From IMG/VR virus record IMGVR_UViG_3300025695_000010, positions 1-64,000 of that record: 64,000 bases of DNA, one strand, 5' to 3'. Position 1 is the first letter of the stretch, and each line of letters opens with the position of its first letter. The stretch comes from a virus. Below the pieces are notes generated by a model, which saw only the letters and a program-made list of their open reading frames with translations, searched no databases and was not told the origin of the DNA. Both the position numbers and the translations under genes were made by a program. Below are positions 1 through 64,000 of the stretch, one piece after another.

Positions 1-1137
1 TAGGTAATCAGCAGCATTGCCAAGCGACGATGCTGTGTTGTTTAGCTCAACATAACCGTAACGTGTCATGAAGCTTACTACTGGCTCAAACGATGTTGGA
101 TCTAGTACAACACCTGAACTCATTAGTGGGATGTATGGGCAATAGAACGCTGCTGCGTCTGATTCCGAAGAACCTTTATAACCAATTAGTACATCTTTGC
201 TGTCCGAAGCATATGTGTTTACATACACTTTCATTGCATTGTTCAATGTACCAACCATTTTAGTGTTAGTTGGTGCTTCAAATGTGCCTTCAGTTGTACG
301 TGCAAACGCTGAAGTTGTTGCAGATTGTAGAACTGTTAATGTGTGTGGTGACACAACAGCCCAGTTACCTGCGCCACGGCGTGTACGCTGTGCGATTTTG
401 TTTGATGCACGGTTGATCATAACTGCTAATGCAGCATGTTCGTCACCAACAAAAGTAGCTGTACCACTAACAGCAGCTTGGTCAAACTGTACGTCTGATT
501 CAGCTGAACCTGCTAGGCTGTATAGAGATGCTAGGACCTCTTGGTCGATTTCAGCAGTAATCTCTTGTGCTAGTGCAGCCATGATTTCTGCTTCTACGTC
601 GATACCGTGCTGTGACTGCGCATCCTGAGCAGCTTCAAAAGTCCAACGTGCTGATAGCTTACGTGTTTTAGCTTCAACAGTTTGCTTTAGTACTTGGATA
701 CTTAGTTTGTTACCAGCTGTACCTTCCATTGCCGCAGTTGCATTTGCTCTACCTGCGTCTGAACCAGCTTCGTCACCTGAGTAACCGATAGCTAGTTTGA
801 ATGGACTTAGTGCTTCTTCACCCGCTGTTGCATCGTCAGCTGTGTCGCTATAACGAACGCGAAGTGTGTGAATCTGACCAACTGGGCCAGTCATTGGTTG
901 TACACCAACAATCTCGTTTGCGATGACAGTTGGCATCACACGTCTGATTACTGGGAGGATAACACGGTTAAGTGTTGCGATATTACCGGCAGATGTAGCA
1001 CCAGCAGTTGCAGTCTCCATCAAATACCTACGGGTATTTTCAAGTGTTGAAGACATTACTGCTTTCTTTGTGCCTTGTAGGCCTTCAAGAAGTGCGCTTT
1101 TTGTATCGTGCCAGCGACTTTCTAGTAGTTCTGACAT
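1..1137 (-). CDS. 23: Major capsid protein gp23 (partial, C-terminus beyond the window)
   Basis: This is the shell-forming HK97-fold subunit of T4-like heads, normally matured by the gp21 protease. The minus-strand reading runs open from an ATG at 1137 to the window edge: 379 codons with no stop, so the C-terminus is missing. The start MSELLESRW is followed by a gp23 hallmark stretch at about residues 58-90, containing RVILPVIRRVMPTVIANE and then VGVQPMTGPVGQIHTLRVRY. A good Shine-Dalgarno (AAGGAG) precedes the ATG. It follows the scaffold gene by 14 bp, in the T4 order 21-22-23. T4 gp23 is about 520 residues, so roughly a quarter should lie outside. Identification is by sequence hallmark and synteny. 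Confidence 0.96.
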   Translation of the reverse strand, partial: MSELLESRWHDTKSALLEGLQGTKKAVMSSTLENTRRYLMETATAGATSAGNIATLNRVILPVIRRVMPTVIANEIVGVQPMTGPVGQIHTLRVRYSDTADDATAGEEALSPFKLAIGYSGDEAGSDAGRANATAAMEGTAGNKLSIQVLKQTVEAKTRKLSARWTFEAAQDAQSQHGIDVEAEIMAALAQEITAEIDQEVLASLYSLAGSAESDVQFDQAAVSGTATFVGDEHAALAVMINRASNKIAQRTRRGAGNWAVVSPHTLTVLQSATTSAFARTTEGTFEAPTNTKMVGTLNNAMKVYVNTYASDSKDVLIGYKGSSESDAAAFYCPYIPLMSSGVVLDPTSFEPVVSFMTRYGYVELNNTASSLGNAADYL

Positions 1138-1151
1138 TGGTTTCTCCTTAT

Positions 1152-2252
1152 TTATAGTCCAGCTAAACGCTTAATATCAACTACTTTGTTGTTATCTACG
1201 TTTGCTTGTATGTCATTTGTTTGTGTTTGCACACGGTTGCCTGTTATTTCTTTTGCCTCTGCCAATACTGCCTTCTTCTTTGCTGGAGATTTACCGTCAA
1301 TAACTGCCGGTAGATACTTGTCAAACGATTCACGAAGTTTCTTCGTTTGTACAGATTCCAGTAAGTCCATCATAATTCCTTTCTGATCCTTGCTTAAAGG
1401 CCCAGTAAGTTCGCTAATAATATCGTTACGTGCAATTGACTCATTAATCATTTTGATTTTTTTGTCTTGTGCTTCTGCAAGATTTATTGCTTTTGCCGCA
1501 GCTTCACGTGCTTCTACTATTTGTCTGTCTTTTGTGTTAACAACTTTTAATAGTTTAGCTGTTTCCGACTTCTCATTTAGTAAGCTATGTGTATATTCGT
1601 TGCTAAATGCTTCGAATATTTTGCGACCAAAGTCATTTTTACGTGCGCTATCAATATCTTCTTTAAGTGACGAAATTTCTTTTTTAAGACCTTTCGAAAC
1701 AGTTTCTGATACTAATGTAGCACTTTTTTTGATAAAGTCTGACTTAACTTTATCAATTTGAGCTTTGCCTTCACGTACTAAACGTACTTTTGTTTCGGCA
1801 AGATCTTTTTTATCTTCATAAAACTCTGCAAGTTCTTTTGCAAGAGACTCAACTACAAATTCTTCCATAGCAATAAACTTGTCAGCCATTGCTTTTTGAT
1901 CCGAGTGTAGTTCTGTTACTTCTTTTTTCAACGATTCTAATACAAAATCTTTTAATAGATTTGCATTTTCACGCTGTGCAACAGCGAATTTAGCTTTTGC
2001 TTCTGCAAGTTGTTTACGATCATCTTGGAATTCTGCAATTTCTTCAGCTAGTTTTTCACTAACCAATGAATCAATTGCTTCAACCATAGTTTGCTTGTCG
2101 TGTTCATACTTCCCTGCAAACTCTTCACGTAATTCAGCAGTAACAGAAAGGCGATTTTCTTTCACCTTAGCGTTCCAAGCCTCTTCAAGTTCTGTGCGAA
2201 CTTCTTCTGAAATAGCAGTGTTTTCAAAGAGTGATTTCAGTGCATCATTCAT
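1152..2252 (-). CDS. 22: Prohead scaffolding core protein gp22
   Basis: Assembly scaffold inside the prohead, expected to be degraded by gp21 during maturation. The protein has 366 residues, is almost entirely charged and helical, and is rich in Glu, Lys and Ala with heptad-like runs: a long coiled coil from about residue 10 to 300. The C-terminal third carries LTGPLSKDQKGIMMDLLESV, then a basic segment and VDIKRLAGL at the end. An in-frame GTG 18 bp upstream exists, but AAGGAG sits 6 bp before the ATG at 2252, so I chose that ATG. It lies between gp21 and gp23 exactly as in T4. It is longer than T4 gp22 (about 270), as is common in marine relatives. Confidence 0.9.
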   Translation of the reverse strand: MNDALKSLFENTAISEEVRTELEEAWNAKVKENRLSVTAELREEFAGKYEHDKQTMVEAIDSLVSEKLAEEIAEFQDDRKQLAEAKAKFAVAQRENANLLKDFVLESLKKEVTELHSDQKAMADKFIAMEEFVVESLAKELAEFYEDKKDLAETKVRLVREGKAQIDKVKSDFIKKSATLVSETVSKGLKKEISSLKEDIDSARKNDFGRKIFEAFSNEYTHSLLNEKSETAKLLKVVNTKDRQIVEAREAAAKAINLAEAQDKKIKMINESIARNDIISELTGPLSKDQKGIMMDLLESVQTKKLRESFDKYLPAVIDGKSPAKKKAVLAEAKEITGNRVQTQTNDIQANVDNNKVVDIKRLAGL

Positions 2253-2266
2253 TTCTTTCTCCTTGG

Positions 2267-2890
2267 TCACTGGAGTTTGCTTATTATATCTAATAAGCTC
2301 TCTTTAATGTATTTTTGTGCCTTTTTATCGCCTTGTACTTCCCTAGCTGTGTGGAACGCCTTTAATCCACCTTTGGTGTTCATAAGATGTTCATATATTG
2401 GTGTTGGATATGCACCGGGGGCGCTGGGCTGAGCCACAACGTCCACGGTGATTATTTCAAAATCAGTTACTTCTCCTGATCCATCTTCTTTTACATTGCC
2501 CGACCCCCTTGAAGAAACACCTAGTTTAACTCCGCTTTCAAGCATTGTTTTAACTAGTTGTCCCATTGGAGTAGGCAAGATTTTTAACTTGCCATAACCG
2601 TTTGGCCCATCCATCCACATTTCGCTGATCATGTGACTCACTCGGTCCAAGTTAATGTTAAGTCCATCTGGATGATCTACTTCACCTAACACTGAGTAGC
2701 CACCACTAATTTGTTCGTTGAGTGTGGTGACAGCCCTGCCAATCTCGTTAACGGGATAAACACGCTGATTTGCGTTGCGTACTCCGCCTTGAATGCAAAT
2801 ACCTTTCATAAAAAGATCTTTGCCTTCATTAGCAGACTCAACAACAATCTTAGCTTGGTCGAAACTCAAATGTTCGTTTAGTAAATTCAT
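2267..2890 (-). CDS. 21: Prohead core protease gp21
   Basis: Serine protease of the T4 prohead type (peptidase U35/S77-like fold) that cleaves core and capsid proteins before DNA packaging. It has 207 residues, close to T4 gp21 (212). Visible catalytic motifs are the His in GEVDHPDG (H73) and the serine loop GVSSRGSG (residues 124-131, S126/S127), followed by FEIITVDVVAQPSAPGA, a typical strand-rich end of the domain. It is followed by gp22 with a 14-bp gap and preceded by the acidic core protein, so it sits within the head operon. The C-terminal 40 residues are basic and may be a processing tail. Confidence 0.94.
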   Translation of the reverse strand: MNLLNEHLSFDQAKIVVESANEGKDLFMKGICIQGGVRNANQRVYPVNEIGRAVTTLNEQISGGYSVLGEVDHPDGLNINLDRVSHMISEMWMDGPNGYGKLKILPTPMGQLVKTMLESGVKLGVSSRGSGNVKEDGSGEVTDFEIITVDVVAQPSAPGAYPTPIYEHLMNTKGGLKAFHTAREVQGDKKAQKYIKESLLDIISKLQ

Positions 2891-2904
2891 ACTTCAGTCC
2901 TTAA

Positions 2905-3855
2905 TTACTTTGCTCTTTTAGGAGCACCATTTAGCATTGAACCTGCTGACTTGTCGTCTGCGCCGTTCATTGCTGGTTTAGTAGCATTTGTCATTGACTT
3001 TGATGCTTTACCGCCTGGTTTATTTACATTACCCATGTCGTCAGTTTTTGGTGCTGCTGCTTTGCCGCCAGCTTCGTCTGCTGAACTTTGTGCAATATTA
3101 CCTACTGTGCCGCCCATGTCGTTTTTACCTGCAACTGCTGACTTTGTACCGTTTGTACCAGTGTCGCCCATTGATGCAGTTACTTTTTCTACATACTCGC
3201 GCATTGTTTCAGTTTGTGATTTTTCACCTTCTTCAACTTCTTCGTCGGTTGCTTCTTCAACTTCTTCGTCAGTTGCTTCAAACGCTTCCATTTCGTCGTC
3301 GTCTTCGCCTTCTTCTGAATCCATGTCCATTGGCATTTCGTCGTCGCCGCCCATGTCATCATCTGCTGGTGCTTCATCGTCGCCCATCATTGCGTCAAAT
3401 TCTGCTTTTAGTTCGTCTAGCATATCTTCGATGTCTGTTAAACGATCTTCTACATCGCCTTCGCCTTCTTCATCGTCCATGCCCATGTCGTCCATGCCCA
3501 TGTCGTCCATGCCTGGCTCTTCTTCGCCACCCATGTCTGGCATTTCGATAGCACCTGCTAATTCGTCTGCTGGATCTGCTTCATCAAAAAACGATTCGTC
3601 AACTTCTTCATCAGCTTCGTCTAATTCTTCTTCCGACTCATCAACTTCTTCATCAGTTGCTTCGTCTAAATCTTCTTCTGATTCATCTACTTCTTCGTCA
3701 GTTGTTTCTTCAACTTCTTCTTCGTCTTCTAGTAGTGATTCGTAAATGTCACGTGATTTTTCTACCACGATTTCATGGAAAAGCTCTTCTGCACCCGCAC
3801 GGTCTTCGTTTACTAGGCGCTCAAGCATTTCTTCAAACTTGTTGCGTTCAGTCAT
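2905..3855 (-). CDS. Highly acidic prohead core-like protein (gp67/gp68 position)
   Basis: Length is 316 residues. The N-terminus (MTERNKFEEMLERLVNEDRA, residues 1-20) is helical. Residues about 45-220 are extremely acidic, with internal repeats such as ATDEEVDESEE, DDMGMDDMG and EATDEEVEE. The C-terminus is Gly/Asn/Lys-rich and near neutral. It lies directly upstream of gp21, where T4 encodes the small core proteins gp67 and gp68, so a role in the prohead core is inferred from position and charge rather than sequence identity. The start is well supported by AAGGAG and by an upstream late-type promoter at 3892-3898. The repeat DNA (15-bp units near 3480-3511) suggests length variation between relatives. 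Confidence 0.75.
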   Translation of the reverse strand: MTERNKFEEMLERLVNEDRAGAEELFHEIVVEKSRDIYESLLEDEEEVEETTDEEVDESEEDLDEATDEEVDESEEELDEADEEVDESFFDEADPADELAGAIEMPDMGGEEEPGMDDMGMDDMGMDDEEGEGDVEDRLTDIEDMLDELKAEFDAMMGDDEAPADDDMGGDDEMPMDMDSEEGEDDDEMEAFEATDEEVEEATDEEVEEGEKSQTETMREYVEKVTASMGDTGTNGTKSAVAGKNDMGGTVGNIAQSSADEAGGKAAAPKTDDMGNVNKPGGKASKSMTNATKPAMNGADDKSAGSMLNGAPKRAK

Positions 3856-3891
3856 GTTTTTCTCCTTTGATTGTTACAAGGCTGTCTATTG

Positions 3892-3898
3892 TATTTAC
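3892..3898 (-). promoter_or_regulatory. T4-type late promoter for the gp21-22-23 transcript
   Basis: On the minus strand the sequence reads GAGTAAATACAATAG, with the TAAATA core of T4 late promoters and no need for a -35 box. It lies 36 bp upstream of the acidic core gene and just after a terminator-like hairpin (3931-3960), so a new head transcript is likely to begin here. Confidence 0.6.
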
Positions 3899-3930
3899 TC
3901 TTTTTAGAAAATATACGTGTAAAATGGTGT

Positions 3931-3960
3931 AAAAGCACGCCGTTTTTAAACGGGAAGTGC
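3931..3960 (-). terminator. Rho-independent terminator after the 202-aa gene
   Basis: On the minus strand, GCAC (3957-3960) pairs with GTGC (3935-3938) and CCGTTT (3948-3953) pairs with AAACGG (3940-3945), with a two-base loop and small bulges. The stem is followed by TTTTA. It overlaps the stop codon of the 202-aa gene and separates the portal-side transcript from the protease/capsid transcript. Confidence 0.65.
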
Positions 3961-4554
3961 CTTTAAGCTGAATTTTTGAATAAATTCAGGAATAGTTTGA
4001 TGATATAAATTTTGTAAATCTTTTAGTTGATCAGGAACAAATCCCCTATTGTTTGCAGTTATTCTAATGTATTTAGTTCTAGGATTAGTATTAATAGTCA
4101 TTGTAGTTTGTCTTACCCAATTACCATAATACGTTGCTCGTTCATCTGATCGTTTATAATTTTTTGTATCAGCAAACATATTATTTAATTTGTCGTTATT
4201 ATCGCCAATTCCCAAATAATCAAAACCTAATATGTATATTGTTTTATATTTGTGTGTACTAGCTAACCATAATGCTGTAGGACCGCTACTCCATCCTTTA
4301 TTAGGATTAAGTAAATTTAAATCTTCAACTGCTTGAGAATATTTGTTAGGATTAGTATATACAGGATGCTGTTTGTGATAGTTACTATTTGCAATTTCCA
4401 TTACCATTTTTGTGTCTACAGCTATTAAATGATCAACAGCACATTCTCTATAAACTGCATTACAAGCGTAAACAGGTCCGTGTTCTTTTAAATTAGGGAT
4501 AGATATCTGTTGCCTGCTTGTACCATTGCCAAGCACAAATGCTATTTCTGACAT
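3946..4554 (-). CDS. Head-operon protein with GT42/DUF115-like N-terminus
   Basis: Protein of 202 residues in the middle of the head operon. The N-terminus has FVLGNGTSR (residues 6-14), like the nucleotide-binding loop of GT42 sialyltransferases and DUF115/MAF-type proteins. It is followed by VYACNAVYRE and DHLIAVDTKMVMEI, then SSGPTALWLAS and IYILGFDYLG. This suggests a Rossmann-like sugar or nucleotide-sugar binding domain. It overlaps the next gene upstream by one base (4554) and is followed by a terminator. No such gene exists at this place in T4. Function is not known to me; a capsid or host glycan modification role is only inference. Confidence 0.7.
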   Translation of the reverse strand: MSEIAFVLGNGTSRQQISIPNLKEHGPVYACNAVYRECAVDHLIAVDTKMVMEIANSNYHKQHPVYTNPNKYSQAVEDLNLLNPNKGWSSGPTALWLASTHKYKTIYILGFDYLGIGDNNDKLNNMFADTKNYKRSDERATYYGNWVRQTTMTINTNPRTKYIRITANNRGFVPDQLKDLQNLYHQTIPEFIQKFSLKALPV

Positions 4555-4805
4555 TATAGTCCGCCGGTGGCTGCTGCTTGCGCTGCTATTCCGTACATCT
4601 GTTTTACAAAGTTTAATTCTTCTGCGTGTTCTTCGCGCTTTTGATCACTAGCTTTACGCACTTTGTTAATATCTTTAAGTGTAAGTTTAGCTTTTCTAGT
4701 ATCTGACATCTGTATTATACTTTTGTCATCGCGAGCATCGTACCTACCGTTATCAGTAGGTTCTAGTGTTTCGTCATCAAAGTAAAACAATTCTCTTAAT
4801 ATCAT
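4554..4805 (-). CDS. Small conserved head-operon protein downstream of the portal
   Basis: Protein of 83 residues, beginning MILRELFYFDDETLEPT and followed by a basic helical stretch (TRKAKLTLKDINKVRKASDQ). It lies 17 bp downstream of gp20 and overlaps the following gene by one base, so it is co-translated with the portal operon. I recall similar small proteins after gp20 in marine T4-like phages. It could be a gp67/gp68-type core component, but sequence alone does not prove that. Confidence 0.75.
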   Translation of the reverse strand: MILRELFYFDDETLEPTDNGRYDARDDKSIIQMSDTRKAKLTLKDINKVRKASDQKREEHAEELNFVKQMYGIAAQAAATGGL

Positions 4806-4822
4806 ATAACTATTTACCTTTA

Positions 4823-6583
4823 TTAAATTGTTTGATCCGTAGCTGCATCACCAGCAGGGGCGGCACCAAAGTCGTCACCTGTTGCTGTGTCTGGAGGAGT
4901 ATCTTCGCCGCCATCGATGCCGCCAAGGTCGTCATCCATTCCAGTTTCAAGTCCGCCAAAGTCGCCACCTAAGTCGCCACCAGTTACACCAGCAGATCTC
5001 ATTTCTGCACTACCTTCGGCATCAGTTGGTTGTAAGTTTTCGTCGTTTTCCTCACGCCATAGACGTTCGTTTTCGGCAATCTCTTCTTCGCTCATGCCTA
5101 GGAATCGTTTCATAGCAAATCTATTTGAAATATAAGGTATTCCGGCCATTTGCGTAAATGTTCCAATTCTATTATTATCAAGTTCGGCTTGACGATAACT
5201 TGCAAAGTTTTGTGGAGGTTGTAATTTTAAATCAAACATAGCAAAGTCAACATTTGCACCTTTGCTACTTAAAAATAGTTTAAATTCTAAATTAAATACT
5301 TCTTCAACCATACTTTGCAAACGTTCGCAATACTTATTAAAACGTAGTTCTTGGATATATGCTGTACCTACTCGTCCATCATTATATTGCGATGCGCCAT
5401 CATCTGCGCCTGTGGGTAGATAACTAGAAGGTATGCGTAAACCACGCACCAACTTGTTAGTAAAATACCTAAGGTCATCAATCTCTCCTAAGTTTGTACC
5501 ACCTGGTAGTGTTTCAACTTTAGATCCTCTACCTTCTGCTGTTTGAGGGAAAAAGTAGTCTTCGTTGATTGACAGTGGATTATAACTACTGTCGATAACA
5601 TTCTGACCGCCGCCTGTTTTACTAGGAATACGTCTTTGGTGTATTTCTGTTTTAACACGTTCCACAAACTGCATAGCAAGGTGTGATGGCATGTTACCTA
5701 CATCAACGTAGAATACTCTGCGCTCAGGCGCACGTTGAACTCGATAGATGATAATTGCATCTTCAAGCAATTCTTTTTGCTTGTATACTTTAAAAATACT
5801 TTCTAATAAACTATTACCAAACGGATAATTTCCATCTAAACCTTCGCTCATACTTAAATGAACAACATGATTAGCATCTACATATGTTTCTTTTTCACCT
5901 TGTTCAAATCTACTAGAACCGCTTGCAGGAGTACTATTGCCACCAGTTCCAAACTGATTTGTAACTTGATTGTACCCTTGTGTTCCTCCGGGGCCGTAAC
6001 TGTTTTGCGTATTTAGAGGAGTGGCTTCAAGATTTTCAAAACTAAAATTGAGATTTTTAACAACATATTGTTCAGGACGTTTGCCTTCACTTTCGTTTAC
6101 AATGATTTTTGTTACTTGACTAGGGTCTACGTGAAACCATTTTTGTGTTTCTGGATCTCTAATAAAGAACTGGTCACCGTATTTAAATGCATTACGCATA
6201 ACTCTAAACATACGTGTTTCAAACTGATTTAATTTACACCATTGTTTTAGATACTGTCCTAAAATTTGTATTTCGACGTTTGTTGCTTCTTTACTAAAGT
6301 TAAAAGTAAAATGTGTATCATTTTCTTTGGCTTTTTGTGTGCAAAACTCAGCAAGAATATCCAATGCAGCATTAACTTCGCTATCACTATCCATTGTATT
6401 ATACTGATTATAACGTTCGATACGATTAGGAGACCCTACATATACATCAGGAAGATGGCTACTATAATTTGCTGCCGCAGGACCGATACCAGTTCCTTGT
6501 CCGCTTTTAAAACTAAACGGACTATAACTTCCGCTAGGATTGTTTCCTGTTGGTACTGGTTTAAAATGTTTTTTCCAACTCAT
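4823..6583 (-). CDS. 20: Portal vertex protein gp20
   Basis: Forms the dodecameric portal through which DNA is packaged and to which the neck attaches. It has 586 residues, against 524 in T4. Hallmarks include YNQYNTMDSDSEVNAALDIL (about residues 58-77), FFIRDPETQKWFHVDP, IIIYRVQRAPERRVFYVDVG (about 280-299), and RIPSSYLPTGADDGAS followed by a helix-rich crown. The C-terminal 65 residues are an Asp/Gly-rich acidic tail (GGDLGGDFGGLETGMDDDLG), an extension not typical of T4. Its start codon overlaps the stop of the tape-measure-like gene (TAATG), indicating translational coupling. Confidence 0.97.
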   Translation of the reverse strand: MSWKKHFKPVPTGNNPSGSYSPFSFKSGQGTGIGPAAANYSSHLPDVYVGSPNRIERYNQYNTMDSDSEVNAALDILAEFCTQKAKENDTHFTFNFSKEATNVEIQILGQYLKQWCKLNQFETRMFRVMRNAFKYGDQFFIRDPETQKWFHVDPSQVTKIIVNESEGKRPEQYVVKNLNFSFENLEATPLNTQNSYGPGGTQGYNQVTNQFGTGGNSTPASGSSRFEQGEKETYVDANHVVHLSMSEGLDGNYPFGNSLLESIFKVYKQKELLEDAIIIYRVQRAPERRVFYVDVGNMPSHLAMQFVERVKTEIHQRRIPSKTGGGQNVIDSSYNPLSINEDYFFPQTAEGRGSKVETLPGGTNLGEIDDLRYFTNKLVRGLRIPSSYLPTGADDGASQYNDGRVGTAYIQELRFNKYCERLQSMVEEVFNLEFKLFLSSKGANVDFAMFDLKLQPPQNFASYRQAELDNNRIGTFTQMAGIPYISNRFAMKRFLGMSEEEIAENERLWREENDENLQPTDAEGSAEMRSAGVTGGDLGGDFGGLETGMDDDLGGIDGGEDTPPDTATGDDFGAAPAGDAATDQTI

Positions 6584-8820
6584 TATTTCAATCCTATTCC
6601 TTTTAACATATTTCCTTGTAAGCCTTTTGTAGCTCGTAAACTTTTTATTTCAGTCTGAAGTTGCTGTTGATTTATACTTGCTATATTATGCATACCTGCA
6701 TTAAGAGTTTTTATAGAATCATTTAAATCTTTTATCATCGAACTTATTTCATTATTATTATTACTTATCTGTGTAGTGTTGTCAACCGAATTTACTTGAT
6801 TTTCCATTGTTGTAGCTACACTATTCATTTTATCATTTAATTGATTAATAAAATCAAATGTTTTCATTCTTCCAGTTACATTAGCACTACCGCTAACTAT
6901 TTCCGGACCACGTTCTCCTACTATACCAAACCCATCTTGTGGAATAAATCCTCCATTATCAAAACCGCCGTAGAACTGTCCACCTTCTGCTTGTGCTGCG
7001 CGATAACGTTCAACTTGCCTATTTGTATATGCCATCCCATCTTCAATAGCTCTTAGAGTATCTATTCTACTTTGTTCAACTGCTTGGATAGTAACTTCTT
7101 GTGCCATTTGCATTTCATCTTGACGTTGTCCTAACCTAGTTTCGGCGTCAACTACTGTTGCTCTAGCAGCATCAATTTCAGTTTGTAAATCAGCAGCTCT
7201 ATCAAATTGCCCTTGTTGAACTAACTCAGTTTGTCTATTTGTTAACTCTGCTAATTCTGCTTGTGCAGTTGACAATTGAGCTTGAGACTCTGCTACTGCT
7301 GCTTCTGCTTGTGCTATTCTTTCGTTAGACGAAACATCATTATCTTGTAAAACTTGATCAACATCCATGTCAAGTTGATTTGCTAAATCAGCAGCCGTGC
7401 CCTCACCTAAAATAACTTGTTCTGCATCCATTGGAACAGTTTGAGGATTAAAACTAAACATGTCTTCTAAGCTATTGACTGCATCTCTGGCCGGATTTAA
7501 AACGCCGCTAATAGCTTCTTCGACTTGTCTGCGTAATGCTGCATCGTCGCCCATTGCTTCTGTAACTGTTGTTAATGCTGATTCAGCTGCTCCTACTAGT
7601 GCTGGTAATGCAGTTTGCTGAACATACATAATAGTTTCACGTAGTGCTTCTTGCATATCTACAGTTTGTCTTATAATTCCGTCGGCGCCCATTTGCGCTT
7701 GTTGTTGATCTGCAATAGTATCTCTTAAACTTCCAATTACACTTGCAAGTTCGTCAGTTCCTTCTGCTGCGCTAGTAATACCTCTGCGTAAATCAAAACT
7801 ACTTTCTAACATATCAGCAGCATTAGCACCTACATCACTAAAGTTTCCTAATAGTGCTAAATTTGCAAAATCTGGAGATTCCATGCCTTCAACACTTGCA
7901 CCGATAGCTTGATCTAATAGTCCTTGTGCTTGTTCAGCACTGGCGCCGCTTCTAATTGCATTTGCATAGGCTTCGTATTCATCAATAACACTAGGTAATG
8001 CTTTTGCAATATCTTTACTTGCATCACTTACAGGTGCACCAAACGCTACCAAGTCTTGAATAAGTGTTTCAAATCCTGGACCTAGCTCTCCAGCAGTTTG
8101 CAAGCCTTCTTGCAATGCCATAGCTTGTTCTTCGTCTAGCTGAGACAACAATGCTTGAACTTGTCCATTGCGGCGTCTTTGTCTCATTTCTTCAGCAATT
8201 TGATCTCTTTGTTTGCCTGTTAATTTACTTAATTCGTCTAGTGTTGTTGCAAAATTAGCAGCATTTTGATTTAATGTGCCATCAGTTCGCATCCTGCGCA
8301 TACCTTCAACTGTTTGTAAATCTGCAAATGTAGCTAACGATTCGTTGATATCTTTAACATCATATCCTAGCATACGTAAATTAGTACCAAAGTCGCTGTC
8401 TAAAAAATCCTTACTCATTTGAATAAAACTTTGTGTAGCATCTTCAGTTGTACCACCGAGAACTCTTAATGCATTTTGATTTTTCATAAAGAATTCAGTC
8501 ATGTCTTTAACTTCTAAGCCCATTTCAGCAGCACTTTGCTTAATATCAACAATACTGGCTCCAAACGTAGCACCAATATTACTAAGTTGTTGATACTCAG
8601 ATAAGCTACCTTCAGCAAACTGGACAAGTCCAGCAATTGCTTTAGATGCTGCACCAAGAATTTTTGTATTTGAATTAAGTGCGTCTGAATATGCACTTAA
8701 ACTTTGTGAACCGCTAAGAAGATTACCTGCTATGCCCAAACCGGCACTAGCAATGTCACTACCTGCCTGTCTCAAGCCGTTTGTTAGAAAATTTAATCCA
8801 CTACCTGCTTCGTTTTCCAA
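6583..8820 (-). CDS. Tape-measure-like tail protein
   Basis: Protein of 745 residues. It has an Ala/Gly-rich, hydrophobic N-terminus (about residues 10-75) followed by long helical stretches. A coiled coil lies at about residues 500-590 (RIAQAEAAVAESQAQLSTAQ and onwards). The motif FGIVGERGPEIVSG near residue 650, preceded by GGFDNGGFIPQDG, is widely seen at the end of phage tape measure proteins. It ends in a helical tail rich in Asn and Gln. Tape measures set tail length at about 1.5 angstrom per residue, and 745 residues would match a tail near 110 nm. It lies just upstream of the portal, not in the T4 gp29 position; whether it replaces gp29 or is an extra virion protein is open. Confidence 0.7.
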   Translation of the reverse strand: MENEAGSGLNFLTNGLRQAGSDIASAGLGIAGNLLSGSQSLSAYSDALNSNTKILGAASKAIAGLVQFAEGSLSEYQQLSNIGATFGASIVDIKQSAAEMGLEVKDMTEFFMKNQNALRVLGGTTEDATQSFIQMSKDFLDSDFGTNLRMLGYDVKDINESLATFADLQTVEGMRRMRTDGTLNQNAANFATTLDELSKLTGKQRDQIAEEMRQRRRNGQVQALLSQLDEEQAMALQEGLQTAGELGPGFETLIQDLVAFGAPVSDASKDIAKALPSVIDEYEAYANAIRSGASAEQAQGLLDQAIGASVEGMESPDFANLALLGNFSDVGANAADMLESSFDLRRGITSAAEGTDELASVIGSLRDTIADQQQAQMGADGIIRQTVDMQEALRETIMYVQQTALPALVGAAESALTTVTEAMGDDAALRRQVEEAISGVLNPARDAVNSLEDMFSFNPQTVPMDAEQVILGEGTAADLANQLDMDVDQVLQDNDVSSNERIAQAEAAVAESQAQLSTAQAELAELTNRQTELVQQGQFDRAADLQTEIDAARATVVDAETRLGQRQDEMQMAQEVTIQAVEQSRIDTLRAIEDGMAYTNRQVERYRAAQAEGGQFYGGFDNGGFIPQDGFGIVGERGPEIVSGSANVTGRMKTFDFINQLNDKMNSVATTMENQVNSVDNTTQISNNNNEISSMIKDLNDSIKTLNAGMHNIASINQQQLQTEIKSLRATKGLQGNMLKGIGLK

Positions 8821-8847
8821 ATCGTAAAACTCCTAGTTTATACATCA

Positions 8848-8854
8848 ATAAATA
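8848..8854 (+). promoter_or_regulatory. Late promoter for the gp26-like gene
   Basis: The sequence ATCAATAAATATGC contains the ATAAATA core 35 bp before the ATG at 8889. It is paired with an oppositely oriented late promoter at 8865-8871, forming a divergent late promoter pair. Confidence 0.6.
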
Positions 8855-8864
8855 TGCTATAGTA

Positions 8865-8871
8865 TATTTAC
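8865..8871 (-). promoter_or_regulatory. Late promoter for the tape-measure/portal transcript
   Basis: On the minus strand the sequence reads CAGGTAAATATACTATAG. The TAAATA core lies about 45 bp upstream of the tape-measure-like start at 8820 and faces away from the plus-strand promoter at 8848-8854. Confidence 0.55.
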
Positions 8872-8888
8872 CTGACAGGACAACTAAT

Positions 8889-9728
8889 ATGACCAATCAA
8901 AGCATTCTTAAAAAATATAGACGCCAGCCTAAACTGCAAATTGATTTGCCAAGCCGAGGCGAGTATTATCCGCCGGACGCTTTGTACGAAAATCAACATA
9001 CTGATATTCCAGTGTTTAGCATGACTCCTAATGATGAAATTATGTTTAAAACTCCTGATGCATTAATAAACGGCGAAGCAACAGTAGCAACAATAAAAAG
9101 TTGTATTCCAACTATTACAGATCCGTGGAGTATACCTACATTAGATATAGATACTGTATTAGTTGCAATACGTATTGCTAGTTACGGTGATACTATGAAT
9201 GTTTTAAAAGTTTGTAAGGATTGCGGATCAGAAAATCAATACGAAATTCCGTTAACTTCTTATTTAGATTCTTATCTAACAAAAACATTTAACAATAAGT
9301 TAACTATAGATAATTTTACTTTTCATTTTCGTCCGCTATCTTATAGAGAATTTACAAACGGTCAAAAAAGATTGTTAGGAATAAGAAGATCAATTAATCA
9401 AGTAATTACTAACAAAGACTTTTCTGACGACGATAAAGGCAAGGCAATGGATCCGTTGTACATTGAATTAGCAAAGGCACAACTTGAAGCAATAACAAAT
9501 GCAATAGTTGGTATTGAAGTCGAAGGCGAAATAGAAAAAAACAAACAAGAAATAATGGAATTTCTTGACAACAACGACACAAAATATATTGCCAAAGTTA
9601 AAAAAACAATCGAAGAAAATCACAAGACATGGTCGCCTCCAAAACATTCTATCAAATGTAATGAATGTAATAAAGACGATCAAATGCAAGTTACACTGGA
9701 TACATCTGATTTTTTCGGGAAAGGCTAG
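8889..9728 (+). CDS. 26: Baseplate hub protein, gp26-like (T4 baseplate family)
   Basis: Protein of 279 residues beginning MTNQSILKKYRRQPKLQIDL. The family features are LPSRGEYYPPDALYE, FSMTPNDEIMFKTPDALING (residues about 45-64) and IASYGDTMNVLKVCKDCGS. Two CxxC pairs, CKDCGSE (near residue 113) and CNECNKDD (near residue 258), look like zinc ribbons. The T4 gp26 family (T4 baseplate protein) takes part in hub assembly. A TTG start 108 bp upstream is possible in frame, but it would run across the divergent promoter region; the ATG at 8889 has AGGA before it. The stop overlaps the GTG start of the next gene. Confidence 0.85.
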   Translation: MTNQSILKKYRRQPKLQIDLPSRGEYYPPDALYENQHTDIPVFSMTPNDEIMFKTPDALINGEATVATIKSCIPTITDPWSIPTLDIDTVLVAIRIASYGDTMNVLKVCKDCGSENQYEIPLTSYLDSYLTKTFNNKLTIDNFTFHFRPLSYREFTNGQKRLLGIRRSINQVITNKDFSDDDKGKAMDPLYIELAKAQLEAITNAIVGIEVEGEIEKNKQEIMEFLDNNDTKYIAKVKKTIEENHKTWSPPKHSIKCNECNKDDQMQVTLDTSDFFGKG

Positions 9729-9949
9729 TGAGTCTTTCCGACGAGGAAGTATTTTCACTAGCCGATGATATGGAAAATGAAATCAAACAGATTAAAGACA
9801 ATTGGTATCGTATCGGATGGTATATGAGGGGTAGTGCAAATATTCACGACTTGATTAACGATACCGATGTTGGTGATTTGGAAATTTTTAATAATATTAT
9901 CAAAGACAATATCGAAACTAGTAAGACTACTAAACTACCTTGGATTTAA
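9728..9949 (+). CDS. Small protein coupled to the gp26-like gene
   Basis: Protein of 73 residues that starts at a GTG overlapping the TAG of the previous gene, so translation is coupled. Sequence is acidic and helical (MSLSDEEVFSLADDMENEIK at the start), with a conserved-looking WYRIGWYMRGS. Coupling to the hub gene suggests a chaperone or assembly factor, comparable in position to T4 gp51, which follows gp26. The length is much shorter than T4 gp51 (249), so homology is not claimed. It converges with the 461-aa gene, with the two ends sharing four bases. Confidence 0.75.
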   Translation: MSLSDEEVFSLADDMENEIKQIKDNWYRIGWYMRGSANIHDLINDTDVGDLEIFNNIIKDNIETSKTTKLPWI

Positions 9950-11331
9950 TTAATTCTTGCTCGATCTGCTGCAATAGCATCCAACGCATTTTCTTCGTTG
10001 CCTGGTCTTACAGTAGGCGGCGCTCCAACTGATCTACTGCTGCTTACTCTGCCTCTAGGAACCACTGGAGCAGTACTTTGTCCAGTACCCGGAGGTGTTT
10101 CACCTGTTGTTGAAGGTTCTTCTGTTGTTGAAGGTTCTTCTGTTGTTGAAGGTTCTTCTGTTGTTGAAGGTTCTTCTCTTGTCATTGGACCAAAGTCTTC
10201 AGCCATCATCATTTCTCTTCTAGCTCGAGTGTAGTACGGAACTCTTCTGCTTTCAATGCTAGTACCTGGAGGAAATATTAAATCCTGAAACACAAGTCTA
10301 GCCCACTGCGATGTTGCAAAAGCACTGCCGTTTACTCCTGCACGTTCTCTTGTACCAGGATCTGCAAACCCACTAGCTTGGGCAGCACCACTGGCTGCAA
10401 AAAAGTCTTCGCTGCCAATCAAGCCTCCGGTAATGCTATTAAGTGTGTTTGCTGCACCTTGCATACCTGCTCCTGCTAATTCAACTGCACCTTGTAGCAT
10501 TGAGCCTATTATACTTTCTTGACCCCATTCAACAATCCAGTCAACTATTCCTTGTTGTACAGCAGGCCTAGTAACTGCATAAACAAGCAACTGAAATCCA
10601 GCTTCAGAAACAACTGCACTAATAATTGCCGGTACAGCACCAATACCGGTAGCCCCTACTGCAAGTTGCCCAGCTCTAACCATGTTTCTAATTCCTCTAA
10701 GCACGTTAAGGTATCTTGGCGATCTAAGAATTGCTAGTAAAATTACACTTAGCTGAATTGAATACATTCCCCAGGCAACTTGTATTTTATCTTGATATTC
10801 AGCTTCGGTAATTTCTCCATTGAGCATTTCTGCTTCAATGTTTGCCATAGTAGTTAATATGCCGTCTCTTAATTGCTCTTCTACTGCAAATGCTCTAAGA
10901 ACTCGCATAAGCACAGTGCCAGTTCTGCTTGCCATAAATGCAGCTACTCTAGGTGCAGTTTGTCTAGTTATTTGTCCAGGATTTGAAAAACGTATTTTTG
11001 ATCGTAATAAGTTTCTACTAACTACATTACCTCTTGTCCTTAAAGATGCTCTGTTACCTCTAGTTTTCCATTGCTCTTGAAAATCTCGTGCTGCTGTTAA
11101 TGCACCTCTGTTAGTTGTAATTCCATCATCGCCAACTGCAAATCTAAAAACATCTCTGCCCTGTACAAAATAATACGAATTACCTACTTGTCTAATTACG
11201 CCTTCAGCAGCAGCAGCACCGGCAGCTGCACCACCAGCTGCACCAGTAGCAGCAATGTCTAATAAGTCAAACGTATCCTGATCTTCTTTTAAGAAAATAG
11301 ATTTTCGATTAGATAATTCAGATAATTTCAT
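9946..11331 (-). CDS. Unknown 461-aa protein with hydrophobic core and EPSTTE repeats
   Basis: I do not recognise this protein. The N-terminal 25 residues (MKLSELSNRKSIFLKEDQDT and onwards) resemble leader-like starts of phage virion proteins. An Ala/Gly-rich stretch follows at about 30-45. Hydrophobic helices lie around residues 190-260 (SIQLSVILLAILRSP, AVPAIISAVVSEAGFQLLVY), and the C-terminal 80 residues are Pro/Thr/Glu-rich with four EPSTTE repeats (DNA 10104-10175). Hydrophobic segments may be membrane-inserted or may be buried. A perfect TATAAATA late promoter lies 31 bp upstream, so it is probably made late and could be packaged or structural. The gene sits alone between the hub genes and the non-coding island. 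Confidence 0.75.
   Translation of the reverse strand: MKLSELSNRKSIFLKEDQDTFDLLDIAATGAAGGAAAGAAAAEGVIRQVGNSYYFVQGRDVFRFAVGDDGITTNRGALTAARDFQEQWKTRGNRASLRTRGNVVSRNLLRSKIRFSNPGQITRQTAPRVAAFMASRTGTVLMRVLRAFAVEEQLRDGILTTMANIEAEMLNGEITEAEYQDKIQVAWGMYSIQLSVILLAILRSPRYLNVLRGIRNMVRAGQLAVGATGIGAVPAIISAVVSEAGFQLLVYAVTRPAVQQGIVDWIVEWGQESIIGSMLQGAVELAGAGMQGAANTLNSITGGLIGSEDFFAASGAAQASGFADPGTRERAGVNGSAFATSQWARLVFQDLIFPPGTSIESRRVPYYTRARREMMMAEDFGPMTREEPSTTEEPSTTEEPSTTEEPSTTGETPPGTGQSTAPVVPRGRVSSSRSVGAPPTVRPGNEENALDAIAADRARIN
10104..10175. repeat. Four tandem 18-bp repeats inside the 461-aa gene
   Basis: Four copies of the unit CTGTTGTTGAAGGTTCTT lie head to tail (plus-strand reading) and encode EPSTTE on the minus strand. 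Unit length is a multiple of three, so copy number can change without breaking the frame. Confidence 0.95.
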
Positions 11332-11362
11332 TTACAAATATTCCATGTTTTTATTATATATG

Positions 11363-11370
11363 TATTTATA
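11363..11370 (-). promoter_or_regulatory. Perfect T4 late promoter TATAAATA
   Basis: On the minus strand the full T4 consensus TATAAATA occurs 31 bp before the ATG of the 461-aa gene at 11331. This is the closest match to the T4 consensus in a promoter position in the window. Confidence 0.75.
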
Positions 11371-11372
11371 TG

Positions 11373-11415
11373 AAGTGAGCTTTGCTCACTTGTGTTTACG
11401 CTATCGCTTAACACA
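11373..11415. repeat. Pair of adjacent hairpins
   Basis: AAGTGAGC (11373-11380) pairs with GCTCACTT (11384-11391) across a three-base loop. Next to it TGTGTT (11391-11396) pairs with AACACA (11410-11415), and a run of six T begins at 11421. Read rightward, the second hairpin and T-run look terminator-like, but no rightward gene ends here. Confidence 0.6.
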
Positions 11416-11481
11416 AAATATTTTTTAATAATAAACAAGGCATATGCTTATGCATATGCATTTAATATTATGTAGATTAAT

Positions 11482-11541
11482 CTGGTCAGACGGAACCTGT
11501 TTATGGTCCCGTCCTCTCAAACATTATGTGAGTATCACCAG
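11482..11541. repeat. Possible three-way-junction RNA fold
   Basis: CTGGT (11482-11486) can pair with ACCAG (11537-11541), enclosing a strong hairpin GACGG/CCGTC (11489-11493 with 11509-11513, extended by ACC/GGT) and a weaker hairpin CTC/GAG (11516-11518 with 11530-11532). A further GTAGGTT/AACCTAC stem follows (about 11554-11560 with 11599-11605). Pairing was found by eye; the transcribed strand is not known. Confidence 0.4.
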
Positions 11542-11615
11542 CCGAGATCGGAAGTAGGTTTTTATTATACTGCTACACAATGGGCTCTGACCTTTCCCAA
11601 CCTACGTCGACATTA

Positions 11616-11649
11616 TGTATATTATAATATACATTATCCTGGATAATGT
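11616..11649. repeat. Overlapping palindromes
   Basis: A perfect 18-bp palindrome (11616-11633, TGTATATTA and its complement) shares three bases with a second inverted repeat, ACATTATCC (11631-11639) and GGATAATGT (11641-11649), with a single central base. It could be a cruciform, a protein binding site or a transcript end. Confidence 0.75.
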
Positions 11650-11866
11650 ACAATATAGTATACAATATTCCCCCGCTTCGTTCCTAGTGCTAAAGGGTTT
11701 TTGTGTGTAATTTGCAGTTTTTCGACAGCCAACAATCTATCTATACCAACTAGTGAGCCCAATTCTTTTGATGGCTTCCTACCTCTGGGTAGTCAATCAG
11801 TATGTTACGTGTGCTTCTATACGAGAGCTTTTTCCACAGCGGTGTTTTTAAACTGGCCCGCCAACC

Positions 11867-12310
11867 TTATGTGTTGGATTGTTTTGCCTGTTGTTCAAGT
11901 AGTGCCTGTCTTAACTTTTCTGAGCCGCCTACACGTACATTAATGATACCGTTGTAGTATTCGTCTGTTTCTAATACTCGCCTATCAAACTGCTCTCGTG
12001 CTTCAATGTAGCTCATCTCTGCTCTACTTTTGCAAAAGTACAGTATTTCTCTTGTGAAATGTTCTTGGCCTAGTTTTTTAATGTCTGCGTTAAGTCTATC
12101 TGAGCTGCCCCAGTACTCGCGCCAGTCGCTTTCTTTAAAGCCTCTGCGTTTGTTCTTCTTGCCTTTGAGTGGTGGCTTGGTTGTTTTAAACTTTGCTAGT
12201 TTTTTGCCTACGTACTTTTGATTGTTGGTAAGATTTGTTATAAGGTAAACAAAGCCTTCATACTCATCTGGTATTAAATTTATTTCTTTACCTTTAAACA
12301 ACCAACTCAT
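11867..12310 (-). CDS. GIY-YIG homing-type endonuclease (SegE-like)
   Basis: Protein of 147 residues with a GIY-YIG nuclease core: VYLI (residues 21-24, the GIY equivalent) and KYVGKK (about 32-37, the YIG equivalent), then basic residues and a helix with EAREQFDRRVL that holds the likely catalytic Glu. T4 encodes free-standing Seg nucleases of this type, which spread by cutting phage genomes that lack them. There is no obvious C-terminal DNA-binding module, so specificity must lie in the short basic linker (KTTKPPLKGKKNKRRGF). It sits beside the non-coding island and is flanked by the 12-bp direct repeat ACATTATGTATA (11610-11621 and 12311-12322). Confidence 0.85.
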   Translation of the reverse strand: MSWLFKGKEINLIPDEYEGFVYLITNLTNNQKYVGKKLAKFKTTKPPLKGKKNKRRGFKESDWREYWGSSDRLNADIKKLGQEHFTREILYFCKSRAEMSYIEAREQFDRRVLETDEYYNGIINVRVGGSEKLRQALLEQQAKQSNT

Positions 12311-12327
12311 ACATTATGTATAGTCGA

Positions 12328-12552
12328 TTATTTTTTCTTCTTCCGTTTTTGATCTTGTCGATAGCCTTCTAATACATTATTGTATTTTTTTATTATTTCT
12401 TCTTGCCTTTGTTTTGCTAAATTTATAAGTTGCCTTAATTCACGCCTTGCTGCTCTTTTAGTTCTTTCACTAGGCTTATGTTCAAACTTTTCGTTTGTTT
12501 CAAAATATTTTAGATATGTCTTAACAAGTTTGTCGTGTGTGTCGTCTGTCAT
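12328..12552 (-). CDS. Small basic protein after gp46
   Basis: Protein of 74 residues, very basic and helical (KTKRAARRELRQLINLAKQR-like middle; ends in a run of lysines). Its ATG overlaps the TGA of gp46 (ATGA), so it is translationally coupled to the recombination genes. A nucleic-acid-binding or polymerase-associated role would fit the charge. I do not recognise a family. Confidence 0.75.
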   Translation of the reverse strand: MTDDTHDKLVKTYLKYFETNEKFEHKPSERTKRAARRELRQLINLAKQRQEEIIKKYNNVLEGYRQDQKRKKKK

Positions 12553-14324
12553 TCGGTAATTTCAACATCATTTTCATATGAGGTAAAGCCGTTTTCTTTA
12601 ATAACTTTTAAAACATGATTAACTCTACCAACTAACTCGTCTTTGTGCGAGATAAGGAAAACATTTTTATTACGCTCTCTTCCCATCTTTTTAAGTACGC
12701 TAAGTGCATTTTCAACACCAGCAGTGTCCATACCACTGTCGATTAACTCGTCGATAAACAACAAGTTAATACCTTGATAAAGGCTTTCCCATACGTCACG
12801 GAATGCAAAACTCATACCTAGTATAAGTCTGTTGCGTTCACCACGTGACAGGTTATCAAAGTCTAAGTCTTGACCAAGTTGTGTAATTTCAACACTTAAA
12901 TCATTTTGAAACACTACTTGATGAGGCAAGCCTAGTTTGTCTAAATAATATGTGAGCCTGTTGTTTAAGTACGCTAAGTTTTGATCGATAATCTTTTTGC
13001 GAATAAACGAGTCTTTGTTAGTCAACAGTTTAAGGAGAAACTCTTGATGTTCTTTTAGACTTGTAAGATCGTTTATTGTATCCCACAAAATTTCTTGCAT
13101 TGCAGTATTATTTAAATCGTCAACTTGTGCTTGATACGGATCTTGTTCTTGAATTTTATTTACTAATGCTGAATTTAAGTTATCTACATTGTTTCTGTGT
13201 TCGTATGCTTCCTTGGCTGTATCATAAAATGTATTTGGCCGACCATTAATATCTCCAATGTCTTCGAGAAATTTCATAGTTGCTTCTAGTTTATCTGCAA
13301 CTTCGGATTGATATGCAAGCGCATCGGTTAGTTCTTTTTGTTTTTTGTTTTCAATTTCTGCTTTTTTATCAGCATGTAGGGCTTGTCCGCAAGTATAACA
13401 TGTTGCGTCATCAAGATTGTTGATATCTTTCTCTGCCTTTTCAACGCTCTTGGTTGCTCTCATTAATGCAGACTCAAGTGTTGCTTTTTCTTTATTAAGA
13501 CTTGTAATACGATTGTTAAGCTCAGTCCAATTGGTTAGTTTGTCATGTGCTTCTAACTCCGCATCGATATCTAGTTTTTCTAATTCTTCAATAGCTAATT
13601 TAAGTTTTTCAACATCGTCTCTACGCTTTGCTTCCCATGCACGTTGTCTTCCAACAAGTGTTTCGATACTTTGTTGTATTTTTTTGTTACTTGCTTCAAT
13701 AGCGTTAATTCGCATTGTTTCTTCTGTAATAGCATCTTTAGTTTGACGTACTTTATCTTTTAACAAATCTGCTTTTTCAGTAAGAATAGTAATACCAAGA
13801 AGCTGTTCAATAATAGCACGTTGGTCATTTGCTCGCATACTTAAGAATGGATCAGTATAAGTGTTAAGTGCAAGGATATGTTTGAACATATCGTGGCTCA
13901 TACCTAGTAACTCTTGAATACTTTCCTGTGTTTTACGACTGTCGCCTTGTGATTCGTCTATATCTTCTTTCTGTTCGTGGTCATTAATGTAAAACTTGAG
14001 CACATTAGGCGACCTTCCACGTTCAATACGGTATTTGTTACCGCCTTTCTCAAAGTTAAGGGTGACCAACATGCCTTTTGAATTGGTTTTGTTAATAAGA
14101 TTATTCTTTTTGATGTTTGTAAGTGCATTACCAAACAACGCATAGCTTAATGCATTAATGATAGTAGTTTTACCAGTACCGTTGCGACTTCCGCTGTCAT
14201 CGCCACCTTGATCAAGGTTTTCTCCTAGTACAAGTGTTAGCTGTTCTTCGTTAAAATCAACTGCTTGGGTAACATTACCCACACTCATGAAGTTTTTTAC
14301 TGTAAGATCTTTTATTTTAATCAT
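12549..14324 (-). CDS. 46: Recombination nuclease subunit gp46 (SbcC/Rad50-like ATPase)
   Basis: SMC-like ATPase that with gp47 resects DNA ends for recombination-dependent replication and host DNA breakdown. It has 591 residues (T4: 560). Walker A lies at about 41-53 (GSRNGTGKTTII). Coiled coils flank a zinc hook CYTCGQ near residue 308. The ABC signature LSRGERNR is near 491 and Walker B INLLFIDELID near 518, followed by a late His/Asp region (LISHKDEL). All elements needed for ATP hydrolysis and dimerisation are present. The gene overlaps gp47 by four bases and is followed by a coupled small gene, giving an operon gp55, gp47, gp46, small protein. Confidence 0.96.
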   Translation of the reverse strand: MIKIKDLTVKNFMSVGNVTQAVDFNEEQLTLVLGENLDQGGDDSGSRNGTGKTTIINALSYALFGNALTNIKKNNLINKTNSKGMLVTLNFEKGGNKYRIERGRSPNVLKFYINDHEQKEDIDESQGDSRKTQESIQELLGMSHDMFKHILALNTYTDPFLSMRANDQRAIIEQLLGITILTEKADLLKDKVRQTKDAITEETMRINAIEASNKKIQQSIETLVGRQRAWEAKRRDDVEKLKLAIEELEKLDIDAELEAHDKLTNWTELNNRITSLNKEKATLESALMRATKSVEKAEKDINNLDDATCYTCGQALHADKKAEIENKKQKELTDALAYQSEVADKLEATMKFLEDIGDINGRPNTFYDTAKEAYEHRNNVDNLNSALVNKIQEQDPYQAQVDDLNNTAMQEILWDTINDLTSLKEHQEFLLKLLTNKDSFIRKKIIDQNLAYLNNRLTYYLDKLGLPHQVVFQNDLSVEITQLGQDLDFDNLSRGERNRLILGMSFAFRDVWESLYQGINLLFIDELIDSGMDTAGVENALSVLKKMGRERNKNVFLISHKDELVGRVNHVLKVIKENGFTSYENDVEITE

Positions 14325-15334
14325 TCTAACCCGTTATAAATTTCTAGTAGCACCGACTTGTTAAAGTTTTCGCTATCAATTGCTAGTATTTCATTGCTAA
14401 CAATTTGATCTACACTTTCAAACTGTGCAATATCTAAGTCTGTAGTAATTTCCTCAAGGTGTTTTTGCGGAATTAGTGTAATCTCTCTACACTTATATTG
14501 CTCTAAGAAGGTTTCTTTAACAAAACTAGCTTCTTCGTAACTAATATCAATATCTAATGTAACTCTTAGATACATATTTGGTTTAATAAGTGTAGCCTGT
14601 TCGTCAATTAATTGAGAAAGTTTAACGGTACGGTACTTAGGACACTCTGTCCAATCAAGGTACAATGGTTCTGCATCATTCTCTTTGTCAAGTATCATCA
14701 TACCACGTGCATCGTCCCACGCATCAGCATAGTTATGCGGAAAGGCATTACCGATGTAGTGGATCTTGCCTTGTTTCTGACGCTTGTGGAAGTGTCCACT
14801 AAACACGTACTCTTGATTAACAAAGTGTTCGCTTCTAAGTTCACCGTGATCTGGCATCTGTACCATAGCGTTCATATAGAAACTGGGTAGTTCGAAGTGA
14901 CCAAATAGGTATTTGGCCTTCATTTTAGGAATTTTCTTCCATTCGTCGCCTACTAACCACGGAATCAGTGCAACATCGTCCTGGACCATCATCTCTTCAA
15001 TTACCGTAATGCCAGGAATGTGTCTTGCAAACTCAGTTGACTTCACATCACGCTTGTCTTTGTAATACAAATCGTGGTTACCAGCAAACATGTAAAAGTT
15101 TTCAAAGGCTGCACCTAGTTTTTCTAGTAGCCTAATGGTTGTATCCATAGTTGTAAGGTTGAGACTGTTGCGATTATGGTGCCAGTCGCCACAAAACAAG
15201 CCAGTCTCACAACCGTGAGCCTTAGCTTGTTCGATATACCAATCAATATAGTCCTCGCAGTCCTGATTATGAACTCGAGAATTGCCTTTCATACCTAAAT
15301 GAATGTCTGTAAACACTGCTGCTTTTTTAAACAA
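14321..15334 (-). CDS. 47: Recombination nuclease subunit gp47 (SbcD/Mre11-like)
   Basis: Metallophosphoesterase partner of gp46. It has 337 residues (T4: 339). Metal motifs appear in order: FTDIHLG (D9, H11), CGDWHHNR, FAGNHDLYY, LFGHFELP and FSGHFHKRQ. The likely start is TTG at 15334: GGAG lies 7-10 bp before it, and the first metal ligand is at residue 9, so starting at the next Met (16) would delete the active site. A sigma70-like promoter with an inverted repeat lies in the gap to gp55. Confidence 0.96.
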   Translation of the reverse strand: MFKKAAVFTDIHLGMKGNSRVHNQDCEDYIDWYIEQAKAHGCETGLFCGDWHHNRNSLNLTTMDTTIRLLEKLGAAFENFYMFAGNHDLYYKDKRDVKSTEFARHIPGITVIEEMMVQDDVALIPWLVGDEWKKIPKMKAKYLFGHFELPSFYMNAMVQMPDHGELRSEHFVNQEYVFSGHFHKRQKQGKIHYIGNAFPHNYADAWDDARGMMILDKENDAEPLYLDWTECPKYRTVKLSQLIDEQATLIKPNMYLRVTLDIDISYEEASFVKETFLEQYKCREITLIPQKHLEEITTDLDIAQFESVDQIVSNEILAIDSENFNKSVLLEIYNGLE

Positions 15335-15353
15335 TAGAAAACTCCACTTCTAG

Positions 15354-15385
15354 TACAGTATAATGGAGAATACTGTAAAGATCAA
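15354..15385 (-). promoter_or_regulatory. Sigma70-type promoter with overlapping inverted repeat before gp47
   Basis: On the minus strand TTGATC (15380-15385) and TATACT (15357-15362) are separated by 17 bp. The -35 box overlaps the stop codon region of gp55. An inverted repeat with 8-bp arms, TACAGTAT (15354-15361) and ATACTGTA (15370-15377), covers the -10 and spacer and could be an operator or an RNA hairpin in the leader. Confidence 0.55.
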
Positions 15386-16206
15386 CCTTTATTTGCATTT
15401 TCTCTACGTTGTGCTGCTTCCCATTCGCCGTTATGTAGTCTAGTATGACTAGGATTCATGTCATTCATCTCAAGTATGTCATCCCTAATGTTCTGATTAC
15501 GCTTTTCCAAGTTGATAACACGAACAAAACTGTTAGTAACTGCTGCTGTGTAGTAGGCAAACGGGTTGTTTGACTTTGATTCGTCAAACTGCAAGCCAAT
15601 TTGCGATAATTGCAGTATTGCTTGCCCTTTCATTTCGTCATTATAGGTATATCCACGTACATTTCCACGAGTTGCATACCGATCAACTAGTTTTAACCAC
15701 ATCATAGCAAGTTTATTGGTAGCCATGCCGTGTGTCTTATCAAAATGACCGTTTTCCATACCGCCCTTCCAATGACTTTTTCCTACACAAATTAAATTGT
15801 CGTCATCGTCAAACTTATAATGCTGAAATGGTGGAAAATTAAGTTTTGTTTTGGTATCTGCCATTGTTTTTGGGTTCTTTTTACGCCCGGGTTCGTCTGG
15901 CACGTGGTCAAACATCATAATACGAAAGACAAGATCTTGTTTTTTAATTGTTTTGTAGTCTACTTCGCAATCTGCCATTTTTGTTTTCTTATTAATAGCT
16001 TTTTGCTGCTCGTATGCACGTTGACTTTGTAGTTTTGCTTTATTTCTTTTAGCTTCTGCTACTGTTCTAATGTTTATTTTGTCAACACTTGGCAAAATAA
16101 TATCATAATGTGCATATTCTGGTGCAACGTAACTGCAAAATGTTGCTTTTGATTTATGTATCTCGGCTAACATGTCTTTGTTGTTTAAATAATTTACTCT
16201 TTTCAT
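15382..16206 (-). CDS. 55: Late-transcription sigma factor gp55
   Basis: Minimal sigma factor that directs host RNA polymerase to late promoters with a TATAAATA-type -10. The N-terminus VNYLNNKDMLAEI matches the T4 gp55 start, and the core region-2-like part is at about residues 190-240 (RGYTYNDEMKGQAILQLSQI, FDESKSNNPFAYYTAAV, SFVRVINLEKR). It has 274 residues, against 185 in T4: an extra basic and aromatic segment of about 130 residues lies between the two conserved parts. The C-terminus is short and polar. A near-perfect sigma70 promoter drives it, in keeping with early or middle expression. Confidence 0.88.
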   Translation of the reverse strand: MKRVNYLNNKDMLAEIHKSKATFCSYVAPEYAHYDIILPSVDKINIRTVAEAKRNKAKLQSQRAYEQQKAINKKTKMADCEVDYKTIKKQDLVFRIMMFDHVPDEPGRKKNPKTMADTKTKLNFPPFQHYKFDDDDNLICVGKSHWKGGMENGHFDKTHGMATNKLAMMWLKLVDRYATRGNVRGYTYNDEMKGQAILQLSQIGLQFDESKSNNPFAYYTAAVTNSFVRVINLEKRNQNIRDDILEMNDMNPSHTRLHNGEWEAAQRRENANKG

Positions 16207-16228
16207 TAAAATATCCTAGTTTTAATTA

Positions 16229-16257
16229 ATTATAATACACGCACTTTATTTTGTCAA
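16229..16257 (-). promoter_or_regulatory. Near-perfect sigma70 promoter for gp55
   Basis: On the minus strand TTGACA (16252-16257) and TATAAT (16229-16234) are separated by exactly 17 bp, and the spacer contains TGCGTGTAT. It lies 23 bp before the gp55 ATG. Host holoenzyme should read it, so gp55 can be made before any late transcription. Confidence 0.85.
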
Positions 16258-16264
16258 CTAAATA
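16258..16264 (+). promoter_or_regulatory. Late promoter of the tail operon
   Basis: CTAAATACTATACAGGAG lies directly before the first tail gene: TAAATA core 17 bp upstream of the ATG at 16282, and the ribosome site AGGAG in between. It abuts the -35 box of the gp55 promoter on the other strand. Confidence 0.65.
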
Positions 16265-16281
16265 CTATACAGGAGATTAAT

Positions 16282-17091
16282 ATGACTACTCGAGTAAGTT
16301 CGCCTTCAAATTTTTCAGGCAATCAATCTAACAATAACACCCCTATATCGGATTTTTTAGGCAATGTCAACAACCTAATGTCTAGTATAAGAAGTAGAAA
16401 CATTCGACCCGGAGCAGAACCAGCACAAGCTAACGCTGTACAGGCTAGTTTTAGTTACACTGATGAGTACACTGACGATTGGAGAGTGCGAATCTCGATG
16501 CCTTCAACTGGTGCATTTTCTAGTAGTCCTATTCTTGCTCCATTAAGAAATACAAATAACTCCTTAGTTTGGCCAACCGTGCCTACAGTACTACTTAGTC
16601 AAAGTGCAAACTACAATGAACTAACTCATACACATAATAATTATGCTTTTCCGCAATATGAAAGTAGCAGAGTTGAAGATATTCAAGTATCTGGACAGTT
16701 TCCAGTACAAAATTCTGAAGATGGAAAGTATTGGATAGCCGCAGTTCACTTTTTACGAAGTGTTAGCAAAATGTCATATGGTCAAACTAGTAATAAAGGA
16801 GCTCCACCGCCCTTAATGAAACTAAATGGATATGGAGATTATGTTTTAAAAAATATTCCTGTTTTACTTACATCGTTTACTGTAGATTTACCAGCTGATG
16901 TAGATTATATTAAATCAGAATTTTCTACAGGTGCAGATGTTGACGGATTTGGACTGTCTAATAACGGTATGGTTCCTACATTAAGCACAATTACGTGTGT
17001 GTTTAAAGTTGCATACAGCAGAAACAAAGTTAATCAATTTAGTTTAGATAGTTTTGTTAATGGTAATTTAATTGATCAAGGATATTTATAA
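16282..17091 (+). CDS. Baseplate tail-tube initiator/cap, gp48/gp54-like
   Basis: Protein of 269 residues. The N-terminus is polar and disordered (MTTRVSSPSNFSGNQSNNNT). The folded part has DEYTDDWRVRISMPS (about 60-74), YPQYESSRVEDIQVSGQFPV-like strands, HFLRSVSKMSYGQ (about 150-162) and IPVLLTSFTVDLPADVDYI (about 190-208), the pattern of tube-fold proteins that nucleate the tail tube on the baseplate in T4 (gp48, gp54). I cannot decide between the two by eye. It starts the plus-strand tail operon and overlaps gp53 by one base. Confidence 0.75.
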   Translation: MTTRVSSPSNFSGNQSNNNTPISDFLGNVNNLMSSIRSRNIRPGAEPAQANAVQASFSYTDEYTDDWRVRISMPSTGAFSSSPILAPLRNTNNSLVWPTVPTVLLSQSANYNELTHTHNNYAFPQYESSRVEDIQVSGQFPVQNSEDGKYWIAAVHFLRSVSKMSYGQTSNKGAPPPLMKLNGYGDYVLKNIPVLLTSFTVDLPADVDYIKSEFSTGADVDGFGLSNNGMVPTLSTITCVFKVAYSRNKVNQFSLDSFVNGNLIDQGYL

Positions 17092-17393
17092 TGGCAGAGT
17101 ATAGTAATGCAAGCCCTTATGCTTCTACTCCACTAGCTAAGGATGGATCATTGGGATATTTCAGTATAAGGCCTGTTCCGGCACAGGATGATGATATACT
17201 TTATACAATAGAACCGCAGTACGAAAGTAGACCAGACTTGTTAGCATACGACTTATACGGTAATACTAAATTATGGTGGATATTTACACAAAGAAATATG
17301 GACACTATTGAAGATCCTATAAATGATTTTAAAGCAGGAATACAAATTTTCTTGCCAAAGAGTTCAAATATTAAAAGGGTACTAGGAATTTAA
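17091..17393 (+). CDS. 53: Baseplate wedge protein gp53
   Basis: Protein of 100 residues, shorter than T4 gp53 (196). It shows the LysM-like wedge signature RPDLLAYDLYGNTKLWWIFT followed by RNMDTIEDPINDFKAGIQIF and LPKSS. In T4 gp53 joins wedges to the hub. One-base overlaps on both sides (17091, 17393) place it in a translationally coupled baseplate operon. Confidence 0.9.
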   Translation: MAEYSNASPYASTPLAKDGSLGYFSIRPVPAQDDDILYTIEPQYESRPDLLAYDLYGNTKLWWIFTQRNMDTIEDPINDFKAGIQIFLPKSSNIKRVLGI

Positions 17394-19513
17394 TGTCTTT
17401 AAACAATCCGTTACATCAATTTAGTACATTTAATACTATTTTTACTTTATCTGTATTAACTGCTGGAGAAATAAATTCTCCTAATTCAACATACAAGATT
17501 AGAGAACCTAGTCATGTTCTTTTGAGATCAGGCGGCGGCGCAGTAAACAAGACAACAACTTATTATGAAGACAGACTGGGCATAAAGTTAGAATATTTTA
17601 TTGATAATGTAAACATCGAAAGTTTAGTTATGAATAATAGTACAACTCGTAGCTCTAATGCTACTGCAATATCTTTTGATATTATAGAACCGTATTCAAT
17701 GGGGTTATTTTTACAGACAATAGCTATTGCAGCCAAAGAAGCATACGGAAATGAATATGTAAACTACTTAGATACTCCTTACCTGCTTTCTATTGAGTTT
17801 ATTGGATACGACGACGACGGATATCCGGTTGCAGTGCAAGATAATCTAACTAGACATTATCCAATACAATTAACTGACATGCAATTTGATGTATCTGCAA
17901 GCGGCAGTCAATATTCTATTGAAGCAATTCCATGGAACGAAAGTGCATTTTTTGATCAAATAGAAAGAACTAATAGCGATATACAAATTACTGGTAGAAC
18001 TGTTGCAGAAGTATTACAAGACGGTCCGTTTAGCTTGTCAACTGTATTAAATGCAAACTTACAACGACAAGTAGCAGAAGGTAAAGAAGTTGAAGCTGAT
18101 AGCATTGCAATTATCTTTCCGCAATCTATCTCTTCTACTAATAATTTAGGAACTTTGCAAGCTACACAAATTGATGCAGCACAGCAAAATATGGATGTTG
18201 CTAATCAAGGGGTGCCTGGTGCAGTAATATCAGGATTTCAAACCGGCGTTTTAGATAGCGGAGTAGGACAAAATACAGTAGATCCTTCAATAAAAAATTA
18301 TGTTGATAATTTTGTTGCAGATCAGCAAGAAGATTTTGGAGTTGCAGAATCTTTAGGACTTAATGACTTTGGCGCAGCTAAAATAATTGATGGATTTCAA
18401 GAAACTGGTAAAACTCCTATGCCTACTGAATTAAAACAGTATAGAAATGATGTTTTTAATCGGAGTGATATAACACTTGACAACGAATTGCGAGTTTATA
18501 GCTATGGTCAGAATACAAAAATTACTAAAGTTATTGAAGATGTTATTTTAAGTAGTAAATGGGGACAAGGATTAACTGAAATATCGCCAGATACTAACGG
18601 TTATATTGATTGGTTTAGAGTACAAAGTAAAGTTTTATTAGATGGAAATAAAACTCAGCAAAGACACAGTGGCAGACTTGCTAGGACTTATGTATATGAA
18701 GTTGTTCCTTACAAAGTTCATATGAGTACAATTCAATTACCAACCACAGGCGGCCCAGGGTATGGCCCGATGCAAAATTCTGTTGCAAAAGAATATAATT
18801 ATATCTATACTGGAGAAAATAGTGATATTTTAAATTTTGATATAAGATTAAACGCAGCTTTTTTTGTAGGTTTAAAAACAGACTTAGGAAATATCAACAA
18901 CGATCATGCTACAGGTGCAACGCAAGATAATACTAATCAAACCGCAGTTGAATACGTACAAGTTTCAACTAGTAGTGGTGTTGAGAATCCCGGCGGTTTA
19001 GCAAAAACTGGTAACTTGTTATCATCTAATACTAGCAGTGCTGGAGGAAATGGTATTAGTAATAGTAAAATATCTGCTGCACAGCAATTTCATAATTTAA
19101 TTGTTAATAGTGATGTAGATTTACTAGAACTTGATTTAGATATTTTTGGCGATCCTTATTTTATGGCAGATAGCGGTATGGGAAATTACAACAGCCCAGA
19201 ATCTTCGTTATTTGTAAACTCAGACGGGAGCTTAGACTATCAACGTAGTGAAACAAGTGTAATTGTTAATTTTAGAACACCTATTGATTATAATGATGCT
19301 ACAGGCGGTATGTTTTTTCCAGAAGATCAGTCTATAGCGGTTGATGCGTTTAGTGGGTTATATAGAGTGTTAGCAATTTCTAATACAATTAGCGGTGGTA
19401 AATTTACTCAAAGGTTAAACTTATTAAGACTTAGAAATCAAGACGAAGTGCCTCAAGAAGAAACTACAACAATTCTTCAAGATGGTGCAACCGGTCCATA
19501 TACACCGTTTTAA
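17393..19513 (+). CDS. Baseplate hub protein, probable gp27 equivalent
   Basis: Protein of 706 residues placed between gp53 and the gp5-like spike, where contractile tails encode the trimeric hub adaptor joining tube and spike. The N-terminus (FSTFNTIFTLSVLTAGEINS) and the stretch SFDIIEPYSMGLFLQTIAIA (about 99-118) are strand-rich, and the segment with PYLLSIEFIGYDDDGYP fits a tube-like fold. The C-terminal part (PYFMADSGMGNYNSPESSLF, IVNFRTPIDYN, YRVLAISNTISGGKFTQRLN) resembles the end of hub proteins that pack on the spike. It is much longer than T4 gp27 (391), with an insert around residues 240-420. Role inferred from position and these features. Confidence 0.65.
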   Translation: MSLNNPLHQFSTFNTIFTLSVLTAGEINSPNSTYKIREPSHVLLRSGGGAVNKTTTYYEDRLGIKLEYFIDNVNIESLVMNNSTTRSSNATAISFDIIEPYSMGLFLQTIAIAAKEAYGNEYVNYLDTPYLLSIEFIGYDDDGYPVAVQDNLTRHYPIQLTDMQFDVSASGSQYSIEAIPWNESAFFDQIERTNSDIQITGRTVAEVLQDGPFSLSTVLNANLQRQVAEGKEVEADSIAIIFPQSISSTNNLGTLQATQIDAAQQNMDVANQGVPGAVISGFQTGVLDSGVGQNTVDPSIKNYVDNFVADQQEDFGVAESLGLNDFGAAKIIDGFQETGKTPMPTELKQYRNDVFNRSDITLDNELRVYSYGQNTKITKVIEDVILSSKWGQGLTEISPDTNGYIDWFRVQSKVLLDGNKTQQRHSGRLARTYVYEVVPYKVHMSTIQLPTTGGPGYGPMQNSVAKEYNYIYTGENSDILNFDIRLNAAFFVGLKTDLGNINNDHATGATQDNTNQTAVEYVQVSTSSGVENPGGLAKTGNLLSSNTSSAGGNGISNSKISAAQQFHNLIVNSDVDLLELDLDIFGDPYFMADSGMGNYNSPESSLFVNSDGSLDYQRSETSVIVNFRTPIDYNDATGGMFFPEDQSIAVDAFSGLYRVLAISNTISGGKFTQRLNLLRLRNQDEVPQEETTTILQDGATGPYTPF

Positions 19514-19522
19514 GGAAACAGA

Positions 19523-21364
19523 ATGTCACAAGATAATACAAAAAATAATGAGTTAACAAGAACACAGGATGATCCTAACAGTGCTAAAAAATACGGCTTT
19601 AAAGTTGGGCGTATTGTTAGTCATTTAGACCCTCATTATATGGGAGGTTTAAAAGTTACAATAATTAACTTTGATACTGCTGGCAACGAACTAGAAGACG
19701 TTGGCGAAACGATCGATGTTGATTATGCTCCTGTTTTTTATGGAACTACTCCTGCTGAACATTTAACACCAGGTGAAGCATATTCTGATACACAGCAAAG
19801 TTATGGGTTTTGGGCAGTTCCTCCGGACGTAGGAACACGGGTATTATGTGGTTTTGTCGACGGAGATGTTAATAGGGGTTATTGGTTTGCTTGTATTCAA
19901 GATAGATTTATGAACTTTATGGTTCCAGGCGGACAGCCTGCAACTGAGTACTATAAAGGAAAACCTCCAGAAGGTGTAAAAGGTAAAAAACTACCAACAG
20001 CAGAATACAACAAAAAAACAGATGGCGAAAAACAAAAAGATCCTACAAAAAACAAAAAGCCTCTTAACTTAAAATTTATAGAAAAGTTAAAAGAATCAGG
20101 ATTAGCAGAAGACGATATTCGTGGTATAACAAGTACAAGTGCTAGAAGAGAAATACCTAGTTCGGTTTATGGAATGAGTAGTCCAGGACCAGTGGACAAA
20201 GCAGGACCAAGGGCACAACGAGGCACAAAAGATAATAAAGCAACTGTTCCAAAAAGTAGATTAGGTGGACAGAGCATTGTAATTGACGACGGCGATGATA
20301 AAAGATTACGCAAAGGGCCAGCAGATAGCGTTCCTTATGAATATATTGATCAAGAATTAAGTTCCGGCGGCGATAAATCTATTCCGCACAACGAAATGGT
20401 TCGTTTAAGAACACGTACAGGACATCAAATCTTATTACACAACAGCGAAGATTTAATTTATATTTCAAACGGAAGAGGAACAAGCTGGATTGAATTATCT
20501 AGTAATGGTAAAATTGATATCTACGCACAGGATAGTATAAGTGTTCATAGTGAACAAGACATTAATTTTGTTGCTGATAGAGATATTAATTTAGAAGCAG
20601 GTAGAAACATCAACACTAATGCTGTTCAGAATCAATATCACACCGTAGGTAAAAATATTGAAAATCGTGTAGGAGAAACATACAAAACGAGTGCTGCAAC
20701 TAACATAGAGTTATATGCAGTTCAAGACAATTATGTTACTGCTGGCGAAAGAAATATGTTTAATAGTTATTTGCAAACTCATATCACATCTCTCCAAGAT
20801 ATGCATATTTTAAGCGAAAAAAATATATTTTCAAAATCTTTTGAAAACACACACATAACAGCTGATAAGAGTTTATTTTATACTGCACTAGAAGGAATTG
20901 AAGGCATATCGGGTTCGGGTGATATGAAACTACAAGTTGGTGCAAACTGTGAAATTTTAGTTGGAAAAGATACTAAAATAACTAGCGGCGGCAGTAGTAA
21001 TATTAGCAGTGGAAAAGGACACTACGAAACTGCTGTTCCAATCCATATGAACGGCCCTACAGCAGCTACCGCAACAGAAGCAACAGCAGCAGAACCTTCT
21101 ATAGAATCGCCAATTATACAAGAAGTATCATTGGCAGCATTATTTCCAGGCAGAGTTCCACAACACGAACCGTGGAGCGGGCATGAAAATTGGGATCCTG
21201 CCGCAGTTACGCCAGATAAAACAGAAGCCAAGCCAGATAGCCAGGATATTCATATTCCTATTGAAGACGAATCGAGACTTGCCACTGATAGAGGGCTAAT
21301 CAGTGATGTATGGGATAGCGGAGAAGGTATTAAATATCCTGAAATACCGCAAAGGCCAAGATAA
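19523..21364 (+). CDS. 5: Baseplate central spike, gp5-like without lysozyme
   Basis: Protein of 613 residues. An OB-fold lies at about residues 24-140 (KVGRIVSHLDPHYMGGLKVT, VPPDVGTRVLCGFVDGDVNR, YWFACIQDRFMNFMVPG), as in gp5/VgrG. Next comes a charged linker (about 145-215) rich in Lys and Pro, then from about 275 a long run of short strands (MVRLRTRTGHQILLHNSEDL, IELSSNGKIDIYAQDSI, DINFVADRDINLEAGRNINT) typical of the triple-stranded beta-helix. The T4 lysozyme domain that should sit between them is absent. The C-terminus is an Ala/Glu-rich tail that may be disordered. It acts at the tail tip to pierce the envelope. Confidence 0.9.
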   Translation: MSQDNTKNNELTRTQDDPNSAKKYGFKVGRIVSHLDPHYMGGLKVTIINFDTAGNELEDVGETIDVDYAPVFYGTTPAEHLTPGEAYSDTQQSYGFWAVPPDVGTRVLCGFVDGDVNRGYWFACIQDRFMNFMVPGGQPATEYYKGKPPEGVKGKKLPTAEYNKKTDGEKQKDPTKNKKPLNLKFIEKLKESGLAEDDIRGITSTSARREIPSSVYGMSSPGPVDKAGPRAQRGTKDNKATVPKSRLGGQSIVIDDGDDKRLRKGPADSVPYEYIDQELSSGGDKSIPHNEMVRLRTRTGHQILLHNSEDLIYISNGRGTSWIELSSNGKIDIYAQDSISVHSEQDINFVADRDINLEAGRNINTNAVQNQYHTVGKNIENRVGETYKTSAATNIELYAVQDNYVTAGERNMFNSYLQTHITSLQDMHILSEKNIFSKSFENTHITADKSLFYTALEGIEGISGSGDMKLQVGANCEILVGKDTKITSGGSSNISSGKGHYETAVPIHMNGPTAATATEATAAEPSIESPIIQEVSLAALFPGRVPQHEPWSGHENWDPAAVTPDKTEAKPDSQDIHIPIEDESRLATDRGLISDVWDSGEGIKYPEIPQRPR

Positions 21365-21376
21365 GAGGGAAAATAC

Positions 21377-22894
21377 ATGTCCATTGTTAGAGATAGAAAT
21401 GGTAATATAGTAAGAGACAGCAGGGGAAATGCTATTAGTAGTATTCCGCAAGTTTTCGGAGTTAATAATGGTTCTGTAAGTACAAATCCAATTGGAGAGA
21501 TTATTCGTCCAATTTCGTCTACACTAAGTTCGTTAGGACAAAGCATTAATACACAGATTAGAGACTTTCGTGCTCCTCAAAGTTTTTCTCGAAACGCACA
21601 GCAACTTGTTACAGATACATTAGGATCTAATGGCGCTATTAATATAAATGCAAATGGATTGTTTGCTAGAGTAACACAAAATAATTCAAGTTTCGGATTT
21701 GATAATGGCAGTGCAGGCGTAGTTATTCAAGATGGACAACTGGGTGGGTTTCGAGTAGGAAACGCCGGTATTGGGTTTCAAGATGGAAAAATACAAGGAA
21801 TTACAGCAGGTCCTTTGAGTCTTGGATTTGATGGAAATGGAAACATTTCAGGCGGAAATATTTCTGCAGGCCCGCTAAGTCTAAGTTTAACCGAAGGCGG
21901 TCTTAGCGGTGGATTTAATAACGGTCCTTTGAATTTTGAATTTGGTCCTCAAGGCATTACAAGCGGTTCGTTTAGTGCTGGCGGCATAACTGCTGGTTTT
22001 GGACCAGATGGTTTTGGCATTGGCGGATCAATTGGCGGTCTTAATTTTAGTATTGGTGCTGGTGGATTTTCTTTAGGATTAGGAGGTAGTTATTTTGGCT
22101 TTGGCGGTGGCGGACCACATACAGTTGGAGGCAACGGAACTGGTGCAATTGACAGATATCAAAAAGAAAATCCAACACAAGTAACTAATCCGGGCGAAAG
22201 CCCTGTTGAAATTACAATTGATACATTTTTAAAAGGTAGCGGCGGCGCCGCTGGTCTTGGAGGATTAGTACAAGGACTATTAGGCTCAGTAGCTGGTGCA
22301 GCATTGCTTTCAAGTATTGCAGGAGACCTGTTAAAACAAGTTGGCGGATTAGCTGGACCTTTAGGAGATGCATTAGGAAAAATTGGCGGTAGTATCGGTG
22401 ATATAGTTGGAGACTTTGGAACCGGCTTAGGAGATGCACTTAATCAAATTCCAGGCATAGGCCCTGTCCTAACTGGGTTTGGTAGAGGAATTGGCGAATT
22501 TGTTGGCGAAGTTGGTGATGCAATTTTAAGTGCTCCTATAGAAGTTCAAACGATTGTTGCTAGTGCATTTGCACAAAAATTAACAGGTAACCCTATTACT
22601 TTAACAAATAACGAAAGAGGAGAAATACTTGCTGGATTACAATTTGATACTCCTATAGGCCAATTAGCAGTTGATATGGGTTCTGCAACAAGAGCTTTAG
22701 TAAATGCAGCATCTAATAATAACATTACTAATACAGAAAATTTGCTTTCTTTAACAAGTGCAGCGCAAGGATTTAATGTAATAGCTGGTAACAATATTAT
22801 GTCTAATGGTAGAATAGGTACAAATTCTAATAATCCAATAGTATTAGATAGAAACGGATATCTAATAGACCCTAATTTGGGTACAATTTCCTAA
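21377..22894 (+). CDS. Gly-rich beta-repeat protein between spike and gp25
   Basis: Protein of 505 residues, not recognised. Residues about 85-250 form irregular repeats such as GPLSLGFDGNGNISGG, GPLSLSLTEGGLSGGF and GPLNFEFGPQGITSGS, a pattern expected of a beta-solenoid or roll. Residues about 275-390 are Gly/Ala/Leu-rich and hydrophobic (AAGLGGLVQGLLGSVAGAAL, LGDALGKIGGSIGDIVGDFG), amphipathic or membrane-active in look. The C-terminus is polar. Position right after the spike gene and before gp25 suggests a baseplate or spike-tip part, or a substitute for the missing lysozyme activity; neither is shown by the sequence. Confidence 0.7.
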   Translation: MSIVRDRNGNIVRDSRGNAISSIPQVFGVNNGSVSTNPIGEIIRPISSTLSSLGQSINTQIRDFRAPQSFSRNAQQLVTDTLGSNGAININANGLFARVTQNNSSFGFDNGSAGVVIQDGQLGGFRVGNAGIGFQDGKIQGITAGPLSLGFDGNGNISGGNISAGPLSLSLTEGGLSGGFNNGPLNFEFGPQGITSGSFSAGGITAGFGPDGFGIGGSIGGLNFSIGAGGFSLGLGGSYFGFGGGGPHTVGGNGTGAIDRYQKENPTQVTNPGESPVEITIDTFLKGSGGAAGLGGLVQGLLGSVAGAALLSSIAGDLLKQVGGLAGPLGDALGKIGGSIGDIVGDFGTGLGDALNQIPGIGPVLTGFGRGIGEFVGEVGDAILSAPIEVQTIVASAFAQKLTGNPITLTNNERGEILAGLQFDTPIGQLAVDMGSATRALVNAASNNNITNTENLLSLTSAAQGFNVIAGNNIMSNGRIGTNSNNPIVLDRNGYLIDPNLGTIS

Positions 22895-22906
22895 GGTAAA
22901 TACGTT

Positions 22907-23335
22907 ATGGTACAAAGAATATATAAAAATACATCTGTTGGCACAAATACAAAGCAATCGCCTGTAACTAGTAAATCTTATAGGGGCGTGAGTACAGTTG
23001 GACGTCCTAAAAAATTTAAAATTTATGATTTAGATCTTATAAAACAAGATATATTAAATCATTTCCATATTCGTCAAGGCGAAAAGCTAGAAAATCCAAC
23101 ATTTGGAACTATTATTTGGGACATATTATTTGAACCACTAACCGACGATTTAAAATTAGCTGTTGAAAAAAATGTTACAGAAATTATCAATTATGACCCA
23201 AGAGTAAGTGTTGATAAAGTTGCAATTGACAGTTACGAACATGGCATTCAAATTGAAGTGCAGCTAACATATTTAACTTACAGTATCAGTGAAAAATTAC
23301 AACTTAGATTTGATCAGAATGCAGGTTTAATTTAA
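22907..23335 (+). CDS. 25: Baseplate wedge protein gp25
   Basis: Protein of 142 residues of the GPW/gp25 family (T4: 132), with a fold related to lysozyme but structural in role. Signature: NHFHIRQGEKLENPTFGTII followed by WDILFEPLTDDL (about residues 53-84), then DPRVSVDKVAID. In T4 gp25 nucleates the sheath and binds gp6 and gp53. It has an AAGG ribosome site and is followed by gp6 after a short gap with a late promoter. Confidence 0.95.
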   Translation: MVQRIYKNTSVGTNTKQSPVTSKSYRGVSTVGRPKKFKIYDLDLIKQDILNHFHIRQGEKLENPTFGTIIWDILFEPLTDDLKLAVEKNVTEIINYDPRVSVDKVAIDSYEHGIQIEVQLTYLTYSISEKLQLRFDQNAGLI

Positions 23336-23355
23336 CTGCGCATATTATTCAATGC

Positions 23356-23363
23356 GATAAATA
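23356..23363 (+). promoter_or_regulatory. Late promoter before gp6
   Basis: GATAAATATTATTGTATTAAAGG: GATAAATA core 24 bp before the gp6 ATG, followed by an AAAGGA ribosome site. It is one of several internal late promoters in the tail operon. Confidence 0.65.
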
Positions 23364-23387
23364 TTATTGTATTAAAGGAATATCTCT

Positions 23388-26300
23388 ATGGCTATAACTG
23401 ATAGACAAAACAAACTACTAAAGTCGGAAGATTGGAAGCGTATCTACCAAACTTTTAAAAACGCAGACTTTAAGAGCTATGATTTTGACAATCTACGCAG
23501 AACAATGATCAATTACCTGCGTGAAAATTATCCTGAAGATTTTAACGACTATATTGAAAGTAGTGAATATATTGCTCTTATAGACTTAATTGCGTTCTTA
23601 GGACAAAACATTAGCTATCGTGTTGATTTAAATGCCAGAGATAACTTCTTAGAGTTAGCCGAACGTAGAGAAAGTGTGCTAAGACATGCTAGGTTACTAA
23701 GTTACAATCCAAAAAGAAATAAGCCGGCAAATGGATTATTAAAGATTGTAAGTTTAAGTACAACTGAAACAATTGTTGATAGCAACAATTTAAACCTTAC
23801 CAATCAAAGTATTTTATGGAATGATACCACTAACTCAAATTGGAGAGAACAGTTTACAAGGATTTTAAATGCTGCACTTCCATCTCAAAACGGTATTGGT
23901 AAGCCATTAAAAAACGGAAATATAAGTGGTATAACAACTCAGTTATATAGATTTAATGGTACAAGTAATACTGTTCCAGTTTACGAATTTTCTAAATCTG
24001 TTGACAATAAAAAAGAAAATTTTGAAGTTGTAAGCACTAATTTTAATGAAAACAACATTTACGAAGAAGCTCCGTTACCAGGAAACAATTTAGCTTTCTT
24101 GTATAGAGATAACGGCCAAGGCCCTGGTAGTTCAAACAGCGGTTATTTTTTACATTTTAGACAAGGTAAACTTTTAAATAATCAGTTCCAATTAGATGTT
24201 GCTGCACCCCATGAATCTGTAGATGTTAATACTGCAAATATTAACAATGACGATGTATGGCTTTATGGTTTAAATGCTGACGGAAACGAATCTGATTTGT
24301 GGACAAAAGTTGATGCTGTCGAAGGCAACAATATTGTATATAATAGTCTTGAAAAAAATGTTAAGAACATTTACACAGTTTTAACAAAATTAAATGATAC
24401 AATTAGTTTGGTATTTAGTGACGGATTATTTGGCAATATTCCAAAAGGGCAATTTAGGATATATTATAGACAAAGTTCTAATAGATCCTTGCGTATTGTA
24501 CCTTCTGAATTTACCGGTGTTAATGTTGTTGTTCCTTATATTAGTAAAGCAGGAAAAGTTGAAAAAATATCTCTAGTTTTAGAGTTGCAAAATACAATAA
24601 CTAATGCAAGCATTAGTGAAACAAATGCAAGTATTAAGCAAAATGCTCCTTCTAATTACTACACACAGGATCGCTTAATTACAGGCGAAGATTATAATGT
24701 AGGACCGTTAAGTGTTAGTCAAGAAATAGTTAAAACTAAAAGTGTTAATAGAACTAGTAGTGGTGTTAGTAGGTATTTTGATTTAAGAGATTCAACTGGA
24801 AAATATAGCAACACTAACATGTATGGCAATGATGGAATAATTTACAGAGAATATTTAAAAGAAAAGATCAATTTTGAATTCACAAATCAAACAGATATTG
24901 AATTTTTTGCTAGAAATTCAATTGTTGAATTAATTAAAAATAGTAAAATGCGCAACTATTATTTGGATAAGTATCCACGTAACCAGTCTATTGCAAATTT
25001 TCAATTATCTTGGAATAAAGAAACATTTGATTTAAACAGATGTAGTGGTAAATTAATTGATAATGATTCTATTATTGCTACACTTGGAACATTTACAAGT
25101 GGATTGCTAACATATGTAAAGCCTGGTGCATATCTTAAATTTGAAGCACCGTTGGGTTACTATTTTGATAGTACTGACAATAATAAATTAAAACTTGGTA
25201 CAGCAACAGTAAAAGGTGCTATTACTTATAAATGGGTTAAAGTTATAAGTGTCTTTGAAAATGGAACCAGCAACGATCCTGACACTACTTTAGGTCCTGT
25301 AATTTTAAATGACAACATTGAAACAGGTAGTAAACTTGTAGAAATTGTACCTGTTTTAAATAAAATATTAACCGAAGATACTATCAACTTATTTGTTGAG
25401 CAAATGTTTGCATTTAAACGCTTTGGGTTAAGATACGATTTTGAAAAGAGTCAGTGGAACGTTATACTAGATAAAGATTTAAGTTCTTCGCAAGAGTTTA
25501 GTTTAAGTAGTACCGGAGATATTTCTGGCAGAAATTTAGATGGAAGTTGGCTAATATTATTTGAAACAAACGGAGTTTATTACACTGTTACATATCGAGG
25601 ACTTCGTTATGTATTCAGCAGCTTAGATGAAATTAGATTTTATTTTGATAAAGTTGATAAAATTTATGATAGTAGAACACAAAAAATAGTTAAAGATAGA
25701 ATACAACTATTAAACATTAACAATAAGCCTCTTGCTTTAGATTATTTTACTACAGACATTGACTGGCAAATTGTTTCTGATTATATTAACATTGACAATT
25801 ATGTTGATAGTACCAAAGTTGAAATAGATTTTTATGATAGTGACGACGACGGAGTTGTTGATAATCCTGATATTTTTACGGATTTTGTTGCAATAGAAAA
25901 TTCTAGTTATGTTTACGAAAAAAAGATGTCTACCGGCGACGGAGAAGCCTTTTATGCAGTTGATAATACCGTTGAAGGTATTATAGATACATTTGAACTA
26001 GAACAAAATATTGGTGCTCTAAGCCAATACAACGAAGGTGCTGTTTTCTATTTTAGAGCAACAGACATTTTCAAACAACTAAAAAATAATCGTTTATTAA
26101 TCACTGATATGTATCGTGCATTTGTTGGAAGAGATAATATTAAATTTAGATATTATCATGCAGCAAATGAAAATCGTAGATTAGATCCTAGTGTTTCAAA
26201 TATGATAGATACATTCTTGTTAACTAGATCCTACGATACTCAGTATAGAAAATGGTTAATAAATGAAATTGTTGAAAAACCGTTACCTCCAAGCAGCGAC

Positions 26301-26813
26301 GAATTGTTTATTCAATACGGACAAGAAATTAATCAGCGTAAAAGTATTAGTGACGAAGTAATATATCATCCTGTAAAATACAAACCGTTATTTGGCAGTA
26401 AAGCATCAGTAGATTTACAAGCAAAGATTAAAATAGTAAAAAATAATGAACAAGTTTTAAATGATAATGATATTAAAGCTAGAGTAGTATCAGCTATTAA
26501 TACATTTTTTAGTTTAGAAAACTGGGACTTTGGAGAAACATTTTATTTTAGTGAATTAGCAACTTATATTGTTTCTACATTAACACCGGATATTGCAAGT
26601 ATAGTTTTAGTACCGATACAAGAAAATCAAAGTTTTGGTAGTTTATACGAAATAAAAGCAGAAAGCGATGAAATATTTGTAAGTGCTGCAACAGTTAACG
26701 ATATTGAAATTATTGATGCGATTACTGCTACTAGATTAAAAGCAAGTGGTAGTGTAGTTACATCAACAAATACTCAAAACGTTAATATACAAAGTAGCAC
26801 ATTAAGCGAATAA
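23388..26813 (+). CDS. 6: Baseplate wedge protein gp6 (Baseplate J-like)
   Basis: Protein of 1141 residues; T4 gp6 is 660, and marine relatives are longer. The N-terminus is the family signature: YDFDNLRRTMINYLRENYPE (about 31-50), IESSEYIALIDLIAFLGQNI, SYRVDLNARDNFLELAERRE, and SVLRHARLLSYNPKRNKPA. The middle is strand-rich and the C-terminus holds the J-like end (SVDLQAKIKIV, INTFFSLENWDFGETFYFSE, LATYIVSTL). In T4 gp6 dimers form the inner ring of the wedge and carry the signal to the sheath. Extra length lies in the middle. Confidence 0.93.
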   Translation: MAITDRQNKLLKSEDWKRIYQTFKNADFKSYDFDNLRRTMINYLRENYPEDFNDYIESSEYIALIDLIAFLGQNISYRVDLNARDNFLELAERRESVLRHARLLSYNPKRNKPANGLLKIVSLSTTETIVDSNNLNLTNQSILWNDTTNSNWREQFTRILNAALPSQNGIGKPLKNGNISGITTQLYRFNGTSNTVPVYEFSKSVDNKKENFEVVSTNFNENNIYEEAPLPGNNLAFLYRDNGQGPGSSNSGYFLHFRQGKLLNNQFQLDVAAPHESVDVNTANINNDDVWLYGLNADGNESDLWTKVDAVEGNNIVYNSLEKNVKNIYTVLTKLNDTISLVFSDGLFGNIPKGQFRIYYRQSSNRSLRIVPSEFTGVNVVVPYISKAGKVEKISLVLELQNTITNASISETNASIKQNAPSNYYTQDRLITGEDYNVGPLSVSQEIVKTKSVNRTSSGVSRYFDLRDSTGKYSNTNMYGNDGIIYREYLKEKINFEFTNQTDIEFFARNSIVELIKNSKMRNYYLDKYPRNQSIANFQLSWNKETFDLNRCSGKLIDNDSIIATLGTFTSGLLTYVKPGAYLKFEAPLGYYFDSTDNNKLKLGTATVKGAITYKWVKVISVFENGTSNDPDTTLGPVILNDNIETGSKLVEIVPVLNKILTEDTINLFVEQMFAFKRFGLRYDFEKSQWNVILDKDLSSSQEFSLSSTGDISGRNLDGSWLILFETNGVYYTVTYRGLRYVFSSLDEIRFYFDKVDKIYDSRTQKIVKDRIQLLNINNKPLALDYFTTDIDWQIVSDYINIDNYVDSTKVEIDFYDSDDDGVVDNPDIFTDFVAIENSSYVYEKKMSTGDGEAFYAVDNTVEGIIDTFELEQNIGALSQYNEGAVFYFRATDIFKQLKNNRLLITDMYRAFVGRDNIKFRYYHAANENRRLDPSVSNMIDTFLLTRSYDTQYRKWLINEIVEKPLPPSSDELFIQYGQEINQRKSISDEVIYHPVKYKPLFGSKASVDLQAKIKIVKNNEQVLNDNDIKARVVSAINTFFSLENWDFGETFYFSELATYIVSTLTPDIASIVLVPIQENQSFGSLYEIKAESDEIFVSAATVNDIEIIDAITATRLKASGSVVTSTNTQNVNIQSSTLSE

Positions 26814-26829
26814 TAGAGGATTACACAGT

Positions 26830-29800
26830 ATGGCATATGAAGATCAGCAACCAGAATTTCCAGTTGGTGACAATAGTAAAAAAAGTAGTAGATTTTTACC
26901 TCGCTATTTTAGAACTAGTACAAATGAAAAACTTGTAAGTTCTACTGTAGATCAGTTATTTTCGACTGGTGCAGTTGAAAAGATTAATGCTTTTATTGGC
27001 AGAAAAAATGCTAAAGCTAATATTAATAACAGTACATATCTTACTGAAATAAACTCCGTAAGATCAAATTATCAATTAGATCCTAGTATAAACATCAAAG
27101 ATGATTTGGATAATGTTGTATTTCATAAAGATTATGTTGACTACATTGGTCAACTTAACACTTTTAATAGTAATACTCTTAACCATAGTCGTCTAAATGA
27201 GCAAGAAATTTATTCTTGGAACCCGCATATTGATTTTGATAAGTTTACTAATTTCCGTGAATATTATTGGTTACCAAACGGCCCGCAAACTGTTACTGTA
27301 TTTGGCAATCAGCAAGGTGTTTCAAGTACATACAAAGTTGAAGTAGTAGACGACGGTGATAATTTTGCTTATTTGTTTACACCTAACAAATTAACAAGAA
27401 ATCCTTTAATTACTCTTTATAGAGGTCAAACTTATAGATTTGAAATTAACACGCCAGGGCATCCTTTTGCACTTGCTATTAGTAGAAAATTTTTACCAGG
27501 ATTAACATTTGAAGATAGTGTTACAAATGTTAGTACACTTTATAACGAAGGTGTAACAACTACAAATGAAGATAGCGACGGATATGTAGAAACTGGCGTA
27601 ATTGAGTTTACAGTTCCAGCTAATGCACCTAATGAGCTTTATTATATTAGTAAAGAAGATATTAATACAAGCGGATTATTTAATATTGCAGATGCTGAAG
27701 AAAATTCTATTTTAGATGTCGAAAACGAATTATTAGGCAAAAGAAATTATACTACCGCAGAAGGCTGGAGTCTAAGTAATGGTATGAAAATTTCTTTTGT
27801 TGGAAATATTACTCCAGAAAAATACAGCAGCGGAGAATTCTATGTTGAAGGTGTTGGAAAAGAAATTGTACTAATATCTGTTGAAGATTTAACAACTTCG
27901 GATCTATTAGCAGAAGATGAACAGATTCCGTTTGATGCATTTGGTTTTGATAGACTCCCGTGGAGTACAAGTATCGGTTATCCTGCAACAAAGGATTACA
28001 TTATATCAAATAGATCTAGTAAAGATAAAAACCCTTGGGCAAGATATAATAGATGGTTTCATATTGATGTAATTACAAAATCAGCAGAAATTAACAAACA
28101 AGATTATATCTTGCCAGAAAATAGTAGAGGTAAAAGACCTATTATTGAATTTGCACCAGGCATTAAAATGTGGCACAACGGTACAATTTGTAAAGACGCA
28201 ATTGATTTAGTTGACGACTGGACAAATGATATTTTTTCAGTTATTGAAGGGTCACAAGGATACAATATTGATAACGTAGATGTTGTAGATGGAATGCGTA
28301 TTCTATTTGTAAATGATAACGATCCTTTAGTAAATAATAAAATTTATAAAGTAGAATTTATTAAGTTTCAAAATAGCACACAAATTACACTCAAAGAAGA
28401 ACTTGATGCAGAGCCAAACGAAAATGAAATTGTGTTGGTAAAAGAAGGCAAACTCAATGCCGGCAAGCAATATTTCTTTGATGGAACAAGTTGGAAAAAA
28501 TCACAAGATAAAACTGCAATAAACCAAGCGCCATTATTTGATCTTTTTGATAAAAACAATATTTCTTATGGCGATATTTACTATGAAAGCAGTAATTTCT
28601 TTGGAAATAAAATATTTGCATATAAGCAAGGCACAGGCACAAACGATACAGAATTAGGATTTCCAATTTCTTATAAGAATATTAATAATGTAGGCGACAT
28701 TGTTTTTGAATTTGATTTACTAAAACAAAGCAATACATATATTATTAACGACGAAACTATAGATATTCCTAGTAATCAAGGATTTGTAAAAATTACAGAT
28801 AGTTATACTGGAGAAATTTCTTTTGAAAATGCATGGAAGAAACATTTTGAAAAAAGCAATCAAGCAGTAATACTTGACTTTCAAGGATCGCAACAAACTA
28901 ATAATTTTGTTGTAAACTGTTTTGATAAGAGTGCAACAATAAGTGATTTAAAAATTAAGTTATTTACTAACAGAAGTTTCTTAAAAGAAAACATTGATTA
29001 TACTTTAACAACAAATTCTAAACAACAAGTTTTAATTGTTTTAAACAATGATATTTCTGAAAACGATAGATTAATTATTAAATGTTATTCAACGTCTAGT
29101 AAAAATGAAAACGGATATTATGAAACTGCATATAATTTAGAAAGAAATCCTAACAACTTAGATGTAACTGAATTTACAATCGGTGAAGTTAACGATCATG
29201 TACAGACTATAGTCGAAAACAATGACAACTTTAATGGAATACATCCAGGAGTTGGTAATTTACGAGACTTAGGAAATATTGAAATTTATGGAGATAGGTT
29301 TGTACAGCATTCAGGGCCTATAGGGTTAGCACTGTATCATTTAACATCAAAAGATTATAATGTTGTTAATTCTTTAAAATTTGCTTTAAAAGAATACAGC
29401 AAATTTAAAAGAGAGTTCTTAAGAATTGCTACATATGACGGATACAATAACACAGATGTAAAGCATGTAGATTATTTGTTAGAACAATTTGCTTTAAATA
29501 AAACAAGAAACGATGCATTTTATAATAGTGATACGGTGCCATTTGGCGGCAAAAATATAATTGAGTATACTGTTTTAGATTCTGGAAATCCTTATTATCC
29601 ATTAACTAGTGCATTTAATTTAAATAAACTAACAAGTAAATCTGTTTTAATATACAAAAACGGTACACAGTTAATTTACGAAAACGAATATACATTCACC
29701 GAAGAAGGATTTGTATATATTTATTCTGTTGAAATTGACGACAAAATTGAAATACACGAGTACGAAACAACTGACGGGTGTTTTGTTCCGCCAACTCCTA

Positions 29801-32800
29801 GTAAGCTAGGTTTGTATCCGTTATACGAACCAAAAATTTATATTGATAATACATACAGCACTCCAACTAAAGTAGTTATAGGACATGACGGAAGCAGAAC
29901 AATTGCGTTTAACGATTTCCGTGATGACTTGTTACTAGAGCTAGAAAAACGTATTTTTAATAATGTTAAAACACGTTATAATCCTGATAATTTTGACTTA
30001 TTTAATTTTATACCCGGGCGTTATAGAGACACAGGGTTAAATCAAAAAGATGTTAATAACATAATGATTGCAGATTTTATAAATTGGACTAATGTAGCTC
30101 AAGTTTATGATTTCAATGTCAACAAATACAGTGATATAAATGATTCGTTTACTTACAATTATAAATCGTCTAGCGATATTAATGGAACAAAATTAGAAGG
30201 ATTTTGGAGAGCTGTTTATAAAAATGCTTACGATACAGATACACCAAATTTAACTCCTTGGGAAATGTTGGGATTCAGCATACAGCCAACATGGTGGGAA
30301 GAAGTATACGGCCCAGCACCTTACACAAGTAATAACTTGCCGTTATGGAAAGATTTAGAAGCTGGAATTATTAGAGAACCTAATACGTCTGTTGTAAAAG
30401 ATGTTAGATTTGCTAGACCAAATTTATTAAAACAAATACCAGTTGACGAATATGGAAGAATAAGAAGTCCTTTCCAAACAGGATTTTCAAAAGATTTTAG
30501 TTTTGCAAATCAGATTGGATATAGTTTTGAGTTCGGAGATCAAGGTCCTGCTGAAACTGCATGGCGCCGAAGTTCAGAATATCCATTTAGTTTACTAAAT
30601 GCAATGTTATTGTTACGTCCTGCACAGATATTTGGGTTAACTTACGACTATAGTAAAATTTCTAAAAACTTAGCTGGAAATATTATATATGATCATAAAA
30701 CATCAATATCAACAACTAACATTGATTTTAATAATAAAAGTGCAGGACTTTTAAACTATATTAAAGGTTATATAGATTATAATAATATGTCATACGAAAC
30801 ATATGTAGAATATGTAAAATCAATTAACTTTAATCTAAGTTTTAGATTAGCAGGATTTAGTGATAAAGATAAAATAAATCTTGTATTGGACAGTAAAACA
30901 CCAAATAGTTCGGGCGATATATTTACTCCGCAAGAAAATTATAATCTTTTCTTAAAAACTAGTAGTCCTTATGAAGTAGTTACATATAGCGGTGTTGTAA
31001 TTGAAAAAGTTCCAACTGGGTATAAAATAAATGGATATGATAGATATAATCCAACGTTTCCTTATTATAGTGCAACAGAAACTAATAGCGATCCGTTTGT
31101 TACAGTTGGCGGTATAAGCGAAACTTTTAGTACTTGGAACGAAGAAAAACTTTACGTTGCAGGCGGCATTGTAAGATATGATAATAACTATTATAGAGTG
31201 ACAGAAACTCATACAAGCAATAATATCTTTGATACTACTAAATTTTCAAAATTAGGAACTCTTCCTACAGTCGGCGGTCGTACAGCAAGATTTAGTAAAC
31301 GGTTTTCATCGCAATTATCTTACCTTCAGTACGGAACTGTGTTTACTTCATATCAGCAAGTAATTGATTTTCTGTTAGGATATGACCGATATTTAAAATC
31401 TGTTGGATTTATATTTGATTATAATAATGCAAAGTACGGAATAGTTGAAAACTTTAGATTAAGTGCTAAAGAATTTTTATTCTGGACAACACAAAACTGG
31501 GGAGAAAACAGTATAATAAGTTTGTCTCCTAGTGCAAACAAAATACAGTTTAAAAGAGATTTCTATTTGCCAGATAGTTTGTATGACAGTATTTTTGATT
31601 ACGAAGTTTTAGATCAAGACGGTAAATTATTATCAAATGAATTTGTTAATTTAGTAAGAGATACAGATAACAGTTTTAGTCTTGCAAGTAACGACGATAA
31701 TGTTGGTGTTTATTTTATTCGTTTATTCTTAGTGCAAAAAGAACATTGCATTGTGATTGATAATGATACTGTTTTTGCAGATACAATTTACAATGAAACC
31801 AGTGGATACAGACAAGAACGAATTAAAGTAACTGGCTATAGAACTGCTAACTGGAGCGGTACTTTAAACATACCAGGATTTGTGTTCGACGAACCTAAAG
31901 TTACAAAATGGAAAAGTTATAAAGATTATATAATTGGCGATGTAGTACAATATAAAGACAAATATTATACTTCGATAGTTAGTCATACAAGTGGTGAATT
32001 TTTTAACAACATAAATTGGTCAACATTAGTAGAAAAGCCGGTTAATCAATTAATTCCTAACTTTGATTATAGAGCTGCTCAATTTGCAGATTTTTATGAC
32101 TTAGATACTGATAATTTTGATACTGAGCAGCAAAGACTTGCACAGCACTTAATTGGATATCAAAAAAGAGAATATTTAAAAAATATCATTAACGACGATA
32201 TTAGTCAGTATAAATTTTATCAAGGAATGATACAAGACAAAGGTACTAAAAATGTGCTAACTAAATTATTTGATAAACTTAGTAGTGCAGACAAAGACAG
32301 TATTGAATTTTTCGAGGAATGGGCAATCAGAGCAGGTCAATATGGTGCAACTGATAGTTTTGACGAATATGAAATTACCATTGACGAATCAAAATATAAA
32401 CTAACACCTCAGCCTTTTGAATTAGTTAAATCAGTTGATAATACTAGAACTGATTTTATATATCAAGTTCCATCTACTGATTTACAAGTTAAACCAGCAA
32501 ATTACAACCAACAAATTTTTGAATTTGAAAACTATGAAGAAATAACAAAAACCGCGGGCTATGTAGCGCCTGCGCAAATTGATTTTATAACTCCTAATGT
32601 AAGTCAGTTGTTAGGGTTTGATATTAACTTAGTTAAACAAGGACAGTTTGTTTGGGTTACAGACGACGGACTAGATTGGAATGTATATGAGTTTGCTAAA
32701 AAAGAATACCAAGTTGAAAAAATAGAAAAAACAATTACAGGTTTTAAAGCAATTTTTGACATTAATCACGATTTACAAAGCGGTGACATTATTGGGTTAA

Positions 32801-35800
32801 CCAATGTCGCAAACGAATTAGACGGGTTTAGACAGGTAATCTATACTGGATATAAAGAAGTTGAATTTTATACTGAAGATAACATTTCAGAAGAAGGCAT
32901 TGATTTATCAGATAGTAGCAGAGGAATAGTTATAAAAGTTGCGCCGCGAAGATTTGAAAACATTGACGCATATAATAATGTTTTAAACGTCAATGATGTT
33001 TCTGTTGGTAACAGAGCTTGGATAGATAATTTAGGAAATGACAAATGGTCGGTTCTTGAAAATACTCCTGTATACGATGTTGAAGATATTATAGTTAATC
33101 CGCAAACAGGATTAAAAACAAATTTTGGCGATGCAATAGCAGTAGATCAAACAAACACTAGACTTGCAATTGGAGATCCAAATTCTAATGGCAGAGTTAT
33201 TGTTTACAACCGTATAGGTGAAAACGGTGATTTTTCATCTACAGAAAATTACGGAGCCGAAACTTCTATTATTGGTAATAATAGCGAATTTGGATATAGT
33301 GTAAGTATGTCTCCAAACGGAGAATATTTGTTTGTTGGCGCTCCTAACGCAGCTAATCTATTAACAAGATATAAAGGCAATATTGTACTAGGCACTAGTT
33401 ATAGCGCAGGAGAAATTGTTAATGACAGAGGCACTCTTTGGAGAGCTAAGGTTGACATAGACGGGTCGGATACTAGCACAGTTAACAAACAAAGCCAAGA
33501 CTGGGAACGTGCTAATATAATATCAGTAGATGAAGACGGTTCGCCAACTGCTTCTATTAGAGGCGCAGTTTGCGTTTATAAAAAAGCAGAAGTTGGTACA
33601 ACATACGAATTAGAAACAACAATATTAAGTCCAATTCCAACAACAAGTGAAAGATTTGGCAGAATTGTAAAATGCAGAAAAGACATCGATGGCATTTTAA
33701 GATTGTATGTTGCTAGTGATGCTGCAAGCGGTAGAATTTATTTCTTTGATAACGATACAGACGATGGTACTTGGAAGTTTAGCAGAGATGACAATTTTCG
33801 AGGAACATTCTCGGCAGCAGAGAGTTATATTCAGGGTGAAATAGTATACTACAATAATACAGCCGGTGATACAGGTGATAGCAATTTATATCGTGCAAAA
33901 AAAGACATGTCAGCACAAGCATTTAATTTAAACAATTGGGAGCTACTAGATCAGTTTGTTGATTATAAAGGTTATGTTCCTCCTCAAAATGAATTATTAA
34001 ATGAAGAAAGCGATAATTTAGGAGTTGCTGGCGGATATAACATTGCTACTGATTTTGATCTTAGTACAAACGGAGAAGTACTAATTTTAAATGGTGAAGA
34101 TACTCTCAATACAAATAAAGTAAGTGTATATAGACGTGAGAATAATAGATATACATATTACGAAACAATTGAAACTACTGATTTAAGCGAAGAATTTGGC
34201 AGTAATATTGCTATCAGTGCCAACGGAAATGCTATTGCTGTAAGTGCTATTAGAAACAACGATAAAGGTACATCGTTTGGATCAGTTTATGTTTACAGAT
34301 ATACAGGTAACGAGTATGCGTTAAATCAAACGTTGTATCCTCCAACCGGTGCCGAAGGTGAACTGTTTGGTATTGATTTAAACTTTAGCGAAGACAATTT
34401 AATTGTTGCTAGTGCAAATGGTGATAGAGCAGTCCCGACATTGTTTGATCAGACGCTAATACGTGTTAATGATACATCGTTTGATAATAATACAACAAAG
34501 TTTTTTAACAAGTTTGAAGATAGCGGAACTATCTATATATTCCAAAACTTTAATAACAACTACTTGTATGCTGAAGAACTTGATTGGAATTACGATACAT
34601 CTTTAAGTTCAAAACCTATTATTCTTACAAACTTTAATCACATATATATCAGTTATCCAAGATTAGAATATACAGCAGACTTTGGTGTTGTAATTAATTT
34701 AAAACGTGAAAAGGGTACATACAGTTGGAAAAAACTATCAGAACAAATAGACACACCTAATATTAATAAAATCAAACGTGCATTCTTATTTGATAAGAAA
34801 ACAAATGATATACTAACGTTCTTAGATGTAATTGATCCTATTCAAGGTAAAATTGCAGGCCCGGCAGATGAAGTTATTGATTTAAAATTAGCGTTTGATC
34901 CTGCAAGTTATTCAGTTGATGTAACTACTAATAACAAAGGCGATTACTGGGCAGCTGAATATGTAGGACAGTACTGGTGGAATACAGAATCTACAAAGTG
35001 GTATAATCCTTATCAAGGAAATGCAGAAAATCAAACAAGTTTTTGGAATAAACTTGTTCCTAGTAGTAAAACAGAAGTTTTTGAATGGGTTGAAAGTGAT
35101 TACTTACCGAGTGAGTGGGACGAATTAGCTGATACAAACGACGGTATTATTGAAGGTATTAGCGGTCTCAGCAAATACGGCGACTTTAAATATAGTGTCG
35201 GTCGTAAATATAATGCAATAACAGAAACATTTGAAACCAAATATTATTTCTGGGTACGTAATAAAAAATTGTTATCTAATGAAAATAAAAAAATAAGTTC
35301 AAATGATGCAGAACAATTAATAAAAGATCCGCAAAGCGCAGGATACGTGTTTATGAGTGCATTGAGTACAAACAAGTTTGCATTACACAATGTCGGATCT
35401 TTTATAAAAGACAAAGATATTGCATTGCATATTGATGTATACAAAGGCGAAATAAACGACAGAAATATACATACTGAATACAAGTTACTAAGCGAAGGAC
35501 TAGCAGGAAGTAACCCACCTGCATCGTTTATTGAAAAATGGATTGATAGTTTAGTTGGCTACGATGAAAATTTAAGACCTGTACCTGATACAGAATTAGG
35601 TGAAACTAAGAAGTATGGAATTGAAACTCGTCCTAGACAAGGCTTATTTAGAAACGGATTAGAAGCTCTTAAGCAAACAATTGAGAGAACTAATTTAATT
35701 TTAAAACAACAAATAATAACAGATTTTAAAGATATTACAGATTTGTCAAAGCAAGATCAACAGCCAAGAATACTTGAAGGTAAATTTGATATTAGTGTTG

Positions 35801-38800
35801 ACACAATTAACGATATACAAACTGTTGGCGTTGCTAACGCTAAACGTGCAGTTCTAAATCCTACTATTGACAACGGAAAATTAATTTCCGTTGAAATTCA
35901 AAATCAAGGATATGGATACAAATCTGCTCCAATTGTTACTATTACTGGTACAGGAACAGATGCAGAAGTTACAACTACTATTGATAATTTCGGCAGAGTC
36001 AACTCGGTTACTATTGTTGATTCTGGTAAAAATTATAGTCTGATTGACTTACAAGTACGTCCGTTTAGTTTGCTAGTTGAAGCTGATGCCGAACTTAATG
36101 GTAAATGGGCAATTTACGAATACGATTATGCTGGCAATTTTGAAAGAGTAAAGTATCAAAAATGGAATGTTGAAAATTTCTGGTCATATATTGATTGGTA
36201 TGACACCGACTACGATGAAAATACTGCAATTGATTATTTAATTGACGGCAGCTATCAATTGAACAGTTTGAATGATCGTATTGGCGATGTTGTTAAAATT
36301 AAAGATGTTGGAGCAGGAGGCTGGCTACTATTACAAAAAATTGATGTACAGCCCGAAGTCGATTATACTGTAAACTACAAAACAATTGGTAGACAAAACG
36401 GCACAATTAAGTTTAATAGTAAATTATATCAAAACACTAATTTTGGATTTGATAAAATTGGATTTGATAATTTAGTTTACGATACAGAACCAGTTAACGA
36501 AAGACGAATTATACTTGAAACTATAAAAAATAAAATATTTGTTGAAGATTTAGAAATTAAATTCAACGATATATTGTTTACAGGTATTAGATATGCACTT
36601 TACGAACAGCAAACAGTTGATTGGATTTTTAAAACAAGTTTCTTAACAGCAAAACACAACTTAGGAGTTTTAGATCAGCGCATTAATTTTAAATCAGACA
36701 ATCTTGATAGTTATAAAGATTTTATTAGTGAAGTAAAACCTTATAGTAGTAAAATTAGAGAATACATTAGTGCGTACGAAAGCCTTGAAAATTCTCAAAC
36801 TATGATTAGTGATTTTGATTTGCCCCCGAGATACGACAATATACAAAATAAAATTGTAACCGAAACTGTTAAATTTTACAACGAACGTGTTGTAGGTGAT
36901 AGAGAGTTTATTGAAACTTATCCTCAAAAAAATTGGTTAGACAATTACAAGTTTAAAATACAAGAATTGGTAATTTATAATCAAGGACATGGTTTAAATT
37001 CTCAACCGGTTATTACAATATCTGGAGGCAATGGACCGACTATAATAGGCAAAGGCTATAGAACAGGTGATAAATTAACTTCTATTGATATTGATTATAG
37101 CGATGCATTGTATACAAGTCAACCAAGTATTGAAATTAATGGTAGCTATGATGACGATTATGAAATTCCAAGAATTATAGCAGTACTAGGAGATAGTCCG
37201 GTAAGAAGCACACACATGATTATGAAGTTTGATCGTGTGTCGGGTAATTTTGTGTTTACAGATTTAAAAACAGTTGAAACATTTACAGGCACAGGTGCAC
37301 AAAAAACATTTAATACCAAATGGCCATTAGATTTACGTAAAAGCAGAATTAGCATTACAGTAAATGGCAACGATGTTTTATATACAGATTTTGAAACTAG
37401 TAATATAAAAAATACATCTAAAACGTATGAAAGAACACTAGGTCAAATTGTATTTGAAACTGCTCCTGCAAATAACGCAGTAATTGAAATAACATATTAC
37501 AAAGATTCTGCAATGTTGTCAGCAGCCGACAGAATTAATGCGTATTATAACCCAACTAATGGCATGCCAGGTATTACAAAAAACGAAGATGGCACTACAA
37601 ATTTAGGTCAGCTTATGACTGGTATTAACTATGATGGTGTAAATTTAGAAAGTGTCGACTTTGCAACCGAGCAAGGCTTTGATATTGGCGGGTTTGGTAC
37701 TATACCGTGGGATATCTTTAGTCAAACTGAAGATGAAATTTTTACATTAGATGGAAGTACATTAGTACTAACGTTAAGTAAGCCGTTAGAAGACGGTGTT
37801 GCATACAACATTTATAAAAATAATGTGCGTATAGACGATCCTAATTTTGATGGCAGTAGTGCAATTACTAATAAAAATGCATTATTAAATACTGTATACG
37901 GAGACGGTGTTACTGACGAAATATTAATTAGCAACGAGGTGCCGACTGCTGCTGGCGATATCTTTATTGTACGAAAAGAAACCAGCGATGGCAGTTTTGA
38001 ACCAGCTGATAATGTGCTTGATACAGAACTTACTGGAGGCGGATTTAATAATACAGCCAAAGGATTAAATAGTGGAGAAATTACAGTTGATGGCGACGGA
38101 TTTGTTACACCTATTACAAGTGCAGGTCCAGAAGAAGTAGTACCGGGTCAAATTGTAGATACCTTAGATATACAAGTCAAACACAAGCCAGCTGACGGTC
38201 AAGGTATAAAAACCAGTTATATCTATAAAACCAAAGGCAACACATTGTCGTATTCAATAGACATGTTACCTCAAAGTCAGCAAGCTATAATTGTTAACTT
38301 AAATGGAAATAAAGTTGATATTGATTCGTATACTGTAGATTATGAAAATAATCTGCTAGTATTCGAAGATGATAGCACAATACAAGATGATCAAGACTTG
38401 CATATTATTGTTGTTGGCAATAACGGCAATGATATATTAGAAAGCGACACATTTATTGGCGATGGAAATACTAAAATATTTGTTACTGGTATTAAGTTTA
38501 CCAATCCGATTAGTAGTTTTGTAACAATAAACGGAGTTGTTCAGCAAGTAGGATTAAATTATGAAATTTTTGAAACTGATAGTAGTTACAAACAAGAAAA
38601 TTGCGCCGCTTTAAGATTTAGTAGAGCTCCATCAGCCGGCGAACTTATTGGATTTAGTCTTTATAATAATGATACAAAATCGTTTAGTGAAATTATGGTA
38701 GATAAGAGTTTTGTTGGAGACGGTGTAAATTATGTTTACAAGTTTGACAAAAACAACATGACTTATACAGCAAAACCGTTTACTCATAAAATGCTTGTTA

Positions 38801-40419
38801 AACAAGGTGATAAATTTTTAAATGCAGGCTACAATATTAGACACATTGTAACCAATGATCGAGTATACGGCATACAACAATGGCAGTTTGAGAAACCTTC
38901 AAAAATATCAAACGATGATGTTGTTGTAATTTTAAATAATAGAGTAATTACTGATACAAAGGATTATAGATGGGATGCTATTAACAGTAGAATTGAATTT
39001 TTAAATCCTACTATAGGTAACGTAGGTGATATTTTAGAAATTTATATTTTAGGTAACGGCGAATATTATTTTATAGACACTGTTGTTGATTTAGTTGACA
39101 TGGATGATAGTACTAAACTTGGAGTATTGCACGACGAAGGCGATTTAATATCTTTTGTGATGGAAGATAGTACTCAAATTTTTGCAACTGTAAAGTCATC
39201 TGAAGAAACTGATAACGGTGTTCGTTTAACACTCAATGGTTATTTTAAAGAATTAAAAGTTAAATCAGCAGAAAATGATATTCCGTTAGAATTAACCGGT
39301 GTCAAGTCTGCAAGTTATCCACTAGCTGTTAGAATAGACAATGTAACATTTGTTGAAAGTGAAAATTTAACATTTAAAAAAGTTCCTGAAGAAGGCGAAC
39401 GAGTTGAAATAATTACATTTAGCGAACATGATGTTAACAATTTTGATAGATTGAGTTTTGAAGTATTATATACTCCGGTTATTTCTTCAAGTAGTGACGA
39501 GTACAATACAGCTATTCAGCTAACAAATGGTCGAATAAAACTTAATCAGCCAGCCGCTGGTGTTAATTATGTATGGGTAATACAAGATAATAAATTGTTA
39601 AGACCTAGTGTTGATTATAATTTAATGAGCAATAACACTGTTGTTAATTTGTTTAATAAACCTGCAGATAATGAAGTAGTAGAAATAATACAATTTGCTG
39701 CAAATGTTACAAGTGAAAAATACGGATTTAGAATTTTTAAAGACATGTTAAATCGTGTTCATTACAAACGTTTAAACGAAGCAAGTGTATTTAAATTAGG
39801 TCAACCTTTGAACTATTTTGACCAATATATAACTTTAGAAGATACAACAGGTATTCCAATTCCAAATAGAACAAACGGCAAGCCTGGAGTATTGTTTATT
39901 GAAGGAGAACGTATTGAGTACTATGCTATAGAAGGAAATTTATTAAGACAAATACGCAGAGGTACATTAGGAACAGGTGTTAAAACCCAGTATGCAGCAG
40001 GAACTAAAATGCAAGAGCAGGGCGAAACTGAAACTATTCCTTATAAAGATAAAGATCTACAACAAATATTTGTATCCGATGGAAGCACAAATATATACAA
40101 TTTAGATTTTGATATTTTAAATTATAACGAAGTTGAGGTTATAGTAGGAGGTAAGAAACTTAGAAAGCCTGCTACACAAGAGTTTACAGTTTTTGATCCA
40201 CTAATTGACCAAGATAGTCCCGAAGGTGATAATGTAGTACAGCCAGAGTTTACTATTGACGCAGACAACGATACTATTATACTTAGAGACGATGTTCCAA
40301 CAGGTGTAAGAATTGTAATACAGCGTAAACAGGGTAAAATTTGGACAGATGATCTATCAACAAGCGATTCAAAAATTGCAAGGTTTATAAGAGCCGGAAC
40401 AATTAAGTTAAGCAAATAA
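26830..40419 (+). CDS. Giant 4529-residue baseplate-region structural protein
   Basis: One uninterrupted reading frame of 13.6 kb following gp6, where T4 has gp7 (1032 aa) and gp8. Visible parts: N-terminal NFREYYWLPNGPQTVTVFGN (about 138-157) and a domain with YRGQTYRFEINTPGHPFALA (about 197-216), both seen in virion proteins of marine T4-like phages; FG-GAP-like repeats at about 2098-2530; GYGYKSAPIVTITGTG-type beta repeats near 3025 and 3390; and at least four copies of an F-x-GDG-x-x-x-x-F beta-sandwich motif near 3487, 3874, 3960 and 4414. The C-terminus is short and basic (GTIKLSK). Role as a wedge/peripheral baseplate and receptor-reach protein is inferred from place and domains. A single protein may cover functions split between gp7, gp8 and gp10 in T4. 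Confidence 0.85.
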   Translation: MAYEDQQPEFPVGDNSKKSSRFLPRYFRTSTNEKLVSSTVDQLFSTGAVEKINAFIGRKNAKANINNSTYLTEINSVRSNYQLDPSINIKDDLDNVVFHKDYVDYIGQLNTFNSNTLNHSRLNEQEIYSWNPHIDFDKFTNFREYYWLPNGPQTVTVFGNQQGVSSTYKVEVVDDGDNFAYLFTPNKLTRNPLITLYRGQTYRFEINTPGHPFALAISRKFLPGLTFEDSVTNVSTLYNEGVTTTNEDSDGYVETGVIEFTVPANAPNELYYISKEDINTSGLFNIADAEENSILDVENELLGKRNYTTAEGWSLSNGMKISFVGNITPEKYSSGEFYVEGVGKEIVLISVEDLTTSDLLAEDEQIPFDAFGFDRLPWSTSIGYPATKDYIISNRSSKDKNPWARYNRWFHIDVITKSAEINKQDYILPENSRGKRPIIEFAPGIKMWHNGTICKDAIDLVDDWTNDIFSVIEGSQGYNIDNVDVVDGMRILFVNDNDPLVNNKIYKVEFIKFQNSTQITLKEELDAEPNENEIVLVKEGKLNAGKQYFFDGTSWKKSQDKTAINQAPLFDLFDKNNISYGDIYYESSNFFGNKIFAYKQGTGTNDTELGFPISYKNINNVGDIVFEFDLLKQSNTYIINDETIDIPSNQGFVKITDSYTGEISFENAWKKHFEKSNQAVILDFQGSQQTNNFVVNCFDKSATISDLKIKLFTNRSFLKENIDYTLTTNSKQQVLIVLNNDISENDRLIIKCYSTSSKNENGYYETAYNLERNPNNLDVTEFTIGEVNDHVQTIVENNDNFNGIHPGVGNLRDLGNIEIYGDRFVQHSGPIGLALYHLTSKDYNVVNSLKFALKEYSKFKREFLRIATYDGYNNTDVKHVDYLLEQFALNKTRNDAFYNSDTVPFGGKNIIEYTVLDSGNPYYPLTSAFNLNKLTSKSVLIYKNGTQLIYENEYTFTEEGFVYIYSVEIDDKIEIHEYETTDGCFVPPTPSKLGLYPLYEPKIYIDNTYSTPTKVVIGHDGSRTIAFNDFRDDLLLELEKRIFNNVKTRYNPDNFDLFNFIPGRYRDTGLNQKDVNNIMIADFINWTNVAQVYDFNVNKYSDINDSFTYNYKSSSDINGTKLEGFWRAVYKNAYDTDTPNLTPWEMLGFSIQPTWWEEVYGPAPYTSNNLPLWKDLEAGIIREPNTSVVKDVRFARPNLLKQIPVDEYGRIRSPFQTGFSKDFSFANQIGYSFEFGDQGPAETAWRRSSEYPFSLLNAMLLLRPAQIFGLTYDYSKISKNLAGNIIYDHKTSISTTNIDFNNKSAGLLNYIKGYIDYNNMSYETYVEYVKSINFNLSFRLAGFSDKDKINLVLDSKTPNSSGDIFTPQENYNLFLKTSSPYEVVTYSGVVIEKVPTGYKINGYDRYNPTFPYYSATETNSDPFVTVGGISETFSTWNEEKLYVAGGIVRYDNNYYRVTETHTSNNIFDTTKFSKLGTLPTVGGRTARFSKRFSSQLSYLQYGTVFTSYQQVIDFLLGYDRYLKSVGFIFDYNNAKYGIVENFRLSAKEFLFWTTQNWGENSIISLSPSANKIQFKRDFYLPDSLYDSIFDYEVLDQDGKLLSNEFVNLVRDTDNSFSLASNDDNVGVYFIRLFLVQKEHCIVIDNDTVFADTIYNETSGYRQERIKVTGYRTANWSGTLNIPGFVFDEPKVTKWKSYKDYIIGDVVQYKDKYYTSIVSHTSGEFFNNINWSTLVEKPVNQLIPNFDYRAAQFADFYDLDTDNFDTEQQRLAQHLIGYQKREYLKNIINDDISQYKFYQGMIQDKGTKNVLTKLFDKLSSADKDSIEFFEEWAIRAGQYGATDSFDEYEITIDESKYKLTPQPFELVKSVDNTRTDFIYQVPSTDLQVKPANYNQQIFEFENYEEITKTAGYVAPAQIDFITPNVSQLLGFDINLVKQGQFVWVTDDGLDWNVYEFAKKEYQVEKIEKTITGFKAIFDINHDLQSGDIIGLTNVANELDGFRQVIYTGYKEVEFYTEDNISEEGIDLSDSSRGIVIKVAPRRFENIDAYNNVLNVNDVSVGNRAWIDNLGNDKWSVLENTPVYDVEDIIVNPQTGLKTNFGDAIAVDQTNTRLAIGDPNSNGRVIVYNRIGENGDFSSTENYGAETSIIGNNSEFGYSVSMSPNGEYLFVGAPNAANLLTRYKGNIVLGTSYSAGEIVNDRGTLWRAKVDIDGSDTSTVNKQSQDWERANIISVDEDGSPTASIRGAVCVYKKAEVGTTYELETTILSPIPTTSERFGRIVKCRKDIDGILRLYVASDAASGRIYFFDNDTDDGTWKFSRDDNFRGTFSAAESYIQGEIVYYNNTAGDTGDSNLYRAKKDMSAQAFNLNNWELLDQFVDYKGYVPPQNELLNEESDNLGVAGGYNIATDFDLSTNGEVLILNGEDTLNTNKVSVYRRENNRYTYYETIETTDLSEEFGSNIAISANGNAIAVSAIRNNDKGTSFGSVYVYRYTGNEYALNQTLYPPTGAEGELFGIDLNFSEDNLIVASANGDRAVPTLFDQTLIRVNDTSFDNNTTKFFNKFEDSGTIYIFQNFNNNYLYAEELDWNYDTSLSSKPIILTNFNHIYISYPRLEYTADFGVVINLKREKGTYSWKKLSEQIDTPNINKIKRAFLFDKKTNDILTFLDVIDPIQGKIAGPADEVIDLKLAFDPASYSVDVTTNNKGDYWAAEYVGQYWWNTESTKWYNPYQGNAENQTSFWNKLVPSSKTEVFEWVESDYLPSEWDELADTNDGIIEGISGLSKYGDFKYSVGRKYNAITETFETKYYFWVRNKKLLSNENKKISSNDAEQLIKDPQSAGYVFMSALSTNKFALHNVGSFIKDKDIALHIDVYKGEINDRNIHTEYKLLSEGLAGSNPPASFIEKWIDSLVGYDENLRPVPDTELGETKKYGIETRPRQGLFRNGLEALKQTIERTNLILKQQIITDFKDITDLSKQDQQPRILEGKFDISVDTINDIQTVGVANAKRAVLNPTIDNGKLISVEIQNQGYGYKSAPIVTITGTGTDAEVTTTIDNFGRVNSVTIVDSGKNYSLIDLQVRPFSLLVEADAELNGKWAIYEYDYAGNFERVKYQKWNVENFWSYIDWYDTDYDENTAIDYLIDGSYQLNSLNDRIGDVVKIKDVGAGGWLLLQKIDVQPEVDYTVNYKTIGRQNGTIKFNSKLYQNTNFGFDKIGFDNLVYDTEPVNERRIILETIKNKIFVEDLEIKFNDILFTGIRYALYEQQTVDWIFKTSFLTAKHNLGVLDQRINFKSDNLDSYKDFISEVKPYSSKIREYISAYESLENSQTMISDFDLPPRYDNIQNKIVTETVKFYNERVVGDREFIETYPQKNWLDNYKFKIQELVIYNQGHGLNSQPVITISGGNGPTIIGKGYRTGDKLTSIDIDYSDALYTSQPSIEINGSYDDDYEIPRIIAVLGDSPVRSTHMIMKFDRVSGNFVFTDLKTVETFTGTGAQKTFNTKWPLDLRKSRISITVNGNDVLYTDFETSNIKNTSKTYERTLGQIVFETAPANNAVIEITYYKDSAMLSAADRINAYYNPTNGMPGITKNEDGTTNLGQLMTGINYDGVNLESVDFATEQGFDIGGFGTIPWDIFSQTEDEIFTLDGSTLVLTLSKPLEDGVAYNIYKNNVRIDDPNFDGSSAITNKNALLNTVYGDGVTDEILISNEVPTAAGDIFIVRKETSDGSFEPADNVLDTELTGGGFNNTAKGLNSGEITVDGDGFVTPITSAGPEEVVPGQIVDTLDIQVKHKPADGQGIKTSYIYKTKGNTLSYSIDMLPQSQQAIIVNLNGNKVDIDSYTVDYENNLLVFEDDSTIQDDQDLHIIVVGNNGNDILESDTFIGDGNTKIFVTGIKFTNPISSFVTINGVVQQVGLNYEIFETDSSYKQENCAALRFSRAPSAGELIGFSLYNNDTKSFSEIMVDKSFVGDGVNYVYKFDKNNMTYTAKPFTHKMLVKQGDKFLNAGYNIRHIVTNDRVYGIQQWQFEKPSKISNDDVVVILNNRVITDTKDYRWDAINSRIEFLNPTIGNVGDILEIYILGNGEYYFIDTVVDLVDMDDSTKLGVLHDEGDLISFVMEDSTQIFATVKSSEETDNGVRLTLNGYFKELKVKSAENDIPLELTGVKSASYPLAVRIDNVTFVESENLTFKKVPEEGERVEIITFSEHDVNNFDRLSFEVLYTPVISSSSDEYNTAIQLTNGRIKLNQPAAGVNYVWVIQDNKLLRPSVDYNLMSNNTVVNLFNKPADNEVVEIIQFAANVTSEKYGFRIFKDMLNRVHYKRLNEASVFKLGQPLNYFDQYITLEDTTGIPIPNRTNGKPGVLFIEGERIEYYAIEGNLLRQIRRGTLGTGVKTQYAAGTKMQEQGETETIPYKDKDLQQIFVSDGSTNIYNLDFDILNYNEVEVIVGGKKLRKPATQEFTVFDPLIDQDSPEGDNVVQPEFTIDADNDTIILRDDVPTGVRIVIQRKQGKIWTDDLSTSDSKIARFIRAGTIKLSK

Positions 40420-40422
40420 ATA
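40416..40422 (+). promoter_or_regulatory. Late promoter overlapping the stop of the giant gene
   Basis: AAATAAATACAGTATAAG: ATAAATA core, 26 bp before the next ATG, formed partly by the TAA stop codon of the giant gene. The same tail CAGT(G/A)TA follows the core at 44895, which supports a real promoter type. Confidence 0.65.
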
Positions 40423-40448
40423 CAGTATAAGTAAAGGTAAGCAAACAA

Positions 40449-41054
40449 ATGCAATATAATGATTCAAATAAACTTAACATTCAAGGTCATATTAAAATAC
40501 ATGATCCTAAGACTGGCGAAGTTTTAATTAATAAAAGAAATGCAATACATTATGAAAATATGAGTATTGCACTGGCAGAAAGTTTAGGTAATCAGGGCAA
40601 CGGCTTTGTTTATGAAATGAGCTTTGGTAATGGCGGAACTAGTGTAGATCCTACTGGTGTTATAACTTATTTAACACCAAACAGTACAGGAACTACTGCA
40701 AGCCTTTACAATCAAACATACAGTAAAGTAGTTGATGAAAACAGTGTTAACAACACAGACCCAACTAGAAACAAAATGGAAATTAGACATGTTAGCGGAC
40801 AAAATTATACTGATTTGTTTGTAAACTGCTTATTAGATTATAGCGAGCCAAATGGTCAGGATGCATTTGACACCAGTGGCGATAGCGAAAATCAATTTGT
40901 ATTTGACGAATTAGGCTTGAGAAGCTATAGTGCAGACGGTACTGGAAAATTGCTTACCCACGTTATCTTCCACCCAGTACAAAAGTCATTAAACAGACTT
41001 ATCCAGATTGATTATACTGTACGAATCCAAAGTTTAAGTGGAGGTAATAGCTAA
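40449..41054 (+). CDS. Tail/fiber-associated structural protein
   Basis: Protein of 201 residues. Strand-rich: LNIQGHIKIHDPKTGEVLIN (about 9-28), GFVYEMSFGNGGTSVDPTGV, FVFDELGLRSYS and RLIQIDYTVRIQSLSGG. The pattern resembles small virion proteins encoded next to fibers in marine T4-like phages. It overlaps the next fiber gene by one base (TAATG), pointing to a linked product such as a fiber connector. No catalytic motif seen. Confidence 0.75.
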   Translation: MQYNDSNKLNIQGHIKIHDPKTGEVLINKRNAIHYENMSIALAESLGNQGNGFVYEMSFGNGGTSVDPTGVITYLTPNSTGTTASLYNQTYSKVVDENSVNNTDPTRNKMEIRHVSGQNYTDLFVNCLLDYSEPNGQDAFDTSGDSENQFVFDELGLRSYSADGTGKLLTHVIFHPVQKSLNRLIQIDYTVRIQSLSGGNS

Positions 41055-43054
41055 TGGCATACCAAATTAACTTTACTGACAGTGTAAACAAAGGTAGTAT
41101 AGAAGTTGTAGATAACGATATTAATACTGATACAAGTTTGCGATTACCAGGACGCGGTGCTACAAACTTTGGTGAATCTGTTTTAACTAATTTTTTGCAT
41201 TTATTAGAAAACTTTGCAGATAACAATCCGCCTAGCAACCCTGTTGAAGGACAACTTTGGTACGACAATACTTCTCAAAATGATACTTTAAAAGTTTATG
41301 ATGGAACTAATTGGGTTAGTGCTGGAGGATTAAAAAAGGGTACAGATGAACCGGATATATCTAACAGTGTTTTAGGCGACCTTTGGGTAAACACAGGCAC
41401 ACAGCAATTATATTTGTATAGCGGTTCTGGCTGGATTTTAGTTGGGCCTGAAGTTGCAAGTGGTACTAATACAGGTGCAAAGGCAATAACTATTACTGAC
41501 ACTGATAATGTTGATAGACAAGCAATTATTAATTATATCGATAATGTTGCTGTAAGCATAATTGTAGGTAATACCTTTACTCCAAAGATATTAATTCCTG
41601 GATTTGGACAATTATCACCAGGTGTAAATGTTAGTTCAAATGTTGATAATACAGTTGCACGATTTAAAGGCATTGCCGACAAAGCCGAGCAATTACTAGT
41701 TAATGGCAATCCAGTTGACGGAAACAGATTTGTAAGAAACGATGAAGCTACTGTAACAACATTTCCATTTACAGTTAGAACTAATGAAGGCATAGAAGTC
41801 GGCAATACACGTACACTTGCACTTGAAGTTGAAGGTACAAATGCAATTATTAGTCAAAACCAAAGTACAGGATTTTTTGATTTAAGAACAAACAACAACG
41901 GATCTACAATAACTCCAATCAGAATAAAAAATAATGGAAATGTAGGAATACTCACAGCAGATCCAGTTGAAGCATTAGATATTACTGGTAATATTATTAA
42001 TACAGGAAATATAACAACTCAAGGCAATTTAACAGTAAGCGGAACTACTACATTTAATGATAATATTAGTTTAATTGGTAGTGCAACTATTAGTGGATCT
42101 TTAACTACTGATAATATTTTTGCAGATGAGCCTAATGTAAGTAACATTGGTACAAATGCTGATAGATTTAACAATATTTTTGCTAAAAAGTTTACAGGAA
42201 GTTTTGTAGGCGATGTAACCGGCAATGTTACTGGAAGTTCGGGAAGTACAAATAAACTTACTAGTGCTACAACATTTAGCATGACCGGAGAAGTTAGTTC
42301 TACTAACAGTATAGCATTTGACGGCCAAACAGGCGGCTTAACTAAACAATTTACTACACAAATCAATCAAACTTTTATTGCAGATAAAACTGCGGTTACA
42401 ACACCGGACACAGCTGACGAAATTATAATTAATAGACCAGGATCCGGATTAAGAAAAATTACACAGGCTAATCTTGTTTCTACAATTCCTATTATTCCTC
42501 TTGGCACACTTGTTCCTTATGCAGGCTTAATTGCTCCTACTGGTTGGTTTATTTGTGACGGTAGTGAAACAAGTTTATTAGACTATATCGATTTAGCAAA
42601 CGCACTCGGCTATAACCCAAATGATAATAATACATGGTATTGGGGAACATCAAGTAACCCTTCACTGTTCTTTAACATTCCTGATTTAAGAGGAAGATTA
42701 GCAACTGGTATTTCCAGCGGATTAACAGGACCAAATAGACTTATAAGCGATCCTGCATTAGGACAAATGGGCGGACTTGGCGGTAGCGAAAGTGCTGTTC
42801 TTGATATTAATAATTTGCCAGACCACACTCACAATTTAACAAGCGAGTCAGGCGACACTTATTATGCTGTAAGTAAAGTTGATAATAGTAGTGAAGCAGA
42901 TGTTGATGCATATACACAGCAAGTTTCGTCAGTAGCAGCTAGTGGGATAACAAAAACCGGCGGTGTTGACAATTCGCCACTAGCTTCAGGTGTTGATATT
43001 ACTCCGCCTTATGTTGCATTGAATTATATAATTTATCATGGAGTACTTTCGTAA
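41054..43054 (+). CDS. Tail fiber protein with C-terminal tail-collar domain
   Basis: Protein of 666 residues. The N-terminal module (about 1-95) with FGESVLTNFLHLLENFADNN and VEGQLWYDNTSQNDTLKVYD is shared with the next two genes and probably attaches to the baseplate. The middle carries short beta repeats (GNIITQGNLTVSGT-like, ISLIGSATISGSL). The C-terminus from about 485 is a phage tail collar domain (LVPYAGLIAPTGWFICDGSE, IPDLRGRLATGI, DHTHNLTSESGD, and the end PPYVALNYIIYHG), as in T4 gp12 short fibers that bind the host surface. One-base overlap couples it to the gene on each side. Confidence 0.88.
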   Translation: MAYQINFTDSVNKGSIEVVDNDINTDTSLRLPGRGATNFGESVLTNFLHLLENFADNNPPSNPVEGQLWYDNTSQNDTLKVYDGTNWVSAGGLKKGTDEPDISNSVLGDLWVNTGTQQLYLYSGSGWILVGPEVASGTNTGAKAITITDTDNVDRQAIINYIDNVAVSIIVGNTFTPKILIPGFGQLSPGVNVSSNVDNTVARFKGIADKAEQLLVNGNPVDGNRFVRNDEATVTTFPFTVRTNEGIEVGNTRTLALEVEGTNAIISQNQSTGFFDLRTNNNGSTITPIRIKNNGNVGILTADPVEALDITGNIINTGNITTQGNLTVSGTTTFNDNISLIGSATISGSLTTDNIFADEPNVSNIGTNADRFNNIFAKKFTGSFVGDVTGNVTGSSGSTNKLTSATTFSMTGEVSSTNSIAFDGQTGGLTKQFTTQINQTFIADKTAVTTPDTADEIIINRPGSGLRKITQANLVSTIPIIPLGTLVPYAGLIAPTGWFICDGSETSLLDYIDLANALGYNPNDNNTWYWGTSSNPSLFFNIPDLRGRLATGISSGLTGPNRLISDPALGQMGGLGGSESAVLDINNLPDHTHNLTSESGDTYYAVSKVDNSSEADVDAYTQQVSSVAASGITKTGGVDNSPLASGVDITPPYVALNYIIYHGVLS

Positions 43055-44886
43055 TGGCGTATCAATTAAATAAAACAGACGGATCTTTGCTAACTGAAAT
43101 AGTAGATGGCAAAATTGACGAAAACAGCACAAACTTAATTTTTATTGGTAGAAATTACAAAGGGTTTGGCGAGTTCTTAAATGAAAACTTTATAAAACTA
43201 CTAGAAACTTTTGCAAATACAGCTCCACCAAGCAAGCCAATTAAAGGACAACTGTGGTTTGATACAAGCGAAAACAGATTAAAAGTTTATGATGGTAGCA
43301 CGTTTAGAAGTACAGATAACAGTACATATACAGCAGTTCAGCCGTCGAGTTTAGTTGAAGGAGACATTTGGATAGATAGTGCAAATGAGCAGATGTATTT
43401 TGCAACATCAACTGGGTTACAACTAGTTGGTCCTACATATTCAGCAAGTCAATTAAAATCAGGACAGTTTATAGAAACAATAAGAGATACAACTGGTACT
43501 AACCAAACAATTACTCAAGAATATATCAACGGTAGCTTGGTATTAATACACAGTAAAACTGCATTCACTCCTGCTATTCCAATTAATGGATTTACAAGTA
43601 TTAAGATTGGAACAAATGTAAGTTCAATATTTAATTTTCAATTTTACGGAACAGCATCAAATAGTTTAAAACTTACAGACGTTGACGGAATAGAGTATAC
43701 ACAAAATGACTTTTTAACAACACAATCGGGTCAAGGACAAGATACTACTAGTGCAGAAATTAATTTTTACAATAATAACGGTATTGTAATTGGACAAAGT
43801 CCTTTACTAAGAATTGCAACAGGATCCGATATACTAATTAAAGCAGAAACCGAAGACACTGATATTAAAATTCAAGTACAAACCGATACTGATGCAGATA
43901 ACGTACCTAATGTTTTAGATGCAATACATATTGATACTTTAAATCAAAGAGTAGGCATATTTAAAACAGATCCTGAATTTAATTTAGATGTTACAGGTGA
44001 CGCTAGAATTACTGGTAATTTAAGAGTCGAAGGCGATACAACTAACTTAGATGTAAGCAATCTAAGAGTTGAAGATAAATTAATCGAACTTGCAATTACA
44101 AGTGATAGTACATTATTAGAAGAAGCGGACGTAGACGGATCTGGTATTGTTATTAGAGTATCAGGTGACGACAAATATTGGACCTGGGAGCTTGATACTA
44201 ATAGTTGGACAAGTAGTAATAGTATCGATATTCCAAAAAACACTGCTTATAAAATTAATGGCAGAGATATTCTCACAGAAACTTCTTTGTCAAATAGTAT
44301 TATTAATGCACCAGGTATTACAAATATTGGTGTTCTAAATGATTTAACAGTTGATAATATAGATATCGACGGTAATAGAATTACTAGTAGAATTAGTGGA
44401 TTACAACTTGAAAGTTCGAGTACTATACAATTAGTAACGCAACAAAAAATTGCAAACGTAGCAGAACCTACAACATCTACTGATGTTGCAACAAAAGGTT
44501 ATGTTGATAATAAAGTAAATGCATCGCCGTTATTTTTTAGTTTAGTAATAGATGGAATGGGCATAGGTGTAACATTACAGTCAAATGTTGCTACAGTACT
44601 AAATGAATTAGCACCAGCAGCTGGATTACCAGCAGGAACAATTGCAAAAATTTATGCTGTTGCAAGTAGTTCTAGTACAGATCCTATTGATGTTAATAGT
44701 GCAGTAAACAAAACGTTTACAAACGTTGATAGTAACGGTGTACAAAACCAAAGTGTTGTTGCAGACTTTAGTATTGCAGATGTTTCAACATCGGTTACAA
44801 CAACTTATACTAGGACTATCATGTCTTATAGTGTAAACAGTAGTAATGTCTGGACATATTCTTCAACAGTAACTTCGGCAGTATAA
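43054..44886 (+). CDS. Tail fiber protein, second copy of the shared N-module
   Basis: Protein of 610 residues. The N-module (NYKGFGEFLNENFIKLLETF, then GQLWFDTSENRLKVYDG) is paralogous to the genes before and after it. The middle (NLDVTGDARITGNLRVEGDT, then LDVSNLRVEDKLIELA) is the fiber-shaft repeat common in marine phages. The C-terminus differs from the first copy: SPLFFSLVIDGMGIGVTLQS and a strand-rich end (TYTRTIMSYSVNSSNVWTYS). So the copies share an anchor and differ in tips. Likely part of a hetero-fiber. Confidence 0.82.
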   Translation: MAYQLNKTDGSLLTEIVDGKIDENSTNLIFIGRNYKGFGEFLNENFIKLLETFANTAPPSKPIKGQLWFDTSENRLKVYDGSTFRSTDNSTYTAVQPSSLVEGDIWIDSANEQMYFATSTGLQLVGPTYSASQLKSGQFIETIRDTTGTNQTITQEYINGSLVLIHSKTAFTPAIPINGFTSIKIGTNVSSIFNFQFYGTASNSLKLTDVDGIEYTQNDFLTTQSGQGQDTTSAEINFYNNNGIVIGQSPLLRIATGSDILIKAETEDTDIKIQVQTDTDADNVPNVLDAIHIDTLNQRVGIFKTDPEFNLDVTGDARITGNLRVEGDTTNLDVSNLRVEDKLIELAITSDSTLLEEADVDGSGIVIRVSGDDKYWTWELDTNSWTSSNSIDIPKNTAYKINGRDILTETSLSNSIINAPGITNIGVLNDLTVDNIDIDGNRITSRISGLQLESSSTIQLVTQQKIANVAEPTTSTDVATKGYVDNKVNASPLFFSLVIDGMGIGVTLQSNVATVLNELAPAAGLPAGTIAKIYAVASSSSTDPIDVNSAVNKTFTNVDSNGVQNQSVVADFSIADVSTSVTTTYTRTIMSYSVNSSNVWTYSSTVTSAV

Positions 44887-44887
44887 G

Positions 44888-44895
44888 CATAAATA
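44888..44895 (+). promoter_or_regulatory. Late promoter before the third fiber gene
   Basis: CATAAATACAGTGTAG: core 24 bp before the ATG at 44920 and nearly identical over 14 bases to the promoter at 40416-40422. Confidence 0.65.
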
Positions 44896-44919
44896 CAGTG
44901 TAGATTAAGGAAATCGTCA

Positions 44920-46431
44920 ATGGCATACATAATTAATAAATTTAACGGCACTCAACTGTTATCAGTTGAAGATGGCACAGTTGATAATACCACAGATATT
45001 AAGTTTGTTGGTAAAAATTACAGTGGATACGGAGAAATACAAAATGAAAACTATTTGTTTTTGTTGGAAAATTTTGCTGGTACAGCATCACCAACAAAGG
45101 CAATTAGCGGACAGATTTGGTTTGATGCTTCGTTAAACAAACTAAAATTTTATACCGGGTCGCAGTGGAAAAACACAGGCGGCGCCGAAGTAAGTAGTAG
45201 CGCACCAACTGGTTTAACAGTTGGCGATTTTTGGTTTAACAATGCCACTAACCAAGTATATGCTAGAACTTCACAAGACGACTTTGTATTAGTAGGCCCG
45301 CAAGCAGCTGGCGATGGGCAAACACAGATGCGCAGTATTGATGTTGTTGATACCGGAAACACAAACAAAGCTGTTATTGTTGCACTAGTTAACGACAATG
45401 TTCAATTTATAATTAGCGACGAAGAATTTACACTAAAATCTACACAAAACTCAAACGTACCAGTTGGCATTAATAGTTCAAATTTTCCTAAAATTAAAAA
45501 GGGTATTACACTAATTAATACCGATGCTGACGGTATCACAGCTAACGCTGGTCAAACAGACGAACCAGTGCTTTGGGCAACATCAAGTGATGCTCTTAGA
45601 TTAGGAGGAATACCTGCCGCTGATTATTTAACAGTTAATAACACAGAATTTAATCAACTTGTACGTTTTTCAGATCTTGGGTTTAGAGTAGGCGATAGTA
45701 ACGATTTAGCAGTTAGAATTGTTGACGAAAATGTTGGATACATTGAAAATACCGTTGGCGAAGAAGTACGTATTGGTGCAAAATTAAACACAGATGGTTC
45801 TGCAGAAGTAATCGCAAAGTTTATAAACAATAACGAAAGAAAAGGTATATTACCTGGCGAAACAGAAACATATAATTTAGGTATTTCGACCGCAAAATGG
45901 GCTAGTGTTCATGCAAACAATTTTAGAGGTACTGCTGATAAGTCAGATACAGTAAAATTAGGTACTAGTTATGTAAGTGCTACGACTGCAAGTACAGCAA
46001 ATACAGTAGTAGCTAGAGATGCTGATCAAAAAGTTTATGCAGTAGAATTTGTTGGTGTTGCAAGTAGAGCACGTTACGCCGACTTAGCAGAAAAATATAC
46101 TACAGCAGAAGAATTACCAGCAGGCACAGCAGTAGCAGTAAGCGTCCATGACGGGTTTGAAGTTGCACCAGCAAGTGCAAGCGACTTATGCATCGGCGTA
46201 GTATCAACTGATCCTGCATATATGATGAACAGTGAAGCCGAAGGGCAATACATTGGGTTAAAAGGTCGTCTTCCAGTAAGAGTACACGGCCCAGTTAAAA
46301 AAGGCCAAGCAGTATACGCATGGAACGACGGAGTTTGCAGAACTATATCTACTACTGCATTAGTAGGAATTGCATTAGAGTCTAATGATAACGAAAAAGA
46401 AAAATTAGTAGAATGCGTACTAAAAGTATAA
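44920..46431 (+). CDS. Tail fiber protein, third copy of the shared N-module
   Basis: Protein of 503 residues. The N-module reads NYSGYGEIQNENYLFLLENF, then ISGQIWFDASLNKLKFYTGS. The C-terminal 130 residues (VASRARYADLAEKYTTAEEL, VGVISTD-like GVVSTDPAYMMNSEAEGQYI, LKGRLPVRVHGPVKKGQAVY) form a domain found at the tips of many phage fibers. It has its own late promoter and ribosome site (AAGG). Paralogy with the two genes upstream suggests duplication followed by tip exchange. Confidence 0.82.
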   Translation: MAYIINKFNGTQLLSVEDGTVDNTTDIKFVGKNYSGYGEIQNENYLFLLENFAGTASPTKAISGQIWFDASLNKLKFYTGSQWKNTGGAEVSSSAPTGLTVGDFWFNNATNQVYARTSQDDFVLVGPQAAGDGQTQMRSIDVVDTGNTNKAVIVALVNDNVQFIISDEEFTLKSTQNSNVPVGINSSNFPKIKKGITLINTDADGITANAGQTDEPVLWATSSDALRLGGIPAADYLTVNNTEFNQLVRFSDLGFRVGDSNDLAVRIVDENVGYIENTVGEEVRIGAKLNTDGSAEVIAKFINNNERKGILPGETETYNLGISTAKWASVHANNFRGTADKSDTVKLGTSYVSATTASTANTVVARDADQKVYAVEFVGVASRARYADLAEKYTTAEELPAGTAVAVSVHDGFEVAPASASDLCIGVVSTDPAYMMNSEAEGQYIGLKGRLPVRVHGPVKKGQAVYAWNDGVCRTISTTALVGIALESNDNEKEKLVECVLKV

Positions 46432-46452
46432 GTATATAAAGAGGACTTGATA

Positions 46453-47349
46453 ATGGCAAACCAGATTATTTCTGCATATAGATATAATGTTCTATTTGAA
46501 GCAATTGAAAACATATTAGGAATACCATCAGGCGATACTGGATATAATCAAACAGTTAAAAGTCAAAGACTGCCAAAAACTAGGATTGTATATGCCGAAG
46601 ATATGAATAAATTGTATGACGATTATGTATCTGTATATGCACATCAGAATGGTAATTTGCCTGCCACTATTAGCAATGTTACTAATCAAAATGAAATAAC
46701 TGAAAGTTTATATCAAGCATATGAAACATTATATCCTCTTTTATTTGCTAATAGGTTTGATGTAGATGCACAATATATTGACAAGGAATCTGCTGGTATA
46801 GATTCTGTACGTGCTAGTACATGGGGAGGTTCTGGAACTCCGCAAAGCATTACACACGAATGGAAAGCAACCTTTAGTAACAATAACAATTTTTTAGGAT
46901 TCTTTAATGCTGGCGGAAATATAGAACTTTCTTTTACAATGGTCGGAGCCGGTAGCGATGATAAATCCCAAGGCTGGGCAGAAATGATAAACAATATTGG
47001 AACTGTAACAATTGATTATACAGGTACACAAGTTACCGGGTCTGGATTAGCACAAAATAATATTGGAATATATGATTTAACAACATCCTATACAAAAATT
47101 TATGAAAAGTTAGGTAGTGGAATTTACAGTAATAACGACTTATTTATATATGCTAGAAAAGACAACAACGTAGTATATATTAAAACAGTACTTGATGACG
47201 CAAGCATTGGATCAGATCCGCAAAACGCAGGCCCGGTTGACGAAGTTGTAGTTGGAACAATTACTAGTCTTGTAAAACAAAATAGGCCAGTTGGCGTATA
47301 TGTCGAGTTACCTTCACCGGCTTACCAAAATATTCAAGTCTTCCAATAA
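46453..47349 (+). CDS. Fiber-associated structural protein, paralog A
   Basis: Protein of 298 residues beginning MANQIISAYRYNVLFEAIEN; a TTG six bases upstream is possible, but AGAGGA is well spaced for the ATG at 46453. The folded part has FFNAGGNIELSFTMVGAG, WAEMINNIGTVTIDYTG, YTKIYEKLGSGIYSNNDLFI and AGPVDEVVVGTI. The same series occurs in the 350-aa gene at 48350, so the two are paralogs split by a minus-strand radical SAM gene. The ends of this gene and the radical SAM gene overlap by 36 bp. Probably a virion surface protein. Confidence 0.8.
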   Translation: MANQIISAYRYNVLFEAIENILGIPSGDTGYNQTVKSQRLPKTRIVYAEDMNKLYDDYVSVYAHQNGNLPATISNVTNQNEITESLYQAYETLYPLLFANRFDVDAQYIDKESAGIDSVRASTWGGSGTPQSITHEWKATFSNNNNFLGFFNAGGNIELSFTMVGAGSDDKSQGWAEMINNIGTVTIDYTGTQVTGSGLAQNNIGIYDLTTSYTKIYEKLGSGIYSNNDLFIYARKDNNVVYIKTVLDDASIGSDPQNAGPVDEVVVGTITSLVKQNRPVGVYVELPSPAYQNIQVFQ

Positions 47350-48279
47350 ATCTCCAGAATAATTTTTTATTTTTTTAGTTGTAAGATCAGTTAAACAGCT
47401 ACAGTATTCGTATTGACATTTTACAGGCTTGTATGGAATTTTAAAATCTAACGTGTGAATATTGCCTAATACAAAATTAGGAAAACACTGACTACCTATT
47501 GTAACATTTCCTTCACGTGTAATATTTAATGTGTCTATTCCTATCCAACATGCCCAATTTTTAAATTTATTATTTTTCTCTAATAATAATTTTTGCAGAT
47601 CCACTAGGTTATTATTTTCATCAACCATACTACTTCCGTAATGGTCTTTTTTAATACCAGGCAGTTTTTTTAATTTTTTCATTGTATTAATTTGAAAATT
47701 TGTGTAAGGCATAGATTCTGGTTTATCCAAGCTAATTCGTAAAGGCTTGTAATCTAATCTAATATGTTTGTCTAAATTTTTTAAACAGTAATCGTATTGT
47801 TGCATAGCAGTTTCAAAGTGATTTATATCAATACAAATTTGAAAGTGTATGTCAAAACTTCCTGCACACGCATTAAATTTTTCAACAAGATCTACAATAT
47901 CTACTTGTGCTACATGTACACTGACAACAACGCTATCTATATTGTTTTGATTTTTTTGCCACCAGCGTTTTGTTTTGTTACCATTTGTTAATAACTGTAC
48001 TTTGTTGTTTGGATTTGATTTTTTAACATATTTAAAAAATGCAGGAATTTCTCTCCATATAGTAGGCTCTCCTCCAAATAAATTAAAAACTGCAAACTTA
48101 TCAGTATATGTTTTTGAAATTTTATCTACTAATAGTTTTGCATTTTCTATAGTAGGAAAATCAAACTTTCCGTCGTGTGCAGCAGGTTCGCAATATGCAC
48201 ATGCATAATTGCACCTACTACTCATATCCCAATCTATGTAAACATAATTTCGTTGTTCTGCATAATTAAAACGTTCCAT
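47314..48279 (-). CDS. Radical SAM protein with Cys-rich C-terminus (inserted among fiber genes)
   Basis: Protein of 321 residues from the ATG at 48279; an upstream in-frame extension of 50 codons has no family features and runs through the opposite promoter. Motif CNYACAYC (C23, C27, C30) binds the 4Fe-4S cluster that cleaves S-adenosylmethionine, and FNLFGGEPTIW is the GGE motif. The C-terminal part has further cysteines (NWACWIGID, IGSQCFPNF, KCQYEYCSC), as in SPASM/twitch proteins that hold extra clusters and act on peptides or sugars. It lies on the opposite strand, between two paralogous plus-strand fiber genes. The substrate is unknown. Confidence 0.88.
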   Translation of the reverse strand: MERFNYAEQRNYVYIDWDMSSRCNYACAYCEPAAHDGKFDFPTIENAKLLVDKISKTYTDKFAVFNLFGGEPTIWREIPAFFKYVKKSNPNNKVQLLTNGNKTKRWWQKNQNNIDSVVVSVHVAQVDIVDLVEKFNACAGSFDIHFQICIDINHFETAMQQYDYCLKNLDKHIRLDYKPLRISLDKPESMPYTNFQINTMKKLKKLPGIKKDHYGSSMVDENNNLVDLQKLLLEKNNKFKNWACWIGIDTLNITREGNVTIGSQCFPNFVLGNIHTLDFKIPYKPVKCQYEYCSCLTDLTTKKIKNYSGDLLEDLNILVSR

Positions 48280-48307
48280 GTAGTATTTAATCGGTTGACA
48301 AAACACT

Positions 48308-48315
48308 GATAAATA
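48308..48315 (+). promoter_or_regulatory. Late promoter before structural paralog B
   Basis: GATAAATAAAGTATAG: GATAAATA core 34 bp before the ATG at 48350, located in the divergent gap to the radical SAM gene. Confidence 0.65.
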
Positions 48316-48349
48316 AAGTATAGTATTATAATAAACATGGAGATCTCGC

Positions 48350-49402
48350 ATGGCTGTAGGCAGCGCAATATCAGCAACTGACTTTAACAATATTAGAAGT
48401 ATATTGGAAAATAATTTTGGGCCGGGCAAATATGGGTTTGGAACAGTTAATGATGCAATTCCTAGTGCTGTTGTTGGAGGAAGCGACCCAAATACTAGTG
48501 ATACAGTGTTATCAGCAGATGTTGAAAAACTGTTTAGTATTGGTCAGTTAATACACTACCATCAAACAGGTGCAGTTAAAACATTAGCAAGTGGCACTAC
48601 ATATTCCGATTTACAAGTTGGCGAAGTAATTGAATGGGCAGACTGGGGAGATGCTGCTAATGTACAAGGTTTATATGATTTAGCAAATACTTGTGCAGGA
48701 TTTGACAGACGTACAACAGAATTTGGTGGAGATTTTAGTACTGTTGTGAATACACTAGATGAAGTTACTGCTCAATGGAATGTTATATCCGGTAGTGTTG
48801 TTTACACATTTCCCTCTGATCAGTCATTTGAAGAATATTTTACAGCTGGCGGCGAACTACGTATTAATGTTGATATTGATGCCATTGGTAGTCCGGGACA
48901 GGCTAGTTATGAAAAAAACTTAAACTGGCAAACAATGGCATCAAATATGGGTACAGTAAGACTATATGCTCGTCCTGATACTGCAGGTACTGGTTGGGAA
49001 TGGGTAGTGGAAAGTTTAAATAGTAGCGGAACAGGCTCGGTTACAGCCATTCCTACTCTTACTACAGGTATAGCTATGACCACTAAGTACACAAAAATTG
49101 GTGCAGGAAGCATTTATAATGATAACGAAATTCAAGTACGATTAGCAGTTATTAACGGATTTAGTCGTGTAACTTTACAAGTAAGACTGCTTGATAACGA
49201 TACAGGCACAGGCAATCCTGCTGACGGTCCTCAAAGTACTCCAATAGATGAACCTGTAACTGCTAATGTAACTATTTCGGGTACTCAGTATTACCCTGAT
49301 AGTACTATTACACTAAATGATGGTACTACAGATACTGACTTTACATTAGGTGGTAATCTAATGAGACCGGGTGCAAGTGAAAATCAACCTAGTGTAGCAT
49401 AA
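48350..49402 (+). CDS. Fiber-associated structural protein, paralog B
   Basis: Protein of 350 residues. The N-terminus (MAVGSAISATDFNNIRSILE) resembles helical starts of phage fiber-associated proteins. The middle and end share with paralog A: FTAGGELRINVDI, NWQTMASNMGTVRLYAR, YTKIGAGSIYNDNEI and IDEPVTANVTIS. It has its own late promoter. It is the last plus-strand virion gene before the accessory island, whose sigma70 promoter starts just after it. Confidence 0.8.
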   Translation: MAVGSAISATDFNNIRSILENNFGPGKYGFGTVNDAIPSAVVGGSDPNTSDTVLSADVEKLFSIGQLIHYHQTGAVKTLASGTTYSDLQVGEVIEWADWGDAANVQGLYDLANTCAGFDRRTTEFGGDFSTVVNTLDEVTAQWNVISGSVVYTFPSDQSFEEYFTAGGELRINVDIDAIGSPGQASYEKNLNWQTMASNMGTVRLYARPDTAGTGWEWVVESLNSSGTGSVTAIPTLTTGIAMTTKYTKIGAGSIYNDNEIQVRLAVINGFSRVTLQVRLLDNDTGTGNPADGPQSTPIDEPVTANVTISGTQYYPDSTITLNDGTTDTDFTLGGNLMRPGASENQPSVA

Positions 49403-49407
49403 ATTAT

Positions 49408-49436
49408 TTGACTTTTTTATTAACTGCGTGTATAAT
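49408..49436 (+). promoter_or_regulatory. Near-perfect sigma70 promoter of the accessory island
   Basis: TTGACT (49408-49413) and TATAAT (49431-49436) are separated by exactly 17 bp, with CTGCGTG directly before the -10. The gene downstream starts at 49465 with TAGGAG in front. The TGCGTGTAT stretch is shared with the gp55 promoter. Confidence 0.85.
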
Positions 49437-49464
49437 AGATATATACTACATGTAGGAGTTAACT

Positions 49465-49812
49465 ATGGACGAGCGTCTAGAAAAAGCATTAGATATTAGT
49501 AACTATATGGTTACATTAAACAATCAAACACGTATTTTAAAAGAAAAATATCACGAAAATCTTGTATATTATTTTAACGGCGCAACTTTTACAGTTTCGC
49601 GAGAGCTAATTAATTTTATTAAAGGTTTAATTGACAGTGATCAACAGTCAGTAATTATCAGCGACGATAATGATATTCCAATTGAAATTTCAAACATAGA
49701 AGAATTTTACAACAGCATACTCGATGTATACTTTACAGCATCAAATGAATATTTTGTAGAATACAGTAAAATAAAAAAGAATAGAAGTGTTAAAGGTATA
49801 CTAGATTTATGA
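49465..49812 (+). CDS. Unknown 115-aa protein, first gene of the island operon
   Basis: I do not recognise a family. MDERLEKALDISNYMVTLNN, then LKEKYHENLVYYFNGATFTV and RELINFIKGLIDSD are mixed helix and strand. Directly under the sigma70 promoter and overlapping the next gene by four bases, it is probably made early. Soluble, acidic, no membrane segment. Confidence 0.75.
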   Translation: MDERLEKALDISNYMVTLNNQTRILKEKYHENLVYYFNGATFTVSRELINFIKGLIDSDQQSVIISDDNDIPIEISNIEEFYNSILDVYFTASNEYFVEYSKIKKNRSVKGILDL

Positions 49813-50633
49813 GCAAAGGCGTATTACTTTTTGCTAAAGACAACAAAGCATTAGATTATATCAAACAAGCTATATTTTGTGCTAAACGGGTAAAAAAACA
49901 TTTAAATGTTCCTGTTGCCATAGCAACTGACAAGATCAATGACAACAGACTTGATTTTTTTGATCATGTTATTAAATTGGAACCTAGTAATAATGCAAAT
50001 TCCAGAAAGTTTCGCGATGGTAATATGGCTACAAAATTAGCAAATTTTAACAACTTGGATAGATGCAATGCATATGATTTATCACCGTTTGAAGAAACAA
50101 TTGTTATGGATACCGATTATGTAATTTGTAACGATCATTTAAAAAGTTGTTTTGATAGCAATCAAGATCTAATGATGTATAGTGATGCAGTTGATTTGTG
50201 TCATTGGCGAAATCTTATAGAATTTGATAAAATTAATGATACTGGTATTAACTTTTATTGGGCTACAGTTGTATACTTTAAAAAGTGTAATAAAAATAAA
50301 ATATTTTTTGATTTAATAAAACATGTAAAAGAAAACTACTCGCACTATACAAGTCTTTATCAAATTGTAAATCCTTTGTATAGAAACGATTTTGCATTTA
50401 GTATTGCTGCACATATTTTAAATGGGTTTACCGGAGATTCTCAAATTTCAAATTTGCCTGGTAAAAAATATTTTATTACTGATAGGGATATTTTAGAAAA
50501 AATAAACAATGACGAACTTTTGTTTCTTTTAGAAAAAGAGCAGCACTTAGGTGAATATACAGGTGTTAAAACTAAAAATCAAAATGTACATGTTATGAAT
50601 AAATTTAGTTTGGAAAGAATGATAGATGAATAA
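49809..50633 (+). CDS. GT-A glycosyltransferase-like protein A
   Basis: Protein of 274 residues. The N-terminal Rossmann-like half has LLFAKDNKALDYIKQAIFCA and VPVAIATDK. The motif TIVMDTDYVICND (about 97-109) contains the DxD that holds a metal and nucleotide sugar in GT-A enzymes. FYWATVVYFKKC and a C-terminal HVMNK follow, and the gene next to it has the same layout, so the pair are paralogs. It resembles GT8-like transferases. The acceptor is unknown. It overlaps its neighbours by four and eight bases. Confidence 0.75.
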   Translation: MSKGVLLFAKDNKALDYIKQAIFCAKRVKKHLNVPVAIATDKINDNRLDFFDHVIKLEPSNNANSRKFRDGNMATKLANFNNLDRCNAYDLSPFEETIVMDTDYVICNDHLKSCFDSNQDLMMYSDAVDLCHWRNLIEFDKINDTGINFYWATVVYFKKCNKNKIFFDLIKHVKENYSHYTSLYQIVNPLYRNDFAFSIAAHILNGFTGDSQISNLPGKKYFITDRDILEKINNDELLFLLEKEQHLGEYTGVKTKNQNVHVMNKFSLERMIDE

Positions 50634-51468
50634 AAACTTTACGTTACTTGCCCAAAATAACAACACAGATGATTATGTTTTACAAGCATGTGTTTGTGCA
50701 ATGAGTATTCATGCTACAAATTCTAATAGTAAAATAGCACTTATAACTAACGATACAGTACCAGAAAAGTATAAACATCTATTTGAATATATTATAGAAA
50801 TTCCATGGGGCGATCATGCCGAAGACGAAGATTGGAAAATCAGTAATCGTTGGAAATTATATCACGCAACTCCGTTTAACGAAACTGTAGTACTTGATAC
50901 AGACATGTTAGTTTTGCAAGACTTAACCAAATGGTTTGATTTATTAAAAAATTATGATTTGTTTTACACTAACAATGTTTATACATATAGGGGAGAGTTA
51001 GTAACAAACGATTATTATCGAAGAGCGTTTACTACATATAACCTACCAAATTTGTATAGCGGATTTCATTATTTTAAAGAACGTCCGTTAGCTAAAGAAT
51101 TTTATGCATGGATGGAAATGATAACAAATAATTGGCAACTTTTCTATAAACATCATGCAGGTGGTAAAACCTTTCAAAAAACATGTAGTATGGATTTAAC
51201 TGCGGCAATTGCAGCTAAAATTATGGATTGTGAACACAATATAACTACAAAACATAATTTTCCTACGTTTACACATATGAAACCAAAAGTCCAACATTGG
51301 AATAAGTATAAAGATCAAAGTTGGCAATCTCGTTTAAGCGTTTATCTAAGTGATGATCTAGAATTATTTGTAGGTAACTATAAACAAAGCGGTATATTTC
51401 ATTATACTGAAAAGGACTTTTTAAGTTCTGATATAATCAAAAAATATGAAAATAAATTAGGAATATAA
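50626..51468 (+). CDS. GT-A glycosyltransferase-like protein B
   Basis: Protein of 280 residues. FTLLAQNNNTDDYVLQACVC parallels the start of protein A. The DxD motif lies in ETVVLDTDMLVLQDL, followed by NLYSGFHYFKERPLAKEFYA and THMKPKVQHW, a typical acceptor-side end. It overlaps protein A by eight bases. Two adjacent transferases suggest successive sugar additions to one acceptor, such as phage fiber or host envelope glycan; this is inference. Confidence 0.75.
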   Translation: MNKNFTLLAQNNNTDDYVLQACVCAMSIHATNSNSKIALITNDTVPEKYKHLFEYIIEIPWGDHAEDEDWKISNRWKLYHATPFNETVVLDTDMLVLQDLTKWFDLLKNYDLFYTNNVYTYRGELVTNDYYRRAFTTYNLPNLYSGFHYFKERPLAKEFYAWMEMITNNWQLFYKHHAGGKTFQKTCSMDLTAAIAAKIMDCEHNITTKHNFPTFTHMKPKVQHWNKYKDQSWQSRLSVYLSDDLELFVGNYKQSGIFHYTEKDFLSSDIIKKYENKLGI

Positions 51469-51470
51469 TA

Positions 51471-52046
51471 ATGCCTATTAAAATTAGTTCTAATGCAAAA
51501 AAATATATTATGTTTGACAATAATGGTACTATAGTATCTATTAAAAGCCAGCACGATGATAGTTTAAATTTTATTAAAGTAAACATAAATGAAATTGAAG
51601 ACATTATAAAAGGAATTGTTCCTATTCACGAATATACAGTTGAGTATGATTTGCCAACAAAAGGCTACATGCTTAAACATAATAAAGAATGGGAACAAGC
51701 ACGTACATCTAAAAGTTTTTTATATAAAATAGAATCTGATGAAGATCCTGATGTTACACTAATACAAAACAATGTTAAAAAGCGCTGGGAATTAAAATTT
51801 AATAATGAACTAGAAAGTAATATTCAAGAACACAAAGTAAATTTAACAAATGCAATTAGCGGTTTTAGCATAACAGATAAAGATAATCCTTATAATCTTC
51901 ATTACATTTTAAATTTTGTAGCTGATAGTAAGAGCAACAATTTTTATGTAGATTACCCAAGTAATTTTAAGTTTGACAAAATGCCTATAAGCGTTTATAC
52001 TATTAAAAAGTTTGGATCATATTCACACGAGGTAATAAATGACTGA
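51471..52046 (+). CDS. Unknown 191-aa protein in the island operon
   Basis: No family recognised. The middle (HNKEWEQARTSKSFLYKIES, VKKRWELKFNNELESNIQEH) is helical, with strand-rich ends. It follows the transferases after two bases and overlaps the next gene by eight bases, so it belongs to the operon. Confidence 0.7.
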   Translation: MPIKISSNAKKYIMFDNNGTIVSIKSQHDDSLNFIKVNINEIEDIIKGIVPIHEYTVEYDLPTKGYMLKHNKEWEQARTSKSFLYKIESDEDPDVTLIQNNVKKRWELKFNNELESNIQEHKVNLTNAISGFSITDKDNPYNLHYILNFVADSKSNNFYVDYPSNFKFDKMPISVYTIKKFGSYSHEVIND

Positions 52047-52959
52047 TAATATTTTTAGAGTAGTTGATCATGACATAATTTATTTAAGTTATGACGAACC
52101 TAATGCAGAACAAAATTATGCAGATTTGCTTACTAAAGTTCCTTGGGCTAAACGTGTGCATGGTGTTAAGGGCAGCGATGCTGCACACAAAGCTGCTGCT
52201 AATGCCAGTGAGACCGATCGCTTTATTACTATCGATGGTGATAATAGAATTCGAGAAACATTCTTAAGCCAAGAAGCAGATTTAAGCGAGTATGATTTAA
52301 CTGATAAAGTTATTAGTTGGACTGCACTAAATCAGATCAACGGTCTAGCATATGGCAATGGCGGTATCAAGTGCTGGCCTAAAGAAAAAGTGTTAAACAT
52401 GCGTACACATGAAAATGCTGATCCAGACAACCTACATGCGCAAGTAGACTTTTGTTGGGATTTACAATACATTCAAATGAATGGAACATTTAGTGATATC
52501 TACAATAATGCAACACCGCAACAAGCGTGGCGTGCTGGATTTCGTGAAGGTGTTAAAATGGCACTAGATCAAGGTATTAGGCCAAACATTGAAGATTTTA
52601 AACGTAATCATTGGAAAAACTTGCATAGACTTTGGATCTGGCTAATGGTAGGCGCTGATGCAGAAAATGGTCGTTGGGCTATTTACGGTGCTAGAGAAGG
52701 GTTGTATAAAACTATGCTAACCGATTGGGACTTTATCAACGTTCGAGACTTTGAGTGGCTTAATAATTACTGGAACAGCAACGACATGTCAGAATCTGAA
52801 ATGGATACCGAAAGCGAGGAAATTGGAGATACATTAATGCATGAATTACAAGCGCCTATTTCTGTTGAATGTTTAAATGCAGATCAAAGTAAATTTTTTA
52901 AAACAGTGTATCAAAATCCTGTGCGTAATCCTAAGTTTATTGACAAGGAACTTAAATGA
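52039..52959 (+). CDS. Glycosyltransferase-like protein with DGD motif (copy 1)
   Basis: Protein of 306 residues. LSYDEPNAEQNYADLLTKVP followed by WAKRVHGVKGSDAAHKAAAN and ITIDGDNRI (about 71-79) matches the gene at 60659 throughout. The DGD is read as a DxD metal motif of a GT-A or family-2-like transferase; LAYGNGGIKCWPKEKVL follows in both copies. Such proteins are frequent in marine T4-like phages. Substrate unknown. It overlaps the radical SAM gene downstream by four bases. Confidence 0.72.
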   Translation: MTDNIFRVVDHDIIYLSYDEPNAEQNYADLLTKVPWAKRVHGVKGSDAAHKAAANASETDRFITIDGDNRIRETFLSQEADLSEYDLTDKVISWTALNQINGLAYGNGGIKCWPKEKVLNMRTHENADPDNLHAQVDFCWDLQYIQMNGTFSDIYNNATPQQAWRAGFREGVKMALDQGIRPNIEDFKRNHWKNLHRLWIWLMVGADAENGRWAIYGAREGLYKTMLTDWDFINVRDFEWLNNYWNSNDMSESEMDTESEEIGDTLMHELQAPISVECLNADQSKFFKTVYQNPVRNPKFIDKELK

Positions 52960-54329
52960 GTGAAAGGGATGAAGCAGTCCGTATAACAAAATATACAGAC
53001 AAAGAAATATCTCCTACTTTTTGTTTTGCAAAATGGTATCACGCAAACATCTATTTTCAAACAGGTGAAACACACAGTTGTTATCATCCGGCTCCTCACA
53101 AGATTGACACAGCACCGTTATTAACTAATCCTAGTGCTATACACAATACAGCACAAAAGAAACAAGAACGTGCTGCAATGATGCGTGGAGAACAACCTAA
53201 GGGATGCCAGTATTGTTGGAATATTGAAAATATGGGCGAAGATTATATTAGCGATCGTAAAACCCGTAGTAGCAGTATTTACAACGAAGAAAGACTTGAT
53301 GCAGTTAAAACAGGCGGCGCAGAGTTTAATGTTAATCCAGAATACTTAGAAGTTTCATTTGGTAACGAGTGCAACTTTCGTTGTGGATATTGTCATCCAA
53401 AAGCTAGTAGTAGATATTACAACGAAATTAAACAGTACGGTCCTTATACAACTGTACGTAATCATCGTTGCGACATTGATTGGTTTCAGATTTACGAAGA
53501 AGACAATAATCCATATTTAGATGCATTTTGGCGTTGGTGGCCAGAACTTAGTAAAGATCTAACAATTTTACGTATTACAGGCGGAGAACCTACTATACAA
53601 AAAAGCACATACAAGTTATTTGATTTGCTTGAAAATGATCCTAAGCCAAACTTAGAATTAAATGTAAACAGCAATTTAGGCGGCAAACCTAAACAATTAG
53701 AAAAGTTTACTGATTCTGTAAACAGCCTGCTTAGTCAAAACAAAATACGTAGATTTAAATTGTTTACTAGTATTGATACATGGGGCGAAAGAGCCGAGTA
53801 TATCCGTAATGGATTAGACATTGAAACTTTTGAGCGTAACTTAGATTACTTCATGACTAATACTAATGCACCTGTAACTATTATGATTACATTTAATATT
53901 TTCAGTGTAACAACATTTCAAACATTATTAGAAAAAATACTTGAATGGCGCCGTAAATACAACAATGTAGAAACATATAGATGGAATCGATTGAGTTTCG
54001 ATACTCCTTACTTAAAAGAACCGTTGCAGTATGATATTAACATTTTACCGCAAGAGTATATGAAGTATATGCACAGCCACTTACAGTTTATAAAAGATAA
54101 TTTAGATGACAAACGTAAAGATGCATTTACAACAATGGAGTACGAACGTTTTAGAAGAGTAGTTGATTATATGGATAGTACAACATATGATCCTGCAAAA
54201 GTAATGCAAGGACGTATTGATTTTTGGCGTTTCTTTAACGAACAGGACAAAAGAAGGAATACAAATTTTAAAGAAGCATTTCCGGAAATGGCAAACTTCT
54301 TTGAAACTTGTAAAGATACAGATGGATAA
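52956..54329 (+). CDS. Radical SAM protein, twitch-type
   Basis: Protein of 457 residues. The cluster motif CNFRCGYC (C140, C144, C147) is followed by LRITGGEPTIQKSTYKLF. Before the core, residues 70-100 hold KGCQYCWNIENMG, a short Cys-rich lead that occurs in twitch-domain radical SAM proteins of marine phages. The protein overlaps the next gene by eight bases, which encodes an Fe(II)/2OG oxygenase-like enzyme; the pair may act on the same substrate. Substrate unknown. Confidence 0.88.
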   Translation: MSERDEAVRITKYTDKEISPTFCFAKWYHANIYFQTGETHSCYHPAPHKIDTAPLLTNPSAIHNTAQKKQERAAMMRGEQPKGCQYCWNIENMGEDYISDRKTRSSSIYNEERLDAVKTGGAEFNVNPEYLEVSFGNECNFRCGYCHPKASSRYYNEIKQYGPYTTVRNHRCDIDWFQIYEEDNNPYLDAFWRWWPELSKDLTILRITGGEPTIQKSTYKLFDLLENDPKPNLELNVNSNLGGKPKQLEKFTDSVNSLLSQNKIRRFKLFTSIDTWGERAEYIRNGLDIETFERNLDYFMTNTNAPVTIMITFNIFSVTTFQTLLEKILEWRRKYNNVETYRWNRLSFDTPYLKEPLQYDINILPQEYMKYMHSHLQFIKDNLDDKRKDAFTTMEYERFRRVVDYMDSTTYDPAKVMQGRIDFWRFFNEQDKRRNTNFKEAFPEMANFFETCKDTDG

Positions 54330-55014
54330 AAATCAATTTGACAACTTATTATATTTGCCTCTAGACATTGAAAATCCTCCATTGGATCACATGGATTATT
54401 TAAATAGTTTGGATGTTAGTAAAATATATCAAGACGACTATAGGAACTGTTATCATGTTCCTATTATGTATAATCCAACTAAAAAAGACGAATTCCAGTG
54501 GATGCCGTGGGCATTCCAAATGCCCAAATTAAAACAATGGTGCGAGGATGTGTTATTTCAAATTACAAAAGAACGTAGTAGGATAATGATTATTACTACT
54601 CCTAACGGTACAAAAAATCCTTTGCATATTGATTGTAGTCCAGAAATGTTTGATACTCCTCAGCACAAGTTTAGATATGTTCTACAAGGTAATGTCGACG
54701 ACTTAGATTTTATTGGTAAAGACACAAGTGTACGTCCTACTACTGTAGACAAACCGTTTATGATGAGCGGTAAATGGCCTCACGAAATGCACAACACCTC
54801 GGGTGATACTAAATTTACACTTGCACTAGGCGCACCGTGGGATGGTAATTATAACGATAAAAATTACGTTGGCTTACTAGACAAAAGTTATAAAAAATAT
54901 AAAGATTATTACTTAGGTGTAAATTTCGACTTACCAGATAACTGGGAAGATCTGTTTGAAGAAAAATACACCTTTAGAGAAAAAGCTCACAAAATGTTTT
55001 TAAAACAGAGGTAA
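54322..55014 (+). CDS. Fe(II)/2OG oxygenase-like protein
   Basis: Protein of 230 residues from the ATG at 54322; an open extension of 35 codons upstream lies inside the radical SAM gene. Proposed metal triad: H102 and D104 in PLHIDCSP, and H154 or H157 in KWPHEMHNTSG, with RYVLQG (R118) between them. This is the double-stranded beta-helix order seen in aspartyl/prolyl hydroxylase-like enzymes. It shares eight bases with the radical SAM gene and ends tail to tail with the acetyltransferase-like gene (15-bp overlap). Substrate unknown. Confidence 0.65.
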   Translation: MDKNQFDNLLYLPLDIENPPLDHMDYLNSLDVSKIYQDDYRNCYHVPIMYNPTKKDEFQWMPWAFQMPKLKQWCEDVLFQITKERSRIMIITTPNGTKNPLHIDCSPEMFDTPQHKFRYVLQGNVDDLDFIGKDTSVRPTTVDKPFMMSGKWPHEMHNTSGDTKFTLALGAPWDGNYNDKNYVGLLDKSYKKYKDYYLGVNFDLPDNWEDLFEEKYTFREKAHKMFLKQR

Positions 55015-55608
55015 TATTGCTTCTGCTTCGGGCCAGCGTTCAGTTGCCATTTGTTTATAGTAAGCATCTACATTAAACTTCCAAAACTTTTGAAATTTAC
55101 CGCGATATTCGATTTCAAATGGGTCGCCTAAAAACCCTAATTTGTTCCAAGCAGGCGCCCATCTTGTGTGAACAGCTCGTTGTTTTCCTACTACACTGTC
55201 ATTTGTGCTAATGTACATAGGCTTATCTCTTCCTATATATTCTATACAAGCAGGAATTAAAAATTGTCCACCTACATGGTCATGTGGAGTTTTATTTCGT
55301 AATTCATTGCGTAGCGTCAAATGTTTTCTAGGTCCTTCGATTAAATGACTTAGAACGCATATTCTAGCACAAATCCTCCAAGCACCGTTGCCTAAAATTC
55401 CTAATTCATTTAAACTATGGCTTACAATAGTGCCTACATATCTGTTGTTGTTGCTTAATAACCACATTTTTGTTTCTTCGGATTTGTCAATGTAATCGTG
55501 CAGCATATTGATACTGCTATTATTGTAAAATCCTTTTTCTTTTGCTGCTAGAAAAAATTCTGTTAAATCTTGTGATTTGTTGTATATTTCGAGATTCCAC
55601 GTTGTCAT
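55000..55608 (-). CDS. GNAT-like acetyltransferase candidate
   Basis: Protein of 202 residues. The strand pair NNRYVGTIVSHSLNELGILG and WRICARICVLSHLIEG, followed by HVGGQFLIPACIEYIG, fits the beta-bulge-beta core of GNAT proteins, but the acetyl-CoA loop (Q/RxxGxG/A) is not clean. It belongs to a minus-strand operon with the 99-aa membrane protein and the TauD-like gene. Alternative: an unrelated fold with a similar pattern. Confidence 0.55.
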   Translation of the reverse strand: MTTWNLEIYNKSQDLTEFFLAAKEKGFYNNSSINMLHDYIDKSEETKMWLLSNNNRYVGTIVSHSLNELGILGNGAWRICARICVLSHLIEGPRKHLTLRNELRNKTPHDHVGGQFLIPACIEYIGRDKPMYISTNDSVVGKQRAVHTRWAPAWNKLGFLGDPFEIEYRGKFQKFWKFNVDAYYKQMATERWPEAEAILPLF

Positions 55609-55904
55609 TTGTTTATAGTCCTAAACTGTCTGCTGTATCCGTCATAAACTACCAAAGTCCACCATGGAGAAAACTTTGGGAGTTTTCTTTTTGTTGTAAA
55701 CTCCCAAGTTTTGCCATCTTTATCTTTCCATACCCAGTGGTGTCCACTCCAGCGTTTACTAGCATATGGAATCATGCGCCCACCTTTGGTAATTTTTTTC
55801 CATAAAGCCCAATACCAACAATTGCTATATTTTGTTAGCATCGGAACTGGAAAAATCAGTATCCATAAAAAAATCATCCAGGATGTAACTATATATTTTT
55901 TCAT
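55605..55904 (-). CDS. Small membrane-anchored protein
   Basis: Protein of 99 residues. The N-terminal MKKYIVTSWMIFLWILIFPV is a clear transmembrane or signal-anchor segment, followed by an aromatic, basic domain (GGRMIPYASKRWSGHHWVWK, TKRKLPKFSPWW). Overlaps of four bases on each side tie it to the flanking genes. It may place a partner at the membrane. No family recognised. Confidence 0.7.
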   Translation of the reverse strand: MKKYIVTSWMIFLWILIFPVPMLTKYSNCWYWALWKKITKGGRMIPYASKRWSGHHWVWKDKDGKTWEFTTKRKLPKFSPWWTLVVYDGYSRQFRTINK

Positions 55905-56968
55905 ACCGGTAGTTTAAAGTCATTTATTTGTAGTGCGTTAACTACTTGTGCAACTCTGTTAGTATACTGTGTTTTATATGGTTCTTGCAAATAAGGCATC
56001 CACGGAGATTCTTGCAAGTGTGTATAATCGTATTGATATCTGTAGCACAATCTATTGTCTGTGCTGCCTAATCGCCTATGCTGTGTAATACTGTTGTCAA
56101 ACAAACACAAATCGCCATCCTGTTTGTACCAATGATCGTATATGTATTTGTCGACTTCTAGTTCTTTTCTAATACGAGCAAGTAGTTTATCACTTTCGTC
56201 TTTACTCATACCTTTGATACCGGTTACTGTGTTAAAACTGTAGTGCAATCCTATATGACCGCCTGGGCTTTGTATAACCATTGGAATTTCAGCGTTTGGT
56301 TCTGGTGCCATATTTTTATACATAAGAGAGTCTTGCCAGTTTCGTAGTCCAGGATTAATACGTCCCGGAATAAAATTATGTATGAGAATCATTTCGTTTA
56401 GTTCGCTACGAAAACTTTCGCTCACACTTTCATAATAATCTACTGTAGTTAAAAATCCTGTAGCACTCGCAGTGGTTCCTTGGTATCCTAAAAGAGCAAC
56501 TCCTGGCGCAAAAGCAATATTGCCACTTTCGTTACTGTGCCATAGCAGCTCGCCTTCTGCAAACATACCTATTGGATTACCATCTTTATCTTTTTTTCCA
56601 CTTACACGAAGAATGTTACCAGATTCTTTACTAGTACCTTCGCGCATACGAACATAATTTATAATACTTTGCTTATCTTCGTCAGACCAGTCAGGACTAG
56701 CTAACGCAGTTTCGATTTTGCCGTCCCATCCTTTGTATTTTTCAAAATACATGCCTTGGATGGTTAGTCTGTCTCTTCCCCATTTTTTAATCCAGTGGTG
56801 ATATGTGTTTAGATCTAATTTAGTATCCCTAATGATAGTAACAAGTTCTTTAACATGTAACTTTCCTATCTCTATCCATTCTTCTTCGGTAATATTGTTA
56901 AAGTCGATGCCGTCGACAAAAACGCCAAATCTTCCGCATCCTGGTATTTTACTTATTTTCATTTGCAT
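55901..56968 (-). CDS. TauD-like Fe(II)/2OG dioxygenase with HxN motif
   Basis: Protein of 355 residues. KISKIPGCGRFGVFVDGIDF (about 4-23) and FVTTV-like strands match the TauD/PhyH-type start. The first metal motif reads LLWHSNESGN (H144, N146, E147), where TauD has HxD; the distal His is in SITQHRRLG (H297), and RLCYRYQYD gives an Arg for 2-oxoglutarate (R306/R310). Either E147 or N146 replaces the usual Asp, or the enzyme works without that ligand. It overlaps its neighbours by four and ten bases. Substrate unknown. Confidence 0.78.
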   Translation of the reverse strand: MQMKISKIPGCGRFGVFVDGIDFNNITEEEWIEIGKLHVKELVTIIRDTKLDLNTYHHWIKKWGRDRLTIQGMYFEKYKGWDGKIETALASPDWSDEDKQSIINYVRMREGTSKESGNILRVSGKKDKDGNPIGMFAEGELLWHSNESGNIAFAPGVALLGYQGTTASATGFLTTVDYYESVSESFRSELNEMILIHNFIPGRINPGLRNWQDSLMYKNMAPEPNAEIPMVIQSPGGHIGLHYSFNTVTGIKGMSKDESDKLLARIRKELEVDKYIYDHWYKQDGDLCLFDNSITQHRRLGSTDNRLCYRYQYDYTHLQESPWMPYLQEPYKTQYTNRVAQVVNALQINDFKLPV

Positions 56969-57606
56969 CTCTCCTTTGTTCTATATAACCATGTAAAATA
57001 ATATTCTAGTTGTTTTTCATTACGTTTGCCGTCTAGACTCTCTAACTGTTGTATATAGTTTTCAGGATGAAAAAAACTATTGATGTTGATACTAATGTCG
57101 GTAAAAGGAAAAAATTCTTTAGGTACAAGTTTATTCCATTTTTCCTTATCTGTGTAGTATCTAGTCTGCATTTGTACGCAGTATGTTTCTTTATCAGTTA
57201 TTTCAGAAATTCCGTAGTATGTTAAAACGTTTTCTAGTATTGTATCTCTGCTATCTAAATTATATGTTAAGCCAATAGTAGTTACATCTGTATCAAAATG
57301 TTTTTTAATAATATCTGCTTGGGTACTATCAAAGTTTCCAATCCAAACTTTACGATCACCGGCGTTATCTAAAACTTGTTCAATTTTGTCTAACTTATTT
57401 GACCAGTCAATATCTCTAAATGTCATAGGATTGTTATTAGTAAGATCTAACACATACTTTTCGTGATTTTTATGTATTAGGTGGCCATTTGTATTAATTA
57501 TAGGAGTACATGGTTGCAACCATCTGTCGCTCCAGCCTGCTAGTGTGTTGATAAAAACATCTGCTAATGTGCCATAAGGAACGACACCAAAATATAATTT
57601 ACTCAT
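56959..57606 (-). CDS. Unknown 215-aa protein, first gene of the minus-strand enzyme operon
   Basis: Not recognised. LYFGVVPYGTLADVFINTLA, then DNAGDRKVWIGNFDSTQADI and VTTIGLTYNLDSRDTILENV suggest alternating strands and helices, a Rossmann-like sheet. The C-terminus is helical and aromatic (EKQLEYYFTWLYRTKE-like). Overlaps the TauD-like gene by ten bases. A 7-bp-arm inverted repeat covers the start codon (57603-57609 with 57618-57624). Confidence 0.65.
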   Translation of the reverse strand: MSKLYFGVVPYGTLADVFINTLAGWSDRWLQPCTPIINTNGHLIHKNHEKYVLDLTNNNPMTFRDIDWSNKLDKIEQVLDNAGDRKVWIGNFDSTQADIIKKHFDTDVTTIGLTYNLDSRDTILENVLTYYGISEITDKETYCVQMQTRYYTDKEKWNKLVPKEFFPFTDISININSFFHPENYIQQLESLDGKRNEKQLEYYFTWLYRTKERCK

Positions 57607-57627
57607 GCTTTTACTATAGCATGAAAA

Positions 57628-58956
57628 TTATCCTAAGTCAACCCAAGAACTGCCATTATATCCTTGAAACTTATTTGTACTACTGTTAAAGATAATCATT
57701 CCTGCTGTGGCAGTTAGATTATTACGTTCGGTACTACTTATTGGATTTGCTTTGAATCCGTATCCGCCTACAATACCTTCGTGATTTACACTTAGTTTTT
57801 TAGGACCTAGTACATCTGGTTGATTTGTACCGTCTGCAACACTAATTCCAAATATTGTTCTGATACTTTGCGATGTATCTGTTACAGTCCATTCTGGATC
57901 AACTGCATATCCCCAATGTCCTGCTGTTTTATAATCGCTTCCGTTGTATGCAATAATTGATTTAAAATCTAATATATCACCTGGATTTACTGATGCTCTT
58001 CCGTTATCGTCTAATCTATGATAATGCATACGAGATGATGCCTTTGCGCTTGGATGAGGAACAACCACAAAATCGTTAGATTCTCTATAATTAGATGTAA
58101 TAGTTAAAGTGTCGTTGTTATTGCCAAATACTAAAGTACCGTTGTTGTTACTAGCAATTGAAACAGCACCATCTTCTTGCACATCCAATCCTATCTTTGT
58201 GCCATCTTGATTCCAAACTCTACCTTTTAGATTTCCTATTAGATCGCCAGTCACGTTACCTGTTACGTTGCCATATACCTCACCAGTCACGTTACCATTG
58301 AGATTACCGGTTACATCTCCAAACACTGTGCCAACTAGATCGCCTGTAAAAACTGCAACATCATCACCAGTGTCTACAACGATTATACCATCGCCATCTA
58401 AAACGTTTCCTGTAATATCTCCAGTTACATTACCAGTTACATCTCCAAACACTTCGCCGGTGTGCATTCCAACAGAATCGCCTAATAGACTTCCAATAAG
58501 ATTACCAGTTGTAATCTCGCCTGCAACTAATGAATTTACTGTTAAATCATTTGATAACACAATATTTTCTGTAGTAATTGTGTTTACTGTAAGAGTTCTA
58601 TTTGTAGCATCTAGTATTATGTTTTCGTTTTCGTCTAAAACATCTCCGATGATATTACCAGTTACATCTCCAAACACTTCGCCAACTAGATCGCCTGTAA
58701 CATCTCCAATAAAAACAGCGTCAGTTCCATTAATACCTGGATTTAAAACAATGCTTCCGTTTGATGATAACACATTACCAGCTAGTTCGCCTTCTAATTT
58801 ACCCAATAGTAAATTGCTAACAGTATCTACTAAAGTAGTGCCATTACTTCCTACAACAGGGCCTCTAATTGCACTGTTCCAACTATCAACCAAAATAGAA
58901 CTATCGTTTCCTGTAATAGTTAATCTAACTGTATCACCGGGTAAAATATCACTCAT
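57628..58956 (-). CDS. Tail fiber-like protein with GDVTGN repeats
   Basis: Protein of 442 residues. Residues about 30-245 consist of short repeats of the type GDVTGNVTGDITGNV and GEVFGDVTGN, expected to form a beta-solenoid or triple helix shaft. The C-terminal 30 residues (NLTATAGMIIFNSSTNKFQG, then YNGSSWVDLG) are a common tip ending of marine phage fibers. It has a strong GGAGAAAAGAATG start context and a late promoter 17 bp upstream. It sits in the middle of minus-strand enzyme genes, as an additional or alternative host-range fiber. Confidence 0.8.
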   Translation of the reverse strand: MSDILPGDTVRLTITGNDSSILVDSWNSAIRGPVVGSNGTTLVDTVSNLLLGKLEGELAGNVLSSNGSIVLNPGINGTDAVFIGDVTGDLVGEVFGDVTGNIIGDVLDENENIILDATNRTLTVNTITTENIVLSNDLTVNSLVAGEITTGNLIGSLLGDSVGMHTGEVFGDVTGNVTGDITGNVLDGDGIIVVDTGDDVAVFTGDLVGTVFGDVTGNLNGNVTGEVYGNVTGNVTGDLIGNLKGRVWNQDGTKIGLDVQEDGAVSIASNNNGTLVFGNNNDTLTITSNYRESNDFVVVPHPSAKASSRMHYHRLDDNGRASVNPGDILDFKSIIAYNGSDYKTAGHWGYAVDPEWTVTDTSQSIRTIFGISVADGTNQPDVLGPKKLSVNHEGIVGGYGFKANPISSTERNNLTATAGMIIFNSSTNKFQGYNGSSWVDLG

Positions 58957-58965
58957 TCTTTTCTC

Positions 58966-60570
58966 CTACACTTTATTTATCAGAAGTTTTCGCATATATT
59001 CTGATTTTAAATTTCTCCTTAGATTTACAGCTTCGACTACAACTTTTGGATCATCACTACACATGTGTGCTATTTTTTCTTTTGTGTATCCTAAATTTCG
59101 CATTCTATTATAAACAACGAATCCTGTTAAACTAAATTTTTTATGAGAATTTCTTGGATCTTTATAAAAATCGCTAACTAGTTGTTCGGCCTCTTGTGCT
59201 GTCATATGGTTAGACGACCATGTCATGCCGTCTAAATAATTTATATCTATATCGTATTTTTTTGAATCATCTAATATCTTTGACGAATTATTATACATCC
59301 ATCCATCGTCGAGTTTTCTAAATCCGTATTTTATCATATTCTCGTCTGAAATGTTAACAGGCGTAATGCTTCTATTATATTGTTTTACATACAATCTAGT
59401 TACTCCTATTGCATGCAACGGAAGGTCCGGTCTATGTAACCACTCAAATGTTTCTTTTACACTTTCTTTGCTTTCGCTAGGTAATCCTACAATAAAGTTA
59501 CCAGACGTAAAGACATCATCTCCCCATTCGTCCTGCAATCTAAATAATGTTTCTTTAATTAATCCTGGATCTGCACCTTTACCGATTAACGATCCTGCTT
59601 TTTTATTAAATGTTTCAATACCAAAATTTGCAGATGATAATCCCATTTCGTATAATAATCTAATCATTTCAGTTTGTGCAGCAATAATATCTACACGTAG
59701 ATATCCACTAATACTAATTTTAAAAGGCAAACTTGTTATTACATTGTGTAAGTACTGTACTTTTGTTAAAGAATCGTTTATGGTGTCATCAGATACCATA
59801 TAATCTGTAGTTCCGAAATGTTCGTAGTTATACAATAATTCTTCTCTAAGGGTATATGCATTTTTAGTGTAATCACCAAATTTTTTACCGTTTAAATTAT
59901 ATGCACAAAACGCACATTTAAAAATGCAACCTCTTGCAGTTTCAATTGGTAAATGTTCTCCGGGTGTTAATAAGTCTGATTTATGCCATTTAATTTTGCT
60001 ATTATTAAAATCTTTGTATTCGTACATCTTATCTGTAATAACATTACTGCCTTCAATTTGCAAAGTGTTAAGTTCAGTTCCGTATTTTAAATGTTTAGAT
60101 ACAGCAATAGCAGCTTCTTCGCCTTGTCCTAAAATCCAATAATCTACCCCAGTAAATTCTTTAACAAGTGCTTTGTATCCACCTACCACAATTTTACATT
60201 TAGGATTTATTGTTTTTATTTTGTCTAAAAATCCAGTCATCTGTTTGTCGGTATGCGGAAATAAAGTTACCCAAATTTCGGATAATTGCCCTGGATTGCC
60301 CATAGGTGGAGTAAGCCACATTTCAAGTTCTTCTTTGTGAGACAGATGTTGGCTTAGTAATGTACTAGCAAATCCTACCCAAAGTGTTTCTTTTGTAACC
60401 TTAGCATCAATCACAGATTCGACTTCGCTGGGACTCATGTCTCCAAAGAATTCGATTACTTGTACAGTAAATCCGTTGTCGCGAAGTTCTGTTGCAATAC
60501 GATAAGGGCCGGCATATCTTCCAAATCCTAAAGGCCCGTTGCAATCATTAAAAATAATAATTTCTGGCAT
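58966..60570 (-). CDS. B12-binding-domain radical SAM protein
   Basis: Protein of 534 residues from ATG 60570 (a TTG six codons upstream is possible). The N-terminal 200 residues resemble a B12-binding domain (FNDCNGPLGFGRYAGPYRIA, VVGGYKALVKEFTGVDYWIL, GQGEEAAI), although the DxHxxG His is not seen. The core has ETARGCIFKCAFCAY (cluster Cys at 215, 219, 222 in this numbering) and later NFIVGLPSESKESVKETFEW. Such enzymes do methylations and carbon-carbon or carbon-sulfur chemistry on varied substrates. A late promoter lies at 60607-60614. Confidence 0.85.
   Translation of the reverse strand: MPEIIIFNDCNGPLGFGRYAGPYRIATELRDNGFTVQVIEFFGDMSPSEVESVIDAKVTKETLWVGFASTLLSQHLSHKEELEMWLTPPMGNPGQLSEIWVTLFPHTDKQMTGFLDKIKTINPKCKIVVGGYKALVKEFTGVDYWILGQGEEAAIAVSKHLKYGTELNTLQIEGSNVITDKMYEYKDFNNSKIKWHKSDLLTPGEHLPIETARGCIFKCAFCAYNLNGKKFGDYTKNAYTLREELLYNYEHFGTTDYMVSDDTINDSLTKVQYLHNVITSLPFKISISGYLRVDIIAAQTEMIRLLYEMGLSSANFGIETFNKKAGSLIGKGADPGLIKETLFRLQDEWGDDVFTSGNFIVGLPSESKESVKETFEWLHRPDLPLHAIGVTRLYVKQYNRSITPVNISDENMIKYGFRKLDDGWMYNNSSKILDDSKKYDIDINYLDGMTWSSNHMTAQEAEQLVSDFYKDPRNSHKKFSLTGFVVYNRMRNLGYTKEKIAHMCSDDPKVVVEAVNLRRNLKSEYMRKLLINKV
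58974..58981 (-). promoter_or_regulatory. Late promoter for the GDVTGN fiber gene
   Basis: On the minus strand GATAAATAAAGTGTAGGAG: GATAAATA core, 17 bp before the ATG at 58956, followed at once by the ribosome site. Close match to 48308-48315. Confidence 0.7.
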
Positions 60571-60606
60571 AAATTTTGTATTTGTCAATTATAGTTGAAC
60601 ACAGGA

Positions 60607-60614
60607 TATTTATC
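60607..60614 (-). promoter_or_regulatory. Late promoter for the B12-type radical SAM gene
   Basis: On the minus strand TTAATGATAAATATCC contains GATAAATA, 36 bp before the ATG at 60570. Confidence 0.55.
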
Positions 60615-60623
60615 ATTAAATAG

Positions 60624-60651
60624 TTGACAGGAACACAAATATGTGTAATAA
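60624..60651 (+). promoter_or_regulatory. Sigma70-type promoter for the rightward island operon
   Basis: TTGACA (60624-60629) and TAATAA (60646-60651) with a 16-bp spacer ending in TATGTG. The ATG at 60659 lies only 7 bp after the -10, so the mRNA would be leaderless or nearly so, and no ribosome site is seen. Confidence 0.55.
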
Positions 60652-60658
60652 TTAAACT

Positions 60659-61690
60659 ATGTATGATATTTATTTTATTGGATCAAAAGATCACCCCCAA
60701 TACCTAAAATTGAAAGAAGAATTTATAACTGCTAAAACAGCAGAATCCGTTGTTTCGGCAAAGTCCCAAGCAAACACAAAGATGTTGTGGATTGTATATC
60801 CAGAACTGGAACTTAATAGCGATTGGGACTTTACATATAAATCTAAGCCGGCTGATATGCAGTATACACATGTATTTTTAAATAGTAGCAATTACGATGG
60901 TATAGCACTTATGCCAAAAGAAAGTCATCACGGACCAGGAGAACTTGCTGCTAGATTTTATATTAACAAAAAGTTTACAGATATTTGTGCAAGTACACCT
61001 TTAAGTGAAACAAGTGATATAGTTTTTATCAGTTATCAAGAGCCCAATGCTGATGAAAATTATCAAAGTTTGTTAAAGAGATTTCCACGAGCTAAACGTG
61101 TACACGGAGTAAAAGGAATACACCAGGCACACATCGAAGCTGCAAAACTTTGCACAACTGACAGAGTCTGGATAGTTGACGGTGATGCTGAAATAGTTGA
61201 TAACTTTAATTTTGACTATGTACCTGAATGGTGGAATAGTAAAGCAGTACACGTTTGGCGCAGTATTAACCCGGTAAACGGTCTTGAATATGGATACGGC
61301 GGAGTAAAGTTGTTTCCAAGAGAAGAAACAATTAATATGGACACAAGTAAACCTGATATGACCACAAGTATTAGTAACAAATTTGTAGCAATGATGCAAG
61401 TAAGCAACATTACTGGATTTAACACTGATCCTTTTAATACATGGAAAAGTGCATTTAGAGAATGTGCAAAGCTAAGTAGTCGTGTAATAGACAGACAAAA
61501 AGACAACGAAACACAACAACGTCTTGTTACTTGGTGTACAAAAGGTACAGGAGACTTTGCTGATTATGCATTCCAGGGTGCAAAGTCAGGAGCAATGTTT
61601 GGTGCTCGTAATAAACACAACAGTGAACAATTAAGAAATATTAATGACTTTGATTGGTTAGAAGAGAGATTTGCTAATGAATGTAAATAA
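60659..61690 (+). CDS. Glycosyltransferase-like protein with DGD motif (copy 2)
   Basis: Protein of 343 residues. After an extra N-terminal domain (about 1-115; KMLWIVYPELELNSDWDFTY) comes FISYQEPNADENYQSLLKRF, PRAKRVHGVKGIHQAHIEAA and VWIVDGDAEIV, matching the gene at 52039. LEYGYGGVKLFPREE also matches. So the island carries two diverged copies of one transferase-like family. The gene appears to begin near-leaderless behind a sigma70-type promoter and overlaps the next gene. Confidence 0.75.
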   Translation: MYDIYFIGSKDHPQYLKLKEEFITAKTAESVVSAKSQANTKMLWIVYPELELNSDWDFTYKSKPADMQYTHVFLNSSNYDGIALMPKESHHGPGELAARFYINKKFTDICASTPLSETSDIVFISYQEPNADENYQSLLKRFPRAKRVHGVKGIHQAHIEAAKLCTTDRVWIVDGDAEIVDNFNFDYVPEWWNSKAVHVWRSINPVNGLEYGYGGVKLFPREETINMDTSKPDMTTSISNKFVAMMQVSNITGFNTDPFNTWKSAFRECAKLSSRVIDRQKDNETQQRLVTWCTKGTGDFADYAFQGAKSGAMFGARNKHNSEQLRNINDFDWLEERFANECK

Positions 61691-62564
61691 TGAAATTGCA
61701 GTAGATAATATAAGCTGGTTGCACGGCTTACAAGAATATTTTGATTTTGTCAACGATAAAGAATCAAAAATGCTTGTTGACTTTTTCTTATCAATGGTGT
61801 ACTCAAAGGACAATATGATAAATTTATCATTGGATCTTAACATTGCAGAATTTTTGCATTTTTTAAAGAAACAAACAACTAATGATATTTTTGATATATT
61901 TGACAAGTATTATAGAAATAACTATAATCCTATTTTCCTACAAGATGCATTTAGTAGAGGGCAAGTAAATAGTAAAATATGGGCAATGGAAGAACTTGCA
62001 AAAATACAAAAAGAATTTGATACTGTGTACGTACTTGGTGGATGGTACGGACAGATACGGTTGTTCCTTGAGCAAGTTATACAATATAATAAAATGAGAG
62101 TGTTTGACGTTGATCCTGAGGCATGTTACGTTAGTGATAAGATTTTTAACGCACAGCGCATTGAAGGCTATAAAGTAAAATCTGTTGAAATGAAACTACC
62201 AATGGCAAGTAGCAGCGATTTAGATAAAAACATGGAATGGGTCAGCAGAACAGGGTGTACTTATAATGTTAAAAATTATACAACTGACAAAGAAATATTT
62301 GAAAAAACACAACCAAGTTTAGTGTTTAATACAAGTGCCGAACACATGCCTAGTACGTGGTATCAAAAATTTGTGCATAGACCAATGGAAAGCGATCCAT
62401 TGTTTGTTATTCAAAGTAATAACTTGTTTGATGTTGAAGAACATGTAAATTGCGTACATAGTATAGATCATATGTGTAAAAAGTTTCCAATGGAGCGACT
62501 TGAATACGCTGGTGAACAAGAATTATATGGATATAAAAGATTTATGGTTATAGGACGTCCATGA
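61677..62564 (+). CDS. SAM-dependent methyltransferase-like protein
   Basis: Protein of 295 residues; ATG at 61677 overlaps the previous gene by 14 bases, a TTG two codons upstream is less likely. The stretch TVYVLGGWYGQIRLFLEQV (about 113-131) is a class I methyltransferase motif I variant with GxxG, followed by MRVFDVDPEACYVSDKIFNA with the acidic residue that binds the ribose. NTSAEHMP and FVIQSNNLFD are later core strands. Substrate unknown; N-terminal 100 residues are helical. Confidence 0.7.
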   Translation: MNVNNEIAVDNISWLHGLQEYFDFVNDKESKMLVDFFLSMVYSKDNMINLSLDLNIAEFLHFLKKQTTNDIFDIFDKYYRNNYNPIFLQDAFSRGQVNSKIWAMEELAKIQKEFDTVYVLGGWYGQIRLFLEQVIQYNKMRVFDVDPEACYVSDKIFNAQRIEGYKVKSVEMKLPMASSSDLDKNMEWVSRTGCTYNVKNYTTDKEIFEKTQPSLVFNTSAEHMPSTWYQKFVHRPMESDPLFVIQSNNLFDVEEHVNCVHSIDHMCKKFPMERLEYAGEQELYGYKRFMVIGRP

Positions 62565-62785
62565 TAGATTTAGAAATATTAAGTTTAAGACAGTTACAAA
62601 AAGAAAGTGCAAGAGCTCTGAGTACAATGCAGGCTACAAATAATAATATTTGGCAATTTAATAAACAAGCACACCATAATAGTCAACAATGGTATAAAGC
62701 TGTAATCAAATGGTATATTGAGGAATACGGTGATTTGCCAAGTCAAACTGGCCCAGGCAAAAAGGTAAAGTTGGTGATAGAATGA
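62561..62785 (+). CDS. Unknown 74-aa protein
   Basis: Helical and polar (LEILSLRQLQKESARALSTM, NKQAHHNSQQWYKAVIKWYI), ending in PSQTGPGKKVKLVIE. Four-base overlaps with genes on both sides show translational coupling. No Cys and no leader-cleavage motif; a peptide substrate role for the radical SAM enzyme is not supported by the residues. Confidence 0.7.
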   Translation: MIDLEILSLRQLQKESARALSTMQATNNNIWQFNKQAHHNSQQWYKAVIKWYIEEYGDLPSQTGPGKKVKLVIE

Positions 62786-63132
62786 AATTTACACAACCTT
62801 TAAAAATTTATCTATTCAAAGATCAAAATCGAGTAGATGTTAGTGTAAAGATAAATGAAACTTTAGTAAATGGTTATAGATTTACAATATCTGACTTTGA
62901 AAAAATAATTGATAATTGGCAAACTGGCATAGAGTTTGAATTTGAAGGCGGTTATGCAGTTATTGAATATAAAAAACACGGACCTAGACCTGAGCGTAAG
63001 TTAGATCCGTATGTGCGTTTTAGTATAAGTATAGGATACGGTACATTTCATCATAGATTTACCTATAATGATATGTTACAATTAGAAAAAGAATACTTCT
63101 ATCAAAAGAATAATAAAATGTATTGGGACTAG
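62782..63132 (+). CDS. Unknown 116-aa protein
   Basis: Strand-rich: PLKIYLFKDQNRVDVSVKIN, GYRFTISDFEKIIDNWQTGI, EFEFEGGYAVIEYKKHGPRP and RFSISIGYGTFHHRFTYNDM. Overlaps the previous gene by four bases and precedes a radical SAM gene by two bases. No family recognised. Confidence 0.7.
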   Translation: MKFTQPLKIYLFKDQNRVDVSVKINETLVNGYRFTISDFEKIIDNWQTGIEFEFEGGYAVIEYKKHGPRPERKLDPYVRFSISIGYGTFHHRFTYNDMLQLEKEYFYQKNNKMYWD

Positions 63133-63134
63133 GA

Positions 63135-64000
63135 ATGTATAGTTATAGTGATGTTAGAACAGTTCATTTAGAGATTACACAAAAATGTCAAGCAGCATGT
63201 CCTATGTGTGATAGAAACATGAATGGCGGAGCAGACAATCCTCATATTACAAATGCAGAATTAAGTTTAGAAGATTGCAAACGTATCTTTAAACCCGAAT
63301 TTATTGCACAGTTAAAAACAATGTTCATGTGCGGTAACTTAGGCGATCCTATTGTTGCTAAAGACACATTAGAAGTTTTTCGTTACTTTAGAGAACACAA
63401 TCCTAATATGTGGCTCTCAATGAATACAAACGCAGGAGCAAAAGATGAAGCGTGGTGGAGTGAACTTGCCCAAGTCTTTGGTAGAATGGGTGCTGTTATT
63501 TTTAGCGTGGATGGTCTTAGTGACACTAATCATTTATACAGGCAGAATGTTGTCTGGGATAATGTAGAACGTAATATGCGAGCATTTATAAATGCCGGCG
63601 GCAGAGCTCGTTGGGATTATATTATATTCCAGCATAACGAACATCAAGTAGACGAAGCAGAAGCACTTGCTAACAAATGGGGCTGCGAAAAATTTATTAA
63701 GAAAAAAACCGGAAGATTCTTTAGTACTGCAAAACTCACAGGTAAAGAAACACACCAAGCAAAAAATCGCAAAGGCGAAGATACGCAAAACTTAGCAAAG
63801 CCTAAAAAAATAGAAAATGTAAATCTTGCATTATTAAAAGAAAAGCAATTAACAAAAGAATACGGCAGCATGGCCGATTACTATGATACTTGTAAAATTA
63901 AATGTAAAGTTGCAGCAGAAGGTAATATCTTTATTACTGCTGAAGGACTAATGATGCCGTGTTGTTGGACAGCCGGCCGTATGTATAAATGGTGGCATCC
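63135..64000 (+). CDS. Radical SAM protein, SPASM-type (partial, runs past the window end)
   Basis: The reading frame from ATG 63135 is open to the window end: 288 whole codons. Motif CQAACPMC (C18, C22, C25) in LEITQKCQAACPMCDRNMNG is the radical SAM cluster site. MFMCGNLGDPI stands in place of the GGE motif, and GLMMPCCWTAGR is the start of a SPASM-type Cys region. A lysine-rich stretch (about 185-230; KKKTGRF, KAKNRKGED-like) lies between. The AGGA before the ATG supports the start. Fourth radical SAM gene in the window. Confidence 0.88.
   Translation, partial: MYSYSDVRTVHLEITQKCQAACPMCDRNMNGGADNPHITNAELSLEDCKRIFKPEFIAQLKTMFMCGNLGDPIVAKDTLEVFRYFREHNPNMWLSMNTNAGAKDEAWWSELAQVFGRMGAVIFSVDGLSDTNHLYRQNVVWDNVERNMRAFINAGGRARWDYIIFQHNEHQVDEAEALANKWGCEKFIKKKTGRFFSTAKLTGKETHQAKNRKGEDTQNLAKPKKIENVNLALLKEKQLTKEYGSMADYYDTCKIKCKVAAEGNIFITAEGLMMPCCWTAGRMYKWWH

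Follow-up and report, generated by a model that had tools for sequence, protein, structure and literature searches.

A conserved, structured minus-strand RNA beside a GIY-YIG endonuclease gene of marine phages, probably akin to the multicopy RNA of RaK2-like phages

It is highly probable that a gene-free island in the DNA of a marine phage is a stand-alone structured RNA gene of about 420 nt on the minus strand, most likely acting in trans and probably sharing an ancestor with the multicopy RNA of RaK2-like phages. The stretch analysed here, referred to as the window, is 64,000 nucleotides long and comes from a virus record of IMG/VR that measures 64,065 bp. The island is conserved, strand-specific and non-coding, its 5' domain is structured, and its place beside a GIY-YIG endonuclease gene is constant.

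The window contains T4-type genes, among them gp46/gp47 and those for a late sigma factor, a baseplate hub and a GIY-YIG endonuclease of the SegE type. The phage is a member of a jumbo-phage group, and the best isolate matches of its gp46 are the jumbo phages PA5oct, Phosso, Atu_ph07 and RaK2-like phages. A previous sequence-only reading of this DNA had pointed to a gene-free region of about 500 bp beside the GIY-YIG gene, which is borne out: a gap of 535 nt (11332-11866), the biggest in 64 kb between ORFs of at least 90 aa, is flanked by a 461-aa ORF and the GIY-YIG ORF, both on the minus strand. The inverted repeats named in that reading are present in the gap, including the perfect 18-bp palindrome TGTATATTATAATATACA (11616-11633) and the hairpin with 9-bp arms (11489-11513), in which nine of nine pairs form only as minus-strand RNA, one of them being G-U. 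The proposed three-way junction is plausible, with GGTCAGA/TCTGACC (11586-11592 / 11484-11490) surrounding further helices. The features of the window form of the RNA, termed type A, are collected in Table 1.

Table 1. Features of the type A RNA and of neighbouring genes in the window
Feature	Coordinates	Strand	Basis or remark
Structured ncRNA, type A, ~420-440 nt	11425-11866	-	same-place conservation in dozens of contigs; covariation
5' domain, helices H1-H7	11670-11866	-	29 sequences, 38 pairs
Helices H1-H7 (approximate)	11861-11839, 11838-11808, 11828-11813, 11803-11743, 11741-11724, 11697-11670	-	
Hairpin insert of variable length, with 18-bp palindrome	11614-11669	-	alignments; missing from several relatives
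3' core domain	11462-11607	-	model R3: one match in each of nine type A contigs
3' core helix GGTCAGA/TCTGACC	11592-11586/11490-11484	-	
3' core hairpin	11513-11489	-	
Direct repeat R1 ACATAATG	11522-11529	-	first six bases same as R2
Direct repeat R2 ACATAATA	11466-11473	-	first six bases same as R1
Terminal 8-bp hairpin, U-rich tail	11440-11459	-	sequence changes, complementarity stays in relatives (alignment)
Two more hairpins, terminator or boundary elements	11390-11416 and 11373-11391	.	hairpins kept, sequence changing in relatives
461-aa ORF, late gene	9946-11331	-	borders the gap
SegE-type GIY-YIG endonuclease gene, directly upstream of RNA	11867-12310	-	PF19835, E = 2e-34; phrog_447
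gp55-like late sigma factor gene	15382-16206		

The 5' start of the type A RNA may fall within the GIY-YIG coding region, and the hairpin at 11440-11459 is its probable 3' end. The 5' domain is connected to the 3' core by the hairpin insert of variable length. Within the core, GTAGGTT (11605-11599) can pair either with a local ACCTAC (11559-11554) or with a distal AATCTAC (11478-11472), and the direct repeats R1 and R2 are located on either side of the core hairpin. The hairpins at 11373-11416, in the last 70 bp, precede TATAAATA (11363-11370, minus strand), which we take to resemble a T4 late promoter and which lies before the 461-aa late gene. Terminator-like sites numbered three against 0.5 expected. 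No own promoter of the type A RNA was found in the window, where promoter-like sites occurred at chance level. The earlier suggestion of a transcription stop zone holds for the last ~100 bp, with the hairpins at 11373-11416 and 11440-11459, and not for the remainder of the island.

Decisive evidence for a structure beyond chance comes from covariation among relatives, to which the sequence-only reading had no access. In the 5' domain, for which RNAalifold derived the structure from the same alignment that was used for counting, 93.4% of 1080 cells were paired and 143 were changed on both sides, with double-sided changes in 21 of the 38 pairs of the seven helices. For the alignment, 29 diverse type A sequences were selected out of 43 that represented a set of 93, without the chimeric and certain other rows. 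Shuffled controls gave 82.0% paired and 46.7 double-changed cells, while slid partners gave 34-42% and 4-24, respectively. Covariation among homologues, on which the sequence-only reading had made its proposal depend, is thus present. G-U cells (178) greatly outnumbered A-C cells (16), which identifies the minus strand as the one that would be transcribed. In the 3' core (28 sequences), 99% of cells were paired and only two were double-changed, the sequence there being too conserved to reveal covariation. Folding of the sequence alone was modestly better than that of shuffles, with a z-score of -2.4 on both strands, and shuffles as stable as the island numbered 0 of 100 for the minus strand and 1 of 100 for the plus strand. 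Moreover, 129 of 155 internal alignment gaps were one base long, so that a coding sequence does not fit. An ORF in the island was rejected for either strand: the longest had a median of 52 aa in type A and 41 aa in type B, mostly on the opposite strand, and was disrupted by one-base gaps. Conservation, covariation and strand asymmetry together support the reading as a phage non-coding RNA that had been offered from the letters of the window.

No relevant match to Rfam 15 was obtained for the window and its relatives, either at the gathering score or at permissive E-values; cmscan of the window at the gathering score and of 11200-12400 at E <= 10 gave no ROOL, GOLLD, intron or leader match. The tRNA/tmRNA search found none, with 0 tRNAs in 64 kb by ARAGORN. 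In a nucleotide search of annotated phages, the island gave chance-level matches only and the type B island gave none.

The conservation of the island was clear among marine loci. When its minus strand was compared by blastn with 80 loci retrieved through the GIY-YIG protein, dozens of them showed it downstream of that protein's gene, at 70-94% identity. Two exact-pattern scans of viral contigs recovered at least 120 type A stretches and 75 type B stretches. Among the matches listed, leaving out those in loci retrieved earlier, 189 pattern loci were examined: in all 171 marine loci whose flank reaches 600 bp or more, the GIY-YIG gene lies directly upstream on the same strand, and the remaining 18 have less than 600 bp upstream. 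Among the same listed matches, gp46/47 lies further upstream in 133 of the 171 loci, 36 being too short to tell and two showing something else (133 of 135 long enough). Given this adjacency and the co-occurrence of gp46/47, a linkage between RNA and nuclease is inseparable from synteny. Downstream of the island, every locus inspected had a same-strand late gene, which varied among relatives, with ORFs of 157-563 aa that lack a constant identity. The marine contigs carry one copy each of the RNA: model R3, built from the type A core, gave a single match in every one of nine type A records. Many marine contigs stop 24-214 bp into the island, as would happen if assembly broke there through strain variation or recombination (L015-L019, L023, L037, L038, L041, L042, L046, L052, L053, L064, L070, L073, L078, L080, L083 and L089).

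The first six bases of R1 and R2 were identical to each other in 140 of 140 sequences (102 type A and 38 type B), in seven variants; the comparison used anchors independent of the repeats, and 14 of 154 sequences were without an anchor. This concerted change in the sequences suggests one common ligand, or copying between the repeats. Pairing of R1/R2 with a third strand of their own locus was rejected, as no complement is conserved elsewhere in the same loci. R1 as a genome-wide motif was likewise rejected, with six copies in the window against 3.9 expected and with the copy before the GIY-YIG start not tracking the R1 variant of each phage.

In RaK2-like phages, a predicted RNA gene of ~530 nt occupies the corresponding syntenic position (gp47-gp46-nuclease-gap-baseplate hub), and the window displays the same order, gp47-gp46-nuclease-RNA-...-hub. 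A long gene-free gap occurs there in PA5oct, Phosso and RaK2-like phages. The nuclease beside gp46 differs, being GIY-YIG in the window (11867-12310), RusA in PA5oct, a Holliday junction resolvase in Phosso and endonuclease VII in RaK2-like phages (loci L284, L285, L287, L288 and L289), and the window GIY-YIG protein may be a substitute for a junction resolvase. A search of 12 incomplete marine records for RusA and endonuclease VII gave no match, and the endonuclease VII control also gave none.

The gap sequence of phage BF matches 31 phage records at several places per genome. A TATAAT (-10) box before the conserved stretch of ~530 nt and a stem with T-run after it were observed in 11 of 12 aligned sequences, XaC1 lacking both. 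In the RaK2-like core (13 sequences), 99.2% of 245 cells were paired, with 44 double-changed cells against 11.6 in shuffles and at most 5 with slid partners, and the covariation includes a pseudoknot. Covariance model R1 found five copies each in BF, CBB, XaC1, Hallingskeid, Kaldavass, XbC2, 7t3 and GAP32, four in PBECO4 and 121Q, and three in RaK2 with one more at E = 0.09. The RNA is therefore present in three to five copies in 11 of 11 RaK2-like genomes scanned, some of which also supplied sequences for building the model. In BF, each of the five copies occupies an annotated gene-free gap, these gaps measuring ~645-805 nt. Atu_ph07 gave a single match (E = 0.25), and T4, ICP1, PA5oct and Phosso gave none with this model. 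Since the PA5oct and Phosso gaps yielded no convincing match to model R2 either, homology is not claimed for them. The PA5oct gap (L284 7690-9030) is ~1.3 kb long with hairpins, and one part of ~130 nt is found twice more in the genome at 83-84% identity; possibly it is another multicopy RNA. The Phosso gap (L285 7910-8925) is a gene-free stretch of ~1 kb in the corresponding syntenic position, and the phage collection contains no relatives of it. Small hypothetical ORFs are annotated inside the RaK2-like RNA gene in 7t3, Kaldavass, SD-2_S15 and fENko-Kae01 (L287 6139-6943, L310 2261-3199, L308 2566-3209, L313 2316-3092, L311 2655-2807), and these annotations are probably spurious. Public phage records leave the RNA stretch unannotated or full of such ORFs.

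The connection between the marine and RaK2-like RNAs runs through type B. Of 15 type B loci, model R1 matched ten at E <= 0.025 (0.003-0.02 in register) and an eleventh at 0.39; every match fell within the island, with no match outside it in 259 kb. A match within the island was also obtained for all seven type B sources of another set, with E <= 0.02 in four of them, 0.9 in two and 7.4 in one. Furthermore, a sequence-only profile of the RaK2-like core placed 21 of 22 matches at the same spot of the type B island, individually weak with a best E of 0.03. A relation of type B to the RaK2-like RNA is consequently well supported by these models. Regarding type A, neither model R1 nor the merged model R2 gave a match, unfiltered searches included. 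Of 12 type B sources, the type A core model R3 hit only two in register (E 0.43-0.49), its two best matches lying off target, and a plain profile of the type A core found no type B island. The 5' domain of type A is modular, and some type A loci bear a 5' module otherwise of type B (67 nt, 92-96% identity). The proposed joining of type A to type B thus rests on position, exchange of the 5' module and the R1/R2 repeats, and the link from type A to the RaK2-like RNA is indirect. The two RNAs are alike in their place by gp47-gp46 before the baseplate hub and in being large, structured and outside Rfam, whereas the RaK2-like RNA is ~530 nt long with its own promoter and three to five copies, and that of the window is single-copy, located behind GIY-YIG and unmatched by the RaK2-like model. 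On balance, the marine island RNA is probably kin to the multicopy RNA of these giant phages of gut bacteria. A wider proposal is held tentatively and judged slightly less probable than its contrary: one ancient large RNA family, in each case adjoining gp46/47, would embrace the RaK2-like phages, the marine phages of the window and perhaps also PA5oct and Phosso, with three to five dispersed copies in the RaK2-like group and two identical presented repeats co-evolving with a partner. If true, it would form a third class of ornate phage RNA besides GOLLD and ROOL.

We infer the following course of events. The minus strand would be transcribed either independently, from a promoter belonging to the RNA gene, or together with the GIY-YIG gene, whose transcript would then contain the RNA as its 3' portion; in both cases the hairpin 11440-11459 would form the end. 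The RNA would fold into a modular, variable 5' domain and a 3' core that hardly varies, the latter displaying R1 and R2, two copies of one short sequence, on the flanks of a hairpin. As a scaffold or RNP, the RNA would offer both repeats to a common partner in trans rather than serve as a switch in cis. Action in trans is favoured because the downstream genes change, the RaK2-like relatives have their own promoter and terminator, and the copies are dispersed. Its origin would lie in an ancestral jumbo-phage RNA shared with the multicopy RNA of RaK2-like phages.

Other readings were weighed against this one. A leader or riboswitch-like switch in cis, in which GTAGGTTG alternates between ACCTAC and CAATCTAC and controls read-through into the late gene, would make sense of the two competing pairings, of the hairpins between core and late gene and of the same-strand late gene always found downstream. 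It is nevertheless unlikely: the downstream gene varies in length and kind, with no constant gene family as for a leader riboregulator and no match to Rfam leaders, and the late gene has the late-promoter-like TATAAATA of its own past the hairpins. In addition, the RaK2-like RNA stands tail-to-tail with the hub gene, with its own promoter and terminator, and the four further BF copies precede unrelated genes. The strict adjacency in 171 of 171 listed loci, together with the resemblance of R1/R2 to two sites for one ligand, might instead indicate a protein-RNA module in which the RNA is partner, guide or regulator of the GIY-YIG nuclease and the nuclease binds R1/R2. We regard this as quite unlikely, as the adjacency accompanies shared synteny (gp46/47 in 133 of 135 of the listed loci long enough), the RaK2-like RNA adjoins endonuclease VII, four of the five BF copies lie beside neither nuclease, and the Melnitz homologue of the GIY-YIG protein (68% identical) has a gap of only ~150 nt beside its gene.

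An element acting as DNA near gp46/47, such as a replication origin or a recombination or packaging site, is very improbable. Recombination nucleases are adjacent in all groups, the palindromic insert is AT-rich, and the many contigs ending within the island recall a recombination or assembly hot spot; yet the strand-asymmetric G-U pairing and one-strand covariation fit an RNA product, as do the promoter and terminator in RaK2-like relatives, and an origin would not occur as four to five dispersed copies. GIY-YIG genes are often intron-borne, and the compact, pseudoknotted RNA could recall the remnant of a group I or II intron with the GIY-YIG gene as its ORF. This idea, raised in the sequence-only reading along with a search of RNA families including group I introns, can hardly be sustained: the search, run with Rfam 15, found nothing of group I or II with the threshold as loose as E <= 10, both neighbouring ORFs are complete and form distinct genes in relatives, the island is constant in place and not an insertion, and RaK2-like phages have endonuclease VII there.

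The trans-acting RNA favoured here can be compared with large phage RNAs already described. GOLLD and ROOL form RNA-only cages, a solved ROOL measuring ~659 nt (PMC12286853), and an ncRNA of ~800 nt is the most abundant transcript of ICP1 (PMC7567579), this ncRNA and the lncRNAs of phage K being long transcribed gene-free stretches in lytic phages (PMC7567579, PMC9241854). ROOL is likewise a large, elaborate, pseudoknotted phage or prophage ncRNA without an assigned function, and GOLLD likewise a phage RNA with a conserved 3' part, a variable 5' part and no known function (PMC12286853). The window RNA differs from both in having no Rfam match; it is ~420 nt against the ~659 nt of the solved ROOL and half the length of GOLLD. 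ROOL is often located near tRNA islands, and the window has no tRNA. The ICP1 and phage K RNAs occupy other genomic places, and model R1 is unmatched in the ICP1 genome. Our best guess, by analogy, is a trans-acting ornate RNA that would work like GOLLD or ROOL and be a member of neither. Owing to the analogy with their cages and with the dominant ICP1 ncRNA, an abundant ornate RNA made during infection appears to be the most economical reading.

Large structured phage RNAs such as GOLLD and ROOL are abundant and ornate with no known function; this kind is familiar, and the island adds a family absent from Rfam 15. As far as the searches reach, the family is new, as are its three to five copies per genome and its fixed place beside recombination genes. 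No description of the island RNA was found in literature on related wording. Others have reportedly surveyed IMG/VR on a large scale for candidate structured RNAs, and their list might include the element. Relatives occur in several copies per genome in cultivated jumbo phages of E. coli, Salmonella, Cronobacter and Klebsiella, which makes transcription, structure and the effect of deletion accessible in laboratory strains.

Other observations concern the window itself. The family of its GIY-YIG protein, phrog_447, carries the label NAD synthetase, copied by many phage records, contrary to the Pfam assignment of this protein (11867-12310) to the SegE-type GIY-YIG family. A second gap between ORFs of at least 90 aa, 524 nt long, is located at 628-1152 and is partly filled by small ORFs. 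Finally, an open frame of ~4529 codons at 26830-40419 corresponds to a giant protein of the structural region.
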